DNA of 64,000 nt from an uncultured Aquimarina sp. (GTDB lineage Bacteria > Bacteroidota > Bacteroidia > Flavobacteriales > Flavobacteriaceae), in the NCBI GenBank assembly GCA_947495425.1, contig CANLYR010000013.1:1-64000 (forward strand), in the 5' to 3' direction. The notes below the pieces were generated by a model that saw nothing but the letters and a program-made list of their open reading frames with translations, ran no database searches and had not been told where the DNA came from. The translations under genes were made by a program, and so were the position numbers. Below are positions 1 through 64,000 of the stretch, piece by piece. Position 1 is the stretch's first letter. Every line of letters begins with the position of its first letter.

Positions 1-68
1 ATCTTCTTACAACTATCGAAAATCATTCAAAAAATAAACAAATTGAAATTAGCGTAGCTATTTTCTGA
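1..68 (+). CDS. possible C-terminal tail of a gene entering from the left
   Basis: Frame 3 is open from the window edge to a TGA at 66-68 and reads as a plausible protein end (about 21 residues, closing IEISVAIF). The gene body lies outside the window, so no function can be given. It stops about 9 bases before homology to the IS1182-type remnant begins, which fits a gene next to, or cut by, that element. This is a weak call based only on the open frame. Confidence 0.25.
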   Translation, partial: LLTTIENHSKNKQIEISVAIF

Positions 69-76
69 AAGTGCCT

Positions 77-261
77 AGTAAGTGCTGGTCGATCTGTATA
101 AAAAATCTAAGTGAAGGACTGACTTTAATCGTCGTTAAAAATTATGTTCTGGAACTCGAGAACTCAACTGAAAGTTATTAAAAAGCTTCTCTTGATACGT
201 TTTTTTGTCTTGCATAACTAAAGATAACGCATTTTACTACCTTTAGCAAAACTCGTGCAAC
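77..261 (-). mobile_element. truncated IS1182-type element remnant, copy A
   Basis: This stretch matches the right-hand 185 bases of the two complete copies at 2707-3189 and 4984-5468. Read on the minus strand it encodes the start of an IS1182-family transposase (MQDKKTYQEKLF..., then SSRVPEHNF), interrupted by the same TAA stop found in the other copies. The right terminal repeat is TCGTGCAAC, one mismatch from TTGTGCAAC. Homology ends abruptly at 77, so the left half is missing or was replaced by recombination. The family assignment rests on my recollection of IS1182 N-terminal sequences. Confidence 0.75.
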
Positions 262-285
262 AGACACCAGTGTTGGCAACAGTTT

Positions 286-909
286 TTAAATTTGTTCAAT
301 TTTTCGATAGATTTCTTTTTTAGAATTTTCAAATATTTTTCCTCCAAATTCTTCATTATCCAATGAGATAATAGAAATATCTTTTATTCCCATAATTCCG
401 AAAACGAATTGTAAGTAGGTTGTTTGAAAATTCATGTACTCGTTTTTCTCGTTTTCTCCATATCCCGTATCGCCACGACTCGATAGAATGAACATTTTTT
501 TGTTCTCAATAAGTCCAACATAATCTCCGTCTGGCTCTCCTGAACGGAATTTCCAAGTTTCGTTAATTCTCATAAGTTGGTCGATATAAGATTTTAGTCC
601 GCTTGGAATAGACCAGTTATACATTGGTGTACCAATAACATAGATATTATGTTCTTTAAATTCTTTGATTAATCTATCGCTAAATTTAACGCCAGATTGA
701 TTTTCTTCTGTTCTATCCTTTTGGTTGATAAATGCACTTGCAATCCATTTTTCGTTTATGGATGGAATTTCCTCCAATCCAACTTCTCGATGAGTAAAAT
801 TGTCGTTAGGATTTTTCCTTTTCCAATTTTCTTCAAAAAGTTGCGTTAGCTTCCTGCTATGTGATTTTTCTTTTCTTACACTTGCATTGATGATTAATAC
901 TTTGTTCAT
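286..909 (-). CDS. FMN-dependent NADH-azoreductase / NAD(P)H oxidoreductase (AzoR-like)
   Basis: The 207-residue protein has the flavodoxin-like fold of the AzoR/NQO family. It opens with a beta strand and phosphate-binding loop (LIINASVRKEKSHS, residues 5-17). It carries the family FMN-binding motif PMYNWSIPSGLKSYID at residues 95-110 and a second flavin-contact loop, SSRG, at 143-146. The expected activity is two-electron reduction of quinones or azo compounds by NADH in the cytoplasm; the physiological substrate is unknown. It follows the Crp-type regulator on the same strand with a 63-base gap, so the two are probably co-transcribed. The gene pair is bracketed by inverted GTTGGCAAC boundary words at 272-280 and 1572-1580. 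Confidence 0.85.
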   Translation of the reverse strand: MNKVLIINASVRKEKSHSRKLTQLFEENWKRKNPNDNFTHREVGLEEIPSINEKWIASAFINQKDRTEENQSGVKFSDRLIKEFKEHNIYVIGTPMYNWSIPSGLKSYIDQLMRINETWKFRSGEPDGDYVGLIENKKMFILSSRGDTGYGENEKNEYMNFQTTYLQFVFGIMGIKDISIISLDNEEFGGKIFENSKKEIYRKIEQI

Positions 910-972
910 ATTCTTAAATTTTGATTATGACACAAAGTTCCGAATTGGAAACGTGAAAAAAATTGACCTAGT

Positions 973-1554
973 TTAAGATGCTTTTATTTTTTTACGCATT
1001 CTACTTAAAAATTCGGCAGTAATCCCTAGATAAGATGCAATTAAATAATTTGGTACTTTGTCAGCGATTTTCGGATAATTTTCTAAAAAATTTGAATATC
1101 GTTGTTCTGCATCAAGAACGTTATTTAAGATTATTCTCCTTTGTAAACTTCCAAGATAATTTTCAAGAATGATTCTAAAAAAACGTTCAAGTTTTGGAAT
1201 TTCCTTTAACATTTCTTGAAAAGAGTTGTAACGAATTTGTAGTAATTCGGTTTTCTCAATTGCTTGAATATTATAAATTGAAGGTTTTTGTTTTTGAAAG
1301 CTTTCAATATCTGTTGCCCACCAGTTTTCTATTGCAAAATATAGTATTTCTTCTTTTCCTGTGTTAGAATTTATGTAAAAAGCTTTTAATGTTCCACTAA
1401 CTATAAAGTTGTCTGTTCTGCAAATTTCTCCATTTCTAAGTAGATAATCTCCTTTTTCAAGTATTTTTTTAGACCAAAAAGTTTCAATTAAATTTTCTTC
1501 TTTTGAATTTAACTTAATATACTTTGAAATTGATTTGATTAGAGATTCTTTCAT
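973..1554 (-). CDS. Crp/Fnr-family transcriptional regulator
   Basis: This 193-residue protein has a cyclic-nucleotide-binding beta-roll over about residues 10-115 (KILEKGDYLLRNGEICR, then FIVSGTLKAFYI). A C-terminal helix-turn-helix lies at about 168-190 (PNYLIASYLGITAEFLSRMRKK). It belongs to the short Crp-like regulators common in Bacteroidota, which usually lack the full cAMP-binding signature, so the ligand is unknown. The gene lies just upstream of the azoreductase on the same strand and probably regulates it. That is an inference from position and from the frequent pairing of such regulators with small oxidoreductases. Confidence 0.85.
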   Translation of the reverse strand: MKESLIKSISKYIKLNSKEENLIETFWSKKILEKGDYLLRNGEICRTDNFIVSGTLKAFYINSNTGKEEILYFAIENWWATDIESFQKQKPSIYNIQAIEKTELLQIRYNSFQEMLKEIPKLERFFRIILENYLGSLQRRIILNNVLDAEQRYSNFLENYPKIADKVPNYLIASYLGITAEFLSRMRKKIKAS

Positions 1555-1571
1555 TTGGGCAGGCTGAAATT

Positions 1572-1580
1572 GTTGCCAAC
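1572..1580 (-). repeat. cassette boundary word GTTGGCAAC
   Basis: The reverse complement here reads GTTGGCAAC, the word seen on the plus strand at 272-280 and, as GTTGGCAAA, at 3315-3323. It sits just upstream of the Crp-type gene. The three occurrences mark junctions between repeat DNA and genes in this accessory region. The function is unknown. Confidence 0.45.
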
Positions 1581-1636
1581 GTTTAATGTAAAATGCGTTT
1601 TAATGCATTTTTAGGACATAGTGTTAGTGGTAGTTT

Positions 1637-2491
1637 TTAATCAATTATAGGGTCGTGGCTATATATTAGTTGAATAGGTACTTCATTAAGTTCATACCAA
1701 TCAGATATTAAATCAAATGCTTCAATCAGTTTTGCATCTTCATCTCTATTAACATATAGAAATTTTGATAATCTATGTAAATAGTCCTTTGAAGCCAATA
1801 AGTCTTTTTTAATATTTGTATCTCTTACCACAGAGAAAGGTATACCCAATTCTGGTTTTTTCCAAGTCTTCCACGAAATTGTATATGATGTATTTATTTT
1901 TCTTAATCGTATCATTTCATATTCTAAGAGCAACCACTCTTTCATTATTGAGTATATTTTTTCAATAAATTCTGGCGATTCGCATTCTCCTAGATTAGCA
2001 GATAATATTGGGTTTCCTAAATGAATTTCAAAAGGTTCGTCATTTTTTTCGTCATTTTCGTCAAAACGAATGTCTATATTTATATTACCATAATTTGGGT
2101 TTTCTCCAAGTATTAACACTACCTTGTTAATATTAATTTGAGTACCTAAAGTCATAGTTGAATGAAACCTATTTAATGTGAAAAGACTAAAGGATTGTGT
2201 CTTTTTGTCTACAGTACAGACAAAAAATGGTAAATCCAATTCAAGTAACCAATTAATTTCGTCGTCATTATATTCCACTTTATTAATGGAAACAGATTTT
2301 ATTTGAACTCCAAATGATTCTTCTGGGATTAAATATTTCGATTCTTGTTTTAATAAAGTTGCTATGCTATCAATTCCAAAATCATCTTCTTGCCTTAATT
2401 CAGCTACAGCACAAAATTTCCTAAGGAAAATGTTCCCTAAATCTTCAGAACTATGACCTTTTCTAAGGTTTTTTACTAGTTTTCCACTCAT
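1637..2491 (-). CDS. DUF4365 domain-containing protein, probable PD-(D/E)XK-fold
   Basis: The 284-residue protein begins with the DUF4365 signature: a helix, then EDDFGIDS (Asp41), then SFGVQIKS (Gln63-x-Lys65). Families of this type are thought to share the restriction-endonuclease-like core, where D...Q/E-x-K residues bind metal. The rest has no recognisable domain. No signal peptide or membrane segment is visible, so it is probably cytoplasmic. It stands alone in the cassette-like region, transcribed away from the inverted boundary element at 2611-2697. DUF4365 proteins often occur on mobile DNA and a nuclease or defence role is plausible, but nothing here proves it. Confidence 0.7.
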   Translation of the reverse strand: MSGKLVKNLRKGHSSEDLGNIFLRKFCAVAELRQEDDFGIDSIATLLKQESKYLIPEESFGVQIKSVSINKVEYNDDEINWLLELDLPFFVCTVDKKTQSFSLFTLNRFHSTMTLGTQININKVVLILGENPNYGNINIDIRFDENDEKNDEPFEIHLGNPILSANLGECESPEFIEKIYSIMKEWLLLEYEMIRLRKINTSYTISWKTWKKPELGIPFSVVRDTNIKKDLLASKDYLHRLSKFLYVNRDEDAKLIEAFDLISDWYELNEVPIQLIYSHDPIID

Positions 2492-2610
2492 AATGAGTCT
2501 TTGATATCAATTACCACTAACATCTCGTCTATGGTTAGTACGGGAATTAAAAGTAGTGAACTTTCGATTAAGTACTTAGCCAAAACTTTTTATTTTGTTT
2601 TATCTTTTCA

Positions 2611-2697
2611 TTTTAAAGCCAAATCAAAAGATTTGGCGGACTTTATAAATATGTCTAAACTTTGGGTTAAGCACCAAAACCCGTATTAATTATAGCC
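2611..2697 (-). repeat. hairpin-containing boundary element, reverse orientation
   Basis: Read on the minus strand this segment begins GGCTATAATTAATACGGG, close to the GTGTATAATTAAT opening of the plus-strand elements at 3193 and 5472. It holds a perfect 8-bp hairpin, GCCAAATC-aaaa-GATTTGGC, at 2628-2647. It lies head-to-head with the element at 3193-3325, with IS remnant B between them. No protein-coding frame is convincing. I recall similar sequence recurring between genes in marine flavobacterial genomes, but could not check this. Confidence 0.5.
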
Positions 2698-2706
2698 ATT
2701 GTAACC

Positions 2707-3189
2707 GTTGCACAACTCAATGATTTTCAAAAAACTGATCCTAAATACGCTCTTCTAAGGACGTTTTTTATTTCAGGTTAGTAATATTGGTTGAAGATTT
2801 GGAGCGCCTATTTTGAGTCTCGGTAGGTCTACCAGACTACTTTTATGATTTTAGTGATCCTGACTCCTTCTGAACCACCTTGGACTAGTTTTTTAGTGAA
2901 TTTTAGATACTTTTTAGGACACGACAATGATATTCTCCAGATAACCTACCAAACACAGCTTAAAAATTACCACTGGATCAATGCTCTTCTGACCGCTGCA
3001 ACCATAGTAAGTGCTGGTCGACTTGTATAAAAAATCTAAGTGAAGGGCTTACTTTAATCGTCGTTAAAAATTATGTTCTGGAATTCTAGAACTCAACTGA
3101 AAGTTATTAAAAAGCTTCTCTTGATACGTTTTTTTGCCTTGTATAACTAAGATAACGCATTTTACTACCTTTAGCAAGTCTTGTGCAAC
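2707..3189 (-). mobile_element. internally deleted IS1182-type element (MITE-like), copy B
   Basis: The 483-bp element has perfect 9-bp terminal inverted repeats, GTTGCACAA at 2707-2715 and TTGTGCAAC at 3181-3189. The minus strand reads as the start of an IS1182-family transposase: KKTYQEKLF, a TAA in place of the Tyr of NFYRRLK, then KSIDPVVIFKLCLVGYLENI. An out-of-frame jump follows to the transposase C-terminus (KKYLKFTKKLVQ). The catalytic centre is therefore missing. A short hairpin with a T-run (CGCTC...GGACG-TTTTTT) lies near the left end. Copy C is nearly identical, so the element moved or was copied after it had lost function. Confidence 0.85.
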
Positions 3190-3192
3190 AGA

Positions 3193-3325
3193 CACACCGT
3201 GTATAATTAATTGCTAGTTCACTGCCGACTTACGAAAATTCCGCTGGAATTTTCTATCTGTGATTTGTTTGCTAAATTAGTTGCTGAAACACGCAACTAA
3301 CCATACACAAACACGTTGGCAAATA
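3193..3325 (+). repeat. structured cassette-boundary element, copy 1
   Basis: The element starts GTGTATAATTAATTGC and ends GCAACTAACCATACAC followed by AACACGTTGGC. The two outer arms are imperfect inverted repeats, so single-stranded DNA or RNA could fold into one long hairpin. Inside is a perfect 9-bp stem, GAAAATTCC-gct-GGAATTTTC, at 3234-3254. The copy at 5472-5597 keeps the outer arms while the internal stem differs in sequence but is retained as a stem. That pattern suggests selection for fold rather than sequence. It directly precedes a secreted-protein gene, as copy 2 does. Confidence 0.6.
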
Positions 3326-3343
3326 TTTTAAAAAATTAAAGAA

Positions 3344-3681
3344 TTGAAAAAAGCATTAGTCTTAATTATTAGTATACTTTCATTTGGAATAGCAATTTCT
3401 CAAACTCAAGAAGCCGAGTTATTTTTAAAGATGGTACTTCAGTAGAAGGTTATGCCAAAATAATGAGTAATGGTAAAATAAAATTCAGAATTTCACTCGA
3501 CCAAAAAGCTGACAAATGGACCGACTTGATGATTGAAAGTCTTATAATTTACGAATATGGAATGGCTTCTAAATACCAATATGTTTTCTTAAGTCCTAAT
3601 AAACCTTCAAAATTACTCCGACTACTTGCGGAAGGAAAAGTAAATTTATTCGGAGACATAAACAACAATCGACAAGGTTAG
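3344..3681 (+). pseudogene. secreted small protein, frameshifted
   Basis: A TTG-started frame at 3344 gives a clear signal peptide (LKKALVLIISILSFGIAISQ) and stops at 3443-3445. The following frame carries the rest (VIFKDGTSVEGYAK..., from 3418) and continues to the stop at 3681. Adding one base at about 3413-3418 (gccga[g]gtt) joins the two into one protein of about 113 residues. The family is not recognised; it looks like a small periplasmic or exported protein. The alternatives are a sequencing error in a short G run or a true pseudogene. Two other frameshifted secreted-protein genes nearby favour decay. Confidence 0.65.
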
Positions 3682-3763
3682 AAACTAATTTAGTGTAAAC
3701 ACCTACGCTTTAACTTGTGTAAACTATGTATATTAACGAACAGCATACAATCCGCAGATAGAA

Positions 3764-4963
3764 ATGAAAAAAATTATTATAACATTAATCTTAAATATTC
3801 TTGTCAGCACAATTTATTGTCAGACAAATGACTCTACCTCAATAAAATTGACTGAAGAGCTTGAAAAAATTTACGCAAGAGAATATGTTAATGGATTTTC
3901 TGTAGCTATTGTAAATCAAGATAGCATTCTATATCAAAAGGGGTTTGGATATTCTGACATTAAAACAAGCAAAAAATATACTAATAATACAGTTCAAAAT
4001 ATTGCTTCTATTTCCAAAACTTTTATTGGTATTGCATTACTTAAAGCTCAAGAACTGGGAAAACTTAACTTAGATGACCCTATAAACAAACACTTGCTAT
4101 TCGATGTAAGTAATCCACATTTCCCTAATGAACAAATTACAATACGACAATTGGCAACTCACACATCTAGTATTAAAGACCCTTCTAGATATGAGAAGAA
4201 TGGATATATTTTAAAAGAAAAAGACAATAAGGAAGCTAAAGTAAATAGCAATTTTCGTTCACCTAATGAAAAAATGGTTCTGGATGAATTTTTAAAAAAT
4301 ATTTTAAGTGAAGATGGAAAATGGTATAAGAAAAGTAATTTTTTAAAGACTAAACCCGGAGCAATATTTGAGTATTCAAATGTTGCCGCAGGATTAGCTG
4401 CTTTAATAATAGAAAAAGCTATAAATCAATCATTCAACAAATTTACTAATGAATATATTTTTAAACCATTAGGAATGTTTGATACGGGGTGGTCTTTTAC
4501 TGAAGTAGATTTCTCAAAACATTCTAAATTATATCTAAACAATGAAACTGAATTAGCTTTTTATCAATTAGTTAATTATCCTGATGGTGGTTTAATCACT
4601 TCTTCTAATGACTTAGGGAAATACTTAGCTGAACTAATTGCAGGTTATACTCTTAATGGGAAAATCTTAAATAACCAAAGCTACAAAGAGCTATTTAAAC
4701 CACAACTGACTGATGTAAATTATACAGAAAGGAATAAAGGCACTTATAATGATGAATACAATATGGGTGTTTTTATGGGAATATCTGCTCAAGGACAAAT
4801 AGGTCATACTGGCGGTGACCCAGGAGTTGCAACACACATGTTTTTCAATTCTGAAACAAAAATCGGAAAACTTTTGATTGTGAATACCGACCTTAAAAAA
4901 GAAGGAATAAAGGAGTTTATAGACATATGGAAAAAATTAGAAGAATATGAAACTAAATTATAA
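3764..4963 (+). CDS. serine hydrolase, class C beta-lactamase/AmpC-like fold
   Basis: The 399-residue precursor has a signal peptide (residues 1-19) and the penicillin-binding-protein-like motifs in order. These are SxxK as S82-I-S-K85, YSN in the middle (FEYSNVAAG) and HTGG near the C-terminus replacing KTG. The layout is that of the 'beta-lactamase' Pfam family, which holds esterases, D-aminopeptidases and peptidases as well as AmpC; HTGG is more typical of the non-lactamase members. It is expected in the periplasm. The stop lies about 20 bases before the left end of IS remnant C. The substrate cannot be predicted, and a role in antibiotic resistance should not be assumed. Confidence 0.85.
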   Translation: MKKIIITLILNILVSTIYCQTNDSTSIKLTEELEKIYAREYVNGFSVAIVNQDSILYQKGFGYSDIKTSKKYTNNTVQNIASISKTFIGIALLKAQELGKLNLDDPINKHLLFDVSNPHFPNEQITIRQLATHTSSIKDPSRYEKNGYILKEKDNKEAKVNSNFRSPNEKMVLDEFLKNILSEDGKWYKKSNFLKTKPGAIFEYSNVAAGLAALIIEKAINQSFNKFTNEYIFKPLGMFDTGWSFTEVDFSKHSKLYLNNETELAFYQLVNYPDGGLITSSNDLGKYLAELIAGYTLNGKILNNQSYKELFKPQLTDVNYTERNKGTYNDEYNMGVFMGISAQGQIGHTGGDPGVATHMFFNSETKIGKLLIVNTDLKKEGIKEFIDIWKKLEEYETKL

Positions 4964-4983
4964 AGCTGGTAACACTGGTAACC

Positions 4984-5468
4984 GTTGCACAACCCAATGA
5001 TTTTCAAAAAATTGGTCCTAAATACGCTCTTCTAAGGGCGTTTTTTATTTCAGGTTAGTAATATTGGTTGAAGATTTGGAGCGCCTATTTTGAGTCTTGG
5101 TAGGTCTACCAGACTATTTTTTATGATTTTAGTGATCCTGACTCCCTCTGAACCACCTTGGACTAGTTTTTTAGTGAATTTTAGATACTTTTTAGGGCAC
5201 GACAATGACATTCTCCAGATAACCTACTAAACACAGCTTAAAAAATACCACGGGATCAATGCTCTTCTGACCGCTGCAACCATAGTAAGTGCTGGTCGAT
5301 CTGTATAAAAAATCTAAGTGAAGGACTGACTTTAATCGTCGTTAAAAATTATGTTCTGGAATTCGAGAACTCAACTGAAAGTTATTAAAAAGCTTCTCTT
5401 GATACGTTTTTTTGCCTTTCATAACTAAAGATAACATATTTTATTACCTTTAGCAAGTCTTGTGCAAC
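4984..5468 (-). mobile_element. internally deleted IS1182-type element (MITE-like), copy C
   Basis: The 485-bp copy is nearly identical to copy B, with terminal repeats GTTGCACAA (4984-4992) and TTGTGCAAC (5460-5468). On the minus strand the transposase start codon survives at 5422 (MKGKKTYQEKLF) and the same premature TAA follows. The N-terminus is again joined out of frame to the transposase C-terminal piece. A hairpin CGCTC-ttctaa-GGGCG with a T-run near the left end could terminate transcription from the serine hydrolase gene. Flanks read GTAACC on the left and AGACAC on the right, as in copy B. Confidence 0.85.
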
Positions 5469-5471
5469 AGA

Positions 5472-5597
5472 CACACCGTATAAAAATTAATTGCTGGATG
5501 TAGTCTATTTAAGAAAGACCTCTGGGACTTTCTACCTATGATTTATTTGCTAAATTAGTTGCTTAAACCACGCAATTAATCTTATACTAACACGTAC
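5472..5597 (+). repeat. structured cassette-boundary element, copy 2
   Basis: The outer arms match copy 1 (ACACCGTATAAAAATTAATTGC ... ATTAGTTGCTTAAACC ... GCAATTAATCTTATAC-TAACACG). The middle diverges but still forms a stem, AGAAAG(a)CC...GG(a)CTTTCT. As with copy 1 it lies immediately right of an IS1182-type remnant and immediately left of a secreted-protein gene. Confidence 0.55.
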
Positions 5598-5618
5598 ACA
5601 ATTAAAAAAACTTTAAAA

Positions 5619-6039
5619 GTGAAAAAAGAGTATTCTAATTTTATTATGTATTTCTTTAGCAGTATTTTCTTGTAAAAAGAAAAAAGAAAGCAAAAATCAA
5701 AATATTGAAAACATTGATTTAGTTCATATCAAAGGAGGTGGTTTTGAACCTGGCTGGGATATATCTATATCAGAAAAAAACAGGAACAAATTTATTTTCG
5801 AATTGACCACTATGATGGGAGAAAAAAAGGCAACTGGCAATTTATCTCTGGAAAATTATTTTTCTACAAAAGAAAACTCGAATAATCTTTTTACGGGTCT
5901 AGATAATAAGGGAGAAACAATAACTGTTCTATATAAAATTAAAAGTTGTTTAGATATGGCTGGGGATGATACTGGTGGCACGATAACAATTGAATGGAAT
6001 AATCAGAAATTAAAGGGTTGTGCAAAATTGATTAATTAA
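5619..6039 (+). pseudogene. lipoprotein with frameshift in an A6 tract at the start
   Basis: A GTG at 5619 followed by a run of six A (5622-5627) leads into a frame that stops at once. Removing one A gives a clean lipoprotein signal (MKKSILILLCISLAVFSCKKK) that continues open to the stop at 6039, about 140 residues in all. In the sequence as given, only the part after about 5623 is open and lacks a normal start. The mature part shows no known domain (ends KLKGCAKLIN). It could be a pseudogene, a gene rescued by slippage on the A tract, a phase-variable gene or a sequencing error. The position right of the boundary element matches the pseudogene at 3344. Confidence 0.6.
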
Positions 6040-6119
6040 GTACAACCGAAATAGACCTTAAATAAGTTCGTTATAGAATTGAAAAACAACAAAAGATAAC
6101 ACGAATGCAAGAAGGCATA

Positions 6120-6136
6120 ATGCCCTAACGGGGCAT
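6120..6136. other. small inverted repeat in a gene-free gap
   Basis: ATGCCC-taacg-GGGCAT forms a 6-bp hairpin between the frameshifted lipoprotein gene and the barrel-like protein. No T-run follows on either strand, so it is not a standard terminator. It may be a remnant of a boundary element. Confidence 0.3.
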
Positions 6137-6169
6137 ACCACCTCGTACATCAATCGTTTTGCATTAAAT

Positions 6170-6778
6170 ATGAAAAACATAATAATTATATTTCTGTATA
6201 TAACAAGCATGTCTTTTGCTCAAAATAACGCTAGCAAGAATCCTACTGTAGATCAAGAGAAAAAACTCAAGCTTCACGTTGATTTGTTTTTAGGAACTTT
6301 TACCAATATGACATTTGGAACTCATTTCAGTTTTTATTCTAGCGCTTCTCTAGGTTTCAAAGAAAAAAATAAAGTTGGTATAGCTTTTGAAAAACTTTTG
6401 GGTGATTCAAAGCATACCTATCAAGTATTTGGGGATAACGAACTTTTTGCTACAAAAAACTTTGGACAATACAATGTTAGCCTTTTTTACCAACGTATAA
6501 TGGTTAAGACCTCTAAAATCGAGCTATCGAGTTATTTAGCTGTTAGTATAGATAAAATTAAAATAGATGCTAATCAATTTCTTGAGAATGATAAATCATT
6601 AAGTGGACCAGGGTTTGAAGTTGGGATTGGATACGATCATTTGTTCAAAAAAAAACACAGTATCCCTATCATGTTAATATATCATTTTTCGAGTATTGAT
6701 AATGATAAAGGAAGTAAATTAGATCCAAATTATTGGGGTATAAGATTTACTTATAATTTTCATAGATCAATAAATTAA
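6170..6778 (+). CDS. small outer-membrane beta-barrel-like protein
   Basis: The 202-residue protein starts with a signal peptide (MKNIIIIFLYITSMSFAQ). The rest is alternating hydrophobic/polar strands typical of small outer-membrane barrels (e.g. FGQYNVSLFYQRIMV, GFEVGIGYDHLF). It ends in an aromatic-rich strand (NYWGIRFTYNFHRS). No named family is recognised. There is no obvious operon partner. Localisation to the outer membrane is an inference from the signal peptide and strand pattern. Confidence 0.6.
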   Translation: MKNIIIIFLYITSMSFAQNNASKNPTVDQEKKLKLHVDLFLGTFTNMTFGTHFSFYSSASLGFKEKNKVGIAFEKLLGDSKHTYQVFGDNELFATKNFGQYNVSLFYQRIMVKTSKIELSSYLAVSIDKIKIDANQFLENDKSLSGPGFEVGIGYDHLFKKKHSIPIMLIYHFSSIDNDKGSKLDPNYWGIRFTYNFHRSIN

Positions 6779-6961
6779 CGTTAGTAATTATTTCGAAAAT
6801 ATAGATGATTTGTGCCTAACAGAAAGTTTACTGTCTGTATAGAAGGACGCTAATTATAGAATTTGGTATTTGTATTGAAAAGGGTATGGTGTAATATTTA
6901 TATCTGGCTTAGTACCTATCTGAAGTATGAGTTTATCAAACGTCCTGCGATTTATTATATT

Positions 6962-6969
6962 TAGTTTTG
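6962..6969 (+). promoter_or_regulatory. TAnnTTTG -7 box
   Basis: TAGTTTTG fits the Bacteroidota sigma-A -7 consensus TAnnTTTG and lies 22 bases before the ATG at 6992. I see no clear -33 TTTG partner. Confidence 0.4.
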
Positions 6970-6991
6970 TAAGTAATAAAAACTTTAGACC

Positions 6992-7625
6992 ATGAAAACA
7001 CAAAAAATTAGTTTCCTTATTGCAATTATTCTGATATCTGTCAATTCTTTCTGTCAACAAGAAATTAGTTTGTCTGATACGTTTAAAAACAAGAAAATAA
7101 GGGCTGTAAATCGTTCGATAACATTATTCGGTGATCAACAGGATGCTGTAGCAATGAATTGGAATTGGAATTATTGAAGATGTAGAATTTGAAAAAGGAA
7201 GTATCGAAATAGAATTTCTAGGGGAGAATAATCCAGGAAAGAGCTTTATTGGAATTGCTTTTAATATTCAGGATGAAAAAACTTATGAAGCTATATATTT
7301 TAGGCCCTTTAACTTTGTCGCAAAAGAGCAAATAGGAAAAGAACATATGGTTCAATACATTTATCATCCTGAATTTACCAGGAAAAAGCTTAGAAAAGAA
7401 CAAACTGGTAAATTTGAAAATGAAATTACAATGCCGCCTAATCCTGATGATTGGTTCAAAGCGATACTTCATATAGAAGAAAAAATAGTCAAAGTTTTTA
7501 TCAATGATGTATCCGAACCTGTTCTAATTGTCGATAGATTAACATCTATGCGATCAAATAAAATAGGAATTTGGACGGGATTCGGTTCTTCTGGACGATT
7601 TAGGAATCTGATTTTAAAGGATTAA
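6992..7625 (+). pseudogene. secreted concanavalin-like domain protein, frameshifted
   Basis: The first frame gives a signal peptide (MKTQKISFLIAIILISVNSFCQ) and runs to a TGA at 7175. A second frame, open from about 7158 to the stop at 7625, continues the protein (GIGIIEDVEFEKGSIEIEF...). Removing one T at 7159-7160 joins them into about 210 residues. The joined protein resembles the LamG/concanavalin-like domains of the DUF1080 (3-keto-disaccharide hydrolase) type: a strand pattern with 'G-IGIWTGFGSSGRFRNL' near the end. The lesion lies in a GGAATT tandem repeat. It is either decayed or a base-call error; two further single-base lesions within 4 kb favour decay. Confidence 0.6.
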
Positions 7626-7715
7626 CAACCTAAAAATTGATGATCTACGCCATCTTTTTAATGTACAATATTATACTATCTTAAGCATATAACGATGTTC
7701 TAAATCGCTTGTTTG

Positions 7716-7735
7716 AAGCCTTAGAAAGGCTTTTG
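7716..7735. terminator. hairpin between convergent genes
   Basis: AAGCCTT-aga-AAGGCTT followed by TT lies between the end of the frameshifted plus-strand gene and the end of the minus-strand DUF4369 gene. It could serve both strands. The short T-run makes it weak. Confidence 0.4.
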
Positions 7736-7741
7736 AAGATA

Positions 7742-8479
7742 TTAATCTCCTTTTACAGTAGAAGGCTGTTGGTTTTTTTCTTCAGCTTTGCGTTCTTTAA
7801 TATGGCTGATGAGTTGTTGCCCATAGCGTGATTTTTTTACTCGAGGGCTAAGAGATTTTGCAACGGTATCTAAGTATTTTGTATTAGCATCGTATACTTC
7901 GCTTAAAGTAATATAAGGAGCAACCTCAAGCTTTTTATTAAGCATCGCAAAGTTGATGGTATACAAATATTTCTGTTTAAGTAACTTCTTGTACGCAATG
8001 TCGTTTTCCATTAATTTTTCGTCATCATTTTGCTTACTGGCCTCAAAGTCTTCTTTTACGAGTCTAAGATTTCTTTCATTAAATCTTTTTATCATTTTTT
8101 TATACTCATCGTATTTTGCTTGATTTTTGCCTCCCGAAATCTTTACATCCTTTTCAAAATCAGTTAATGTAGTTGTTATTGTTATTTCCCCGGGTTCGGC
8201 AAAAAAATCAATACGGTCATTATATTGCGCACCATCATTCTTATCAAGATATAGATAATGTATTTCGGGCTCTGTAACCTCTGATTGGAATACAAATCTA
8301 GAATCTCCAGCGATGACAACAGAGTCAATATTAACAAGCATGGTGTCTTGTACTTTTTGCAGGTATACGGTTCCTTTTTTTAATCCCTTGATATCAACAG
8401 AAATCGAAACATTTCCTTTTTTTGGAGTATTACAATTTGTTAATAAAACCGTCAATAATATGATAGAAAATTGTTTCAT
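7742..8479 (-). CDS. DUF4369 domain-containing lipoprotein
   Basis: From the ATG at 8479 the protein has 245 residues and a lipoprotein signal ending LLTNC. An upstream in-frame TTG at 8503 is less likely. The N-terminal half is a DUF4369 domain (KGTVYLQKVQDTMLVNIDSV, then EPGEITITTTL), the beta-sandwich often fused to thioredoxin domains in Bacteroidota. Here the thioredoxin domain is absent and the C-terminus is a charged helical region (KYDEYKKMIKRFNERN... to KERKAEEKNQ). Anchored to the cell envelope, function unknown. Confidence 0.75.
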   Translation of the reverse strand: MKQFSIILLTVLLTNCNTPKKGNVSISVDIKGLKKGTVYLQKVQDTMLVNIDSVVIAGDSRFVFQSEVTEPEIHYLYLDKNDGAQYNDRIDFFAEPGEITITTTLTDFEKDVKISGGKNQAKYDEYKKMIKRFNERNLRLVKEDFEASKQNDDEKLMENDIAYKKLLKQKYLYTINFAMLNKKLEVAPYITLSEVYDANTKYLDTVAKSLSPRVKKSRYGQQLISHIKERKAEEKNQQPSTVKGD

Positions 8480-8624
8480 TCGCTTACACGTATTCTTTTT
8501 CAAAAGTCAAATAGAATTTTTAATGATTATTCTGATAACATCAAACTGTTCATCATATGTTCTACATAGATACTTTAATGTTAAAATATTGGGATGCAAA
8601 TATCTTATAATTTAGATTCAAATA

Positions 8625-9929
8625 CTAACTTCCTGAAGCTATTTGCATTAAAATAGTACATAAAATAGCTCCATAGGTGCCTACTACATATCCAAATACA
8701 GCCAAAAGGACTCCTACTGTTGCTAATGAAGGGTGAAAAGCTGCTGCAACTACAGGAGCAGATGCCGCACCACCAATGTTTGCCTTGCTGCCTACAGCAA
8801 GAAAGAAATAAGGAGCTTTGATTACCTTGGCTACACCAACTAGTAGTGCAACATGAATAGTCATCCAAACTAATCCAATGGCGATCAATCCAGGATTTTC
8901 GAAAATCATACCCAAATCCATTTTCATCCCTATAGTTGCTACAAGTATATAGATAAATATGCTTCCAATTTTACTGGCTCCTGCTCCTTCATATTGCTTT
9001 GCTTTGGTATAGGATAATAAAATTCCGATGGCTGTTGCTATAGTAATCATCCAGAAAAATTTTGAAGTAAACGAAGATAATGCAGAACTTTTATCATTAA
9101 AAACATCGAAATTACTAGATAAAAAATTTGAAATACCACCTGCTCCCCAATGTGCTATCCCTACAGTAACAAATGCGATAGATAGCATTACTATATAATC
9201 TGCTAATGTTGGATTTCGGGAAATACTATCTGCATAGGTAGATACTTTTTGTTTTAATGATTCTATAGAACTATTATCCGCTTTTAGCCAACGATCAATC
9301 TTATCACTTTTTCCTATACCTATTAGTAATATTGCCATCCATATATTAGCGACTACAATGTCAACCAATACCATTCCGCCATATTTGTCTGGGTTATATT
9401 GGTAGATTTCTAACATTGCTGCCTGATTAGCTCCACCGCCAATCCAGCTACCAGCTAGGGTAGATAACCCTCTCCAAACCGCATCAAATCCAGCTCCACC
9501 TAGAGTTTCTGGTGATACGGCAGATATTAATAGAATGGCAATAGGTCCACCTATGATCACACCTAATGTTCCGGTAAGAAACATAATTAACGCTTTTGGC
9601 CCCAGGTTAAAAATACCTTTGAGGTCTATACTTAGTGTCATTAATACCAAAGATGCGGGTAATAAGTATCGGCTTGCGATATAATACACAGCAGAAGATT
9701 TATCTATTAATTCTCCATCTGCACCGAGTTCTTGCCATTTGGGAGATATTATCCCTAGCGAATTAAAGATGGCGGGTAATAAATAGCATAATAATAATGC
9801 AGGAACATATTTATAAAATGATTTCCAAAAACCTGATTGTATTGATGAGGTATAAAAAACAACACCTAAGCAGAGCATTAAAATGCCAAAAACAATAGTG
9901 TCATTCGTAAAAAAAGGAGTGGTTTCCAT
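8625..9929 (-). CDS. DUF819 family integral membrane protein (YjcL-like)
   Basis: The 434-residue protein is almost entirely hydrophobic with about ten or eleven predicted membrane segments. Glycine-rich motifs shared by the DUF819 family are present: GPIAILLI, STLAGSWIGGGANQAAM in the middle, and SKANIGGAASAPVVAAAFHP near the end. The repeated GGA/GGGA motifs in two halves suggest an inverted-repeat transporter fold. The substrate is unknown. It lies 81 bases downstream of the M61 peptidase gene on the same strand and may share its transcript. Confidence 0.85.
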   Translation of the reverse strand: METTPFFTNDTIVFGILMLCLGVVFYTSSIQSGFWKSFYKYVPALLLCYLLPAIFNSLGIISPKWQELGADGELIDKSSAVYYIASRYLLPASLVLMTLSIDLKGIFNLGPKALIMFLTGTLGVIIGGPIAILLISAVSPETLGGAGFDAVWRGLSTLAGSWIGGGANQAAMLEIYQYNPDKYGGMVLVDIVVANIWMAILLIGIGKSDKIDRWLKADNSSIESLKQKVSTYADSISRNPTLADYIVMLSIAFVTVGIAHWGAGGISNFLSSNFDVFNDKSSALSSFTSKFFWMITIATAIGILLSYTKAKQYEGAGASKIGSIFIYILVATIGMKMDLGMIFENPGLIAIGLVWMTIHVALLVGVAKVIKAPYFFLAVGSKANIGGAASAPVVAAAFHPSLATVGVLLAVFGYVVGTYGAILCTILMQIASGS

Positions 9930-10010
9930 TATTGATTATTTAATTTAAAAAAAAGATGTCTGCAAAATACAGTATTTTACAAGAGGCAGAATACTATTGA
10001 TAAGAAAATT

Positions 10011-11903
10011 TTAATCGTTAATCCAGTTTTTAAACAAAACGATTTGTTGCTCTGAGGCTTTAGGATCTTGCTCTAAGATTATTTTTTCTACTGTGGGTTG
10101 TATTACATGAGATGTGAGTGTTATGATTTTGTCATCACGTTTAATTTTGAAGATAATTTCGTCTCCTATTTTCCATTGATTAGAATCTCCAAATAGGTCA
10201 TAGATATTTTTTAGGTTGTACTTTTTATCATTAATACTTAGCAATACATCTCCTCCTGTAACACCAAGGTTTTTTAGAAAACTATTATAAGGAATATCAG
10301 AAATAAAGACGACTTCTTTCGTGGTTTCTAAACCTTTTACAAAAGGTTGCTGTTCATAAATAAAATAAGAAGAAGCTATGTTTTGTGCTCCATATTTTAC
10401 GCCAACCTTATTAAGATAGAATTCATAGTCTATAGGGGTATTTCCTACTACATGTTTTACCAAAAAATCGCTAATCTCTGGATATGAGATTTCTTTTATT
10501 ATTTCAATTAGCTCTGTGTCTTTGAAGGGTTTGTTACTACCAAATTCGCTGGAAAGATTTTTGATGAGATCTAATATCCCATAGGCGCCCCTGCTTTTTT
10601 CTCGCATAATGATATCCAGACACATTGAGATGAGCGCACCTTTTTCATATACGTTTCTATAATTTTTACCATACGATGGTGTTAATATGTTTTTACTCAT
10701 TGTGGTAAAAGACATTGTGTCATCAAACTTTTTTGAGATTTCAATCTTCTCTTGTAATCGTTCAAAAAAATCTTCTTTTGTAATCAAACCTTGGGTGATT
10801 TGAAATAAAAGAGAAAAATATTCTGTAGTGCCTTCATACAACCATAGGTGCTCAGACATCTTTGGGTTGTTATAATCAAAATTATGGATTTCTTCAGAAT
10901 GGATAGTTAAAGGGGTTACAATATGAAAGAACTCATGAGAAATGATATCTGTAAGCGCTTCATTTAGTTTATCCCGCGATAGGGATTCCGGAAGAACCAC
11001 CAGCGTAGAAATGTTATGTTCTAAAGCACCAAAGCCAGTCGCATCATCAGGTTTTAGGGTGGAAAGATAAAGTAAAATACTATATTTTTTTGTAGCGTTG
11101 ATGTCGCCAAGAAAACTCTTTTGTGCTCTAATAATGCGCTCAACATGAGGCATAATTTTTGCCGCTTTGTGTATTTTATTGGGGGAGTATACACCAAGCA
11201 ATATTTCGATATCATTTACGGTAAAAGTAATCTGGTTAGCCTCAGAATACATGATAGGAGAGTCCACTACATCTGCATATCTTTTGAGTGCAAAAAAATC
11301 AACATCATAATGAATGTGTTCTGTAGTTTCTTGAGGCTTAATTGCTACTATTGAAGTAGATGCTACTAGGTTTTTTGGATGTTTAACAAATACATTATAC
11401 TTATTATCTTTCAGTCCATCAAAATAGCCAACCAAAGCGCAAAGATTTAAAACAAAGTTTTTATTTTCTAAAATATTAGTGCCGGTAGGAGAGAAGACAT
11501 TATGTGTATCTTCTGAATCAAAGGTATCATTAACCCAGTATGTAATTTTGTTTAATTCTGTTGCATTATCTATTTTCCAACGGTTATCACCATATTTTTG
11601 CACATTTAATATGTTTCCGGATTGATCGGTGGCTTCAAAATCGTCTATAAATTTCCCGTAATTGTTATTTTGATATGTGCCCGGTACTATTTTTGGGAGG
11701 TAATAACTGATGGTATCTGCATCTAGATTTTTTATTTTTATTTCAACTTTAATCTTATCATCTACAACAGTAAAGATATCAATAGATGCAATAATAGGAG
11801 CAGAAATTGTTTCTAACGAAGATTGTGGCGTCTTGCAACTTGCTATCATATAAATAATAGCGAATAGCGATATTAGGTTTATTATTTTAAAGATATTTTG
11901 CAC
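10011..11903 (-). CDS. M61 family metallopeptidase with PDZ domain, lipoprotein
   Basis: The 630-residue protein starts at a GTG and has a lipoprotein signal ending IASC. The N-terminal part is the M61 beta domain. The zinc site is H323-E-F-F-H327, followed about 30 residues later by the glutamate helix (LWLYEGTTEYF). A C-terminal PDZ domain is marked by the LGVTGGDVLLSIND loop. Family members are aminopeptidases acting on small, often glycine-containing peptides; the cell-surface or periplasmic location is inferred from the lipobox. It starts 2 bases after the HAD phosphatase gene, so the two are translationally close-coupled. Confidence 0.88.
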   Translation of the reverse strand: MQNIFKIINLISLFAIIYMIASCKTPQSSLETISAPIIASIDIFTVVDDKIKVEIKIKNLDADTISYYLPKIVPGTYQNNNYGKFIDDFEATDQSGNILNVQKYGDNRWKIDNATELNKITYWVNDTFDSEDTHNVFSPTGTNILENKNFVLNLCALVGYFDGLKDNKYNVFVKHPKNLVASTSIVAIKPQETTEHIHYDVDFFALKRYADVVDSPIMYSEANQITFTVNDIEILLGVYSPNKIHKAAKIMPHVERIIRAQKSFLGDINATKKYSILLYLSTLKPDDATGFGALEHNISTLVVLPESLSRDKLNEALTDIISHEFFHIVTPLTIHSEEIHNFDYNNPKMSEHLWLYEGTTEYFSLLFQITQGLITKEDFFERLQEKIEISKKFDDTMSFTTMSKNILTPSYGKNYRNVYEKGALISMCLDIIMREKSRGAYGILDLIKNLSSEFGSNKPFKDTELIEIIKEISYPEISDFLVKHVVGNTPIDYEFYLNKVGVKYGAQNIASSYFIYEQQPFVKGLETTKEVVFISDIPYNSFLKNLGVTGGDVLLSINDKKYNLKNIYDLFGDSNQWKIGDEIIFKIKRDDKIITLTSHVIQPTVEKIILEQDPKASEQQIVLFKNWIND

Positions 11904-11905
11904 AG

Positions 11906-12712
11906 TTATACTATATTTTTTTTAATGTAAGTTGCCACTCCATCTTCTTTTCCAGCGTGTGTAATTACATCTGCGATTTCAAGAGCTTCGGGTTTTGCAT
12001 TTGCTACAGCTACTCCTGTTCCTACAGCTTTAAGCATCGCAATATCGTTATAATTATCTCCAAAAGCTACGGCATCAGTTATAGGAATTCTAAAATGACT
12101 GGATAATAAAAGCTCTATAGCTGTTAATTTTGAAATACTTTTGTGGGCAACTTCAATATAGGTGGGTTTAGAACGATATAAATGTAATCTTTCTCCAAAG
12201 TTTTTTTCTAGAAAAGCAAAAGCCTGATCTATATAAATGGCTTCACCCATACACATAATTTTATGTGCTCCTTTTTTATCAGTATTCCATTCGGTTAAGA
12301 CTTCTTGCAAAGATTTTTCTACGGGAGTAACTTTGGTGTTTTGAGCTTCTCTGTTGGCCCAGTAATCCATCTCTGGAACATACCATTCATCATGGTGATA
12401 TACGCTAATATGAATATTTTGATTAGTATTAAAATGATGGAGCTCTTCTATAATATCTGTAGGAATCCAAGTGGAATGAATGGTTTGATTGTTAACCAAA
12501 ACTAATCCTCCGTTGTAACAAATCAAGGGTTGGTTGGTGATATCTAATTCTTCTTGTAAATGAATCATAGCACTAGGCATCCTGGAAGAGATTAAGACTA
12601 CAGGAATTGTGTCTTTAATTCGTTTAATTTCTGAAATAGTACATTCAGAAAGTTCTCTTTCAGGGTTGAGTAAAGTTCCGTCTATATCTGAAAATACAAT
12701 GCGGTGCTGCAT
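11906..12712 (-). CDS. Cof-type HAD-superfamily phosphatase
   Basis: The 268-residue protein carries the HAD motifs: I as DIDGTL (residues 9-14), II as the Ser of VLISSR, III as a Lys in SKLTAIELL, and IV as GDNYNDIAML near residue 220. The cap domain (IIB type) lies between motifs II and III. Cof-type enzymes dephosphorylate sugar phosphates, pyridoxal phosphate or FMN; the substrate here is unknown. It is cytoplasmic and in a tight run with the M61 peptidase (2-base gap) and the upstream alpha/beta hydrolase (31-base gap). Confidence 0.88.
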   Translation of the reverse strand: MQHRIVFSDIDGTLLNPERELSECTISEIKRIKDTIPVVLISSRMPSAMIHLQEELDITNQPLICYNGGLVLVNNQTIHSTWIPTDIIEELHHFNTNQNIHISVYHHDEWYVPEMDYWANREAQNTKVTPVEKSLQEVLTEWNTDKKGAHKIMCMGEAIYIDQAFAFLEKNFGERLHLYRSKPTYIEVAHKSISKLTAIELLLSSHFRIPITDAVAFGDNYNDIAMLKAVGTGVAVANAKPEALEIADVITHAGKEDGVATYIKKNIV

Positions 12713-12743
12713 TATTGATTTTTTGATTTGAGTTATGATAATT

Positions 12744-13688
12744 TTATTCGGGTGATTGATTTACAAAGTTAGCAATACCATTTAGAACTTCGGGCATTAT
12801 TTTTCGCCAAGGTTCATTGTAAGACTTGTGATTTTCAAGTCTGTTATTGCCTTTAATTTCTTTTAAAATATGATTCATATTTTGTACTATCAGGTATGTG
12901 GCTTGAGGAGCCGCTTCTTTTAGCTTTTCGGCCTGAGATAATTCTACCTGAATATCTTTGTCTCCGTGGATGATTAAAATCGGAACCTCTACTTCTGAGA
13001 TTACTTCAGAGGGATCATATTTTAACCAAGACCTCATAAAAGATTGTAAATCATATCTAAAAATTGATTCTAATGCTGGATCATATCCTGTTGCCCTACC
13101 GTTTTCTTTGAGCTGTTTAAAAGCTACAGCAGCACTTTTATCTAGTCCTGGCGCTTGTTTGGCAATTTGCTCTATGATAACCTGATCAATAGATTTTCCA
13201 TTTCCTGCTATCGAAATAAAACCATCTATCATATTTTTTGACGCTATCATACCTACAAGAGATCCTTGCCCGTGGCCAGCTACAAACAATTTGGTGTAGT
13301 TTCCATTTTTTTTGAAATATGACACGACTGATGCTGCGTCTTCTATAAAATGATCAAAAGATATTTCATGTTCACGGATTCCTAATCCATCCATTTTGAA
13401 AAGCCTTTTGTCATAACGGTATGTTGCTATTCCTAACTTTGCCAATTCATATGAGAATTGTTTAAAAGTGTTATTTTTTGACATGCGATCGTTACCATCT
13501 CTATTTATAGCTCCAGAATCCATAATAAAAATAACTAAGGGAACCTCTTTGTCTGAGTCAGAATACGGGGTTACTAATGTGCCTTCTACATACTTATTAA
13601 TTTTTACAACAGCAGTGTTAAATTCTTTTTCTTGAGCAATACAAAAAGAAATAGTGATGATAAAAAATAGGCATAATTTAATCTTCAT
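12744..13688 (-). CDS. alpha/beta hydrolase with altered nucleophile elbow
   Basis: The 314-residue protein has a signal peptide (MKIKLCLFFIITISFCIAQ) and the dienelactone/acyl-peptide-hydrolase-like alpha/beta fold. The oxyanion region reads PLVIFIMDSGAINRDG. The acid and histidine appear as IIHGDKDIQV and NMNHILKE near the C-terminus. The nucleophile elbow, normally GHSxGS in this family, reads GHGQGS; the DNA (GGG on the coding strand) supports Gly. The protein may be inactive, use the following Ser, or be a binding protein. It is the first gene of the three- or four-gene minus-strand run ending at DUF819. Confidence 0.82.
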   Translation of the reverse strand: MKIKLCLFFIITISFCIAQEKEFNTAVVKINKYVEGTLVTPYSDSDKEVPLVIFIMDSGAINRDGNDRMSKNNTFKQFSYELAKLGIATYRYDKRLFKMDGLGIREHEISFDHFIEDAASVVSYFKKNGNYTKLFVAGHGQGSLVGMIASKNMIDGFISIAGNGKSIDQVIIEQIAKQAPGLDKSAAVAFKQLKENGRATGYDPALESIFRYDLQSFMRSWLKYDPSEVISEVEVPILIIHGDKDIQVELSQAEKLKEAAPQATYLIVQNMNHILKEIKGNNRLENHKSYNEPWRKIMPEVLNGIANFVNQSPE

Positions 13689-13853
13689 AGCAATGTATAT
13701 TGTTTATAGGCTGCATTAGAAAACGATAAATAAGATTTCATATTTTGATTTGGGCAAATTATAAGCGCTTATTATATGATATATAGATTTGTGATTGCAA
13801 ATTATGCTTCAAAAATCTAAATAAATTTTAACGATCACTAACATACCCTTTTT

Positions 13854-13861
13854 TATCTTTG
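13854..13861 (+). promoter_or_regulatory. TAnnTTTG -7 box of the S1/P1 nuclease gene
   Basis: TATCTTTG matches the Bacteroidota -7 consensus exactly and lies 16 bases upstream of the ATG at 13878, a usual distance in this phylum. Confidence 0.6.
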
Positions 13862-13877
13862 CTGCAAAATATAAATA

Positions 13878-14660
13878 ATGTATCTTTTTAATAAATTAAC
13901 ACTTGTATTATTAGTAATTTCTCCCTCTGCATTTTCAGCTGATTATGATTGGGGAAAAACTGGTCATAGAGCTACTGGTGAAATTGCGACGCTGTACCTT
14001 ACCAAAAAAGCCAAAAAGCATATAGCCCAAGTTCTCAAAGGGCAAAGCTTGGCTTTTGTTTCTACTTTTGCCGATGAAATTAAAAGTGATAAGCAATACA
14101 GAGCTTATAGCCCATGGCACTATGTTAATTTTTCTTTTGAAAAACAATATGGAGATGAAAAACCAAGTGAATCGGGTGACTTGATTGTAGGTATTGATAC
14201 TTGTATTAAAATATTAGAAGATGAAAACTCTTCGCAAGAAGACAAAGCGTTTTATCTCAAAATGCTAGTACACTTCGTAGGTGATCTTCATCAACCACTT
14301 CATGTGGGTAGAAGTGAAGACAAAGGAGGGAATGATATCCAGGTACGTTGGTTTAATGATGGATCAAATCTGCATAGCGTTTGGGATAGTGACATGATAG
14401 CTTATAATAAGATGAGTTATACAGAACTATCTGCAAATACTACGGTATTATCAAAAGCTGAGATTAATGAAATCAAAAAAGGAACCGTTGTGGATTGGGT
14501 GCATGAATCTCAGGCGTTAGCAAAAAAAGTGTATGCTTCTGCAAATGTGGGCGACAAATTGGGGTACAGGTATATGTATGATTATTTTCCTATGGTTCGC
14601 ATACAGCTTCAAAAAGGCGGAATACGATTGGCAAAATTATTGAATGAAATTTTTAGATAA
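13878..14660 (+). CDS. S1/P1-type zinc nuclease
   Basis: The 260-residue precursor has a signal peptide ending at SAFSA. The zinc-binding scaffold of S1/P1 nucleases follows: the N-terminal DWGKTGHRATGEIA (Trp and His ligands), FADEIKSD, PWHYVNF, LVHFVGDLHQPLHVG and the closing SNLHSVWDSDMI. These residues hold the trinuclear zinc centre that cleaves single-stranded DNA and RNA and removes 3'-phosphates. It is secreted or periplasmic, probably for nucleic-acid scavenging. It is a single gene with its own TAnnTTTG promoter, convergent with the AraC gene 3 bases away. Confidence 0.92.
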   Translation: MYLFNKLTLVLLVISPSAFSADYDWGKTGHRATGEIATLYLTKKAKKHIAQVLKGQSLAFVSTFADEIKSDKQYRAYSPWHYVNFSFEKQYGDEKPSESGDLIVGIDTCIKILEDENSSQEDKAFYLKMLVHFVGDLHQPLHVGRSEDKGGNDIQVRWFNDGSNLHSVWDSDMIAYNKMSYTELSANTTVLSKAEINEIKKGTVVDWVHESQALAKKVYASANVGDKLGYRYMYDYFPMVRIQLQKGGIRLAKLLNEIFR

Positions 14661-14663
14661 AAG

Positions 14664-15524
14664 CTAATTACTCAAGGACAATTCTTTACGATATTGTTTT
14701 GGGGACATAGAAAAATGCTTTTTGAAGGTTTTAGTCAAATGACTTTCATCAGTGTAACCTAATTGATACGCAATTTCTGCGATTGTAAACTCTGTATGCT
14801 GTAGTCGATATTCGACCAATTTCATTTTATACTTAGTTACGTATTGATGTATGGATTCTCCTGTTTTCCGTTTAAAATATGTGCTAATCGAACTTTGAGA
14901 CATACCAAATTTATTCGCTAAATAAATTATTTTTGTCCTGTCATTTTCATAAACATTTTGTCTTATGTGACTTAATATTTGATCAATTTTTGAATGATTT
15001 ATCGGAACTTCTCTTTGATTAGAGTTGTATTTATCTGAAATATTACGAACAATAATACTCAGTATAGTACTAATTGCATTAGAGATGATTTCTTGATAAT
15101 AAATTTTTTCATTTTTAAACTCTTCCAGTACTACGTTGTGAATATCCCAAATAATAGTGCGATCATCCTCATGAGAGATCACATCTCCTGGTATGATGTT
15201 AGGATGGTGTAATAGCTGCTCTATACGCTGTAACCAAAATTTTCTATCGGGTAAGTTCACTTTACCCGAAAATAAAAGTTCTGTAAATTTAAAATAAGTA
15301 AATGTAGAATAGTTTTCAATCTCAAAATGGTGGGTATCTTCTGGCGCCAATAAGAAAATATTATTCTCTTTGTATGGAAACCGTATTCCGTTGATCGTAT
15401 GATAGCCATTTCCTCTCTCTACAAAAATAATTTCAAAGTAATTATGGTTATGCGGTTCCGCTTCCCATTGATCAAAAGAATATTGGTCTACTACAAAAGT
15501 TTCATGCAAGGTATAACGGTTCAT
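14664..15524 (-). CDS. AraC-family transcriptional regulator
   Basis: The 286-residue protein has an N-terminal cupin sensor domain (PHNHNYFEIIFVERGNGYHTI, PEDTHHFEIE). The C-terminal AraC double helix-turn-helix covers about residues 185-284 (YLANKFGMSQSSISTYFKRKTG, then IAEIAYQLGYTDESHLTKTFKKHF). Such regulators sense small organic ligands and usually activate a neighbouring gene. It is divergent from the DoxX-type membrane protein at 15750, with 225 bases between them, so that gene is the likely target. Confidence 0.9.
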   Translation of the reverse strand: MNRYTLHETFVVDQYSFDQWEAEPHNHNYFEIIFVERGNGYHTINGIRFPYKENNIFLLAPEDTHHFEIENYSTFTYFKFTELLFSGKVNLPDRKFWLQRIEQLLHHPNIIPGDVISHEDDRTIIWDIHNVVLEEFKNEKIYYQEIISNAISTILSIIVRNISDKYNSNQREVPINHSKIDQILSHIRQNVYENDRTKIIYLANKFGMSQSSISTYFKRKTGESIHQYVTKYKMKLVEYRLQHTEFTIAEIAYQLGYTDESHLTKTFKKHFSMSPKQYRKELSLSN

Positions 15525-15639
15525 AACAATTCTTTAACATTTTAAAGTTACAAAAATAAAATTAATAAATTAACATTTCTTTTATACAAGTACAAAATAA
15601 CGAAATCGTTATAGTTTTTTGATAATTAGTGATTTATAT

Positions 15640-15703
15640 TAGTTTTGTACAAGAGATTTGAAAAAATATACAATACATAAAGTTTAGATCGTACGTATAT
15701 TTG
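15640..15703 (+). promoter_or_regulatory. two TAnnTTTG boxes in the AraC/DoxX intergenic region
   Basis: TAGTTTTG at 15640-15647 and TATATTTG at 15696-15703 both fit the -7 consensus and read toward the DoxX-type gene at 15750. The second is better placed for its start. Confidence 0.45.
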
Positions 15704-15749
15704 TACTTTACTATAGTATAAAGTAATACATTTTGAAATAGGATATTAC

Positions 15750-16154
15750 ATGAATTTTAAGATATATTTATATAGTTTGGTCCGAGTTACTTTAGGGGTA
15801 TTATTAGTTTCATATAGTTTGTTTAATGCTATTAAATACTCTGTTTTTTTAGAGAGATTAGATGGGTATTTTAGTAAAGTTTCAGTATTTGATATTGATT
15901 TTATAGAGGCTCTAGCTCCTCTAGTGCCTTTTGAAGAATTTGTTATTGGTTTTTTCTTGATTTTAGGAATGTTCACAAGAAAAGTCTTAATTATATCGAT
16001 ACTATTATTTGCTTTTTTTACCCTGTTTTTATTAGATGCTGATCATTTCGATTTAGCATTTTTGCATTTGTTTCTTTGCCTCATTGCTATACTCTTGCTA
16101 AATAAAAATAAGTATGATTTAGATGCTGTAGTGACATATAGGGCGATATCATGA
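15750..16154 (+). CDS. DoxX/MauE-type membrane protein
   Basis: The 134-residue protein has four membrane segments, at roughly residues 6-25, 50-75, 76-95 and 97-115. It follows the DoxX pattern: RVTLGVLLVSYSLFNAIKYS, then the conserved FEEFVIGFFLILGMFTR turn between helices. Proteins of this group take part in quinone-linked redox or thiol chemistry in the membrane; the role here is not known. It is divergent from the AraC regulator, which probably controls it. Confidence 0.7.
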   Translation: MNFKIYLYSLVRVTLGVLLVSYSLFNAIKYSVFLERLDGYFSKVSVFDIDFIEALAPLVPFEEFVIGFFLILGMFTRKVLIISILLFAFFTLFLLDADHFDLAFLHLFLCLIAILLLNKNKYDLDAVVTYRAIS

Positions 16155-16188
16155 TAAGAATTTCCTTCAAGTCATTTATATGCTTATC

Positions 16189-16800
16189 TTATTGAATTAT
16201 CCTAAATGTGATATTGATTCTGGGCTTAATTATTTTTTTTGTTTTAGGAATTTGGTGCAACCAATTGTTTTGAGTTTCTCCTTTCATAATCAATAAGCTA
16301 CCATGTTGCAATACAATTTTTTGTTTTAGATTTTTGTCGTTTTTGTGTTTAAAATGAAACCATCTTTCCTGACCAAAACTTACTGAGGCTATGACTGGAT
16401 TGATCCCTAATTCTTTTTCATCATCTGCATGCCAACCATTACTATCTTGTCCATTACGATATAAATTAAGCAAACAAGAGGTGAACTCAATATTGCTTAC
16501 GGTTTCTATTTGTTCTTTAATACCTAATAATTCTTTATTGAATGCATGTGGAGTCATCGTTATATTAGAATATCGATACGCATTTTTATTATTTGCATAC
16601 AAAGCAGTAAGACGGGGTTGAGGGTATGTTTTACCAAAAACAGTGATGTTATCTTGCCTCCAATCTATTGTTTCTATTAAAGCAGTGTAAAGCTTGTCTG
16701 ATTTATTTTGATCAAAAAAAGCAGGATAGTATGTCACATCTGCGTCTGGCATATCTAACCGTATAGGCTCTTTTTGTGCATGAAATAGGTCTAACTTCAT
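16189..16800 (-). CDS. AlkB-like 2-oxoglutarate/Fe(II) dioxygenase
   Basis: From the ATG at 16800 (MKLDLFHAQK) the protein has 203 residues; a longer frame to 16845 would overlap the preceding gene and is less likely. The double-stranded beta-helix residues of AlkB are present: iron ligands in GWHADDE (HxD) and WLHQIPK (distal His), and the 2-oxoglutarate arginine in KPRINITFR. The nucleotide-flip loop RLTALYANN resembles ALKBH2/AlkB. The activity is oxidative demethylation of alkylated DNA or RNA bases. It follows the small DoxX gene by 23 bases, so the two may be co-transcribed. Confidence 0.9.
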   Translation of the reverse strand: MKLDLFHAQKEPIRLDMPDADVTYYPAFFDQNKSDKLYTALIETIDWRQDNITVFGKTYPQPRLTALYANNKNAYRYSNITMTPHAFNKELLGIKEQIETVSNIEFTSCLLNLYRNGQDSNGWHADDEKELGINPVIASVSFGQERWFHFKHKNDKNLKQKIVLQHGSLLIMKGETQNNWLHQIPKTKKIIKPRINITFRIIQ

Positions 16801-16823
16801 TTTGGTAATCAGGGAGTTTATAA

Positions 16824-17171
16824 CTATGTATATTGATATGTCCAATATAGTAAGCCAAATTGAAGAAATAATCTAAAAAATAAAATTGCTTTAGGTAAAT
16901 TAAGGCCGGCTTTTTTATTAACGATCATATGAATATGAACAGGAAAGAATAGAATAAGCATAATTACTATTAACCAACTAGAAAGTGTTCTTGTTTGTAG
17001 AAATAATAACCCAATCCCTGCTAAAATTTCTGCCAACCCACTTGTATATACTAAAAACTTGTGGTAAGGAAGATATAAGGGCATTATTCTCATAAAAGCT
17101 TTGGGGCGAACAAAATGAAAAATTCCCGCAGTAATGAAAATAAATGATAACGTATACAGATGCCAACTCAT
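16824..17171 (-). CDS. DoxX family membrane protein
   Basis: The 115-residue protein has four membrane helices and the DoxX family motif: FIFITAGIFHFVRPKAFMRIMPLYLPYH (two stretches), then TSGLAEILAGIGLL. Close relatives are annotated as DoxX-like membrane proteins of unknown reaction. Its start shares a base with the end of the upstream DUF3052-like gene (17171), so translation is coupled. The run DUF3052-like, DoxX, AlkB looks like one operon. Confidence 0.8.
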   Translation of the reverse strand: MSWHLYTLSFIFITAGIFHFVRPKAFMRIMPLYLPYHKFLVYTSGLAEILAGIGLLFLQTRTLSSWLIVIMLILFFPVHIHMIVNKKAGLNLPKAILFFRLFLQFGLLYWTYQYT

Positions 17172-17632
17172 TAAGCCCCTGTGGTTTTTTCTCTACCAGC
17201 ATTACTTAATGCAAACCCTTTTTTTCTAACCATATTTTTTATAAAACTAACTTTTCTAAAACGTAATGCACTCCAATCTTCATCAATAGCAACTTGTCGT
17301 ACTGGCTCTAAGTTATAATCTCCCAAAACTCCCCATCCATGATCTCTAGTAATTTCGGAGGTATACTTTTTAGAACTTTTTTTTGGATATGCAAACCAAA
17401 GTATCGCATCACCCACAAGTTTGGGGTATACCGTTTCGATCCGGTTTTCTATTTGTTTTTTTTCAGTGACAAAAACAATGGCAAAATCAACTTCAGATAC
17501 TTGTATTAAGGATTCCTTTACGATTACATCTTTAAGACAATCTAATTCTTTACAAAACCCTTCGGGCTCGTTAAGGATTAAAATCTCATCTAAAGAAGAG
17601 GGAAGCTGCAATTTTTTGAAAAGCGGTGTCAT
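17171..17632 (-). CDS. DUF3052-like small cytoplasmic protein
   Basis: The start at 17632 (MTPLFKKLQLP) gives 153 residues. An ATG at 17686 in the same frame would add 18 residues that look less conserved. The centre reads KLVGDAILWFAYPKKSSKKYTSEITRDHGWGVL in pieces, then VRQVAIDEDWSALRFRK. This is the DUF3052 pattern of a 'hypothetical, permits W-P-K' core followed by VAxDExWSALRFR. No catalytic residues are known for the family. It is the first gene of the DoxX-AlkB run. Confidence 0.65.
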   Translation of the reverse strand: MTPLFKKLQLPSSLDEILILNEPEGFCKELDCLKDVIVKESLIQVSEVDFAIVFVTEKKQIENRIETVYPKLVGDAILWFAYPKKSSKKYTSEITRDHGWGVLGDYNLEPVRQVAIDEDWSALRFRKVSFIKNMVRKKGFALSNAGREKTTGA

Positions 17633-17823
17633 GAGTACTGTATTTGTGCTTTTTAAAGATACAAAAAAACCAATACAATTTGTCATAGTATTTAACAGAA
17701 TTTCGGATGTTTTTCAATACGAACTGTAATTATTTATCAAGGTGATAAATAATTAACATAAACTCAGGCAATAATATTTATGTCTTGGTAGTTATTTTAA
17801 TAACAAACTCAAATATAATAATT

Positions 17824-18837
17824 ATGAAAAATGCTTTTAAAGCAAACATGCTAGGTATTCTAGCATTTGCTGCTGGTTCAACTTTCATTTCTTGTGAGAG
17901 TGAACAATTTGACAACTCAGTACAACAAACTGAAAATCCTGAACTTTCTGAACAAAAATTCTTGCAAGAGGAGGCCTATCCCGGTAAATCGGGAGAAGTG
18001 GCAACATTTCAATTAAACGGGGAACCTGTGGAGGCCGAAAAAATTGGAGATGAGTTTATTCTCGAAGGAGATATTATCTTATCAAAAGATGATATCGCCT
18101 CGATGAATAAAAGTACTGGTCGTACTACCAGACGTTGGCCAAACAACACAGTCTATTACAGTATACAAAGTAGTTTGCCAAATCAAAGACGAGTTACTGA
18201 TGCAATAGCGCATTGGGAAGCCAATACAGATCTTAGGTTTGTAAGAAGAACAAATCAATCTGCTTATATCTTTTTTAGATCTGGTAGTGGGTGCTCATCT
18301 TCTGTAGGTCGTACAGGTGGTAGACAAAATATCAACTTGGCTAATGGATGTTCTACGGGTAATACAATTCACGAGATTGGGCATGCTGTTGGATTATGGC
18401 ATGAGCAAAGTAGAAAAGACAGAGATCAATTTGTTACGATCAATTTTCAGAACATACAGTCTGGTAAAGCATTTAATTTTCAAACCTATGTGCAGCGAGG
18501 CAATGACGGAAATGAGTATACCAATTCTTTAGACTTCAACTCAATTATGTTATATGGTTCTTTTGCTTTTTCTGCCAATAGGCAACCTACAATAGTTAGG
18601 AAAAATGGCTCTACTTATAATGCACAACGAAATGGTTTATCCACCGGTGATATTGCAGGGATAAAGATTATGTATCCCGGTGATGGTGGTGGAGGTACTG
18701 ATATATGCGATGGTGTTTCTGAATGGTCATCGTCACAATCATATCAAGCAGGAGACCTTGTTACCTACCGTGGGTCTTTGTTTAAGAAAAGATCTGGTAG
18801 AGGATGGGATCGCATAGGAGCATGTGGGACATCATAA
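17824..18837 (+). CDS. astacin-type (M12A) zinc metalloprotease with C-terminal CBM5/12
   Basis: Starting at 17824 the protein has 337 residues and a lipoprotein-type signal (STFISCESEQ). The astacin catalytic domain follows a propeptide-like segment. It includes RRWPNNTVYYSI at its start, the zinc helix HEIGHAVGLWHEQSR and the Met-turn SIMLYGSFAFS. A short C-terminal chitin-binding CBM5/12 module ends the chain (WSSSQSYQAGDLVTYRGSLF...GWD). The protein probably digests proteins in chitin- or glycan-rich material outside the cell. It is a single gene with its own terminator. Confidence 0.9.
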   Translation: MKNAFKANMLGILAFAAGSTFISCESEQFDNSVQQTENPELSEQKFLQEEAYPGKSGEVATFQLNGEPVEAEKIGDEFILEGDIILSKDDIASMNKSTGRTTRRWPNNTVYYSIQSSLPNQRRVTDAIAHWEANTDLRFVRRTNQSAYIFFRSGSGCSSSVGRTGGRQNINLANGCSTGNTIHEIGHAVGLWHEQSRKDRDQFVTINFQNIQSGKAFNFQTYVQRGNDGNEYTNSLDFNSIMLYGSFAFSANRQPTIVRKNGSTYNAQRNGLSTGDIAGIKIMYPGDGGGGTDICDGVSEWSSSQSYQAGDLVTYRGSLFKKRSGRGWDRIGACGTS

Positions 18838-18928
18838 AAATTTGTAGATGCCAGTACAACAAGCACACTATAAATGGTAAATAAAAAAATCTCTTTTAAG
18901 AGGAATTTAATTTAATATTTATAAATCG

Positions 18929-18966
18929 AAAATCCCTTCGGATACATTGTCTGAAGGGATTTTTAT
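18929..18966 (+). terminator. rho-independent terminator after the astacin gene
   Basis: AAATCCCTTC (18930-18939) pairs with GAAGGGATTT (18953-18962), followed by TTATTTG. The stem is ten pairs with a 13-base loop. Confidence 0.75.
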
Positions 18967-19052
18967 TTGTTGTAAAATTATTAAACTATAATCATATTAG
19001 ATTGCGTATAGTGCTATGTTCTCAAGTTTCATATTTTTAAAAGAAGGCTTTA

Positions 19053-19904
19053 TTATAGTTTGATTTCCTTTGAGTTATCAGGAGTTTCAAATAAAGAACC
19101 TTCATCTTGTAAAAATGTAATGTCTGTTATGGTAGCTTCTCCGAGTTTAGTAGTTAACCCCTCTTTTTCTGACCAATCATGAAACTCCCATTTGGTTGCA
19201 AAAGGGATTCCATCTACGATTTTAAAATCTTTATATCTAATGGCATGTGGGTTAGCTTCTGCTTTTGAGGTGTCTCCTTCACTTCCAAAGCTCACAATAT
19301 ACGCAGCTGCTTGTAGCATGTTTTTATCGTCACTATAAACGATATACCAGTCGTCTGGCGCATCACCAGTGCCCTTATCAAAAGTTAGCTTTGCAGTTTG
19401 GTGCTCGGCTCCGTCTAGAGGTTTACTATTTTTGAGCTCCCAATTTGTGCCAGGATCACTTAATTTATAAGGTAATGCAAAGAAATAAGTCCAGGTAAAC
19501 ATATCAAAACGAGCTCCTTTCTCACTGGCATCCTCTGGGCATAAAAAAACGTTTTCACCATTGTAAATAAGTTTGCTTTGATCTTTTTTATCGATCCTGA
19601 TTTTGCTAGAATTGGTAAACATTGTAATTTTTCCATCAAGGCGTTCTTTACCACCAAAGGAAATATTAGCCTTGAAACTTACTAATTTATGTTTTAAAAA
19701 AGCTGATTTATGATGTGCTTTTTCAATGCTTTGTACATAGGCGTTCTCAATAGATAATCCACCATCTCCAATGCCACCATCTGGTTCTACAGGTATTAGT
19801 TGGTTTTGTTCTACAGGAAGAGCGTCTGTAGTGTCTTCTGCTTTTTTGGCTTGATTGCAGCTTACAATAGCTATTGTAGCCATTAGAATCCATACGTTTT
19901 TCAT
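19053..19904 (-). CDS. DUF6503-like lipoprotein of unknown function
   Basis: The 283-residue protein has a lipoprotein signal (MKNVWILMATIAIVSC). The mature part is beta-rich and resembles the LolA/LppX-like half-barrel fold of the flavobacterial DUF6503 proteins (GKITMFTNSSKIRIDKK, then DDWYIVYSDDKNMLQAAAYIV). A low-complexity linker rich in Asp, Gly and Pro follows the lipid anchor. It is probably in the periplasm, possibly binding a lipid or sugar. There is no close gene partner; it converges with the astacin gene. Confidence 0.55.
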   Translation of the reverse strand: MKNVWILMATIAIVSCNQAKKAEDTTDALPVEQNQLIPVEPDGGIGDGGLSIENAYVQSIEKAHHKSAFLKHKLVSFKANISFGGKERLDGKITMFTNSSKIRIDKKDQSKLIYNGENVFLCPEDASEKGARFDMFTWTYFFALPYKLSDPGTNWELKNSKPLDGAEHQTAKLTFDKGTGDAPDDWYIVYSDDKNMLQAAAYIVSFGSEGDTSKAEANPHAIRYKDFKIVDGIPFATKWEFHDWSEKEGLTTKLGEATITDITFLQDEGSLFETPDNSKEIKL

Positions 19905-20149
19905 AAGTAGTTGATTTGTATTGTAGTTTTTAAAAGTACTAAAACCTATAATTAGAGCATAGTATTTATGAAAACTGTAACAGATAGTAGTATCTTAAAA
20001 AAAGCATGCTTTGTTATGAAATAAGGTTCAAAATAGAACGCAAAACATAAGTTGCATTTTCTTGCTACTGATTTTTACTCATCTAGGGGAGTGGTAAGAT
20101 GGTGTTGCTAACTTTAGTTTTTTATTGAAAATTGAAAGAACCTCTTTAC

Positions 20150-22465
20150 CTACATTCGGTTTAGGCTATCATCTATATCTTTATTCTTGAAAGCAGACTT
20201 TTTTATTTTACCAAAAGAATAGTTGAGTGAGAATGATAACTCTTGTGCGTTTACATAAAAAACATCTTCGGATGTTATGTTATTAATAGTATAACGATCT
20301 TTAAAATTCATGTTTCTAAAAATATCATTAGCATTAATAGTAAGTTTAAGGTGTTTAAAAAATGTTTTTGAAAACGTTGCTCCCAAAACAAAAATAGAAT
20401 TTCTCTCAAAGATGCCTTGATAGCGTTTTGTAAGCCCCCAGAGGTTTACTCCCAGTGTTGTTTTTGATGCTAGCTTAAATTCATTATTGGAATAATAATA
20501 CACATACGGTTTTGTTTGTCTAAATACAGCAGCTGGATCATTGATTTTACTATATATGGCAGTCACCGAATTGGTGGTATTCCAAAACTTGTAAGTACTG
20601 CTAGTAAGAAATCGTATGGTATACCCTGATTCATTGTTGAAATTTTGTGGTGACGATATAATTCTGCGTGTAGCTGTATCAAAGTTTGGGCTATAAAAAA
20701 CCGGGTTCTCTGTAACAAAATGACTAAGATGTATTCCAGTTTTTTTGTATTGAAAATCTGTAGCGATCTCTTCTGTTGTTGTCGGTTTTAAATTAACGTT
20801 TCTCGAGAATTCTACCAGAGGATTTATAAACGTAGTTATGGAACTGGCATTAAGGTAACTGGGTCGATTAATAGTCGCGTTGTAGTTAAAGGTGATGTTT
20901 TTAGTGCTATCAATAGGAATGTTTAGCTTAATTTTTGGAAACAAACGCGTTTGTTCTCTATCTACTAGTAATTTTTGATCGTTTCTAAAACCTCCTTTTA
21001 CGATATTGGTTTCTGATCGAATCCCTGCCGAATATTTAATGGCATGACTATTTCCAGAAATCTGTGCATAAGAAGCATACGTATTTTCATCGTAATCATA
21101 GTAGGAGATAGTTTGTTTGGGAGGATTTATAAATTCAAAATCTGAAAAAGCGATTGCATCACCATGAGATAGACTACCTCCGACTTCTAGCTTTAGTGCC
21201 TTAGTAAGCTTTCTTTCAATGCCTATTCGTGTAGCAAAAACTCCAATTTCATATTGCTGATCGCGATTTTGTGATATTTCGAAACCCATCTGGTTTATAT
21301 TATTAGAAATAGAATTTTTTAGGTCTCTTTTATAATTAGAATATTGTATTCCAAAAAAGAGGTTGCTCGTTGAGGTAAGTTTTTTATTGAAGTTTATATT
21401 ACTACTCAAAAAACTTCGTGGAGCTATATTTTCACTAGTAGAAACTATAAAATCTTCTGTTTGTTCTACACGCAACACTGTATTTGTAGATACCGGAAAT
21501 GTATCAGTATGTGCTCTAAGATTTACCTGCCCCGATATATAATCATTTGTATTGAGCTGATAGAAAAACCCACCACCAAGTATGAATTGTGGTCTAGGAC
21601 CAATTGAAGTTGTCTCTTGTTTTGATGTGATATTCTCGGCAGGAACTAAGAGTTTTGAATCTGCGGCTTCCCAAAACCCTAATTGATTATAGCTAAAGTT
21701 GCTGCGCAATTCTAATTTGTTTTTTTTGAAGCTAGCATTTATTTCTGCATAATTGCTGTATCTTCTTTTGAAAGAGGCTATCTCTGTGATACTTACTTTA
21801 TAGCCATTGGCTAGATTTTGTTTTCTTGTGATTAAGATTAGACTTCTACCTTCAGCTTCATATTTTGCTGGAGGATTATCGATAATTTCAATATCCTTCA
21901 TGTTTTCTACAGAAAGAGATTTTAATTGATCCAGATCTATTCTTTGATTATCTAGATATATTAATGGGCTTCCTCTTCCTATGATAGTTATAAACTCTTG
22001 ATTAGGGCTAATTTGTATGCCTGGTAGTTTTGAGAGTACTTCGGTTGGAGTGGCCAGAGATTCAAAAATAGAATTTTCAACCGTCACTTTTAGAGTTCCG
22101 TTTGCATAGGTCATACTACTTTTTGTAGTTTTGATATTTACTTCATCCAATTCAACGGTACTTTTTTTAAGCACAATAGTCATAGTCTTATTACTATCTA
22201 ACGTAATTGTTTTCTGCTCCTTTTGATATCCCAGGCTGTTGATTGATATAATGTATTCACCAACTTCGATAGTGTTAAAATTAAACTTCCCATTCGTAAT
22301 GAATGTATATCCAATAAGATGTTGATCTATCTTGTCAAGTAGCAAAACATCTCCTGATTCTATAAGCTCACTATTTTGATCTGAAATGACTCCGGATAAT
22401 GTGTGTTGCTGTGCATGTGTAGTATAAGAAATTATTAAAAAAGACAAAAGAATAACTTGCTTCAT
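20150..22465 (-). CDS. TonB-receptor-like outer-membrane beta-barrel (OMP_b-brl_3)
   Basis: The 771-residue protein has a signal peptide (ends TTHAQ) and an N-terminal carboxypeptidase-regulatory-like domain at about 20-95 (HTLSGVISDQNSELIESGDV). A plug follows (LPGIQISPNQEFITIIGRGSP, NPPAKYEAEGRSLILI), then a barrel with many alternating strands. The barrel domain matches the OMP_b-brl_3 type that lacks a clear TonB box. Import or signalling at the outer membrane is expected but the substrate is unknown. It lies 92 bases downstream of a membrane-bound LuxR-type regulator on the same strand, so the two are probably linked. Confidence 0.85.
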   Translation of the reverse strand: MKQVILLSFLIISYTTHAQQHTLSGVISDQNSELIESGDVLLLDKIDQHLIGYTFITNGKFNFNTIEVGEYIISINSLGYQKEQKTITLDSNKTMTIVLKKSTVELDEVNIKTTKSSMTYANGTLKVTVENSIFESLATPTEVLSKLPGIQISPNQEFITIIGRGSPLIYLDNQRIDLDQLKSLSVENMKDIEIIDNPPAKYEAEGRSLILITRKQNLANGYKVSITEIASFKRRYSNYAEINASFKKNKLELRSNFSYNQLGFWEAADSKLLVPAENITSKQETTSIGPRPQFILGGGFFYQLNTNDYISGQVNLRAHTDTFPVSTNTVLRVEQTEDFIVSTSENIAPRSFLSSNINFNKKLTSTSNLFFGIQYSNYKRDLKNSISNNINQMGFEISQNRDQQYEIGVFATRIGIERKLTKALKLEVGGSLSHGDAIAFSDFEFINPPKQTISYYDYDENTYASYAQISGNSHAIKYSAGIRSETNIVKGGFRNDQKLLVDREQTRLFPKIKLNIPIDSTKNITFNYNATINRPSYLNASSITTFINPLVEFSRNVNLKPTTTEEIATDFQYKKTGIHLSHFVTENPVFYSPNFDTATRRIISSPQNFNNESGYTIRFLTSSTYKFWNTTNSVTAIYSKINDPAAVFRQTKPYVYYYSNNEFKLASKTTLGVNLWGLTKRYQGIFERNSIFVLGATFSKTFFKHLKLTINANDIFRNMNFKDRYTINNITSEDVFYVNAQELSFSLNYSFGKIKKSAFKNKDIDDSLNRM

Positions 22466-22557
22466 TTTGATTCTATTTATTGAAGCAAATAAATATGTAA
22501 AATGGATGTATTCTTATCTTTTAGAGGCTGAATAAGGTGCTAGTACCGGTACGAAAT

Positions 22558-23547
22558 TTATTTTTTGAGCAGTAATTCTTGCCTGTTGGAGATATTTAGT
22601 TTGCTGTATATACTGGTAATATGAGTTTTTACGGTGCTTAGGCTGATAAATAACTCATTGGCGATTTCTTTATTACTCTTACCAGATAAGATAAGTTCTT
22701 TGATCACTTTTTCTTGCTTGCTCAAAGGTGCTATACTATTGTTTTTTATTTTATTATGGGATGTAATAATGAATAAGGCTAAAAAGATAATAATTACAAA
22801 AGCGATTACATTTATCGATAGGCTAAGGTTATATTTTTGCGTAGTAATTTCTTTGGTAACAAAGGTCAGTTTGTTTTCTAGATAGAGATAAAATTCAGGA
22901 TTAATCTCGCTAGATTTCAACTCTTTTAAAAAATCCAGATAGTAGGTTGGGTTCGCTTTGATATCTTTTTCTAGTAAATTTTGATCTTCCAGTTTTTTAA
23001 TACCAATCAATTTTACCAGAAGTATTTGTAATGAATCTTTTACATATCCTTTGGTTTCTAGGAGGTATTGTTTTGTGTCAAAATCACTTGTTAGGTTTTC
23101 ATATCTTGACTCAAATGCCTTTAATTTATGCCATTCGCGATCAGCTTTGTTAGTACTGTTGTGATTTCCAAATAATGTTTCTCCTTTTTCAAAGCGTACT
23201 GTATCGCTTTTGGATACAATGAATACCTTAAAGTTTTTAATCTTGTTTAAAAGTTTTTTCTTTTTGGCAGCAGATATTGGATTGAGGTGTAGTTTATAGA
23301 TGTGATTTTTGGGAGTAAATAATGTTTTGTCGAAAGCAAAAAAACCATCTTTTGTTAGCTGAGTGGATGCAATTGGAGTAGCTGTATGAGAAGTCACATT
23401 GTTTTTAAGATCTATCTGACTTAGATATACCCGTTGTTCCCAATGTTCGGGATGTTCAACATTCACATACCCCGAAACACAATGTTGCCCTAATAAGTTT
23501 GTACTTATGAGCAATAGGGCTATAAAAATGTAATTGGTATGCTTCAT
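22558..23547 (-). CDS. membrane-bound LuxR-type transcriptional regulator
   Basis: The protein (about 329 residues from the ATG at 23547; an ATG at 23556 is also possible) has an N-terminal signal and an extracytoplasmic region. A single membrane helix lies at about residue 245-265 (SINVIAFVIIIFLALFII). A cytoplasmic GerE/LuxR helix-turn-helix follows at about 280-330 (SGKSNKEIANELFISLSTVKTH, in pieces). It is therefore a one-component membrane sensor that binds DNA directly. The sensor domain has no recognised fold. It precedes the TonB-receptor-like gene on the same strand. Confidence 0.85.
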   Translation of the reverse strand: MKHTNYIFIALLLISTNLLGQHCVSGYVNVEHPEHWEQRVYLSQIDLKNNVTSHTATPIASTQLTKDGFFAFDKTLFTPKNHIYKLHLNPISAAKKKKLLNKIKNFKVFIVSKSDTVRFEKGETLFGNHNSTNKADREWHKLKAFESRYENLTSDFDTKQYLLETKGYVKDSLQILLVKLIGIKKLEDQNLLEKDIKANPTYYLDFLKELKSSEINPEFYLYLENKLTFVTKEITTQKYNLSLSINVIAFVIIIFLALFIITSHNKIKNNSIAPLSKQEKVIKELILSGKSNKEIANELFISLSTVKTHITSIYSKLNISNRQELLLKK

Positions 23548-23611
23548 TAATATCATGGACTCAAGATCATTACGAATGTAAAATTTTTAGAGATCAAATC
23601 AAAAGTAGGAT

Positions 23612-23650
23612 ATATAAAAACCGCTTCGACTGATTGAACAATGAAGCGGT
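23612..23650 (-). terminator. rho-independent terminator after htpG
   Basis: ACCGCTTC (23620-23627) pairs with GAAGCGGT (23643-23650). On the minus strand a T-run follows, so it ends the htpG transcript. Confidence 0.7.
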
Positions 23651-23676
23651 CTAATATATGTATAAAGTATAAACTA

Positions 23677-25566
23677 CTATTTAATCATTTCAAAACTACG
23701 CTTAATAAAATCTGTTAATTCTTCACCTGTAAGCAAGTTTTGAGAGAGCTTTGCAAGATCCAGAGATTGTTTGATCAAACGTTCTTTTTTCTTGGCCGTT
23801 TTTGTGTTAGCAATTTGTCCAACCAATTCGTGATTTGTATTTACAATAAGATTATACATTTCTGGCATATTACCCATCCCAAACATTCCACCGCCACCGC
23901 CGGTTTGTTGCATTTCTTTCATACGACGCATAAACTCTGGTTGTGTGATCATAAATGGAGATGCATTACTATCCATAGCTTCCAGTTGCATGGTGTATTT
24001 CTCTGTAGGAATAACTTTTTCTAAATCAGTCTTAAGACTTTCTTTTTCTTCATCAGATAATTTTGAGATCGTTTCTTCGTCTTTTTTGATAAGGTTGTCT
24101 ACATGATCTGCATCTACACGTACAAATGTGATATTTTCTTTACTAGTCTCTAATTTTTGAATTAAATGTGAAACGATTGGAGAATCTAATAATAAAACTT
24201 CATAACCTTTATCTTTTGCAGCAGTAATGTAAGCATGCTGCTCATCTTTATTGGAAGCATAGAGTACCACAAGCTTATCATCCTTGTCAGTTTGACTATC
24301 TTTAATCTTCTCTTGTAATTCTTCAAAAGTAAAAAACGCATCGTCTACTGTTGGATATAATGCAAATTTGTCAGCTTTTTCAAAGAATTTTTCTTCAGAA
24401 AGCATTCCATATTCGATTACCATTTTGATATCGTTCCATTTTTGTTCAAAATCTTCTCTGTTATTTTTGAACATGGTGTTTAGTTTGTCACCAACTTTAC
24501 GCGTGATGTAGCTCGATATCTTTTTTACGTTACCATCGGCTTGAAGATAAGAACGAGAAACATTCAAAGGAATATCGGGAGAATCAATTACTCCACGCAA
24601 CATGGTTAGGAATTCTGGCACAATACCCTCTACATTATCGGTTACGTATACTTGATTTTGATATAATTGAATTTTGTCTTTCTGGATACTCATATCCTGA
24701 CCTAACTTTGGAAAATATAAGATTCCGGTAAGGTTAAAAGGATAATCTACATTAAGATGAATGTTAAATAATGGTTCTTCAAATTGCATTGGGTACAATT
24801 CGCGATAAAAACTTTTGTAATCCTCATCTTTTAGATCAGCAGGTTGTTTTGTCCATGCTGGATTTGGATTGTTGATGATATTCTCTACCTCTTGAGTAGG
24901 AGCTGGATCTTCTTCTTTAGCACCTTCAGGTTTGGGCAACGTTTCTGTTTTAGTTCCAAACTTGATTGATACTGGCATAAACTTATTATATTTTACCAAT
25001 AACTCTCTAATTCTACTTTCCTCAAGAAACTCGGTATCCTCATCACTTATGTGAAGAATTATTTCTGTTCCTCTTTCAGTTTTGTCATGCGCTTCAATGG
25101 CATAGGTTGGAGAACCATCGCAAGTCCAGTGTGCTGCGGGCTCATCTTTATATGATTTTGTGATGATTTCCACTTTGTCGGCTACCATAAAAGCAGAATA
25201 GAAACCAAGACCAAAATGACCTATAATTCCAGAATCTTTGGCACTATCTTTATATTTTTCAAGAAATTCTTCAGCACCAGAAAAAGCTACTTCATTAATA
25301 TATTTCTCAACTTCTTCGGCAGTCATACCAATCCCTTGATCTATAATGTGTAGTTGCTTTTTTTCTTTGTTTATTTTCACTTCAATTTTTGGATCACCAT
25401 ATTCTACCTTAGCCTCACCAATACTTGATAAGTGTTTAAGTTTTAAAGTGGCATCTGTTGCATTTGAAATTAGTTCTCTTAAAAAGATTTCATGATCAGA
25501 GTATAAAAACTTTTTGATTAGTGGAAAAATGTTTTCTACCGATACATTAATATTTCCTGTTGTCAT
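23677..25566 (-). CDS. htpG: molecular chaperone HtpG (Hsp90)
   Basis: The 629-residue protein matches the length of bacterial Hsp90. It shows the GHKL ATPase motifs: LRELISNATDA (metal-binding Asn), DQGIGM and GHFGLGFYSAF. The middle domain includes YFPKLGQDMSI and the catalytic-arginine region SRSYLQADGNVKKI. The C-terminal dimerisation domain has a glycine-rich stretch (TGGGGGMFGMGN) unlike E. coli. ATP-dependent folding of stress clients in the cytoplasm is expected. It is a single gene divergent from the TetR-like/ABC1 pair. Confidence 0.97.
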   Translation of the reverse strand: MTTGNINVSVENIFPLIKKFLYSDHEIFLRELISNATDATLKLKHLSSIGEAKVEYGDPKIEVKINKEKKQLHIIDQGIGMTAEEVEKYINEVAFSGAEEFLEKYKDSAKDSGIIGHFGLGFYSAFMVADKVEIITKSYKDEPAAHWTCDGSPTYAIEAHDKTERGTEIILHISDEDTEFLEESRIRELLVKYNKFMPVSIKFGTKTETLPKPEGAKEEDPAPTQEVENIINNPNPAWTKQPADLKDEDYKSFYRELYPMQFEEPLFNIHLNVDYPFNLTGILYFPKLGQDMSIQKDKIQLYQNQVYVTDNVEGIVPEFLTMLRGVIDSPDIPLNVSRSYLQADGNVKKISSYITRKVGDKLNTMFKNNREDFEQKWNDIKMVIEYGMLSEEKFFEKADKFALYPTVDDAFFTFEELQEKIKDSQTDKDDKLVVLYASNKDEQHAYITAAKDKGYEVLLLDSPIVSHLIQKLETSKENITFVRVDADHVDNLIKKDEETISKLSDEEKESLKTDLEKVIPTEKYTMQLEAMDSNASPFMITQPEFMRRMKEMQQTGGGGGMFGMGNMPEMYNLIVNTNHELVGQIANTKTAKKKERLIKQSLDLAKLSQNLLTGEELTDFIKRSFEMIK

Positions 25567-25819
25567 TTGTATGTGATTTTTAGTAAGTATCTATTTTTTA
25601 AGAACAAGGTCAAAAAAAATACCAATAAAGCCAATCTGACAAACTGACATTCAAATATTGGACTTCATGAAAAAAAAGCTAGTGTTTGGGGAACGATACT
25701 ATCTTGCAAATAGAGAAAATAAGTTTCATTTTTCTTGAAACAACTTTAACATTTTTTTTGTTTAGCTTTTTTTAAAAAAGATTAAACAATTTGTATATTT
25801 ACTAAAATTACGAGAACAG

Positions 25820-26485
25820 ATGGCCACAGCAAAGAAAAAACAGATAATTAATAAAGACCACATAATTGCTAAATATATAGACTATGTTTTAGAAGAAGAC
25901 GGCTATCCAAAATCTGTATATAAGTTTTGTAAAGAAGTAAAGGTAAAAGAAGAGGAGTTTTATAAATTTTTTAATAGTCTCGAAAGTCTTAATAAAAGCA
26001 TATGGAGTACATTTTTTAGTACCACATTAACTGCAATGGATAATAATAAGGATTTTGAAAGTTTCTCCAGCAGAGATAAAATGCTTACACTATTTTATTC
26101 TATGTTTGAAATGTTGACGTTAAACAGAAGTTATGTGCTTTTTGCATTAGATCGTTATGATATGCCTCTCAAAAATTTAGAGCAATTAAAAGATTTGAGG
26201 GTTCATATTAAAAATTTTGCAGCCGAGCTTATTGAGATTGATAATGAAGAAAAAACAACAAAATTAATTAAGAATCCGGTATCTGTATTCTCTGAAGGAG
26301 CTTGGTTACAATTTTTATTCTTATTGAATTTTTGGAAAAACGACGAATCTATAGGTTTTGAAAAAACAGATGTGGCGATAGAAAAATCAGTAAACACAAT
26401 TTTTGATCTCTTTGATAGTACACCACTTGATAATGTATTAGATTTTGGAAAATTTTTGTGGAAAGAAAAAATAATGAGAAATTAA
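25820..26485 (+). CDS. TetR-fold protein, partner of the ABC1 kinase
   Basis: The 221-residue all-helical protein has a TetR-like N-terminal segment (YPKSVYKFCKEVKVKEEEFYKFF, in pieces; residues about 27-52), where a helix-turn-helix would lie. A long helical C-terminal domain follows. The recognition helix is not strongly basic and the usual TetR DNA-contact pattern is weak. The gene sits 39 bases upstream of an ABC1/UbiB-type kinase on the same strand. In eukaryotes COQ9, a TetR-fold lipid-binding protein, works with the COQ8 kinase, so a lipid-binding role is possible. A simple regulator is the other reading. Confidence 0.65.
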   Translation: MATAKKKQIINKDHIIAKYIDYVLEEDGYPKSVYKFCKEVKVKEEEFYKFFNSLESLNKSIWSTFFSTTLTAMDNNKDFESFSSRDKMLTLFYSMFEMLTLNRSYVLFALDRYDMPLKNLEQLKDLRVHIKNFAAELIEIDNEEKTTKLIKNPVSVFSEGAWLQFLFLLNFWKNDESIGFEKTDVAIEKSVNTIFDLFDSTPLDNVLDFGKFLWKEKIMRN

Positions 26486-26524
26486 TATAAGGAATAGGTA
26501 AAATAATAGACTAAGCTAAAGCGG

Positions 26525-27847
26525 ATGAAGACAATAGATAAGATACCAACTACAAAATTAGGCAGGACCACAGAGTTAGTTAAAACTGGTGTGAAAGTTG
26601 GTGGTAATTATCTTAAGTATTATAGTAAAAAGGCAGTTAATCCAAATACTACCAAAGATCAATTGAATGAGGACAACGCAGCTGATATCTATGATGGATT
26701 AAAAAATCTTAAAGGTAGTGCACTCAAAGTGGCGCAAATGCTTTCTATGGAGAAAAACATATTACCAAATGCCTATGTTGAAAGATTTTCTCTGTCGCAA
26801 TTTAGTGTTCCTCCGTTGTCACCACCTTTGGTGAGGAAAACTTTCAAGAAATATCATGGGGAATACCCAGAAGATTTATATGATACGTTTGCAACTCAAT
26901 CTGTTAATGCGGCGAGTATCGGTCAGGTACACAAAGCTATTAAAGATGGGAAAAAACTTGCTGTGAAAATTCAATATCCCGGAGTTGCAGACAGCATAAG
27001 TTCTGATCTGGCGATGGTTAAGCCCATCGCCACCAGAATGTTTAATTTAAAAGGAAAAGATTCAGAAAAATATTTTAAAGAACTTGAAGGTAAGTTACTG
27101 GAGGAAACAGATTACGTGCATGAGGTAAGACAGAGTAAAGAAATTACTTCAGCTTGTGCTATGATACCCAACCTTAGGTTTCCGAAATATTATGAACATC
27201 TTTCTAGCGAGCGTATTATCACTATGGATTGGATGGATGGCTCGCATATAAGTGAATTTGCTAAGCAAAATACAGATCAAAGCAAAGCTAATAAAGTTGG
27301 TCAGGCACTTTGGGACTTCTATATGTATCAAATACATATTCTCAAAGCTGTGCATGCAGATCCGCACCCCGGAAATTTTTTGATTGATGAAAAAGATAAT
27401 TTGATTGCTATAGATTTTGGGTGTGTGAAGAAAATTCCATTAGAATTTTATACTCCGTATTTTGAATTAGCTGTAAAAGAAAATATAGATGATTCCCGTT
27501 TTTTTGCCCAAAAAATGTTCCAGTTGGAAATACTCCGAGAAGATGATTCTCCCAAAGAACAAAGATTCTTCTCGGAGTTATTCCACGAGATGCTAAGTCT
27601 CTTTACAAGACCTTTCAATAGTGAAGTATTTGACTTCTCGAATGAAGATTTTTGGAAAAGTATTACAGAATTGAGTGAAAAATACTCTAAAGATACAGAG
27701 CTTAGAAAAATGAATGGTAACAGAGGTAGTAAACACTTCTTGTATATCAATAGAACTTTTTTTGGTTTATATAATTTGTTACATGATCTTGGATCAACAA
27801 TAAAAGTAAGAAATTATGAAAGATACCTTAGTCAGTCGCCCGACTGA
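26525..27847 (+). CDS. ABC1/AarF (UbiB/COQ8-like) atypical kinase
   Basis: The 440-residue protein carries the ABC1 signature: the KxGQ-type motif as LKGSALKVAQMLS, the Ala-rich nucleotide loop (AASIGQVHKA), the catalytic Lys in LAVKIQYPG, the loop HADPHPGNFLI and the metal-binding IAIDFGCVKKI. COQ8/UbiB proteins support isoprenoid-quinone synthesis and may extract lipid intermediates. This phylum makes menaquinone, so the partner pathway here is not clear. It is co-transcribed with the TetR-fold gene just upstream. Confidence 0.92.
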   Translation: MKTIDKIPTTKLGRTTELVKTGVKVGGNYLKYYSKKAVNPNTTKDQLNEDNAADIYDGLKNLKGSALKVAQMLSMEKNILPNAYVERFSLSQFSVPPLSPPLVRKTFKKYHGEYPEDLYDTFATQSVNAASIGQVHKAIKDGKKLAVKIQYPGVADSISSDLAMVKPIATRMFNLKGKDSEKYFKELEGKLLEETDYVHEVRQSKEITSACAMIPNLRFPKYYEHLSSERIITMDWMDGSHISEFAKQNTDQSKANKVGQALWDFYMYQIHILKAVHADPHPGNFLIDEKDNLIAIDFGCVKKIPLEFYTPYFELAVKENIDDSRFFAQKMFQLEILREDDSPKEQRFFSELFHEMLSLFTRPFNSEVFDFSNEDFWKSITELSEKYSKDTELRKMNGNRGSKHFLYINRTFFGLYNLLHDLGSTIKVRNYERYLSQSPD

Positions 27848-27879
27848 TTTGGTTTGTTTATTTATTGGTTAGGTTGTTA

Positions 27880-27909
27880 GAAAGATGCGCTGTGGTTGGC
27901 GCATCTTTC
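27880..27909 (+). terminator. hairpin after the ABC1 kinase gene
   Basis: GAAAGATGCG (27880-27889) pairs with CGCATCTTTC (27900-27909), a perfect ten-pair stem with a ten-base loop. No T-run follows, so termination is uncertain. Confidence 0.5.
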
Positions 27910-28070
27910 ACGTTATAACATATTAGTATTAAACAATACATATCACTTTTTGCTATGCGTGCATATAATATGAGTGATCTTTCTTTTATCAAGATGGTAA
28001 GAATACATATCTTGTATGGCGGTTTTTAATTAAGCATTAATATAAAGAATACTACGTAATAATTAACTAT

Positions 28071-29078
28071 ATGTATACTTCAAAAATATCAGGTTTGGGA
28101 TATTATGTTCCTGAAAATGTGGTAACTAATGACGACCTTTCTGAAATAATGGATACTAATGATACATGGATTCAAGAGAGAACAGGGATTAAAGAAAGAC
28201 GTCATATCAAGAAAGGAGATGGCAATAGCACTTCAACAATGGGTGCTAAAGCCGCTAAGATTGCTATAGAAAGAGCCAATTTGAGCTCAGACGACATAGA
28301 TCTTATTATTTTTGCTACGTTAAGTCCTGATATGTACTTTCCTGGTGGGGGAGTAAGAGTACAAGAAATGATGAACATGAAAACCATACCGGCATTAGAT
28401 GTTCGTAATCAGTGTAGCGGATTCGTCTATGCAATATCAGTAGCTGATCAGTTTATTAAAACAGGAATGTATAAAAATGTACTGGTTATTGGTAGTGAAA
28501 ATCATAGCGGTGGCCTTGATATGACAACTCGCGGGAGAGGAGTTTCTGTTATTTTTGGAGATGGAGCTGGTGCGGCAGTACTGACCAGAAGTGATAAAGA
28601 AGGAGTAGGGGTATTATCGACACATTTGCACAGTGAAGGAGCGCATGCAAAAGAACTATCCCTAGAAGGGCCGAGTACTGGTCATTGGGTGCCAGAAATT
28701 ATTGCTGAAAATGCGCAAGAAAATATACCATATTATCCCTACATGAATGGTCAGTTTGTATTTAAAAATGCAGTAGTACGTTTCTCTGAGGTTATAAATG
28801 AAGGTTTACAGGCCAACAACCTTACCGCTTCAGATATAGATATGCTAATACCGCACCAGGCAAATTTAAGAATCTCTCAATTTGTTCAAAAACAGTTTAA
28901 GCTATCAGATGATCAGGTGTATAATAATATTCAAAAATATGGTAACACTACTGCAGCTTCGATTCCTATTGCTTTAACAGAAGCATGGGAGACTGGCAAA
29001 ATTAAAGAAGGAGACTTGGTTGTTCTTGCTGCATTCGGTAGCGGGTTTACTTGGGGTAGCGCAATACTACGGTGGTAA
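28071..29078 (+). CDS. FabH-like 3-oxoacyl-ACP synthase III family protein
   Basis: The 335-residue protein has the KAS III catalytic triad: Cys115 in RNQCSGF, His in LIPHQANLRI and Asn in YGNTTAASIP. It starts with the typical ISGLGYYVPENVV and ends with a FGSGFTWGSAIL strand. FabH proper initiates fatty-acid synthesis from acetyl- or branched acyl-CoA and malonyl-ACP. The lone position, away from plsX and acpP, suggests a FabH-like paralogue, perhaps for a lipid or secondary product. Confidence 0.88.
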   Translation: MYTSKISGLGYYVPENVVTNDDLSEIMDTNDTWIQERTGIKERRHIKKGDGNSTSTMGAKAAKIAIERANLSSDDIDLIIFATLSPDMYFPGGGVRVQEMMNMKTIPALDVRNQCSGFVYAISVADQFIKTGMYKNVLVIGSENHSGGLDMTTRGRGVSVIFGDGAGAAVLTRSDKEGVGVLSTHLHSEGAHAKELSLEGPSTGHWVPEIIAENAQENIPYYPYMNGQFVFKNAVVRFSEVINEGLQANNLTASDIDMLIPHQANLRISQFVQKQFKLSDDQVYNNIQKYGNTTAASIPIALTEAWETGKIKEGDLVVLAAFGSGFTWGSAILRW

Positions 29079-29094
29079 TGAAATATATAAACTG

Positions 29095-29125
29095 AAAACG
29101 CGAAGCTTCGAACTTCGCGTTTTTA
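29095..29125 (+). terminator. rho-independent terminator after the FabH-like gene
   Basis: AAAACGCGAAG (29095-29105) pairs with CTTCGCGTTTT (29113-29123) around a 7-base loop, with a T-run after it. This is a strong stem. Confidence 0.85.
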
Positions 29126-29343
29126 TATAATATAACTCGGTTATTATTTTTTAAAGGCTAATTCAAATAAATCATAACCATAACTCTATTATTATAAACG
29201 TTACAAATTGTAATGTGTTACAGGATGCATTGTTTTTTTACATTTATTTAACTTTAAAAGAGTTTTTGAATATTTGATAATAAAATTAACGAATAAGCGT
29301 ATGATTTCTTATCACATTAACAATTTTTTTATTAAAAATTTAG

Positions 29344-31716
29344 TTAAAGTATACTTCCTCCAGATTTTTCATTATTATCTCTTCGTTTTCTTGCTATTTT
29401 TCTGTTTTTTCCACTTCCGAATCTATAGGATAGTCCTAAATAAACCGTTTGAGTCTCTCCTTGAAATTCACCATTCTGAGGAAATGGAGTGTCTCCTGAA
29501 AATCTAAAACGCATAGTATTAAATATGTCATTAAAATTAATACTTGCTGTTCCTTTTCCTGCTAAGAAATTATATCTGGCACCTGTATTTATAAAATAAA
29601 AGGGTTTGGTGTTAAATTGTACTCCTTCCTGATCTCCTCGATAAAATCCGAATACTTGAAAAGTTAGGTTTTTGGTAGCTTTTAAGCTGTTGTTTATTCT
29701 AAAATTATAAATTACAGCATCTACTTCTCTTGAAAGGCCTTCGACTATACCTTTCTGAGTCTGACCATACAAATCAAAACTTGTATTAAAACTCCACCAT
29801 TTAGTCGGTTTATAATTAGCCGAAACCTCTATGCCGTAAGCAGTATTGTTATCAAAATTACCAAAAGTTAATATCTGACCTTCTTCTACATCTGGATTTT
29901 CTAGTAGGACTTGGTTAATTTCATCATTAATTAGTCTATAGAAAACGCCGCCAGTTATTGATCCACCTTCAATTTTCTGAGTGTAATTTGCCTCAATAGA
30001 GTTTGTGAATTGAGGGTCTAATGCTGGATTTCCCAAAGAAACAATTCTTGGTGTGCTCCATTCTCTAATCGGATTTACCTGATTAAGCCCAGGGCGGTCT
30101 ACTCTGCGACTATAACTCAACTGATATGTGCTTTTCTCTTTGGGATTATACGTGATGTATGCAGATGGGTATGCAGTAAAAATTTCATCTTCAAATACCT
30201 TCTCTCCATTAAAAATTGCATCTACTTGATAACGCTCCACTCTGGTGCCGACTTGATAAGACCATTTTTCGTAATTTCTTCCATACGTAGCATAAAACGA
30301 ATGAATATCACGGTCATAACTATAGATAGAGTTAGAGAACAATGTAGATTGATAGTCATTATTCGTTCTGCGTAGTCGTACTTCGTATCCTAATTCTAAC
30401 TTCGTTTTCTCTGCTATTGGATTTATGTAATCCAGATTAATCGTAGTATTTTTTCTCTCATTGTTAATCAGGTCTGCATAGTTAATAAATGAGTTGTCTC
30501 CTCCAATAAAATTGAATCTGTCATCATTGTCACCATCAAACACATTATAGTCTACTTCTAATTCTATGTTATGGCCTTCTTTTTTGAAATCGTGTTTGTA
30601 ATCAAAATTATTGGTAGAGCCCAGATTATCATTGTCACTTACAAGATTTTGGGTTAAATCATTTTGATTATTATCTAAGAAAATTATATCAGTGATGCCA
30701 GAGGTTAGACCATCAAATAAATTTTGATTAGTATATATTGAAACCGTATTATTATCATTGATGAAGTAATCAAATCCCACCTTAAAAAGGTGTGATTTAT
30801 TATTATCCAGAAAACTGAAATCAGTTCTGTAGTTTTCGTCTTCTCTAAATACAAATCCAGCATTTAGATTCTTTGTAATATTGGCGCCATAATTACCATA
30901 AAGATTTATTTTTCCTTTTCGATAATTTAGATCTATAGAATTATTAAAACGAGCATTTTTATCAAAGTTAATTCCAAGATTTAGATTACCATTAAAACCA
31001 ACATTACTGTTTTTGTGTAGTACAATATTAATAATGCCACTCATACCTTCTGGGTTGTATTTTGCAGAAGGATTTGTGATTAACTCTACTTTTTTAATAG
31101 AAGTTGATGGTATTTGTCTTAATAATTGAGCGGCACTTATGTTAGTAGGTTTTCCATCAATTAGGATTCGTACATTTTGATTTCCTCTTAAGGCAATATT
31201 GCCATCCTGATCTACATTGACAGAAGGAATATTATTCATGATTTCTGCAGCTGTACCTCCAGTTGTCGCGAGGTCTTTCCCAACATTAATTACTTTGCGA
31301 TCTATCTTTTGCTCGATAGTTGTTCGCTCTGCAACGATGGTTACATCATCCAGCGATTCTGCTTCCTCTTCGAGCATAACTGTACCTACATTTATATCTC
31401 TACTCTTTCTAGAAATTTCTATGGTTTGAGAATATGTAGTATACCCAATAAACTGTACTTTTAAGGTATATGTCCCATTAGGGATGTCTATGATTAGAAA
31501 ATCTCCATTTTCTGTACTAATTCCACCACTAATGATTTTATTAGTTCCATCATTAATTACAACAGAAGCATAAGGTATGGGTTGTTTTAGGGCTTTGTCA
31601 ATTACTTTTCCTTTTATAGAGCCTAAAACAGCTTCATTTTTTGGTTGTGCCATAGCAAAACAATAATAAAGAGAGAAAAAAAATAAAATTCCAATTTTTT
31701 GAATACTTGTTTTCAT
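29344..31716 (-). CDS. TonB-receptor-like outer-membrane beta-barrel (OMP_b-brl_3)
   Basis: The 790-residue protein has a signal peptide and a carboxypeptidase-regulatory-like domain (GSIKGKVIDKALKQPIPYASV in pieces). A plug follows (IPSVNVDQDGNIALRGNQNV; NPSAKYNPEGMSGIINIVL), then a long barrel. The last barrel strand (YLGLSYRFGSG) is followed by a basic tail (KNRKIARKRR...) instead of the usual terminal aromatic residue. The substrate is unknown. It stands alone, with a long leader region upstream (31717-32130). Confidence 0.85.
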   Translation of the reverse strand: MKTSIQKIGILFFFSLYYCFAMAQPKNEAVLGSIKGKVIDKALKQPIPYASVVINDGTNKIISGGISTENGDFLIIDIPNGTYTLKVQFIGYTTYSQTIEISRKSRDINVGTVMLEEEAESLDDVTIVAERTTIEQKIDRKVINVGKDLATTGGTAAEIMNNIPSVNVDQDGNIALRGNQNVRILIDGKPTNISAAQLLRQIPSTSIKKVELITNPSAKYNPEGMSGIINIVLHKNSNVGFNGNLNLGINFDKNARFNNSIDLNYRKGKINLYGNYGANITKNLNAGFVFREDENYRTDFSFLDNNKSHLFKVGFDYFINDNNTVSIYTNQNLFDGLTSGITDIIFLDNNQNDLTQNLVSDNDNLGSTNNFDYKHDFKKEGHNIELEVDYNVFDGDNDDRFNFIGGDNSFINYADLINNERKNTTINLDYINPIAEKTKLELGYEVRLRRTNNDYQSTLFSNSIYSYDRDIHSFYATYGRNYEKWSYQVGTRVERYQVDAIFNGEKVFEDEIFTAYPSAYITYNPKEKSTYQLSYSRRVDRPGLNQVNPIREWSTPRIVSLGNPALDPQFTNSIEANYTQKIEGGSITGGVFYRLINDEINQVLLENPDVEEGQILTFGNFDNNTAYGIEVSANYKPTKWWSFNTSFDLYGQTQKGIVEGLSREVDAVIYNFRINNSLKATKNLTFQVFGFYRGDQEGVQFNTKPFYFINTGARYNFLAGKGTASINFNDIFNTMRFRFSGDTPFPQNGEFQGETQTVYLGLSYRFGSGKNRKIARKRRDNNEKSGGSIL

Positions 31717-31883
31717 TTGAATGTTTATTTGATTGTTGAATGTTATGCATTGTACTTTGTATTACATAATAGGTGTGCGTTATATAACATAAATAGACAT
31801 GTTGATTAGGCATGTTTATGTATACGACGTCTATAATTGGAATCTGTTACAGGGTATTTTTATTTTAACAGTATAAAAATCAA

Positions 31884-31910
31884 AAACCGCCCCATATCCA
31901 GGGGCGGTTT
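31884..31910 (-). ncRNA. orphan terminator hairpin in the leader region, possible small RNA or attenuator
   Basis: AAACCGCCCC (31884-31893) pairs perfectly with GGGGCGGTTT (31901-31910). The minus strand then reads TTGATTTTTAT, a good terminator tail. No gene ends here: the barrel gene starts 168 bases to the left and the CoA-binding gene starts to the right. The 31717-32130 gap holds nothing else recognisable apart from a short ATG-AATAAAACT-TGA string at 31948 and a TAAC repeat (31973-31986). It may end a small RNA made on the minus strand or attenuate the barrel gene. Confidence 0.35.
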
Positions 31911-32130
31911 CTTATAATAACCAAATAATAACACTAACCATCAACTATGAATAAAACTTGATTATTATTAAGTAACTAACTAACTAAATTTATGAAAAAT
32001 CATATCTTTATAAGTAAGACGCGGAGTTTTCGTATGTGTTACATGCTTCTTTAGTTTTTAACACTTAAACTTACTTTTTTAACGTTTTTATCTGTATTTA
32101 AGAACTTAAAAAGATATGTATATTGCAACT

Positions 32131-32493
32131 ATGAAAAGAAAAACACTTGTACTAGGTGCATCATTAAAAACAAACCGATATTCTAACATTGCCATACATA
32201 AATTAGTGGATAATAATCACGGAGTAGTTGCTATTGGTTTGAAAAAGGGAAATGTTTCTGGTGTAGAAATTCAAACAGATACAAAGGAGCTAGTTGATAT
32301 TGATACAGTAACACTGTACTTAAATCCGCTCAGACAACAACCATATTACGAATACATTGTTAGCCTTGATCCAAGAAGAGTAATTTTTAATCCCGGGACA
32401 GAGAATTCTGAATTCTATCAAATACTTAAAACTGCCAATATAGCGGTAGAGGTTGCTTGTACTTTAGTTTTACTTTCTACGGATCAATATTAA
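32131..32493 (+). CDS. CoA-binding protein (CoA_binding_2 family)
   Basis: From the ATG at 32131 ([11 protein letters not shown]) the protein has 120 residues and one Rossmann-type domain: [20 protein letters not shown] with the nucleotide loop at the N-terminus, then [10 protein letters not shown] and FNPGTEN. Small CoA_binding_2 proteins resemble the N-terminal part of succinyl-CoA synthetase but have no catalytic role known. Its last 24 bases overlap the convergent symporter gene. Confidence 0.8.
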
Positions 32494-33927
32494 TCCTAAG
32501 AAGGTAATTAACCCATTTAAAGGGAGTAATTCATATCCTATTTGATATCCCCCAAGTGCTTCTGAAGGAATTTTAGAGATTCCTATAATTATAAGTACTG
32601 ATACTAATGCCACTAACCAAGTGTACCTGTCATGTATTTTGTACGGGGTAAAAATTCCGAAGGCAAATAAACCCAGTAGCGGACCATAAGTGTACGTTGC
32701 AACTGTTAATAAATTGCTTATTACATTATCTGTTAGTACATGCTTGAAAACAATAATAACAAGTATCAATACGATACTCATCCCAATATGCGTTTTTTTG
32801 CGAATTCCGGTTTGCTCTTCTTTTTTCTTTTTTTCAATATCCAAAAAATCGATACAAAACGATGTGGTAAGTGAGGTTAAAGCACTATCTGCACTACTAT
32901 ATGCAGCGGCAATTAATCCAAGAATAAATGATATCGCCAATAAGATCCCCAATTCTCCTTGTATTGCAATTTCTGGAAACAATAAATCCGTTTTTGGTTT
33001 CCCATCCATCATTGGGATATCAATAGTAAACTGTTCTGAATAAATAAAAAGTAAGGCTCCAAGTGAAAGAAAAATAAAATTCACCACAATCAAGACTAAA
33101 CTAAAGGATACCATATTTTTCTGTGCCTCTTTGAGATTACGACAGGTGAGATTTTTTTGCATCATATCCTGATCCAAACCAGTCATGCATATGGTAATAA
33201 ACATACCCCCAACAAATGACTTTATGAAGTGGTTTTTTGCTAAAAAATTATCAAAGAAAAAGGTTTTATTGTATGCCTTTAATTCTTCAGAAGAAATAAA
33301 TTCTGAAAAAGTCCATCCGATTTCATTGTTAATGTAATAGATAGCCATTCCAACAGCCAGTAACATAAATAATGTTTGTAAAGTATCTGTCCAAACGATG
33401 GTTTTGATCCCTCCTCTAAACGTGTATATCCAAATGAGAAATATCGATAAAGTTACTGTAATCTCAAATGGAATATGCCATGCGTCAAAAATATAGTGTT
33501 GTAGAACAATAGCAACCAAATATAATCTAAACGATGCCCCTAAAACTCTAGAGATAAAGAAGAAAAATGCTCCTGTTTTATAACTTACAATACCAAACCT
33601 TTGTTCTAAATATTGATAGATTGAGGTGACATTTAGGCGGTAATATATAGGCATTAAAACATAGGCGATAACAAAATACCCTACCAAATACCCAAAAACA
33701 ACCTGCATATAGTTAAATTGAGAAGCTTCTACCCAGCCGGGCACTGATATAAAAGTAACACCACTTAATGAAGCGCCTATCATTCCAAATGCTACTATAT
33801 ACCATGGGGATTGTCGATTGGCTTTAAAAAAAGCTTCGTTTCCAGAGTTTTTCCCGGTGAAATATGATATTAATAAAAGAATTCCGAAATAAGCTGCAAT
33901 CAAAAGCAGAATATGAATAGGTTGCAT
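32470..33927 (-). CDS. sodium:solute symporter (SSS family)
   Basis: The 485-residue protein has about 13 membrane segments and the SSS core. The first helices read [20 protein letters not shown] (in part), followed by a conserved [13 protein letters not shown] region. The sodium-site helix contains the [13 protein letters not shown] motif, as in SGLT-type and proline symporters. The substrate is not evident. The 3' end overlaps the convergent CoA-binding gene by 24 bases. Confidence 0.92.
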
Positions 33928-34054
33928 AAAGCGTAATTAAAAAAATGAACAGCCAAAGTACAAATTTTAAATAAAGAATCTAGATAAATGAGTAATGTGC
34001 CAAATAGATAAGATGATTCGCAAAGTGTGTCGATTATTTAGATTTGTTTTAAAG

Positions 34055-34078
34055 CCTCATCGTGGGCTTGCTCGAGGT
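34055..34078 (-). repeat. REP-like hairpin repeat, copy 1
   Basis: CCTCATCGTGGGCTTGCTCG plus AGGT is an imperfect stem-loop just 3' of mazF. The same sequence with two small differences stands at 35491-35513, again just 3' of a minus-strand gene. It may serve as a weak terminator. Confidence 0.5.
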
Positions 34079-34396
34079 TTATTTAAAGATTTCTAGAAGA
34101 ATATCTTTTATATCTTGTATATCGGCAAGCTTAAGAGATTCAATCTTGTTTTTAATTCGACGCTTATCAATACAGCGTATCTGATCTAAGGCGACTTGGC
34201 TAGATTTGTTCTTCACAGTAACTTTAACTCTCGATGGCCACGCTCTGATAGTTGTAGTCAATGGCGCGATGATAACCGTTTTCAGACTTACATTTAATTC
34301 ATTAGGTGATAGTATCACACAAGGTCTTGTCTTTTGTGTTTCTGCACCCACAGTTGGATCGAGATTAACCCAGTAGATCTCATATTGTTCTACCAT
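34079..34396 (-). CDS. MazF/PemK-type mRNA interferase toxin
   Basis: From the ATG at 34396 the toxin has 105 residues. It shows the MazF/PemK fold signature: YEIYWVNLDPTVGAETQKTRPCVILSP, in pieces, with the catalytic Arg/Thr region, then VALDQIRCIDKRRI. The activity is sequence-specific cleavage of single-stranded mRNA. The start overlaps the end of the antitoxin gene by 7 bases, typical of a toxin-antitoxin operon. A TTG two codons further up is an alternative start. Confidence 0.92.
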   Translation of the reverse strand: MVEQYEIYWVNLDPTVGAETQKTRPCVILSPNELNVSLKTVIIAPLTTTIRAWPSRVKVTVKNKSSQVALDQIRCIDKRRIKNKIESLKLADIQDIKDILLEIFK

Positions 34397-34650
34397 GTCC
34401 AATCATCGGTTGCTTCGTCTTCAAAAACATCAGGGAACAACATTTCATGATCACTCAGCGAATCAGCAGCTTGAAACTGCGCTAACCATCCTTTGCGTGG
34501 TTCATCAGTTATTGCAGTTATGATAATTTTTCTACCCTCAGCGTGTATACGAACTTTACCTGTGATGCCAGCAGCATCTCTCATACTGGCAGGTAAAATA
34601 ATACCTTGAGAGTTTCCAATTTTTCTTATTTTAGTTTCCAAAATATACAT
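34390..34650 (-). CDS. MazE-type AbrB-fold antitoxin
   Basis: The 86-residue protein has an N-terminal SpoVT/AbrB DNA-binding domain (KIRKIGNSQGIILPASM). An acidic C-terminal tail (DHEMLFPDVFEDEATDDW) would wrap round the toxin. It represses its own operon as a MazE-MazF complex in known systems. Palindromes just upstream fit such autoregulation. Confidence 0.92.
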   Translation of the reverse strand: MYILETKIRKIGNSQGIILPASMRDAAGITGKVRIHAEGRKIIITAITDEPRKGWLAQFQAADSLSDHEMLFPDVFEDEATDDWTW

Positions 34651-34682
34651 GTTTTAATCAAAGTTAAAACATTGTTATAACA
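34651..34682. promoter_or_regulatory. palindromes upstream of mazE, possible operator
   Basis: GTTTTAA (34651-34657) is mirrored by TTAAAAC (34664-34670), and TGTTATAACA (34673-34682) is a perfect palindrome. Both lie directly upstream of the mazE start at 34650, where an AbrB-fold antitoxin would bind. Confidence 0.5.
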
Positions 34683-34824
34683 TTTGCAAGACTTATGTGA
34701 TATTTTATATCTTGAGTTTTATGTTATTTTCTACAATATTCTATTTCTGTTTTGATATCGCATTAGCAATAATGGCTGTATTTTTCTCTTAATTTCTCAC
34801 TATCTTAACTTCTACTTAATATTT

Positions 34825-35403
34825 CTAGAGCCGAATTACAAAATGCTCCTTGGCTTGCTCTTTTCTAAAAAAAACAAAACCTAAAACAAAGGTGTCTAAA
34901 GTAACTCCTGCTGCTTGATGATTTTGAATGCTTTTCCAAACGAATAGATTGTTCTCAGATTGGTGTATGGATTTGATGAGTAGAAGGCTATCATTGTGGA
35001 TTTTTGAAAACAACGATTCTATATCGAATTTAGGTTCCATCATGTCTAAATCTAGATAAATCATGTCATAGTTAGTTTCAGTTTGAATAGAGGTGTCCAC
35101 TGAAACTTGATTTTCAATCGATATTATTTCTATGACAAGATTAGAAGAGTATTCAAAAATTCCTATTTTCTTGTAGTGAAGAAAGGAGGGGAGTCGATTT
35201 AAAAGTTTAGCTGTTTTATAATTGATTTTTTTTTTGTCTTTTGATTTTTTAATTAAGGATTTTATGAGTTTATACGACGCTCTTTTTTCTTTGTTGTAAA
35301 AACACTTGGTAACCAAATCGTATACAAAAGGAGAGTGTACTCCATGTTGATTGGTTGCCTTAGAAATAAACTTTAAATACTCCTTAATTCGGAATAACAT
35401 CAT
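34825..35403 (-). CDS. degenerate SAM-methyltransferase-like protein
   Basis: The 192-residue protein begins with the motif HGVHSPFVYDLVTKCFYNK seen in flavobacterial proteins annotated as class I SAM-dependent methyltransferases (about 240-260 residues). The glycine-rich SAM-binding loop is missing: the expected region reads KKIGIFEYSSNLVIEI. The later strand TNYDMIYLDLDMMEP keeps the family's DLD element. The chain is shorter than its relatives, so this copy has probably lost catalysis. Confidence 0.6.
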   Translation of the reverse strand: MMLFRIKEYLKFISKATNQHGVHSPFVYDLVTKCFYNKEKRASYKLIKSLIKKSKDKKKINYKTAKLLNRLPSFLHYKKIGIFEYSSNLVIEIISIENQVSVDTSIQTETNYDMIYLDLDMMEPKFDIESLFSKIHNDSLLLIKSIHQSENNLFVWKSIQNHQAAGVTLDTFVLGFVFFRKEQAKEHFVIRL

Positions 35404-35490
35404 CGTAATTCTTAAACTATAACTTTTAATCCCTCATAGAGAATATAATTCTCTGGTCGCCCCCCGAAAAGAAAAATGTTTCAGAAGCAT

Positions 35491-35513
35491 ACCTCGTGGG
35501 CTTGCTTCGAGGT
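35491..35513 (-). repeat. REP-like hairpin repeat, copy 2
   Basis: ACCTCGTGGGCTTGCTTCGA plus GGT pairs as ACCTCG / CGAGGT around a G/C-rich loop. It is 3' of the ABC-F gene, mirroring the copy after mazF. Confidence 0.5.
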
Positions 35514-35520
35514 TGTTGAT

Positions 35521-37395
35521 TTATCCTTCCATTTTTTCAGAAAGTTCGAGCCAACGCATTTCGCTTTCTTCTATTTGATCAATAATCTTCTGAAGTTTTT
35601 GAGACTCATCATTGATTTTATCTCCGTCAAGATTTCCGTCTTCAAAAAGCTTCTCGATTTCTTTTTTCTGTAGCTCTAATTTTTTTAGGTCACGCTCAAT
35701 TCGGTTAAACTCTTTTTGCTCATTGTATGAGAGTGCAACTTTGGTTTCTTGTTTCCAGGTATTCTTTCCTTTTGTTTCAGAAGTTTCAATTGTTTTTTCT
35801 TTTTCCTTCGGAGCTTTACTGTCTTCATAAATGCGATAATCTGTATAGTTACCAGGGAAATCCTGGATCACTCCATTGCCTCTAAACACAAACAGATGAT
35901 CTACTATTTTATCCATAAAATAACGATCATGCGATACTACCATAAGGCATCCCGGAAAATCTAACAAGAAATTTTCTAGCACATTCAGTGTTACAATATC
36001 CAGATCATTTGTAGGTTCATCGAGAATCAGAAAATTTGGATTTTGAATCAAAACAGTACACAGGTATAATCGCTTACGTTCTCCACCACTTAATTTTTCT
36101 ACAAAATCATATTGTTTTTTTCTGTCAAATAAAAAGCGTTCCAAGAGTTGCTGTGCAGAAATTTGTCTGCCTTTTTTAAGCGGAATAAAATCGCCAAACT
36201 CACGAATTACTTCAATTACTTTTTGGCCTTCTTTAATGTTTATGCCACGTTGCGTATAGTAGCCAAATTTTATGGTGTCACCAATCACAATTTTACCTTG
36301 ATCCGGAGTAACATTCCCCGTAATCATATTCAAAAAAGTCGATTTTCCGGTTCCGTTCTTACCAATAATACCGATGCGTTCTCCTTTTTTGAAGACGTAT
36401 TCAAACTGATCTAGCAGCACATTGTTATCAAAGCTTTTGGATATTTTATGGAGTTCAAGAATTTTGCTTCCCATACGTTCCATATTGATCTCTAGCTGTA
36501 CTTCGTGATCATTACGACGTTTGTGAGCACGTTCTTTGATTTCGTAGAAATCATCGATTCTGGATTTTGATTTAGTTGTTCGAGCTTTGGGTTGGCGCCG
36601 CATCCAATCTAATTCTTTCTTATAAAGTTGCTTTGCTTTTTCTGTAGAAATCTGTTCGTTAGCCACTCGGGCCTCTTTATTATCTAAATAATATGCATAA
36701 TTACCCTTGTAGCTATATAATTGACCATTTTCTAACTCTACAATCTCATTGCATACATTTTCGAGAAAATAGCGATCATGAGTCACCATAAACAGGGTGA
36801 AATTTTCTTTAGCAAAATATTCTTCTAGCCATTCGATCATTTCTAGATCCAGATGGTTAGTAGGTTCATCAAGATATAACAAGTTTGGTTTGCTCAATAG
36901 AATGTTGGCAAGCGCTAATCTTTTCTTTTGTCCACCTGATAGGTCGCTCACTTTTTTGTTGAGGTCTTCAAGCTTAAGTTTAAAAAGTATTTGTTTGTAT
37001 TGCGTCTCAAAATCCCAGGCATTATTAGCATCCATTTGCTCAAAAGCTTTTTGATACGCTTCTGCATCATCGGGATGTTGTAATGCTTTTTCATACGCAT
37101 TGATTACCTGAAGAATTTCGTTGTCTGATGCGAAAATGGTTTGCTCTATGGTAAGATTAGGATCCAGATCAGGTTCTTGTGGTAAAAAAGCAACCTTTAG
37201 ATTTTTTCGATACACGACTTGCCCCTCATCGGGGGCTTCATCTCCAGCAACAATATTGAGTAACGAGGTTTTACCGGTTCCGTTTTTGGCTACAAATCCA
37301 ATTTTCTGGCCTTCATTGATTCCGAAAGAAATATTTTTAAAGAGTATGCGTTCTCCAAAGGACTTCGCAATATTTTCTACAGATACGTAATTCAC
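35521..37395 (-). CDS. ABC-F family ATPase (Uup/EttA-like)
   Basis: The 624-residue soluble protein has two ABC cassettes. The first has GFVAKNGTGKTS, LSGGQKKRLALA and LLYLDEPTNHLD; the second has GIIGKNGTGKST, LSGGERKRLYL and FLILDEPTNDLD. The linker is basic and the C-terminal coiled coil (KEFNRIERDLKKLELQKK in part) is of the Uup type. ABC-F proteins act at the ribosome, freeing stalled complexes; Uup also binds DNA structures. There are no membrane segments. Confidence 0.93.
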   Translation of the reverse strand: MNYVSVENIAKSFGERILFKNISFGINEGQKIGFVAKNGTGKTSLLNIVAGDEAPDEGQVVYRKNLKVAFLPQEPDLDPNLTIEQTIFASDNEILQVINAYEKALQHPDDAEAYQKAFEQMDANNAWDFETQYKQILFKLKLEDLNKKVSDLSGGQKKRLALANILLSKPNLLYLDEPTNHLDLEMIEWLEEYFAKENFTLFMVTHDRYFLENVCNEIVELENGQLYSYKGNYAYYLDNKEARVANEQISTEKAKQLYKKELDWMRRQPKARTTKSKSRIDDFYEIKERAHKRRNDHEVQLEINMERMGSKILELHKISKSFDNNVLLDQFEYVFKKGERIGIIGKNGTGKSTFLNMITGNVTPDQGKIVIGDTIKFGYYTQRGINIKEGQKVIEVIREFGDFIPLKKGRQISAQQLLERFLFDRKKQYDFVEKLSGGERKRLYLCTVLIQNPNFLILDEPTNDLDIVTLNVLENFLLDFPGCLMVVSHDRYFMDKIVDHLFVFRGNGVIQDFPGNYTDYRIYEDSKAPKEKEKTIETSETKGKNTWKQETKVALSYNEQKEFNRIERDLKKLELQKKEIEKLFEDGNLDGDKINDESQKLQKIIDQIEESEMRWLELSEKMEG

Positions 37396-37776
37396 AGTTA
37401 TTTTTATAAGATTTCAAAGGTACAAAGTTGGGAGGTAATATATTCAAAAATTCGTATCGTTTCAGAATAGTCATGTTTTAGCGTTGAAGAAAAACATCTG
37501 TATCACATATATAAATCTATATTCTAAATCTTTGCGCTCCTGAGCTTCATAAAAGCTTATCTTCTAATGGTAATATGAATAGCTGATAAGTGAATGTTTT
37601 CATAAGGTTTAAGAAAGTAAAAAAAGTGTAAAATCTTATTTCAGATTGTATCTTTCTGATAAATAGCACAATACTATCAAGTTTTATGCGGTATATTGAA
37701 TCAGGAAATCGTGTTGACTTTTAAAGTCGTGTTAAATCATAAAAAGCGACTAAATATTTTAATATTTTTGTGCGCT
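37396..37776. promoter_or_regulatory. intergenic region with a TAnnTTTG box
   Basis: The 381-base gap between the ABC-F gene and the His/Cys-rich protein holds no gene. The only clear site is TATTTTTG at 37763-37770, which would start transcription almost at the GTG of the next gene, giving a leaderless or near-leaderless mRNA. An imperfect repeat TTATTTCAGA...TCTGATAAA at about 37640-37670 may be an operator. Confidence 0.35.
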
Positions 37777-38094
37777 GTGAAAGTTTCTAAAAATAAAACA
37801 TATTTAGCAATCTTTTTGCTCTCGGTTTTTTCATTACTGCGAGTAGCAGATTTTCATGCATTAGCACACTTAGATGATGATACTACTGAGCATCATTGTG
37901 AATTTTGTGCTCATGTTGTTGAAGGGAAGAAAGGCAGTACACATATTGTAGTTCCGGTTTCTTACGACGATCTGCAAAAACCTATTTTTTTTCCTGAAAT
38001 TAATGATCTACAATTGTATGATCAGGTACCTTTTCAAAAACCACTTCTTTTTAATTGTATCTTCAATAAACCTCCTCCCAGTGAATTGGGGTAA
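37777..38094 (+). CDS. small His/Cys-rich exported protein, possible metal binder
   Basis: The likely start is the GTG at 37777, giving 105 residues with a hydrophobic signal-type segment (YLAIFLLSVFSLLRVADFHA). A longer frame to 37696 exists but its N-terminus is not signal-like. Directly after the segment come HALAHLDDD and HHCEFCAHVV, a cluster of His and two Cys that could bind zinc or copper. The family is not recognised. It is followed on the same strand by the ZnuD-like receptor. Confidence 0.55.
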   Translation: MKVSKNKTYLAIFLLSVFSLLRVADFHALAHLDDDTTEHHCEFCAHVVEGKKGSTHIVVPVSYDDLQKPIFFPEINDLQLYDQVPFQKPLLFNCIFNKPPPSELG

Positions 38095-38455
38095 TTCTTG
38101 AAACTTAGCTTAGTATTGATTAATATGGTCATTTTTCATCTTTGTAAAGATTGATGATGAGATTTTATTCAGCTAGGTATTTCTGCTAACCCTATATCAT
38201 TTATGGTGATATTCTTTGATATGAAATTATCACCTCTATTACCACTATTATTAAATAATCTTTCAATCGTAAGTTAATTTTAAATATCGCTCGTGTCTTG
38301 TATGGTTTGCAGTTCCTAATGAACCGTGCAAAATAACTAAAAGCTATATAATGTACATTACATTATACATCTATTTGGGATATAAATGAGGCGCTGTTTT
38401 ATCATTTCAACGTATGGGTAAAGATTAGTAAATCATTTTGTATTCATCCAATAGC
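38095..38455 (+). promoter_or_regulatory. regulatory gap with a perfect 9-3-9 palindrome
   Basis: TATAATGTA (38347-38355), CAT, TACATTATA (38359-38367) is a perfect inverted repeat about 90 bases before the receptor ATG at 38456. Its length, AT-rich character and central spacing resemble Fur-family (Zur) operators. The remaining 361 bases show no gene. Confidence 0.55.
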
Positions 38456-40846
38456 ATGAATTTTATCAAAAATAAAGCGTCTTCGGTACATCTGCTGCTG
38501 CTAGCGATTTTTTCTTTCCATTACAATGCGATAGCCCAAGAGGTGAGTGGTGTTGTACTAGATGAGAACAGAGCACCGATTGCTGCAGCAGTAATTACAA
38601 GTTATCCGTCTCAAGAATCAACCATTTCTGATGATCAGGGTAGGTTTTCTTTGACAGTGGTAAACAATGATAAACCACAGTACCTGATCATTAAACATCT
38701 CTCTTTTTCTGACCAGCGTGTAGTTTTAAAAAGCGAAAAAGAAGCGATATCTCTAGAAGTGATCTTGCTTCGAACGATCAATGATTTGGATGAAGTACAC
38801 GTGTTTCAGCCTGGGATATTACAAAGTGTTATTAATGATTCACAATCAGTCACCTTAATTCAAAAAGATTTTATAGCCAAAAATAATACAGGAACCTTTT
38901 CTGGAGCCCTGGCTGCGTTACCAGGTGTCAATACGATGAATGTGGGCGTAGGTATTGCCAAGCCTATGATAAGAGGAATGGGATTTAATCGAATTCTGGT
39001 GAACAACAGAGGCATCAAACAAGAAGGACAACAGTGGGGTGCAGATCACGGGCTAGAAGTAGATCCGTTTGCTATAGAAAATGTTGAGGTTATCAAAGGG
39101 CCAACTTCGTTACTTTTTGGTTCAGATGGTTTGGGAGGTGTCATTAATATCAAAGAAAATGATTATCTACCAGAAGATGGGCATTTGCTACAGCTCACCT
39201 CAACGTATCAGACCAATAATGGAGCGATATCAAATTCGTTAGCATGGAAAAACAAACATAAAAAATGGTTTTTTGAAGCTCGGGTTACCCATCAGGATTA
39301 TGGAGATTATACCATCCCGGCAGATGAGTTCACCTATGCTGGTTTTAGTTTGCCAATTTTTGACAATCGACTTAAAAATACTGCGGGTAATGAGTTACAT
39401 GTTAGCGCCGCTGCCGGGTATCAATCCAAAACAATACGTTCTAGTCTACGGGTCACTAGTTTTAACCAAAAAGCCGGGATTTTCACTGGAGCCATTGGCC
39501 TTCCCAGATCATACAACTTACAGCATCAAGGGGAGTATCGGGATATTGATTTTCCCAGACAAGAAAATCAACATCATATGATAGTGAATAATACGACTGT
39601 TGACATGGGCGCACATCGTCTGGAAATTGATTTGGGGTATCAACGTAATGTTCGAGAAGAACTATCTTTTCCCGGAGCTCATGGTGTAGCAGCAGGACCA
39701 GTAAATACAAATTTAGCTTTAGGGCTGTATTTGGATACTTATACCTCTAATATACGATATGAATTCAACCCAAATTCTAAACACCAGGTGTTGTTTGGGA
39801 GTCAGTTTCAGTACATGATGAATGAAAAAGATGGGTTCGAATTCTTATTACCAGTTTTTACTACATTGCAGTTAGGGTTTTTTCATTATCAGGCATATGA
39901 TTTTTCAGAACGATGGTTGATCAATGGTGGTATACGCTATGATATGGGTTTTCATCAGATTGATCAGCACGAGCAGCCGGTTTATGATCAAACTACGTTT
40001 GAGCCGACAGGAGATGTTGTAGAACGAACTCCAGAGTTTGATCGAGATTTTAATAATATCAGCGGAGCAGCAGGAGCAGTTTGGAAAGCAACCAAGAATC
40101 ATCATTTAAAAGTGAACTTGGGCAATAGCTTTCGTTTTCCCACTGCGATAGAACTCTCTAGTAATGGCGTGCATCATGGAAATTTCAGGCATGAAGTGGG
40201 AGATCAGAATCTCAACGCTGAAAAAGGATATCAAGTAGACTTTACCTATTTGCATCAGTCAGAAAATGCGTTTTTAGAAGTGGCCGCTTTCTATGGGTAT
40301 TATAAGGATTATATCTATCTCGCTCCCACAGGTAATTTTTCATTTTTACCCTCTGGGGGTACCTTGTGGCAATACCGCCAGAATGATGCTTTGTTTAATG
40401 GGTTCGAAATCTCAGCCAGCTACCAATTTCCATTTCATGTAAAAACTGATCTTGCTGTAGATTTTGTTCAAAACCTAAACTTGGATAGCCAGTTACCATT
40501 ACCACTCACTCCGGCACCTTCAGTCTTATCGAGTATTGAATATAATGGCTTTTTTCAAACCCCAAAAACCGTAAATAATGGATACGTTTTCCTTTCCGGA
40601 AGGTATAATTTCGAACAAAATAATGTGGATAGAAATGAAACGCCTACGACTGATAGTTTTATCATTAATGCGGGTTTAGGCTTTTCTGTTGCCTGGGGTA
40701 AACAAAACATACAATGTAAAATAAGTGCTAATAATCTATTAAACGTCTCTTTCTTTAATCATATCAGTAGGTATCGTCTGATCAATTTACCAGAACAAGG
40801 AAGAAACATCGTTTTTTCGGCTCAAATTCCTTTACAATTCAAATAA
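38456..40846 (+). CDS. ZnuD-like TonB-dependent receptor
   Basis: From the ATG at 38456 the protein has 796 residues, a signal peptide (ends NAIAQ) and a carboxypeptidase-regulatory-like domain. The plug has the marks of the metal/ZnuD-type receptors: ALPGVNTMNVGVGIAKPMIRG, then QWGADHGLEVDPFAIENVEVI, then GPTSLLFGSDGLGGVINI. The barrel runs to a terminal strand ending in Phe-Lys. Several His clusters (NQHHMI, GVHHGNFRHE) may face the channel. Uptake of zinc or another metal across the outer membrane is likely, because of the neighbours and the plug. Confidence 0.8.
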   Translation: MNFIKNKASSVHLLLLAIFSFHYNAIAQEVSGVVLDENRAPIAAAVITSYPSQESTISDDQGRFSLTVVNNDKPQYLIIKHLSFSDQRVVLKSEKEAISLEVILLRTINDLDEVHVFQPGILQSVINDSQSVTLIQKDFIAKNNTGTFSGALAALPGVNTMNVGVGIAKPMIRGMGFNRILVNNRGIKQEGQQWGADHGLEVDPFAIENVEVIKGPTSLLFGSDGLGGVINIKENDYLPEDGHLLQLTSTYQTNNGAISNSLAWKNKHKKWFFEARVTHQDYGDYTIPADEFTYAGFSLPIFDNRLKNTAGNELHVSAAAGYQSKTIRSSLRVTSFNQKAGIFTGAIGLPRSYNLQHQGEYRDIDFPRQENQHHMIVNNTTVDMGAHRLEIDLGYQRNVREELSFPGAHGVAAGPVNTNLALGLYLDTYTSNIRYEFNPNSKHQVLFGSQFQYMMNEKDGFEFLLPVFTTLQLGFFHYQAYDFSERWLINGGIRYDMGFHQIDQHEQPVYDQTTFEPTGDVVERTPEFDRDFNNISGAAGAVWKATKNHHLKVNLGNSFRFPTAIELSSNGVHHGNFRHEVGDQNLNAEKGYQVDFTYLHQSENAFLEVAAFYGYYKDYIYLAPTGNFSFLPSGGTLWQYRQNDALFNGFEISASYQFPFHVKTDLAVDFVQNLNLDSQLPLPLTPAPSVLSSIEYNGFFQTPKTVNNGYVFLSGRYNFEQNNVDRNETPTTDSFIINAGLGFSVAWGKQNIQCKISANNLLNVSFFNHISRYRLINLPEQGRNIVFSAQIPLQFK

Positions 40847-40875
40847 ATATTAATGTTTACTTAAATCACACCTAT

Positions 40876-41775
40876 ATGAAAACACACATTTTATTACCGA
40901 TCTTTTTTGTATTCTTGCTTAGCTCTTGTATAGATAGTGACAGTGATGAAGCATTAGATCTTACTGCACCCAGTATTAGTGCTAATGCCGGAGAATCCTC
41001 TATTTTGCCAAAGCAATTTTACACGGTCACAAACACTACCAATGAGGTCCCATTATCTTTTATGGTCGAAGATGAAAGTGGTATTCGCGAAATCAAAATC
41101 GAATCTCATAGTGGATTTGATGGGCATACGCACAAATCGTTTCTAACCAAAAATTCTCGATTTAAGCTTTTTCGTCTTAATAAGCTTTTTACGACTGAGG
41201 AGATTGGCAATCAAAAAAAGTTTGTTCATTCGACTACAGAGGGTTCAAACATTTACCTTGATGAACGAAACTCAGAAATTAACGCTGATGATCTAATCCT
41301 TGCAGGTCCGTATCACTTTTCTATACAAGCAACAGATATAGAAGGAAATCAAACCCGCTATCAAGACAATTCTATCTATCATACTACACTGTTTATACAA
41401 CGGCCGTACGCACCACAGGTAGAAATCCAAAACTTAAATGCAACAGACCAACCCATTTCTGGCCGAATTTATAGAAACCTTGATGCTGCCGATTCTTCTG
41501 ATATCATTTTTTTATGGATTTATATTGAAGAAGGAACCGAAACAAATTCTGAGGCCGAAGGTACTATACTCAAAGAATGGATCTGGGGGAATTCTAACTG
41601 GCCACACCAGTTTCGCCCAGATAGTGGTATAGCTTTGCCAAACACTCAAGAACTCGTATTAGAAGAACTTTTTGAAAAAGACACTGAATTTTATACTTCC
41701 CTAGACGGAAACACATTAGTCATTTGGGCAGAAGATACTAATGGAAATATAACTGTACATCAAATTAATAATTAA
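40876..41775 (+). CDS. DUF4625-like lipoprotein
   Basis: The 299-residue protein has a lipoprotein signal (FVFLLSSC) and two immunoglobulin-like repeats of the DUF4625 type. The first repeat is DLTAPSISANAGESS, SFMVEDESGIREIKIE. A histidine-rich loop (SHSGFDGHTHKSF) follows the first repeat and could bind metal. It lies 29 bases after the receptor gene and 14 before the AztD-like gene, clearly one operon. It is probably a surface partner of the receptor. Confidence 0.7.
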   Translation: MKTHILLPIFFVFLLSSCIDSDSDEALDLTAPSISANAGESSILPKQFYTVTNTTNEVPLSFMVEDESGIREIKIESHSGFDGHTHKSFLTKNSRFKLFRLNKLFTTEEIGNQKKFVHSTTEGSNIYLDERNSEINADDLILAGPYHFSIQATDIEGNQTRYQDNSIYHTTLFIQRPYAPQVEIQNLNATDQPISGRIYRNLDAADSSDIIFLWIYIEEGTETNSEAEGTILKEWIWGNSNWPHQFRPDSGIALPNTQELVLEELFEKDTEFYTSLDGNTLVIWAEDTNGNITVHQINN

Positions 41776-41789
41776 ATATATCAAATATT

Positions 41790-43085
41790 ATGAAAAAAGT
41801 GAATTTAAAATTCTTAGGATTAGCATGGATCATGCTATTTTTTACTGCATGTAGCAATGACGATGACACTACTATAGAAGAAGAAGCGATTATATTCAAG
41901 GATATGGAAAGTGACTGGGTGCGGCTCACACTACTAAGAGAAGGTGCTATCGATGTGATGCAGGCTAATACCAGCGAAATTAAGCACACAGTAGAAGGAG
42001 CATTAGCTCCAGAGGCACGTTATTATCAAAGTCATTCTGGTCAATATCTTACCCAGATTGACAGAAATGCAAACAAAGTACGTTTTTTTGATTCTGGGAT
42101 TGTAAATCACGAAGATCACGGTCATGACTATAGTGCCAAATGGTTAAATCTAGAATTAGAAAACATATTGCCTACACATTATTCTGATTCACAAGGTCAT
42201 ATTGTAATCTTTAACGATGGAGAAGGTTCATTTACCTATGTTAATGAATCTCAATTAGAAATACCGGCCTACCAACCTCAATTATTCAAATTTGATAATA
42301 CAGTGGCGCATCATGGTGCCGGATTTCGTCTGGATAATGGACAATTTGTAATCACCTTCAAGAACACAACAGAACCAGGGGGGCTTCCTCAAACCGTAAA
42401 ATTCATTGATGCCAATGGTACTATTATTGAAGATAACAAAAGTGTTGAAGTTACAGGAATTCATGGTAATGCTACCAATGGTGAATTTGGTGTTTTTGGA
42501 GCTACTGATGGTGTTATTTTGGTAGATAACCAAGGGACAAAAACCCTGATTGGTAATGTAGGAGAACTCAACTCAGAATCAGGGAATTGGTTAGGTACTA
42601 TGAAGGGGCATTATAACTCTGATGTCTTTTTTGCAAGGTCTCGCAATTTGGGTGTTTTTCTTTTGAATCCAGAAGACAAAACATTATCCAATATTTATAA
42701 GGGTGCAGATGTTTTAAATCATATGTATAGTTTTGACGGTGAATATTACCTATTACATACTGAAGGAAATGTAGTTCATATTTTTGATGGTGATACTGGT
42801 GAAAAAATAACCAGTAGAGCAGTAGAAATGGCCAATATCCCCGTATTAACTGATAAAAATAGATCAGAAACTGAGGTACTGGCTAAAATGGAAGAGCCTA
42901 GTCCTGTTTTAGTATGTTCTGATAAATTTCTGTATGTGTTGACACCTGGTCGAAATCAGGTTAAAGTTTTAGAAATCAAAAGTTTAAAACATGTGCATAC
43001 TATCGACTTACCTTACGCGGTTGATGGGATACAAAAAAATGGGTTTTCTATAGAAGGAGAGCAGAACCCTGATTACACACATTAA
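41790..43085 (+). CDS. AztD-like beta-propeller zinc-chaperone lipoprotein
   Basis: The 431-residue protein has a lipoprotein signal (MLFFTACSND) and repeating beta-propeller blades. Its layout follows the periplasmic zinc chaperone AztD: an FFDSGIVNHEDHGHDYS loop rich in His and Asp, HIVIFNDGEGSFTY, AHHGAGF, and GIHGNATNGEFGVFGATDGVILVD. AztD passes zinc to the ABC binding protein AztC in Paracoccus. No AztC or ABC genes are visible here. It ends the run of receptor, DUF4625 and propeller genes. Confidence 0.7.
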   Translation: MKKVNLKFLGLAWIMLFFTACSNDDDTTIEEEAIIFKDMESDWVRLTLLREGAIDVMQANTSEIKHTVEGALAPEARYYQSHSGQYLTQIDRNANKVRFFDSGIVNHEDHGHDYSAKWLNLELENILPTHYSDSQGHIVIFNDGEGSFTYVNESQLEIPAYQPQLFKFDNTVAHHGAGFRLDNGQFVITFKNTTEPGGLPQTVKFIDANGTIIEDNKSVEVTGIHGNATNGEFGVFGATDGVILVDNQGTKTLIGNVGELNSESGNWLGTMKGHYNSDVFFARSRNLGVFLLNPEDKTLSNIYKGADVLNHMYSFDGEYYLLHTEGNVVHIFDGDTGEKITSRAVEMANIPVLTDKNRSETEVLAKMEEPSPVLVCSDKFLYVLTPGRNQVKVLEIKSLKHVHTIDLPYAVDGIQKNGFSIEGEQNPDYTH

Positions 43086-43100
43086 TATATTATATTAAAA

Positions 43101-43140
43101 CCCACCAGAATACATATTACTTTTATATTCTGGTGGATTT
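43101..43140 (+). terminator. rho-independent terminator of the metal locus
   Basis: CCACCAGAATA (43102-43112) pairs with TATTCTGGTGG (43126-43136), followed by ATTTCTT. The eleven-pair stem ends the operon. Confidence 0.75.
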
Positions 43141-43647
43141 CTTCAACAATCGAGATTTGAAAGTTTTAAGGGGTATCTCTATATTTTTTTCTTCCTGAAT
43201 ACCTTTTAGACTCGCCCCCATAGGTTTTTTCCATAGTAAAAACAGGTCAATATCCCTCTAAGCTCAACCATATCAAGCCTACAACACGATGATGTTAATA
43301 TGCTATTATACTAGCTGCTTCAAAAAATGATGCATTAGAAGTCATTGCTTCAGGAAAATAGCAATTACATAGTGAACACTAAGGAATGAAATAAGCTAAA
43401 ACCCTTGAACATCTCCCTGGCCAACTTCAAAAGGTAAATTAATATTCCTTGCGTGTATCATAGTGATATTTTAGAGCAGATTAAGAATATAAATTAAATA
43501 CTTAATCATGAGTATTGAAATACAGTTTCCTCCCTGCCACTTCGGGCTATTATGTATACACAAATAATTCAAGCTTTTTATGGATCTTTAATAAATGAAA
43601 TACCTCAGGGGACTTATATAAGTAGAAAGTAGGTGTCCTACTCCGCT
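43141..43647. other. gene-free stretch with a possible coding remnant
   Basis: No frame is long or protein-like. One short plus-strand run ending at about 43630 reads IQAFYGSLINEIPQGTYISRK before a stop, which looks protein-like and could be a decayed gene tail. I see no RNA gene, repeat or promoter here. Confidence 0.3.
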
Positions 43648-45228
43648 TTAAATTTTCTTTCTTCTTTTGGTTACTGCAAATAAAAAGATGAATAAAGAAA
43701 GAAAAATAGCAATTCTAGCCAGGTAATTTCCTGCTTTTACATAAAATGTGATGGTATCATTTGTTTTTAGTGTGCCCCTAAGTGCTCCTTGTTTTTCATA
43801 ACCCAAAGAAGAAACAATATTCCCCGTTTGATTTATGATCGCAGAGATGCCTGTATTGGCACTTCTGGCTACGCTTCTTCGGGTTTCTATAGCTCTTAGT
43901 TTTGCATAGGACAAATGTTGTTTATGTCCTTGTGTATTATCCCACCAGGCATCATTAGTAATAATGGCTAAAAAGTCTGCTTTATTTCTTATATATCCAG
44001 TAGAAAACTCTCCATAGATGCTTTCATAACAAATCATTGTACCCACCCCTATACTATCTTTGGTGAAAAAAACCTCTCGATCTTCTTGTGTAGTTTTTTT
44101 GGCGACAGTACCACCTAGATCAATCATCACATCGCCAAGAATGGGTTTTAATATGCTTTGATAAGGAAAATTTTCTATCCCCACCACTAGTTTACTTTTG
44201 TGATATAATTCACTACTTCCATTGGGTCTCACAAAGAAAGCTGAGTTATAATCATCATAATAAACACCTTTTTTATAGGTGTTGGTTTGTGTGCGAATTT
44301 TTGCAGGGTCATTAAATACGTCTACTAACGAAATTCCTGATAAAAAATGAAGCTTCGGGTAATCTTTTAAAATATTTTCTGCCGTTTTTTTTGCTGTAGA
44401 AAAAGGAAAATTAGTTAATCGGTTATTATCTGCAAATACGGTCTCGGGACCTATAATAAAGTTTGTTTTTGGGGTGATTGCTTTAGTTGCCAAAGAGTCT
44501 AATAATACTGCTATACGACTATCTGTAGTATTGTATTTTTCGGTATATGGATTGATATTGGGTTGTAGTAGCACAACTTCAATATCTTTACCGGTTTCTT
44601 TATATGTTTTTAGGAGAATAAGAGAAATAAGAATAGGTATTATAATAATTACTCCATTGCGAACGGCTGCCCGATATATGATGGTGTTATCCCTATGTTG
44701 TTTGAATAATAAAATACTTTTAAAAACACCAATATTTACAATCCATACCCATAATGTACCGCCAAAAGTTCCTGTAAATTCATACCATTGTATCCATGAG
44801 GTAAAACTCGCAAATCCGTTTCCTAAGTTAAGCCACGGCCAGGAAAACTGCCATTGCAAATGAAAATATTCAAAGCTCATCCAAAAAGAAACCAAAAATA
44901 TACTTCCAACAGTAAATGATGTTCTTTTGGCTATACTATGATATGTCAAAAATACGAGTGCCATTAATAGCGTATTTACAATTTCTGCAAACCACATCCC
45001 AAAAGCACTCGAGTTATAGATCCACCAGGTCGTGATTATGTTCCAGATAAAAAAAGTAAGATAGGCAAGTCCAAAAACCTGACTTTTACTGTATTTGTTA
45101 TTACGAATGTTATATTCTGCGAGTAAAAGAGGAATAAAGCCAAAGAATAGAAACAAAGGAAAACCATAGGTTGGCCAGCTCACAGCAAGTAGTAGTCCTG
45201 AACTTATAGACAGTATGATATTTTTCAT
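43648..45228 (-). CDS. lnt: apolipoprotein N-acyltransferase
   Basis: The 526-residue protein has an N-terminal block of about six membrane helices, then a nitrilase-type domain, then a last helix. The catalytic triad of Lnt is visible: Glu in IGPETVF, Lys in LYHKSKLVVG and Cys in MICYESIYGE. The enzyme adds the third acyl chain to the N-terminal cysteine of lipoproteins in the inner membrane. Many lipoproteins in this window depend on it. It is divergent from pssA with 152 bases between the starts. Confidence 0.93.
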   Translation of the reverse strand: MKNIILSISSGLLLAVSWPTYGFPLFLFFGFIPLLLAEYNIRNNKYSKSQVFGLAYLTFFIWNIITTWWIYNSSAFGMWFAEIVNTLLMALVFLTYHSIAKRTSFTVGSIFLVSFWMSFEYFHLQWQFSWPWLNLGNGFASFTSWIQWYEFTGTFGGTLWVWIVNIGVFKSILLFKQHRDNTIIYRAAVRNGVIIIIPILISLILLKTYKETGKDIEVVLLQPNINPYTEKYNTTDSRIAVLLDSLATKAITPKTNFIIGPETVFADNNRLTNFPFSTAKKTAENILKDYPKLHFLSGISLVDVFNDPAKIRTQTNTYKKGVYYDDYNSAFFVRPNGSSELYHKSKLVVGIENFPYQSILKPILGDVMIDLGGTVAKKTTQEDREVFFTKDSIGVGTMICYESIYGEFSTGYIRNKADFLAIITNDAWWDNTQGHKQHLSYAKLRAIETRRSVARSANTGISAIINQTGNIVSSLGYEKQGALRGTLKTNDTITFYVKAGNYLARIAIFLSLFIFLFAVTKRRKKI

Positions 45229-45380
45229 AAAAAAAGACTTCCGCGTTAAAGACGAAATTAAACTTATTTAGTTACAATGAGCAGCATAGCATACTTCTTT
45301 TTTTTAGGTATAACACTTCATATTTTAAATATACAGCAACAGACCAAAATAGTTTGCTATTTTTACACAAAATCAATCAC

Positions 45381-46136
45381 ATGTGGATCAAAAGACAAAT
45401 ACCTAATTTTATAACACTTCTTAATCTTTTTTGTGGATGTATTGCAGTTGTACATGCCATACAAGGTGATATGGAAATTGCAGCATTATTTATAATGTTG
45501 GGTATTGGGTTTGATTTTTTTGATGGTCTTGCTGCCAGGTTGCTTAATGTACAAAGTGAGCTTGGGTTACAGCTAGATTCTCTTGCAGATATGGTTACTA
45601 GTGGTCTTGCTCCTGGTTTGGTGATGTGTCATTTATTAGGACAAGCTTTTGGATATACTGAATATGTAGCTACCACTTGGGAGGCAGAAACGTTGTCAAC
45701 AGATTTAGACCTTTCCTATATATCATCAGTAGGTTTATTGATTACGTTAGCCTCAGCATATCGCTTGGCTAAATTTAATGTAGATACGCGACAAACCACA
45801 TCATTTATTGGTTTGCCAACACCTGCAAATGCATTATTGATTATAAGTCTTCCACTTATCCTTAAGTACCAACCAGAAATCTGGACTATTAATTTGATAT
45901 ACAATATTTGGTTTTTGATTGGGGTTACGGTGGTAAGCTGTTACTTGCTTAATGCAGAAATACCCCTGTTTGCACTAAAATTTAAGACCTGGGGCTTCAA
46001 AGAAAATAAAGTACGGTATATCTTCTTATTGATAGCAATTATATTGATTGCTTTACTGAAGTTTATTGCAATTCCGTTAGTGATATTATTATATATCTTG
46101 ATGTCTTTGATAGTTACCAGAAGTGAGAACGCTTAA
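45381..46136 (+). CDS. pssA: CDP-diacylglycerol--serine O-phosphatidyltransferase
   Basis: The start at 45381 (MWIKRQIPN) gives 251 residues; a longer frame to 45354 is less likely. The CDP-alcohol phosphatidyltransferase motif is complete: D48-G-x2-A-R53-x8-G62-x3-D66-x3-D70. About seven membrane helices follow. The reaction joins serine to CDP-diacylglycerol to make phosphatidylserine, the precursor of phosphatidylethanolamine. The gene lies between lnt and the LPS-export ATPase gene. Confidence 0.9.
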   Translation: MWIKRQIPNFITLLNLFCGCIAVVHAIQGDMEIAALFIMLGIGFDFFDGLAARLLNVQSELGLQLDSLADMVTSGLAPGLVMCHLLGQAFGYTEYVATTWEAETLSTDLDLSYISSVGLLITLASAYRLAKFNVDTRQTTSFIGLPTPANALLIISLPLILKYQPEIWTINLIYNIWFLIGVTVVSCYLLNAEIPLFALKFKTWGFKENKVRYIFLLIAIILIALLKFIAIPLVILLYILMSLIVTRSENA

Positions 46137-46220
46137 TTTTGATAAGTAATTAAGTAGTTTTTGAAGTTTAGGGCTAGCATAACATTTAAGTATGGCACGT
46201 TTATTATTTTCACTAACTCA

Positions 46221-46964
46221 CTAATTAAAATCTAATTTCTTTTTACGAAGTTCAAAATTTTGCCCTAGATATACTTTACGTACCATCTCATCTGCTGCTA
46301 GTTCTTCTGGGATACCTGCTTTTAGAATACTTCCTTCAAACATCAGATAGGTTCGGTCTGTGATCGCTAATGTTTCTTGTACATTATGATCGGTAATTAG
46401 AATACCAATATTTTTATTTTTTAGTTGAGCAACTATACGCTGGATATCTTCTACTGCTACCGGGTCTACACCGGCAAATGGTTCATCGAGTAGAATGAAG
46501 TTAGGGTCTGTTGCTAGTGCACGAGCAATCTCGGTACGTCGGCGTTCGCCACCGCTCAATAAATCACCACGATTTTTGCGAATATGTCCTAAGCCAAACT
46601 CTTCGATCAATGCTTCCATTTTATGCAATTGTTCTTTTTTTGAAAGTTTTGTGAGTTGTAATACGCTTAAAATGTTATCCTCGATACTAAGTTTTCTAAA
46701 AACAGAAGCTTCCTGAGCCAAATAGCCAATTCCGTTTTGTGCACGTTTGTACATAGGATATTTTGTAATATCAATATCTTCTAGTGTAATTTTACCACCG
46801 TTTGGCTTTACCAACCCTACAATCATATAAAAAGAAGTGGTTTTACCTGCGCCATTAGGGCCAAGCAGCCCAACTATTTCTCCTTGATTTACTTCAAGAG
46901 AAATTCCTTTTACTACTTTTCGCCCTTTGTAGGACTTCATTAAATTATCTGCTTTCAATTTCAT
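46221..46964 (-). CDS. lptB: LPS export ABC transporter ATPase LptB
   Basis: The 247-residue protein is a single ABC cassette with Walker [10 protein letters not shown], signature [15 protein letters not shown], Walker [14 protein letters not shown] and the switch His in ITDHNV. The motif arrangement and length match LptB, which powers LptFG to pull lipopolysaccharide from the inner membrane. The gene ends the kdsD-tatC-AhpD-like run on this strand; kdsD also serves LPS (Kdo) synthesis. Confidence 0.92.
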
Positions 46965-47047
46965 AATACAATAACTTCTTTATGGTATCGATGTTGCGAT
47001 GGTGATGCAAATGTATAGTATTCCTTTTTATGTTAAGGGTATATGTT

Positions 47048-47404
47048 TTAGTGGCGAGACGTTTTTTCTTCCAAAGCATCCCAAAATTCATAAGCACGTC
47101 TTAAGTGTGGGATGACTATAGTACCTCCCACCAAAGTTGCAATGCCTAGCGCTTCGGCAACTTCTTCTTTAGTTAGTCCTTCTTTATGACATGTCTCTAG
47201 GTGATAACGAACGCAATCATCACATCGTAACACCGCAGAGGCTACTAATCCAAGTAATTCTTTTGTTTTTACATTTAGCGCCCCTTCCATAAAGGCATTC
47301 GTATCCAGATTAAAGATTCTTTTGATTACTTTATTATTATCTTCGAGAATACGAGTGTTCATTTTTTCTCTATATGCATTGAAATCGTCAACTATAGTGC
47401 TCAT
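47048..47404 (-). CDS. AhpD-like carboxymuconolactone decarboxylase-family protein
   Basis: The 118-residue helical protein has the AhpD-type redox motif CDDCVRYH (CxxC with downstream His) in the middle. It has the family's other landmark, ALGIATLVGGTIVIPHLRRA. Such proteins handle peroxide-linked thiol exchange. It overlaps the tatC stop by four bases (ATGA type), so the genes are translationally coupled. The link to Tat export is unknown. Confidence 0.85.
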   Translation of the reverse strand: MSTIVDDFNAYREKMNTRILEDNNKVIKRIFNLDTNAFMEGALNVKTKELLGLVASAVLRCDDCVRYHLETCHKEGLTKEEVAEALGIATLVGGTIVIPHLRRAYEFWDALEEKTSRH

Positions 47405-48237
47405 TTGGATTGTTTTTGTAGTTTTTTGTTTTCTTTTTTAATAACTACCTTAGAAATAAAAATACTTATCTCATACAGCAGTAAAATCGGTATAGCCACA
47501 ATAATCTGACTTACAATATCAGGGGGTGTAATTACTGCAGAGAGTATGAGTACAATAACTAAAGCAAATTTTCGATATTTTTTTAAAAATTCTGGAGTAA
47601 CCAAGCCCACTTTGGTAAGGAAAAACATAATAACCGGTAACTCAAATATTAATCCACAAGCAATTACTGAGGTTCTTACAAGCGCAATATAGTTGTCGAT
47701 GTCAAATTCATTGAGAACCTCTTTGCTTACCTGATATCCCCCCAAAAAGTTAATGGATAGTGGGGTGATGACATAATATCCAAAAAGTACCCCTAAGAAA
47801 AACAAGCAAGAACAGATAATGATAAAACCTTTGGAATATTTTTTCTCGGTATCATACATTGCTGGGGCAATAAACTTCCAGAATTCATATAAAACATACG
47901 GGAAAGCAATAATAAAACCTGCCGTAATTGAGGTCCAGATATGAACAGAGAATTGTCCAGCTACTTTCCTGCTTTGTACACTAAATGGCAATTCTTGAAA
48001 GCATAAACTTTCATCTAACCCCAAGAATTTTGACAGATTACATAGACCTTTATATGTTGGAAAATCAGGTTTTTTTGGTCCAAAAATTAATACGTCAAAA
48101 ATAAATTCTTTAGCCAAAAAAGCAGCAATACCAGCGATGAGTACGGCAACGGTTGCTCTAATGAGATGCCAACGAAGCTCTTCTAGGTGATCCAGAAAAG
48201 ACATAGCTTGTGGATTTTTTTTAGTCTTTGTTGCCAT
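47401..48237 (-). CDS. tatC: Sec-independent protein translocase TatC
   Basis: The 278-residue protein has six membrane helices and the TatC landmarks: MSFLDHLEELRWHLIRA at the start, the FKFIAPAMYDTEKKY-type periplasmic turn (written here WKFIAPAMYDTEKKY) and FELPVIMFFLTKVGLV. It recognises twin-arginine signal peptides with TatA/B, which are not in this window. It overlaps kdsD by one base (TAATG) and the AhpD-like gene by four, showing operon coupling. Confidence 0.95.
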   Translation of the reverse strand: MATKTKKNPQAMSFLDHLEELRWHLIRATVAVLIAGIAAFLAKEFIFDVLIFGPKKPDFPTYKGLCNLSKFLGLDESLCFQELPFSVQSRKVAGQFSVHIWTSITAGFIIAFPYVLYEFWKFIAPAMYDTEKKYSKGFIIICSCLFFLGVLFGYYVITPLSINFLGGYQVSKEVLNEFDIDNYIALVRTSVIACGLIFELPVIMFFLTKVGLVTPEFLKKYRKFALVIVLILSAVITPPDIVSQIIVAIPILLLYEISIFISKVVIKKENKKLQKQSK

Positions 48238-49208
48238 TATAGAATACCTTCTCTCATTAGATCATGAATATGTAAAAGCCCTGTGTATTTGCCATCTTTT
48301 TCAGCAAGTAATTGGGTAATTGAATTTTCTTCTATTTTTTCGAGTGCATCGACAGCCATAGCATCATTATCAATGCTTTTTGGATTTGGAGACATAATTT
48401 GTCTGGCAGTCAATCCTTCAAAAGAAGACGTCTTATTTGTAGTGAGCATCCTACGCAAGTCACCATCAGTAATGATACCAATAATGGCTCCATTTTCGGT
48501 TACGGCTGTTGCGCCTAATCTTTTTTCTGTCATTTCTACAATTACAGTATTGATATCTGATTCGGGAGCTACTTCTGGTTTTTGATTACGTGATGTAATA
48601 TCACTTACCCGCAAGTATAATTTTTTTCCTAGCGCACCACCTGGATGATATTTAGCAAAATCTCGACTAGAGAAACCTTCTAGATGCAGCAAACAAACTG
48701 CTAGTGCATCACCCATAACTAATTGAGCCGTTGTGCTGGTCGTGGGAGCCAGATTATTTGGACACGCTTCTTTTTCTACATAGGCGTGCAAAACATAATC
48801 TGCCTCTGTGCCTAAAAATGATTCTTTGTTGGCAGTAATACCAATCAATGGGTTTTTGAAACTTTTAATAAAAGGAACCAAGACTTTTATTTCGGGAGTA
48901 TTACCACTTTTTGAAATACAGATAACAACATCATCTTTAAGAATATTTCCTAAATCTCCATGGATAGCATCAGCAGCATGCATAAAAACTGCCGGGGTTC
49001 CTGTAGAGTTCATTGTCGCTACTATTTTGGTTGCAATAATAGCGCTTTTTCCTATACCAGTAATAATCACTCTTCCTTTTGAGTTGTGAATAGTTTCAAC
49101 CGCTTTGGCAAACTCCTCGTCAATTAGCTCTTCTAAGTAAGCAATTGCTTTAGCTTCTTCGGCTATAGTTTTCTTAGCGTATGAAATTATAGTTTCCTGG
49201 GTATTCAA
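48237..49208 (-). CDS. kdsD: arabinose-5-phosphate isomerase (KdsD/GutQ-type)
   Basis: The 323-residue protein has an SIS domain (ITGIGKSAIIATKIVATMNSTG, in pieces; HGDLGN) and two C-terminal CBS repeats. It interconverts ribulose-5-phosphate and arabinose-5-phosphate, the first step to Kdo of LPS. It is the first gene of the run that ends with lptB and is divergent from recQ. Confidence 0.93.
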   Translation of the reverse strand: MNTQETIISYAKKTIAEEAKAIAYLEELIDEEFAKAVETIHNSKGRVIITGIGKSAIIATKIVATMNSTGTPAVFMHAADAIHGDLGNILKDDVVICISKSGNTPEIKVLVPFIKSFKNPLIGITANKESFLGTEADYVLHAYVEKEACPNNLAPTTSTTAQLVMGDALAVCLLHLEGFSSRDFAKYHPGGALGKKLYLRVSDITSRNQKPEVAPESDINTVIVEMTEKRLGATAVTENGAIIGIITDGDLRRMLTTNKTSSFEGLTARQIMSPNPKSIDNDAMAVDALEKIEENSITQLLAEKDGKYTGLLHIHDLMREGIL

Positions 49209-49445
49209 ATTTTTAAATTTTTAGGTGTTATAAAAAAGATTTTATTATCTTTAATTAACGCAAAGGTATACAATACCGTATTAATTTTAAATACTGTCAA
49301 AAAAAAGGATATTAATTTGTACTTTAATTATATTTGGCATACTGAAATGACAAATGATATGATCCACTAAATTTGTGTTTGGGGAAACAGATTTTAGTGT
49401 TAGTGAAGTCTTTATTTAATTGGTATATAAAAGTTAAAAGATTTA

Positions 49446-51653
49446 ATGAATTTGAACGAAACTGACTTACAAAGTGCCCTGAAGAAGTATTTTGGTTTTA
49501 GTCAATTTAGAGGATTACAGGAAAAAGTAATTAAAAGTATTCTCGACAAGAAGAATACATTTGTGATCATGCCTACAGGCGGAGGAAAGTCTCTGTGTTA
49601 TCAGCTACCAGCTTTAATGTTTGAGGGAACTGCCATTGTGGTATCTCCTCTAATTGCATTGATGAAAAATCAGGTAGATGCTATACGAAGTATTTCTTCT
49701 GAAGAAGGTATAGCCCATGTGCTTAATTCTTCATTGAACAAATCAGAGATAAAAAAAGTAAAAGATGATATTATTAACGGAGTTACAAAATTATTATATG
49801 TTGCTCCGGAGTCGCTTACCAAAGAAGAATATGTAGATTTCTTGAAGTCACAAAAAATTTCATTTCTAGCCATAGACGAAGCCCATTGTATTAGCGAATG
49901 GGGTCATGATTTTAGACCAGAATATCGAAATTTGCGTAATATTATTAAGAGAATTGGAGAAGATATACCAATTATAGGACTTACAGCTACTGCGACACCA
50001 AAAGTACAAGAAGATATCCTGAAAAACTTAGGGATGAGCGATGCTCAAACGTTTAAAGCGTCATTTAATCGTCCAAATTTGTTTTATGAAATTCGGCCAA
50101 AAACAAAAAATGTTGATGCAGACATTATTCGTTTTGTAAAACAAAATCAAGGAAAAAGCGGTATCATATATTGTTTGAGTAGAAAACGTGTTGAAGAATT
50201 GGCGCAGACTCTAGAAGTTAACGGGGTCAAAGCAGTACCTTATCACGCAGGGTTGGATGCAAAAACCAGAGCAAGGCATCAAGATATGTTTTTGATGGAA
50301 GATACAGACGTCGTAGTGGCTACTATTGCTTTTGGGATGGGAATCGATAAACCCGATGTTCGTTTTGTAATACATCATGATATGCCCAAAAGTATTGAAA
50401 GCTATTATCAAGAAACTGGTCGTGCTGGTCGAGATGGTGGAGAAGGACATTGCCTGGCATACTATGCGTATAAAGATATTGAAAAGCTAGAAAAATTTAT
50501 GAGTGGTAAGCCTGTTGCGGAACAGGAAATTGGCCATGCGTTGTTGCAGGAAATTGTTGCTTTTGCAGAAACCTCAATATCCAGACGTAAGTTTATATTG
50601 CATTATTTTGGAGAAGATTTTGATGGAGAACATGGGGAAGGTGCCGATATGGATGATAATGTGCGCAATCCCAAGAAAAAACACGAAGCTCAGGACGAGG
50701 TCAAACTCTTATTAGAAGTAGTAAAAAAGACAGGAGAAATTTATAAATCCAAGGATTTAGTGAATACCATCATAGGAAAAAGCAACGCGCTTATTCTCTC
50801 ACATAAAACTAACAAACAATCATTTTTTGGTACCGGAAAATCTAAAGAAGACAAATATTGGATGGCACTTATTCGTCAAGTATTAGTAGCCGGATATCTC
50901 AAAAAAGACATAGAAACATATGGTGTTATTAAGATCACGCCACAAGGATTAGGTTTTATAGATAATCCAGTTCGTTTTATGATGACAGAAGACCATATGT
51001 ATGACCAAACGGATGATGATACGATAATAACGGTAACCAAAGCTGGAGCTAGAGGAGGAAGCACCGATGAAAAATTAGTATCGATGCTTAAAGATTTACG
51101 CAAAACTGTAGCCAAAAAATTAGGCGTTCCACCTTTTGTGGTATTTCAGGACCCCTCGTTAGAAGATATGGCGCTTAAGTATCCTGTAAATATTGAAGAA
51201 CTCGGTAATGTGCATGGTGTAGGAGAAGGTAAAGCCAAAAAATATGGAAAGCCTTTTGTAGATTTTATTACCAACTATGTAGCTGAAAATGATATTGTAC
51301 GCCCCGATGATTTTGTCGTTAAAAGTACAGGAGCAAATAGTGGTCTAAAACTCTATATTATTCAAAATGTAGATCGTAAGTTACCTCTTACTGATATTGC
51401 TTCTGCCAAGGGTATGGATATGACCGCCTTTATTAAAGAAATGGAAGCTATTGTGTTTAGCGGCACCAAGCTTAATATTTCCTATTGGATTGATGATATT
51501 CTCGATGAAGATCAACAAGAAGAAATTCATGACTATTTCTTAGAGGCCGAAAATGATAAGATCGATATTGCTATCGAAGAATTTGACGGAGACTATGATG
51601 ATGAAGAACTGCGTTTATATCGTATAAAGTTTATTAGTGATGTAGCGAATTGA
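49446..51653 (+). CDS. recQ: ATP-dependent DNA helicase RecQ without zinc-finger cysteines
   Basis: The 735-residue protein has the RecQ helicase core: TGGGKSLCYQLPAL (Walker A), DEAHCISEWGHDFRPEY (Walker B and aromatic loop), then GRAGRDG. An RQC-type winged-helix region and a C-terminal HRDC domain (EKLVSMLKDLRKTVAKKLG) follow. The four zinc-binding cysteines normally present after the helicase core are absent; the segment reads SISRRKFILHYFGEDFDGEH. This form is usual in Flavobacteriaceae as I recall. It unwinds DNA 3' to 5' for repair. Confidence 0.93.
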   Translation: MNLNETDLQSALKKYFGFSQFRGLQEKVIKSILDKKNTFVIMPTGGGKSLCYQLPALMFEGTAIVVSPLIALMKNQVDAIRSISSEEGIAHVLNSSLNKSEIKKVKDDIINGVTKLLYVAPESLTKEEYVDFLKSQKISFLAIDEAHCISEWGHDFRPEYRNLRNIIKRIGEDIPIIGLTATATPKVQEDILKNLGMSDAQTFKASFNRPNLFYEIRPKTKNVDADIIRFVKQNQGKSGIIYCLSRKRVEELAQTLEVNGVKAVPYHAGLDAKTRARHQDMFLMEDTDVVVATIAFGMGIDKPDVRFVIHHDMPKSIESYYQETGRAGRDGGEGHCLAYYAYKDIEKLEKFMSGKPVAEQEIGHALLQEIVAFAETSISRRKFILHYFGEDFDGEHGEGADMDDNVRNPKKKHEAQDEVKLLLEVVKKTGEIYKSKDLVNTIIGKSNALILSHKTNKQSFFGTGKSKEDKYWMALIRQVLVAGYLKKDIETYGVIKITPQGLGFIDNPVRFMMTEDHMYDQTDDDTIITVTKAGARGGSTDEKLVSMLKDLRKTVAKKLGVPPFVVFQDPSLEDMALKYPVNIEELGNVHGVGEGKAKKYGKPFVDFITNYVAENDIVRPDDFVVKSTGANSGLKLYIIQNVDRKLPLTDIASAKGMDMTAFIKEMEAIVFSGTKLNISYWIDDILDEDQQEEIHDYFLEAENDKIDIAIEEFDGDYDDEELRLYRIKFISDVAN

Positions 51654-51891
51654 TATATTATCTATTGTGTTAATCACAAAAAGGGTTACAGCTAAGTAAT
51701 TCTTTTTAAGAAATTCTATTAAATTTTAAATCTCCTTTTATATTTATAATAATTATAAGTGGGATTAGATTTAATACAGTTTCCATAGATCATTTACATA
51801 TATTCAATTTTTAAATTTCCTCATTACAATAAAAATTCTTTAAGATTAAAGAATATATTTATTTAAGCATAACCAATTACTTATCTTTGCT

Positions 51892-51899
51892 GCTTTAGA
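51892..51899 (+). promoter_or_regulatory. TAnnTTTG -7 box of the immunophilin gene
   Basis: TATCTTTG fits the Bacteroidota -7 consensus and lies 23 bases before the ATG at 51923. Confidence 0.6.
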
Positions 51900-51922
51900 A
51901 TCAAAAGCAAAAAAACGCTATT

Positions 51923-52855
51923 ATGCAAGACGGATTATACGCAAAATTTAAGACCACAAAAGGAGATATTCTTATTAATCTAGAGTTTGAAAAAACTCCG
52001 GGAACTGTAGGTAACTTTGTGGGCCTTGCCGAAGGTAATATAGAAAACGAAGTGATCTCACAAGGAAAACCATACTACAATGGATTAAAATTTCATAGAG
52101 TGATTCCTGATTTTATGATACAAGGTGGAGATCCGCAAGGTACAGGTGCAGGTGGCCCGGGATATCAGTTTGATGATGAGATACACTCCGATTTAAAACA
52201 CGATGGACCGGGAGTATTATCTATGGCTAATGCTGGTCCGGGAACAAACGGAAGTCAGTTTTTTATTACCCATGTTGAAACATCATGGTTAGATGGGAAG
52301 CATACCGTATTTGGTAAAGTAGTAGAAGGACAAGATGTAGTTGATACTATAGCACAAGGTGATACTATAGACGAGGTTGAAATTATTAGAGAAGGAGAAG
52401 AGGCGCAAAACTTCAATGCTGTAGAAACCTTTAGAAAATTTAACGGAGCAAAAGCTGAACGTGAAGCTTCTGCTAAGAAAAAAGCTGAAGAATTATTAGA
52501 AGAATTAGCCGCTGGATTTGATAAAACTGATAGCGGATTACGTTATAAAGTAATTCAAAAAGGAGATGGTGTAAAAGCAGAAAAAGGAAAAACAGTTTCT
52601 GTACACTACAAAGGTAGTTTAACAGATGGAACAGTATTTGACTCTTCCTATAAGCGTAATCAACCCATTGATTTTCCTCTTGGGATGGGAAATGTAATTG
52701 CCGGATGGGATGAAGGAATTGCATTATTGCAAGTAGGAGATAAAGCACGTTTTGTGATCCCACCTTATCTTGGGTATGGAGAAAGCGGCGCAGGAGGTGT
52801 AATACCCCCAAATGCAACTCTTGTTTTTGATGTAGAATTAGTAGAAGTGAAATAA
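51923..52855 (+). CDS. cyclophilin-FKBP fusion peptidyl-prolyl isomerase
   Basis: The 310-residue protein combines two isomerase domains. The N-terminal cyclophilin (residues about 5-150) has [19 protein letters not shown] and [10 protein letters not shown]. After a charged helical linker comes an FKBP domain (about 205-310) with [16 protein letters not shown] and [13 protein letters not shown]. No signal peptide is visible, so it is probably cytoplasmic. Fusions of this order were described in Flavobacterium as dual-family immunophilins, from memory. Both domains speed proline isomerisation. Confidence 0.93.
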
Positions 52856-52880
52856 TTTTTATTAAATATATTTTTGAGAG

Positions 52881-52910
52881 CGCCTCTGTATGTTTCAGAG
52901 GCGTTTTGTT
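52881..52910 (+). terminator. rho-independent terminator after the immunophilin gene
   Basis: CGCCTCTG (52881-52888) pairs with CAGAGGCG (52896-52903), then TTTTGTTTT. Confidence 0.85.
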
Positions 52911-53133
52911 TTAAAAACCTGTATGTTAAATGGTATAAAAAATTTTGGTACACTTTGTGATTACTGATAATTGAATTTTTGTTAATAAAACCTATTTTTT
53001 ATCTGATTCAAAATCATTACTTTGGTTGTGTAAAGTTATGATGAAAATGTTAAAGTTTTCGATTGATATTTAGATATTTGCTTCTTCTTAATTATAATTT
53101 GGGAAACTAAGAAGAAGTTTTTAATCAACTAAT

Positions 53134-53934
53134 ATGAGAAATACTGTACTAACAACTTTTTTAATTATTTTTCTTACGAATGTTTTTTATGGTCAAGAAA
53201 ACGACGATGTTCTTACTGATATCAAAGATCAAATGGAGGTCATTGATAGTTATACCGAATTTGATACGTTTTTCTTAGATCCAGAAGAATTTCTTGACAA
53301 AATGCCAGATAATGCAGCAGAACTCAATGGATATTATGAGCACGAACGTCTTAAAAAGATTATACGAAAAGTAGGAACACGTTCTGCAGATGTACTCACT
53401 ACCTTTTATTTTTGGAATGATCAACTAATTCATGTGAGCTATAAGCAGAAGCCTTATTTGACTTCAACCAGCTCTAATGGACAAAATGTTCTGGATTATT
53501 CTAGTACATATACTAAATATGAATCAAAGCATTACTTTAATAAAGGAGAAGAAGTAGCTACTGAAAAAATAGGAGCACCAATGGCTGGGATTGCTTTAGA
53601 AGAAGAATTTGTATCCTATGCTAATAAGATGAAAGCGTTACTTGATAATAAATTCTATAATAGAGCTGTATATGAAGCCCTTCAAGGGAGATGGATTTTT
53701 ATACAAAATACAGAGGATTATATTATTTTTGAAGGTACTATACGATTTAACTTTTATAATGGAAAATTTGCAAATCGTCTAAAAACCAGAATTGAGGATG
53801 GTGTTCTTGAGTGCTTTTTCCCTATGGACGACCGTATTTATAGATACAAAATAGAGAACGTTGATGAAAATATACTTACGCTTATCGATCTTTTTTCAAA
53901 AGAGGAGTTTGCATATGCCAAAGTAGAGAATTAA
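53134..53934 (+). CDS. exported protein of unknown function
   Basis: The 266-residue protein has a signal peptide (ends NVFYGQ) and no recognised domain. The mature part alternates charged helical and beta segments, with KKIIRKVGTRSADVLTTFYF early and GRWIFIQNTEDYIIFEGTIRF late. It is probably periplasmic. It is a single gene between the immunophilin and the convergent GNAT/redoxin pair. Confidence 0.6.
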   Translation: MRNTVLTTFLIIFLTNVFYGQENDDVLTDIKDQMEVIDSYTEFDTFFLDPEEFLDKMPDNAAELNGYYEHERLKKIIRKVGTRSADVLTTFYFWNDQLIHVSYKQKPYLTSTSSNGQNVLDYSSTYTKYESKHYFNKGEEVATEKIGAPMAGIALEEEFVSYANKMKALLDNKFYNRAVYEALQGRWIFIQNTEDYIIFEGTIRFNFYNGKFANRLKTRIEDGVLECFFPMDDRIYRYKIENVDENILTLIDLFSKEEFAYAKVEN

Positions 53935-53996
53935 AGAATAGATTATTTTATATAGTGTATGCCAAGATTTCTATGCCGAGAACTTATAAAAGAGCT

Positions 53997-54524
53997 TTAG
54001 ATTGGTAGTATCATTCGTTGCATTTCTCTGTAATTATCCTTTAAACCGGGATAATCTAAATTATAAAAAGAAACGGTACTAAATCCTATTTTTTTATAGA
54101 AAAGTAAAGCGGGGCTCGTTGTCATAACGTCTAGCCAAATCACCTTCTTATTTAGATTTTGCGCATAATTTTTTACAAATTCAATCCCTTTTTTACCGAT
54201 TCCTAATCCTGTAGATTCTTTTAAAAGATATATTTTTTCCAATTGGATCGCTTCAGAACCTTCAAAATTTAATACTTCTTGGTGTTTTCTGATTTTTAAT
54301 AGACCTAGATCTTTATTTTCTTTTTTGATTAAGAAGTATGCAATATTTTCTACTTTAAAATCTTCTGTAAAAGCTTTTTGGTTAAAACTTAGATCGATAT
54401 AGTAGCTAGGATCATTATTTTTCCAAATGTGGATATAGTGTTCAGGATAAAATTGCTGGCTGATATTAACTAAGCTTTCTATGTCATTTTCTGAACAATT
54501 TTTAAAAACAATTTCAGAATTCAT
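53997..54524 (-). CDS. GNAT-family N-acetyltransferase
   Basis: The 175-residue protein has the GNAT acetyl-CoA fold: beta strands EAIQLEKIYLL then the pyrophosphate loop STGLGIGKKGIEFV (Q/RxxGxG/A type) and VIWLDVMTTSPALLFYKKIGF. The substrate is unknown. It starts 3 bases after the redoxin gene, so the two form an operon. Confidence 0.88.
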   Translation of the reverse strand: MNSEIVFKNCSENDIESLVNISQQFYPEHYIHIWKNNDPSYYIDLSFNQKAFTEDFKVENIAYFLIKKENKDLGLLKIRKHQEVLNFEGSEAIQLEKIYLLKESTGLGIGKKGIEFVKNYAQNLNKKVIWLDVMTTSPALLFYKKIGFSTVSFYNLDYPGLKDNYREMQRMILPI

Positions 54525-54527
54525 AGG

Positions 54528-55085
54528 TTATTCTTTCCATTTTATATTACATCCAATACTTGGTTTTTGATCTTCAGAAACCTTTGTATTTCGCAGAACT
54601 GCATCTAGTGCTTGTCGAAGATCACGACCATTTACTGGGATTCCGTTCCCGGGTCTTGAATCATCTAGCTGACCTCGATAAATAAGTTTTGATTCGTTGT
54701 CAAATAAATAAAAATCGGGTGTACATGCTGCATTATATGCTTTTGCAACTTCTTGTGTTTCGTCATAAAGGTAAGGAAAAGTGTACTTGTTTTTTTGTGC
54801 AGTTTTCCACATGTGTCGGGGCGCATCTTGCGGGTAGTTTTCAATATCATTACTACTTATAGCTACAAAACCAAACCCTTGTACACGATAATCATTAGCG
54901 ATTCTTGCAATCTCTTCGTTTACATGAATTACAAACGGGCAGTGATTGCAGATAAACATAACTACGGTTCCTTTTTTACCTTTTACATCTTTTAGAGCCA
55001 CTCTGTTATTAGTGATTGCATCTACCAGCTCAAAATCTGGGGCCATGGTCCCAAGAGGGAGCATATTTGATGGAGTACGTGCCAT
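54528..55085 (-). CDS. thioredoxin-fold redoxin (AhpC/TSA-type)
   Basis: The 185-residue protein has a thioredoxin fold with the active site CNHCPFVIHV (CxxC). A cis-proline region follows (CTPDFYLFD), and the TVVMFICN strand precedes the active site. There is no signal peptide. Such proteins, common next to GNAT or glycan genes in Flavobacteria, are thought to be thiol peroxidases or disulfide reductases. Confidence 0.88.
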   Translation of the reverse strand: MARTPSNMLPLGTMAPDFELVDAITNNRVALKDVKGKKGTVVMFICNHCPFVIHVNEEIARIANDYRVQGFGFVAISSNDIENYPQDAPRHMWKTAQKNKYTFPYLYDETQEVAKAYNAACTPDFYLFDNESKLIYRGQLDDSRPGNGIPVNGRDLRQALDAVLRNTKVSEDQKPSIGCNIKWKE

Positions 55086-55176
55086 AGTTTTTCAGTGTTT
55101 ATAGAAGCCAAATTACAATATTTCTATATAATTAGTCTAAAAAATTATTACCTTAGTTATTATTAAATTTAATATT

Positions 55177-55641
55177 ATGAAACCTTTAGATACCTGGTTT
55201 AAAGAATATGCCGTAAGCCATCAAAATAAAACAAATATCGCGATCCATTTTGTGTGCGTTCCAGCAATTTTTTTCTCTGTTATTGGATTAATAATGAGTA
55301 TTCCTAGTTCGTTTTTAGCTCGAATTATTCCGGGGGATAATCCTTTCATAGAAAACTGGGCTTTTGTGACCTCACTATTTATATTGCTTTTTTATATTCG
55401 GTTATCTGTAAAAATGGCGTTGCAAATCTTGGTTTTTGTTGCTTTTTGTATTATCACTAATTATTATATTGGTCAATACGCATCTTTATGGATGGTTTCT
55501 TTGATCATCTTTTCAGTTGCTTGGGTTGGTCAGTTTTATGGCCACCACTTAGAAGGAAAAAAGCCATCTGCTGCACAAGATTTACAGTTTTTATTAATTG
55601 GGCCTGCTTGGGTGATTCAGAAAATGTTTGGAAAAAGGTAG
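55177..55641 (+). CDS. Mpo1-like (DUF962) membrane protein
   Basis: The 154-residue protein has four membrane helices and the Mpo1/DUF962 marks: NIAIHFVCVPAIFFSVIG at the N-terminus and GQFYGHHLEGKKPSA near the end, with conserved histidines. In yeast Mpo1 is an iron-dependent dioxygenase of 2-hydroxy fatty acids; the bacterial function is inferred only. The stop at 55641 is followed one base later by the next ATG. Confidence 0.88.
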   Translation: MKPLDTWFKEYAVSHQNKTNIAIHFVCVPAIFFSVIGLIMSIPSSFLARIIPGDNPFIENWAFVTSLFILLFYIRLSVKMALQILVFVAFCIITNYYIGQYASLWMVSLIIFSVAWVGQFYGHHLEGKKPSAAQDLQFLLIGPAWVIQKMFGKR

Positions 55642-55642
55642 T

Positions 55643-56515
55643 ATGACATTAGAAAACTGGAAGAACTCTGGTTCATATTTTGAGTATAAAGATCGCTATC
55701 CAGTATTTTTTAAGGAAGATGGAGAGGGATCACCTTTGATTCTCGTGCATGGTTTTCCAACATCATCTTGGGATTGGGGTAAAATTTGGAGTTCTCTTAT
55801 ACAGAAATACAAAGTATATACAATTGATATGATAGGGTATGGGTTTTCTTCAAAACCTACACGTTTTAAATACACAATTGCTGCACAGGTAGATCTATGG
55901 GAAGCTTTTTTGAAAAGTAGAAACATGTATTCTTTTCATATTCTTGCTCATGATTATGGTGATACTGTAGTTCAGGAAATGTTAGCAAGATATAAAGAAA
56001 ATTCAGCAGATATATTCAGAATTAGATCAGTTTGCTTTTTAAATGGAGGGTTGTTTCCTGAAACAAATTTTCCTACCCGTACGCAAAGAATACTATTGAC
56101 ACCTTTTGGTGGCCTACTTAAGCATTTTATGGGTAGAGATACGCTAGCTAAGAATTTTAGAAAAATTTTTGGACCTTATACACAGGCAAATGATCAGGAG
56201 ATTGATGAATTTTGGGAAATTATAGATTACAATGCAGGCAAAAATGTGATTCCTAAACTTATTAAATACCTTACAGAAAGAGATACCTATAAGATGCGAT
56301 GGCGAGAAGCATTACAATATACTGATATTCCTAAACGATTAATCAATGGGGGATATGATCCGATTTCAGGAAAGCATATGGCAACTTTTTATAAAGAAAT
56401 AATACCTAATGCTGATGTTGTTATTTTAGAAACAATTGGCCATTATCCACAAGTCGAAGCTTCTGATGAGGTTTTGACTCACTACTATGCTTTTAGAAAT
56501 CAGTTTACATCATAA
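55643..56515 (+). CDS. alpha/beta hydrolase (haloalkane dehalogenase/epoxide hydrolase group)
   Basis: The ATG at 55643 gives 290 residues; the TTG at 55628 overlaps the preceding gene and is less likely. The fold marks are the oxyanion loop LVHGFPTSSWDWGKIW, the nucleophile strand LAHDYGDTVVQE (Asp in HDYGD), and the His near the end (IGHYPQVE). An Asp nucleophile fits the dehalogenase/epoxide hydrolase branch. It is coupled with the Mpo1-like gene, suggesting a lipid-derived substrate. Confidence 0.85.
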   Translation: MTLENWKNSGSYFEYKDRYPVFFKEDGEGSPLILVHGFPTSSWDWGKIWSSLIQKYKVYTIDMIGYGFSSKPTRFKYTIAAQVDLWEAFLKSRNMYSFHILAHDYGDTVVQEMLARYKENSADIFRIRSVCFLNGGLFPETNFPTRTQRILLTPFGGLLKHFMGRDTLAKNFRKIFGPYTQANDQEIDEFWEIIDYNAGKNVIPKLIKYLTERDTYKMRWREALQYTDIPKRLINGGYDPISGKHMATFYKEIIPNADVVILETIGHYPQVEASDEVLTHYYAFRNQFTS

Positions 56516-56554
56516 ATATTTGATTATTAATTACTTATATCTTTAGCTTAATAG

Positions 56555-59068
56555 TTACATTTCTTTGCTAAAGAAAATAGCGTTCATTAAAAGTTTATTA
56601 GTCCCGTACCAGAATGCTCTAAAGTTTGTGTTATCTGTAAATAGAATTACGTTTCCTTTGCCCATATCATTATGTCTAAAAGGTACTGTACTTGATAATG
56701 AATCTAGATTTTTTTTACTGATATATCCACTTAGCAATGGTTTTTCGGTATATTGTATTGGGTTGTTATAGCTTTGTTTGTGTGGTTTTATAAATAAAGC
56801 TGTGTTTCTAAATAATGAAATTTTATCATTCTTATATCCAAAATTAACGGGATGAGAACGATCAATTTTAGCTTCAAAAATGGCACCACCAATAACTTGT
56901 GCACCAGAAAATTTTCGTTTTTGTTCAAAAGATATGTTTTTAGCGTCATGTTCTGGTTTTGCAAATTCAATTTTCATAAACTCATGGTCTGAAAAGAATT
57001 GTGCTGCATTTCTGTATCCTATTAAGGTGCCCCCATTGCGAATCCATGTCTTAAGTTTTTCAGATTTATCTTTATCAAAAACAGCTTCTCTTTGGTTTGG
57101 GAGTATAATGTGTGTGTATTTTGAAAAGTCAATCCTATTAAAATTTTCAACGTTCAACTTTGTTATCGGCACGTCATAGCGTTGATCCATTAAGTGCCAT
57201 ATTTCGCCTGCATCATATGATGTAGTGCCGGCACCAGTAAATAATCCTATTCTAGGCAGGGATAATGTTCGAAATTGATTACTACCTAGGTCAATTCCTT
57301 TGGTAAGTCCGGTAGATACCCCATTGATATCGATATGGTTTTCTGAAGCAACTTTTTGAAGAAAGGTATGTAGTTGTTGACTGTTTAATTTTTGATTCTG
57401 AACAGGAATTAAAATAGTTCCATAATCATAATCTTTATTCTCCAAAGAAAACGAATTCATACCCACTTTTGCTCGTACTCCTTTTGCTAATATTTGATAG
57501 AGTGCTCTTGGGCTATAATATTCGTGCCATTGCATTACATAGGCATAGTTGCTTTGATTTATAGTGCTTGGAGTTCTTTGTTTCAAATCCAGTACTTCAG
57601 TCCCTAGATTAGATGTTGCGATCTTATCTGTATAATCTAGATTAAATGCCAGAGGAAATGACCATGCAGATATATCATAAAATAGACTGTCTTCAAAGCT
57701 TGTTCTTTTCTCAAAAATTGCATTAATAAGTCTTTTTTGACGCTGGTTTCTAGGTACTACATAGCTATATCCTTTTTTGAACACCTTATTTCCAGAAGTA
57801 ATATCTTGTTTGGGTTCATAGAGCTTTATTTGATGCCTTTTGAGTATTTCTGCCAAATGAAATGTTGAGGCAGCATCTTTTTGATTTCCAAATATGTATG
57901 CGTTTTGTGAAGCTTCTTTTCTTGCATTGTTATAAAAGCCACGTTTGTACTGTAGTAATTCTTCTCGCATAGATTTTGCGGCTTCCAGAGTAGAAAGTGC
58001 TGCAGTAAACTGATTTCGTATTGTAAAAGGAAATGTAAGTATTCCATTTGCTGTCTGTTGGGCATGGCCTCGAGAACTTCCTTGTTCAAACAAAATACCG
58101 ATTCCTCCATTTATATCTGGAAAAGTAGATCCTTTACCATAATAAAAATCATCAAAATTTTCTTCTGTGTAGTATAATGAACCTATCTTATCTAATGCTT
58201 TAACATGATAAGTAGCAATTTTTTTAGTTAGTTCTTGGTTTAGTTTTGGTGTAAGTGGGTGTGTTCTTGATTGTACTCCTGGCTGAAAAAAGAAGGTACT
58301 ATTCGGCCCCATCTCATGGTGATCTGTAAGGATATTTGGATACCACTGATGAAAAGTTTTAATCCGAGCTCTAGATTCTGGTAACTGTACTGGTAGCCAA
58401 TCACGATTCATATCAAACCAATAATGATTTGTTCTTCCTCCCGGCCATACTTCGCTATATTCTCGGTCTTGTGGATCTGTACTTATGTTTTTACTTTTAT
58501 TGGTATTTGCCCAATATGCAAAACGCTGCAAGCCATCCGGATTTAATGAAGGGTCTAGTAAAATAACGGTGTTCTCTAATGAATCATCTATTTCTTTACC
58601 TTGGGCTGCAGCAAGATGGTAAGCAGCAACTAAAGCAGCATTAGAACCACTAGGCTCATTTCCATGAATAGAAAATCCTTGATATACAACAACGGGTAGG
58701 CCCTCTAATTGCATTGCCTCAGCTCCTTTTTCGGTAAGTTGTACATGTTTTTCTCTTATTTCCTTAAGGTTTTGGTGATTTTTTTCTGAAGTAATCGTTA
58801 GTAATAGTATAGGTCTATCTTCAAAAGTTTTTCCTCTATTTTCAATTGTTATTCTAGGAGAAACCTTTGCAAGCTCCATCATATAACTAACCAATTTGTC
58901 GTGGGTGACATGCCATTTTCCTGGGATAAACCCTATAACACTTTGTGGTGTTGGTATTTCAGGATTATAGGTTGTATTTTTAGGGAGGTAATATTCTAGG
59001 GAGAGACTGTTTTGAGCGGTAGACAGAATGCTGATGAGCGTTAAAGTAATAGTAAAGATATATTTCAT
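56555..59068 (-). CDS. large M14 zinc carboxypeptidase
   Basis: The ATG at 59068 (MKYIFTITLT) gives 837 residues with a signal peptide; a longer frame to 59167 would run through a terminator and is unlikely. The M14 zinc site begins H135-G-N-E138 (HxxE), with the substrate Arg in NPDGLQRFAYW and a DHHEMG loop. A long C-terminal part includes a glutamine-amidotransferase-like domain (IGLFTGAGTTSYDAGE, GGTLIGYRNA). It digests peptides in the periplasm or outside. Confidence 0.9.
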   Translation of the reverse strand: MKYIFTITLTLISILSTAQNSLSLEYYLPKNTTYNPEIPTPQSVIGFIPGKWHVTHDKLVSYMMELAKVSPRITIENRGKTFEDRPILLLTITSEKNHQNLKEIREKHVQLTEKGAEAMQLEGLPVVVYQGFSIHGNEPSGSNAALVAAYHLAAAQGKEIDDSLENTVILLDPSLNPDGLQRFAYWANTNKSKNISTDPQDREYSEVWPGGRTNHYWFDMNRDWLPVQLPESRARIKTFHQWYPNILTDHHEMGPNSTFFFQPGVQSRTHPLTPKLNQELTKKIATYHVKALDKIGSLYYTEENFDDFYYGKGSTFPDINGGIGILFEQGSSRGHAQQTANGILTFPFTIRNQFTAALSTLEAAKSMREELLQYKRGFYNNARKEASQNAYIFGNQKDAASTFHLAEILKRHQIKLYEPKQDITSGNKVFKKGYSYVVPRNQRQKRLINAIFEKRTSFEDSLFYDISAWSFPLAFNLDYTDKIATSNLGTEVLDLKQRTPSTINQSNYAYVMQWHEYYSPRALYQILAKGVRAKVGMNSFSLENKDYDYGTILIPVQNQKLNSQQLHTFLQKVASENHIDINGVSTGLTKGIDLGSNQFRTLSLPRIGLFTGAGTTSYDAGEIWHLMDQRYDVPITKLNVENFNRIDFSKYTHIILPNQREAVFDKDKSEKLKTWIRNGGTLIGYRNAAQFFSDHEFMKIEFAKPEHDAKNISFEQKRKFSGAQVIGGAIFEAKIDRSHPVNFGYKNDKISLFRNTALFIKPHKQSYNNPIQYTEKPLLSGYISKKNLDSLSSTVPFRHNDMGKGNVILFTDNTNFRAFWYGTNKLLMNAIFFSKEM

Positions 59069-59101
59069 TGAGTAATTCTTTTTGATGTGTGAATATAAAA
59101 A

Positions 59102-59129
59102 AAACCGCTTCAGACAATGAAGCGGTTTG
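59102..59129 (-). terminator. rho-independent terminator after the PUR-domain gene
   Basis: AAACCGCTTCA (59102-59112) pairs with TGAAGCGGTTT (59118-59128); the minus strand continues into a long T-run. It separates the PUR gene from the peptidase gene. Confidence 0.85.
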
Positions 59130-59153
59130 CATAACTTTAACGTAATAGTTATT

Positions 59154-59546
59154 TTATATATCGTCAAAACTTACATCTGTAAAGCTTTCTGTAGATGCAG
59201 GTACTTCGTCTTTGGTTTTCTCTTCAGTCGAATTGTTATCATAAGACTTTTGATAGTCTTTTTGGTGTCTTTCACTAATTACTTCTTCACCTTTTTCTTC
59301 AACAATATAATCCGTCATTTCATTTAAAATCTCAGTAAAACCAACAAAGTCTTCTTTGTAAAGATAAATCTTATGTTTCTTGTAATGAAACGATCCATCA
59401 TCATTGGTGAACTTCTTGCTCTCTGTTATTGTTAAATAGTAATCCCCAGCTTTTGTAGCTCTCACATCAAAGAAATATGTTCTTCTTCCTGCGCGTAAAA
59501 CTTTTGAGAAAATTTCTTCTTTCTCCATCATTTCATTATCACTCAT
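59154..59546 (-). CDS. DUF3276 / PUR-domain nucleic-acid-binding protein
   Basis: The 130-residue protein has the PUR fold seen in DUF3276: IFSKVLRAGRRTYFFDVRATKAGDYYLTITESKKF (in pieces), then HYKKHKIYLYKEDF. A charged, unordered C-terminal tail follows from about residue 85. PUR-domain proteins bind single-stranded DNA or RNA. It is a single gene with its own terminator. Confidence 0.9.
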   Translation of the reverse strand: MSDNEMMEKEEIFSKVLRAGRRTYFFDVRATKAGDYYLTITESKKFTNDDGSFHYKKHKIYLYKEDFVGFTEILNEMTDYIVEEKGEEVISERHQKDYQKSYDNNSTEEKTKDEVPASTESFTDVSFDDI

Positions 59547-59625
59547 AATACTTATTTCTTAAATTAATTAATATGCTATGATGGAATCAAAAATCCAAAA
59601 AAAATGTTAACCGCACAAAAAAAAC

Positions 59626-61383
59626 TCAAATTTCTTTTTCGCTAAGTTGTTTTAAATAGAGTTCTTTGTAATACCCAGAAGAGTTTATTAGTTGATTATG
59701 AGTACCTTGCTGGGTTATTTGACCGTCTCCCAGAACGATGATTTTATCAGCATTTTTAACCGTAGAAACTCTATGACTAACGATAAATGTAGTTTTTTCT
59801 TTAGAAATTTTTCTTAAATTTTGCATTATTTCTTCTTCAGTTTCGGTATCTACAGCAGATAAACAATCATCAAAAAGAAGAATAACGGGATCCTTAATTA
59901 TTGCTCGTGCAATAGAAACTCTTTGTTTTTGACCACCAGAAAGCGTGATACCTCGTTCTCCTAAAATCGTATTATATCCTTTACTAAAACCTATAATGTT
60001 ATCGTGTACTGCTGCATTTTTAGCAGCTTCATATACTTCTTCGTCTGTAGCCTTTTCTTTTCCAAACTTAATATTGTTCTTGATAGAATCACTGAATAAA
60101 AAGGCATCCTGAGGGACGTAACCAATGGATTCTCTTAGGTTTGTTAGGTTTAGATTTCTTATTGGAGTGCCATCAATACAAATTTCTCCAGAAGAAGCAT
60201 CGTACAATCGTCCTATCAGATCTAATATTGTTGATTTTCCAGAACCTGTTTTTCCTACTATCCCAATAGTTTCGCCACTATGCACCTCAAAACTGATGTC
60301 TTGTAAAGCTGTGATATTAGTGTCATCATAGGTGAATGAAACATTATTAAAACTAATACCTCCCTTAATTGAAGTCTTTTGGACTGTAGTATTGGTAATT
60401 TCTGGTTCTTGACTAAGAAATTCATTAATCCTTACTTGTGAGGCTTCGGCTTGCTGTATTATCGAACTCACCCATCCCACAGTAGCTACTGGCCAGGTTA
60501 GCATATTCACGAAAATTATAAACTCTACAATAACTCCTAAATCTTGTATGGTGCCGTCTAAAAATTGTTTTCCCCCAATGTAAATAACCAGAATATTGCT
60601 AAAACCAATCAATAAAACCATTAATGGAAAAAACAATGCCTGTACTTTGGCCAGGTCTAAATTTTTATCCTTACTCGTATTTGATAAGTTTGTAAAGCCT
60701 TCTTGCGTATGAGGTTCAATCCCATATGCCTTTATTACAGAAATACCACTAAAAGATTCCTGAGTGAAGGTAGTTAGTTTTGATAGAAATTCTTGTACAA
60801 TAGTACTTCGCTTGTGTATGGCAACACTAAGTTTGTAAATTGATACCGATAGTATGGGTAAAGGAGCTACCGTATATAATGTAAGTTCTGGAGCTATACT
60901 GATCATGTATCCAATAACAACAATGAATAAGGTAATGGTGTTTACACTATACATAATTGCAGGCCCTACATACATTCGTACCTTGGATACATCTTCACTA
61001 ATGCGATTCATTAGATCACCAGTTCTGTTTTTCTTATAAAAATTGAGTGATAATTTTTCATAGTGTTGAAAAACCTCATTTTTTAGATCAAATTCTATAA
61101 ATCTAGATACAACAATAAACGTTTGGCGCATTAAGAACGTAAAGAAAGCAGAGATAAGAACAGCCCCTATAATTAGTAGGATATTGATAATAAGACCATT
61201 TTTTACTTCGGCAATATCTGTAATTTCATTATTAATATATTGTTCTACGACATCTACAGAATCCCCAACTATTGTAGGAACTAACGTAGAAAAAATCCTT
61301 GCAATTATTGTGATGATTAGACCAACGATAAGCCTTAGTTTATATTTTAAAAAATATTTGTTTAGGTGGCGTAATGCACGCAT
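59626..61383 (-). CDS. ABC transporter, fused permease and ATPase (MsbA/MdlB-like)
   Basis: The 585-residue half-transporter has six membrane helices (about 20-310) and a C-terminal ATPase. The ATPase has Walker A GIVGKTGSGKST, signature LSGGQKQRVSIARA, Walker B VILLFDDCLSAVD and switch His in FIVSHRVST. It probably works as a homodimer exporting a lipid or drug. The substrate is not evident. It is divergent from the dehydrogenase gene. Confidence 0.93.
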   Translation of the reverse strand: MRALRHLNKYFLKYKLRLIVGLIITIIARIFSTLVPTIVGDSVDVVEQYINNEITDIAEVKNGLIINILLIIGAVLISAFFTFLMRQTFIVVSRFIEFDLKNEVFQHYEKLSLNFYKKNRTGDLMNRISEDVSKVRMYVGPAIMYSVNTITLFIVVIGYMISIAPELTLYTVAPLPILSVSIYKLSVAIHKRSTIVQEFLSKLTTFTQESFSGISVIKAYGIEPHTQEGFTNLSNTSKDKNLDLAKVQALFFPLMVLLIGFSNILVIYIGGKQFLDGTIQDLGVIVEFIIFVNMLTWPVATVGWVSSIIQQAEASQVRINEFLSQEPEITNTTVQKTSIKGGISFNNVSFTYDDTNITALQDISFEVHSGETIGIVGKTGSGKSTILDLIGRLYDASSGEICIDGTPIRNLNLTNLRESIGYVPQDAFLFSDSIKNNIKFGKEKATDEEVYEAAKNAAVHDNIIGFSKGYNTILGERGITLSGGQKQRVSIARAIIKDPVILLFDDCLSAVDTETEEEIMQNLRKISKEKTTFIVSHRVSTVKNADKIIVLGDGQITQQGTHNQLINSSGYYKELYLKQLSEKEI

Positions 61384-61526
61384 AGAAAAGTATGTTTAAG
61401 AAACTATTTATTAATAAATTCGTAAAATTTAGTAGCTTTAAGTTTTAAATTCATAAAAATAGGTTATTTTAGCGACCTGATTTTGAGTATAATATAATTT
61501 ATAATTTTTTAAATTTTTCCATAACT

Positions 61527-62642
61527 ATGACAACCGAAGTGCTTACTGTAAACCAATTAAAAAAAGAAGCTCCAGTTTTTGGGCAATTGTCTTTTAATGA
61601 TCATGAACAAATTGTTTTTTGCCAAGACAAAGATACAGGATTGAAGGCAATAATTGGCGTGCATAACACAATTTTAGGACCTGCTTTGGGTGGAACCAGA
61701 ATGTATGACTACAAAACAGAATTTGATGCTTTGAATGATGTGCTCAGATTGTCTAGGGGGATGACTTATAAAGCTGCAATCACCGGTCTCAATTTAGGAG
61801 GAGGAAAAGCCGTCATTATTGGAGATCCTAAAAAGATTAAAACTCCTGAGTTAATGAAACGTTTCGGGAAATTTGTACATACACTTGGGGGGAAATATTA
61901 TACTGCCGAAGATGTGGGTATGGAAACATCAGATATGGACACGGTAAGAGAAGTAACTCCATACGTTACTGGTATATCAGAATCAAAAGGAGGTGCAGGA
62001 AACCCTTCACCAGTTACTGCATATGGTGTATATATGGGGATGAAAGCAGCTACCAAATTTGCCTATGGAAATGATGATTTAAACGGAAAAAAAGTTTTAG
62101 TACAGGGGATTGGTCACGTAGGAGAGGAACTCGTTCGATTAACCTCTAAAGAAGGGGCAAAAATTGTAATTAGTGACATCAACCAAGAAAGACTGGCAGA
62201 AGTAAGCAAAAAATATGGAGTTGATATCTATCGAGGAGATAATCTGTATGATGAGACAGCCGATATCTATGCGCCTTGTGCCCTTGGTGCTACCGTAAAT
62301 GATGAAACAATCAATAGATTAAAAGTAAAAGTTATAGCAGGTGCCGCAAACAATCAGTTAGCCGATGAAGCTATGCATGGTACTTTATTACAGAAAAAAG
62401 GAATAGTATATGCACCTGACTTTTTAATTAATGCGGGAGGTATAATAAATGTATATGCTGAAATAGAAGGATATGGTAGAGATCAGATCAATGCCAAAAC
62501 CGAAAATATTTACAACACTACTCTAGATATATTACATAAAGCCAAAGCTACTAATATGACAACTAATGCAGCGGCACTAAGTATTGCAGAAGATAGAATT
62601 GCGGCTAAAAAAATATGCAGTAATTTTAATATAAAAAAATAA
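61527..62642 (+). CDS. Glu/Leu/Phe/Val dehydrogenase (leucine dehydrogenase type)
   Basis: The 371-residue protein has the catalytic region GPALGGTRMYDY and GLNLGGGKAVI (Lys82 and Lys94). The NAD-binding fold has VLVQGIGHVGEELVRL. It deaminates branched-chain or related amino acids to 2-oxo acids. The substrate is not settled from sequence; the length matches leucine dehydrogenase. It is followed by a strong hairpin. Confidence 0.9.
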   Translation: MTTEVLTVNQLKKEAPVFGQLSFNDHEQIVFCQDKDTGLKAIIGVHNTILGPALGGTRMYDYKTEFDALNDVLRLSRGMTYKAAITGLNLGGGKAVIIGDPKKIKTPELMKRFGKFVHTLGGKYYTAEDVGMETSDMDTVREVTPYVTGISESKGGAGNPSPVTAYGVYMGMKAATKFAYGNDDLNGKKVLVQGIGHVGEELVRLTSKEGAKIVISDINQERLAEVSKKYGVDIYRGDNLYDETADIYAPCALGATVNDETINRLKVKVIAGAANNQLADEAMHGTLLQKKGIVYAPDFLINAGGIINVYAEIEGYGRDQINAKTENIYNTTLDILHKAKATNMTTNAAALSIAEDRIAAKKICSNFNIKK

Positions 62643-62693
62643 ATGGTTGACGATAAAAAAAGATTTTTAGCGTAGCTAGATTAAAAATAATAG

Positions 62694-62701
62694 TATTTTT
62701 G
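62694..62701 (+). promoter_or_regulatory. TAnnTTTG -7 box ahead of nusB
   Basis: TATTTTTG fits the consensus, but the expected transcription start would fall inside the hairpin at 62703-62730. Confidence 0.5.
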
Positions 62702-62702
62702 C

Positions 62703-62737
62703 AGAGCGAAAGTTAACATTCTTTCGCTCTATTTTTT
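62703..62737 (+). terminator. terminator between the dehydrogenase and nusB
   Basis: AGAGCGAAAG (62703-62712) pairs perfectly with CTTTCGCTCT (62721-62730), then ATTTTTTAAT. It ends the dehydrogenase transcript; it may also attenuate nusB because the nusB -7 box lies directly before it. Confidence 0.85.
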
Positions 62738-62763
62738 AATATAAAGTTCTTTGTAATTATTCT

Positions 62764-63708
62764 ATGTTAACCAGAAGACATATTAGAGTAAAAGTTATGC
62801 AGTCACTCTATTCAATAGCGCAGACGCAAAATGACAACCTAGATAAAGAAGGGAAATTTCTTCTTTACAGTATTGATCAGATGTACGATTTATTTATTAT
62901 AAATCTTCAACTTCTGGTGGAAATTAGAAAACATGCCGCTGATTATTTAAAAAAAAGCCAAAAAAAACACCTGGCTACTTCAGAAGAGAAAAATCCAAAC
63001 ACCAAATTTGTTGCTAACGAAGTTTTACTATTGCTAGAAAACAACATACAACTCAAAGAAGAAATAGATAGAAAAAAGCTTAACTGCTGGGAGTTGGATG
63101 ATGAGTATGTGAAAATTGTATGGAACGAGATTAAGGAAAGTGAACGCTACACAGACTACATGAGTACTAGTCATAGTACTTTTAAAGAAGATAAAGATTT
63201 TCTACTTGATATCTTTAAGGAAATTATTGCACCCAATGATAAACTTTATGAATATTTTGAAGATAAAAGGCTTACGTGGATTGATGATTTACCACTAGTA
63301 AATACTGCGCTCATTAAAATGTTTCGTAAGATCAAATCTTCTCATGATGAGTATATGGTATTGCCTAAGCTATATAAAGATATTGATGATAAAAAATTCG
63401 CTACAGATATCTTAAAAAAAACAGTACTTAATGGAGCAGATTTTGCTAAAGAGATTGATGGCAAAACTCCAAATTGGGATAAGGATCGTATTGCAGAATT
63501 GGATAAAGCTATCATTAAAATGGCAATTTGTGAGTTTATAAAGTTTCCGTCTATACCCGTAAAAGTAACAATTAACGAATATTTAGAAATTGCAAAAGAA
63601 TATAGTACTCCTAAAAGTAGTATTTTTATCAATGGTATTTTGGATAAGATATCCAAGGAGTTTCACGAGAACGGTAAACTAAATAAAGTTGGTCGTGGGC
63701 TTATGTAA
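62764..63708 (+). CDS. nusB: transcription antitermination factor NusB, long form
   Basis: The 314-residue protein has a C-terminal NusB helical domain (about 185-300; WDKDRIAELDKAIIKMAICEF, VTINEYLEIAKEYS). An N-terminal extension of about 150 residues, itself starting with NusB-like RRHIRVKVMQSLYSIAQ, is normal for Bacteroidota. NusB joins NusE in rRNA antitermination complexes. The next gene, a DUF1573 lipoprotein, follows 49 bases later, as is usual in this phylum. Confidence 0.93.
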   Translation: MLTRRHIRVKVMQSLYSIAQTQNDNLDKEGKFLLYSIDQMYDLFIINLQLLVEIRKHAADYLKKSQKKHLATSEEKNPNTKFVANEVLLLLENNIQLKEEIDRKKLNCWELDDEYVKIVWNEIKESERYTDYMSTSHSTFKEDKDFLLDIFKEIIAPNDKLYEYFEDKRLTWIDDLPLVNTALIKMFRKIKSSHDEYMVLPKLYKDIDDKKFATDILKKTVLNGADFAKEIDGKTPNWDKDRIAELDKAIIKMAICEFIKFPSIPVKVTINEYLEIAKEYSTPKSSIFINGILDKISKEFHENGKLNKVGRGLM

Positions 63709-63757
63709 TCCAAAAAAAAATGTATTTTTAACCCTCAATTAATTAAAAACCCAAGTA

Positions 63758-64000
63758 ATGAAAAAAGGAATCTTGATTTTGGCGGGAATTTTTGCTATGA
63801 CATTTGTGTCTTGTAAAGATGATGCGACAAAAAAAGTAAAAGAAGAAAATGTAGAAATAGCTGCTGAGCGTGATGCAAACAATGCAGAATTTCCTGTAAT
63901 GGCTTTTGCAGAAACTGAGCACGATTTCGGAACTATTAATGAAGGAGATGTAGTAGAGCATAAATTTAGTTTTACGAATACAGGTAAAGCTCCTTTGGTA
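63758..64000 (+). CDS. DUF1573 lipoprotein, start only (cut by window end)
   Basis: The ATG at 63758 opens a frame to the window edge (81 residues). It has a lipoprotein signal (MTFVSCKDD). The DUF1573 start follows: FAETEHDFGTINEGDVVEHK, then FSFTNTGKAPLV. DUF1573 domains form a beta-sandwich of the cell surface. A yajC-coaE pair usually follows in Flavobacteria; this lies outside the window. Confidence 0.88.
   Translation, partial: MKKGILILAGIFAMTFVSCKDDATKKVKEENVEIAAERDANNAEFPVMAFAETEHDFGTINEGDVVEHKFSFTNTGKAPLV

Follow-up and report, generated by a model that had tools for sequence, protein, structure and literature searches.

Receptor and surface-type lipoprotein genes with an AztD-like protein as a candidate zinc-acquisition operon of the outer membrane in Aquimarina and its relatives

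The region from position 37777 to 43085 encodes, on the forward strand and in this order, a small His/Cys protein, a TonB-dependent receptor, a DUF4625 lipoprotein and an AztD-like propeller lipoprotein. We read these genes as a probable zinc-acquisition operon of the outer membrane, in which lipoproteins at the cell surface would hand Zn2+ to a receptor of the ZnuD branch, and on the sequence comparisons presented below we give this reading a probability of about 0.6. The relationship of the propeller protein to AztD is firm, while we infer that zinc is the cargo, that the lipoproteins lie at the surface and that transfer goes from AztD to the receptor. Comparison with related genomes suggests that the receptor-lipoprotein group recurs as a means of zinc capture at the cell surface that has not been described before. 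The window, by which we mean the whole stretch of 64,000 nucleotides that was analysed, belongs to contig C13 of a 4.77-Mb genome in which a profile search gives 38 receptor-barrel matches.

The gene group and its proteins

The features of the region are as follows.

37777..38094, forward strand: small exported His/Cys protein of 105 aa; GTG start, N-terminal hydrophobic stretch, HHCEFCAH, and NKPPP near the C-terminus
38347..38367, no strand: perfect inverted repeat TATAATGTA-CAT-TACATTATA, 89 bp 5' of the receptor ATG; candidate operator
38456..40846, forward strand: TonB-dependent receptor of the ZnuD/haem branch; ATG start, the longest ORF opening at TTG 38438
40876..41775, forward strand: DUF4625 lipoprotein with a second half; lipobox LSSC with acidic residues behind it, His loop HSGFDGHTH
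41790..43085, forward strand: AztD-like beta-propeller lipoprotein; lipobox FTAC followed by SNDDD; matched in NCBIfam and among PDB sequences
43102..43136, forward strand: 11-bp hairpin, possible transcript end; -15.6 kcal/mol, z -4.6

A preliminary description of this DNA had proposed four genes on one strand, the last three closely packed and ending at one terminator. All four open reading frames were found, and within the three-gene group at 38456-43085 the intergenic gaps measure 29 bp (receptor to DUF4625) and 14 bp (DUF4625 to AztD-like gene). Because 361 bp lie between the end of the small His/Cys gene and the receptor ATG at 38456, that gene is only putatively co-transcribed with the receptor group. 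The terminator fared less well: a hairpin does follow the last gene, but it is absent from the list of the consensus terminator scan, so its reading as a terminator is plausible only. Both flanking genes lie on the opposite strand and encode an ABC ATPase lacking a membrane part (two ABC_tran domains and a linker) and an apolipoprotein N-acyltransferase. Elsewhere in the window, positions 34079-34650 hold a MazF/PemK-type toxin gene (Pfam, 96 bits), and the small gene preceding it looks antitoxin-like by eye.

The NCBIfam AztD model NF038015 matches residues 50-409 of the 41790-43085 product with an E-value of 1e-24 and 87 bits, a score far under the curated cut-off of 400 bits at which the name is assigned, and a sequence search of the PDB returned the AztD proteins of Citrobacter (6cmk, E 7.5e-13) and Paracoccus (6ck1, E 9.7e-6). 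These matches confirm the kinship with AztD given in the preliminary description; the nearest named relative, at 55% identity, is from Zobellia amurskyensis. Structure prediction for 41790-43085 gave a mixed result, in that the top nine Foldseek matches were all AztD chains (TM about 0.45) but the AF2 model itself is poor (pLDDT 47). Only two sequences were usable as input, so both this model and that of the DUF4625 protein (pLDDT 55) are poor, and the Foldseek results are to be read as hints.

The zinc ligands of AztD named in PMC6689063 are His124, His167 and His218 at site 1 and His99, His102, Asp104 and the C-terminal His408 at site 2, and the 6ck1 numbering in our PDB alignment agrees with that numbering at the ligand residues. 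Their counterparts in the window protein are H130, H175 and H225 (site 1) and H107, H110, H112 and the C-terminal H431 (site 2). Across the 21 full-length homologues, the window protein included, all three site-1 histidines are kept in 21/21, as are His99 and His102 of site 2. At the third site-2 position 9 homologues have Asp and 12, the window protein among them, have His (HxxHxH in the window), and the last residue is His in 19 of the 21, again with the window protein among them and with L092 and L093 as the exceptions. The AztD metal site is therefore present in the window protein, with site 1 intact and His in place of Asp104 in site 2. Two observations concern the C-terminal end of AztD and the gene behind it. 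The full-length AztD gene of genome G405 lacks the C-terminal His, and a second copy of the AztD C-terminus only (G405:C1:144917-145123; 71% identity, residues 363-431) lies 1.7 kb after it. A lipoprotein of 500 aa is encoded directly 3' of AztD in two genus members (L092:8240-9745 and L093:10851-12386); the one in L093 matched no Pfam or NCBIfam family.

The DUF4625-like lipoprotein with a His loop was likewise correctly recognised: PF15418 scores 51 bits against a cut-off of 27, and the loop occupies residues 78-86. Among 44 DUF4625-type ORFs the motif HxxFDxHxH occurs in 24, including that of the window, another HxH motif in 17 and neither in 3. The Foldseek search with the weak DUF4625 model returned only generic low-TM matches to tandem Ig/FN3 domains.

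The receptor contains a plug (65 bits), a barrel (95 bits) and a CarbopepD_reg_2 domain (38 bits) according to Pfam. Its best NCBIfam scores are to the TonB-hemin (haem) model, 134 bits, and to ZnuD, 129 bits, both below the cut-offs, that for ZnuD being curated at 950 bits; ZnuD is the only PDB sequence that matches the receptor under 1e-10. The buried zinc ligands of ZnuD given in PMC4557270 are Asp99, His100, Glu340 and His499. In the phmmer alignment the receptor residues D203, H204 and H579 (numbered from TTG 38438) fall on D99, H100 and H499, an assignment that uses an assumed constant offset of 14 between the chain and the paper and that places three of the four ligands, E340 lying outside the alignment. 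The scores in the ZnuD/haem branch and the aligned ligands support the ZnuD-like TonB receptor of the preliminary description. Of 25 strong receptor ORFs from related loci (a count in which one gene, L098 = L150, appears twice), 24 have a plug motif GxDHG(L/M)E(I/V)D that includes the equivalents of D99 and H100, L174 being the one without it. In the receptors of genus g2 the loop His is displaced by two residues.

No Pfam match was obtained for the small His/Cys protein at 37777-38094. A His/Cys protein of this kind stands at the head of all 24 module loci read out, and a PP close to the C-terminus is common to all 26 that were compared; it may serve as an envelope accessory. Contig C5 of the same genome carries two more of these small proteins, encoded divergently (L195:5026-5331 and 5593-5922), one of them at the head of a row that includes ABC-exporter-like genes and ZigA.

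Recurrence of the module and the direction of transfer

We searched for AztD at three taxonomic depths. The scan of the phylum matched 16 of 395 genomes, 11 of them strongly; the weak matches (G388, G147, G195, G254 and G057; E 6e-7 to 9e-4) were left out of all counts. Four of these five, all but G195, were inspected (L037-L040) and had no partner genes except for a weak receptor match in L039. The scan of the genus found AztD in 5 of 66 members and not in the other 61, a second short match in each of G405 and G451 being left uncounted. In the scan of the family, which was limited to about four scored candidates in each genome, 63 of 397 genomes matched, and from these we kept eight full-length genes (three of them already known) and one partial gene (G479); the 54 matches dropped had E-values of 1.2e-5 or worse and mostly covered the signal-peptide end. 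Together with one Zobellia locus from the genome collection, this gives 21 distinct full-length AztD genes.

A receptor of the same branch and a DUF4625 gene lie in line beside 16 of these 21 genes (the window, L026, L028-L035, L092-L095, L144 and L146), and the presence of the same gene group in other species rules out a chance association. The preliminary description had stressed that AztD is joined here to a receptor instead of to AztABC, and this stands: the only ZnuA-type gene of the genome is on another contig (C10), near a DtxR-type regulator. The arrangement is no oddity of this genome, for the receptor module recurs both with and without AztD. At the AztD position of the module in the partial match, L149:8398-9990 (G479) encodes an N-terminal DUF4625 domain (61 bits) fused to an AztD-like propeller; the propeller matches the AztD profile (1.3e-15) and keeps HxxHxH, has lost the site-1 histidines and gives no match to the NCBIfam AztD model. 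Of 24 genomes selected for a DUF4625 search, 10 gave a match. They include 4 of 16 genus members that lack AztD and 3 of the 5 genomes in which AztD stands alone; G320 and G822, the other two of these five, gave none. Seven AztD-less modules (L150 and L172-L177) all consist of the small protein, the receptor and two DUF4625-type lipoproteins. Since AztD was not found in 61 of 66 genus members and since modules without it exist, AztD cannot be essential to the receptor.

The lone genes (L027, L036, L145, L147 and L148) bear on another role for the AztD-like protein, that of a zinc store or buffer which transfers nothing to the receptor. AztD stands alone in 5 of the 21 loci, there accompanied by the regulatory box described below, and a storage role for site 1 is discussed by Neupane et al. 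(PMC6689063). The box and the partner genes resemble a starvation regulon, however, and in 3 of the 5 lone-AztD genomes the receptor module is found elsewhere, so that we hold mere storage to be very improbable.

The side of the outer membrane on which the lipoproteins lie bears on the direction in which zinc would travel. Behind its lipobox the window AztD-like protein reads CSNDDD. At least two Asp or Glu residues at positions +3 to +6 after the lipobox Cys occur in 21/21 AztD proteins and in 35 of 41 DUF4625-type ORFs (one of the 41, L029:8699, being a chance match), the figure for the remaining lipobox ORFs in the loci retrieved being 21 of 98. Lauber et al. (PMC5080379) derived two such signals, SDDDD (surface lipoproteins of Bacteroides fragilis) and SDDFE (SusD-like proteins of Flavobacterium johnsoniae), and report that either one exposes a reporter in Capnocytophaga. 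As the acidic residues of AztD are like this Bacteroidota surface-export signal, AztD is more likely outside the cell, giving zinc to the receptor; the argument is one of likeness, and the same feature is carried by those 21 of 98 other ORFs.

The preliminary description had the opposite direction, with a lipid-anchored chaperone taking zinc from the receptor; AztD and the DUF4625 protein would then face the periplasm and pass the metal on to an inner-membrane importer. This agrees with Paracoccus, where AztD is described as periplasmic and as giving zinc to the binding protein AztC (PMC6689063), and the donor site, site 2, is kept in the window protein. Against it, the contiguous same-strand groups of the 16 linked AztD loci contain no evident ABC-transporter gene (ORF lists read by eye, not all scanned), and the acidic export-type signal in every AztD favours the outside. 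We regard transfer from receptor to AztD as rather unlikely, and the direction first proposed is probably to be reversed. An ABC gene row was seen in L094, about 3.5 kb from the AztD group and on the opposite strand.

A candidate Zur box in the relatives

By footprinting we identified a palindrome, AATGCAAYANTGTTGCATT, which is present at or before the first gene in all 14 AztD loci outside the clade of the window when up to 4 mismatches are allowed in the 19-mer. Several loci hold a pair of copies, 36-40 bp apart. In L027 and L147 the palindrome runs into the beginning of the longest ORF, and a more probable start codon lies further in, beyond the palindrome. When L028 was simulated with a first-order Markov model, 1.3% of 300-bp stretches contained a box with at most 4 mismatches and 0.1% one with at most 3. 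Over ten genomes there were 39 forward hits against 3 for a control in which the pattern is read backwards (27 against 4 on the other strand), and 25 of the 39 remain once the AztD sites that gave the pattern are removed. The box also lies 5' of the genes in six of the seven AztD-less modules, L174 being the one without it.

Outside the AztD loci the box was found at 28 places, 16 of which were fetched. Seven of the 16 are at Fur-family, MerC, ZigA or pyridine-nucleotide oxidoreductase genes and three at TonB receptors; one adjoins another receptor-like gene and is ambiguous, and five, two of them inside genes, have no evident link. ZigA was identified by NF038288 (553 of 600 bits) and the MerC and FUR families by Pfam. 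In four loci of genus g2 (L104, L106, L108 and L110) a compact candidate zinc cluster was observed in which a Fur-family gene is divergent from MerC and oxidoreductase genes with the palindrome between them, ZigA being present too in L108 and L110. The palindrome of this cluster is a candidate Zur box for Bacteroidota. In L173 zigA comes after the receptor genes, in the same orientation; in L177 it is transcribed away from them across the box. The Fur-family gene beside the box scores 37 bits as PerR, 33 as Fur and 28 as Zur, all far below the cut-offs; because PerR exceeds Zur, the name Zur is one we take from the neighbouring genes. We infer that the box-bearing genes of the relatives form a Zur-type regulon, and it is from the relatives that the zinc role proposed in the preliminary description draws its support.

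These results also bear on whether the substrate could be haem or another metal (copper, iron or nickel), imported by a haem-type receptor with AztD as only a metal buffer. The TonB-hemin score of the window receptor exceeds its ZnuD score, ZnuD was at first regarded as a haem receptor (PMC4557270), and PerR is the best score of the Fur-family gene by the box. Weighing against such a substrate are the AztD zinc sites, the ZigA genes neighbouring the receptor genes in L173 and L177, the box common to ZigA genes, and the receptor of the relative L149, in which ZnuD (152 bits) is ahead of haem (144 bits). On balance a cargo other than zinc seems quite improbable.

For the window itself the regulatory evidence differs. 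No Zur-like box was found at the operon in any of the seven loci of its clade (the window, L026, L092-L095 and L144), so that zinc control of the window operon is only putative; none was found at the fusion locus L149 either. A perfect box does occur in this genus, 5' of zigA in L198, a member that has AztD. The genome of the window has a ZigA scoring 561 bits and two Fur-family genes; the product of one of the two is closely related to the g2 regulator (9e-22) and has a weak Zur score (26 of 167 bits). No operator was found in common between this operon and the promoters of its own zigA, Fur-family or small-protein genes.

Two candidates for a Zur box of the window's own genome were rejected. 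The palindrome at 38347-38367 is the only perfect copy in the genome, but near-matches with at most 3 mismatches number 12 against 19 for the control, and it is not conserved in the nearest relative, L092; it is kept as no more than a candidate operator. The box AATGCAAC has 11 forward hits in the genome of the window against 9 for the control, and its best hit (C22, L053), beside a protease gene, seems to belong to a hairpin. A site with three mismatches to the box was noted on contig C5 (L153:2987), 5' of a protease gene that adjoins the genome's own Fur-family gene.

Proposed function and comparison with known systems

In the function that we propose, the acidic export signal would bring both lipoproteins to the external side of the outer membrane, where AztD would bind Zn2+ at the site built by the HxxHxH hairpin and the C-terminal His. 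The ion would then be passed to the receptor, directly or by way of the DUF4625 His loop, and the receptor would import it with energy from TonB. For the relatives, repression by a Zur-type protein that is relieved under zinc scarcity is probable. The wider proposal, a new zinc-uptake architecture of Bacteroidota made up of a Zur-controlled receptor and surface lipoproteins, with AztD as the anchored extracellular catcher passing Zn2+ through DUF4625 His loops, is tentative and falls somewhat short of even odds. If true, this surface-catcher architecture would be the first function assigned to DUF4625, and AztD would act outside the cell as the donor to a receptor. With this module DUF4625 and the family of small His/Cys proteins gain a testable assignment, AztD is seen in a setting other than its known transporter, and the phylum receives a candidate Zur box. 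Within the open-licence literature we found no description of zinc passage through the outer membrane of Bacteroidota by such a module, and no paper on DUF4625.

The closest known system for the propeller is AztABCD (Paracoccus denitrificans and Citrobacter koseri; PDB 6ck1, 6cmk and 6n01), whose AztD is of the same family and shares the three site-1 histidines, the HxxHx(D/H) hairpin and the C-terminal His. The window protein differs from it in having His for Asp104, Glu for Gly100 and a hairpin shorter by two residues, in being a lipoprotein with an acidic signal, and in being linked to a TonB receptor and a DUF4625 protein in a group without an ABC transporter. A TonB receptor of Paracoccus, Pden0296, is reported in PMC5387054 to be induced together with aztD by zinc shortage, its gene number being distant.

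The receptor belongs to the same branch as ZnuD of Neisseria (PDB 4rdr), with the plug pair D99-H100 and the loop H499 aligned. It differs in its N-terminal CarbopepD_reg_2 domain, in its two accompanying lipoproteins and in a score far below the ZnuD cut-off; no lipoprotein partner is known to be required by ZnuD.

Pairs of a receptor and a surface lipoprotein are familiar in Bacteroidota from SusC/SusD and HmuR/HmuY. The XusA/XusB system for enterobactin, as described in PMC12574912, likewise pairs the gene of a TonB receptor with that of a lipoprotein which captures the ligand outside the cell. The window receptor resembles XusA/XusB in being encoded with lipoproteins, which would also do their catching outside. 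It is set apart from all three pairs by its ligand, presumably ionic zinc, and by its lipoproteins, DUF4625 and AztD; at the level of Pfam names, no XusB, SusD or HmuY family was assigned among the window proteins. Each part of the module is of a known kind, and it is the link between AztD and a receptor, together with the fusion of DUF4625 to a propeller, that would surprise a specialist.
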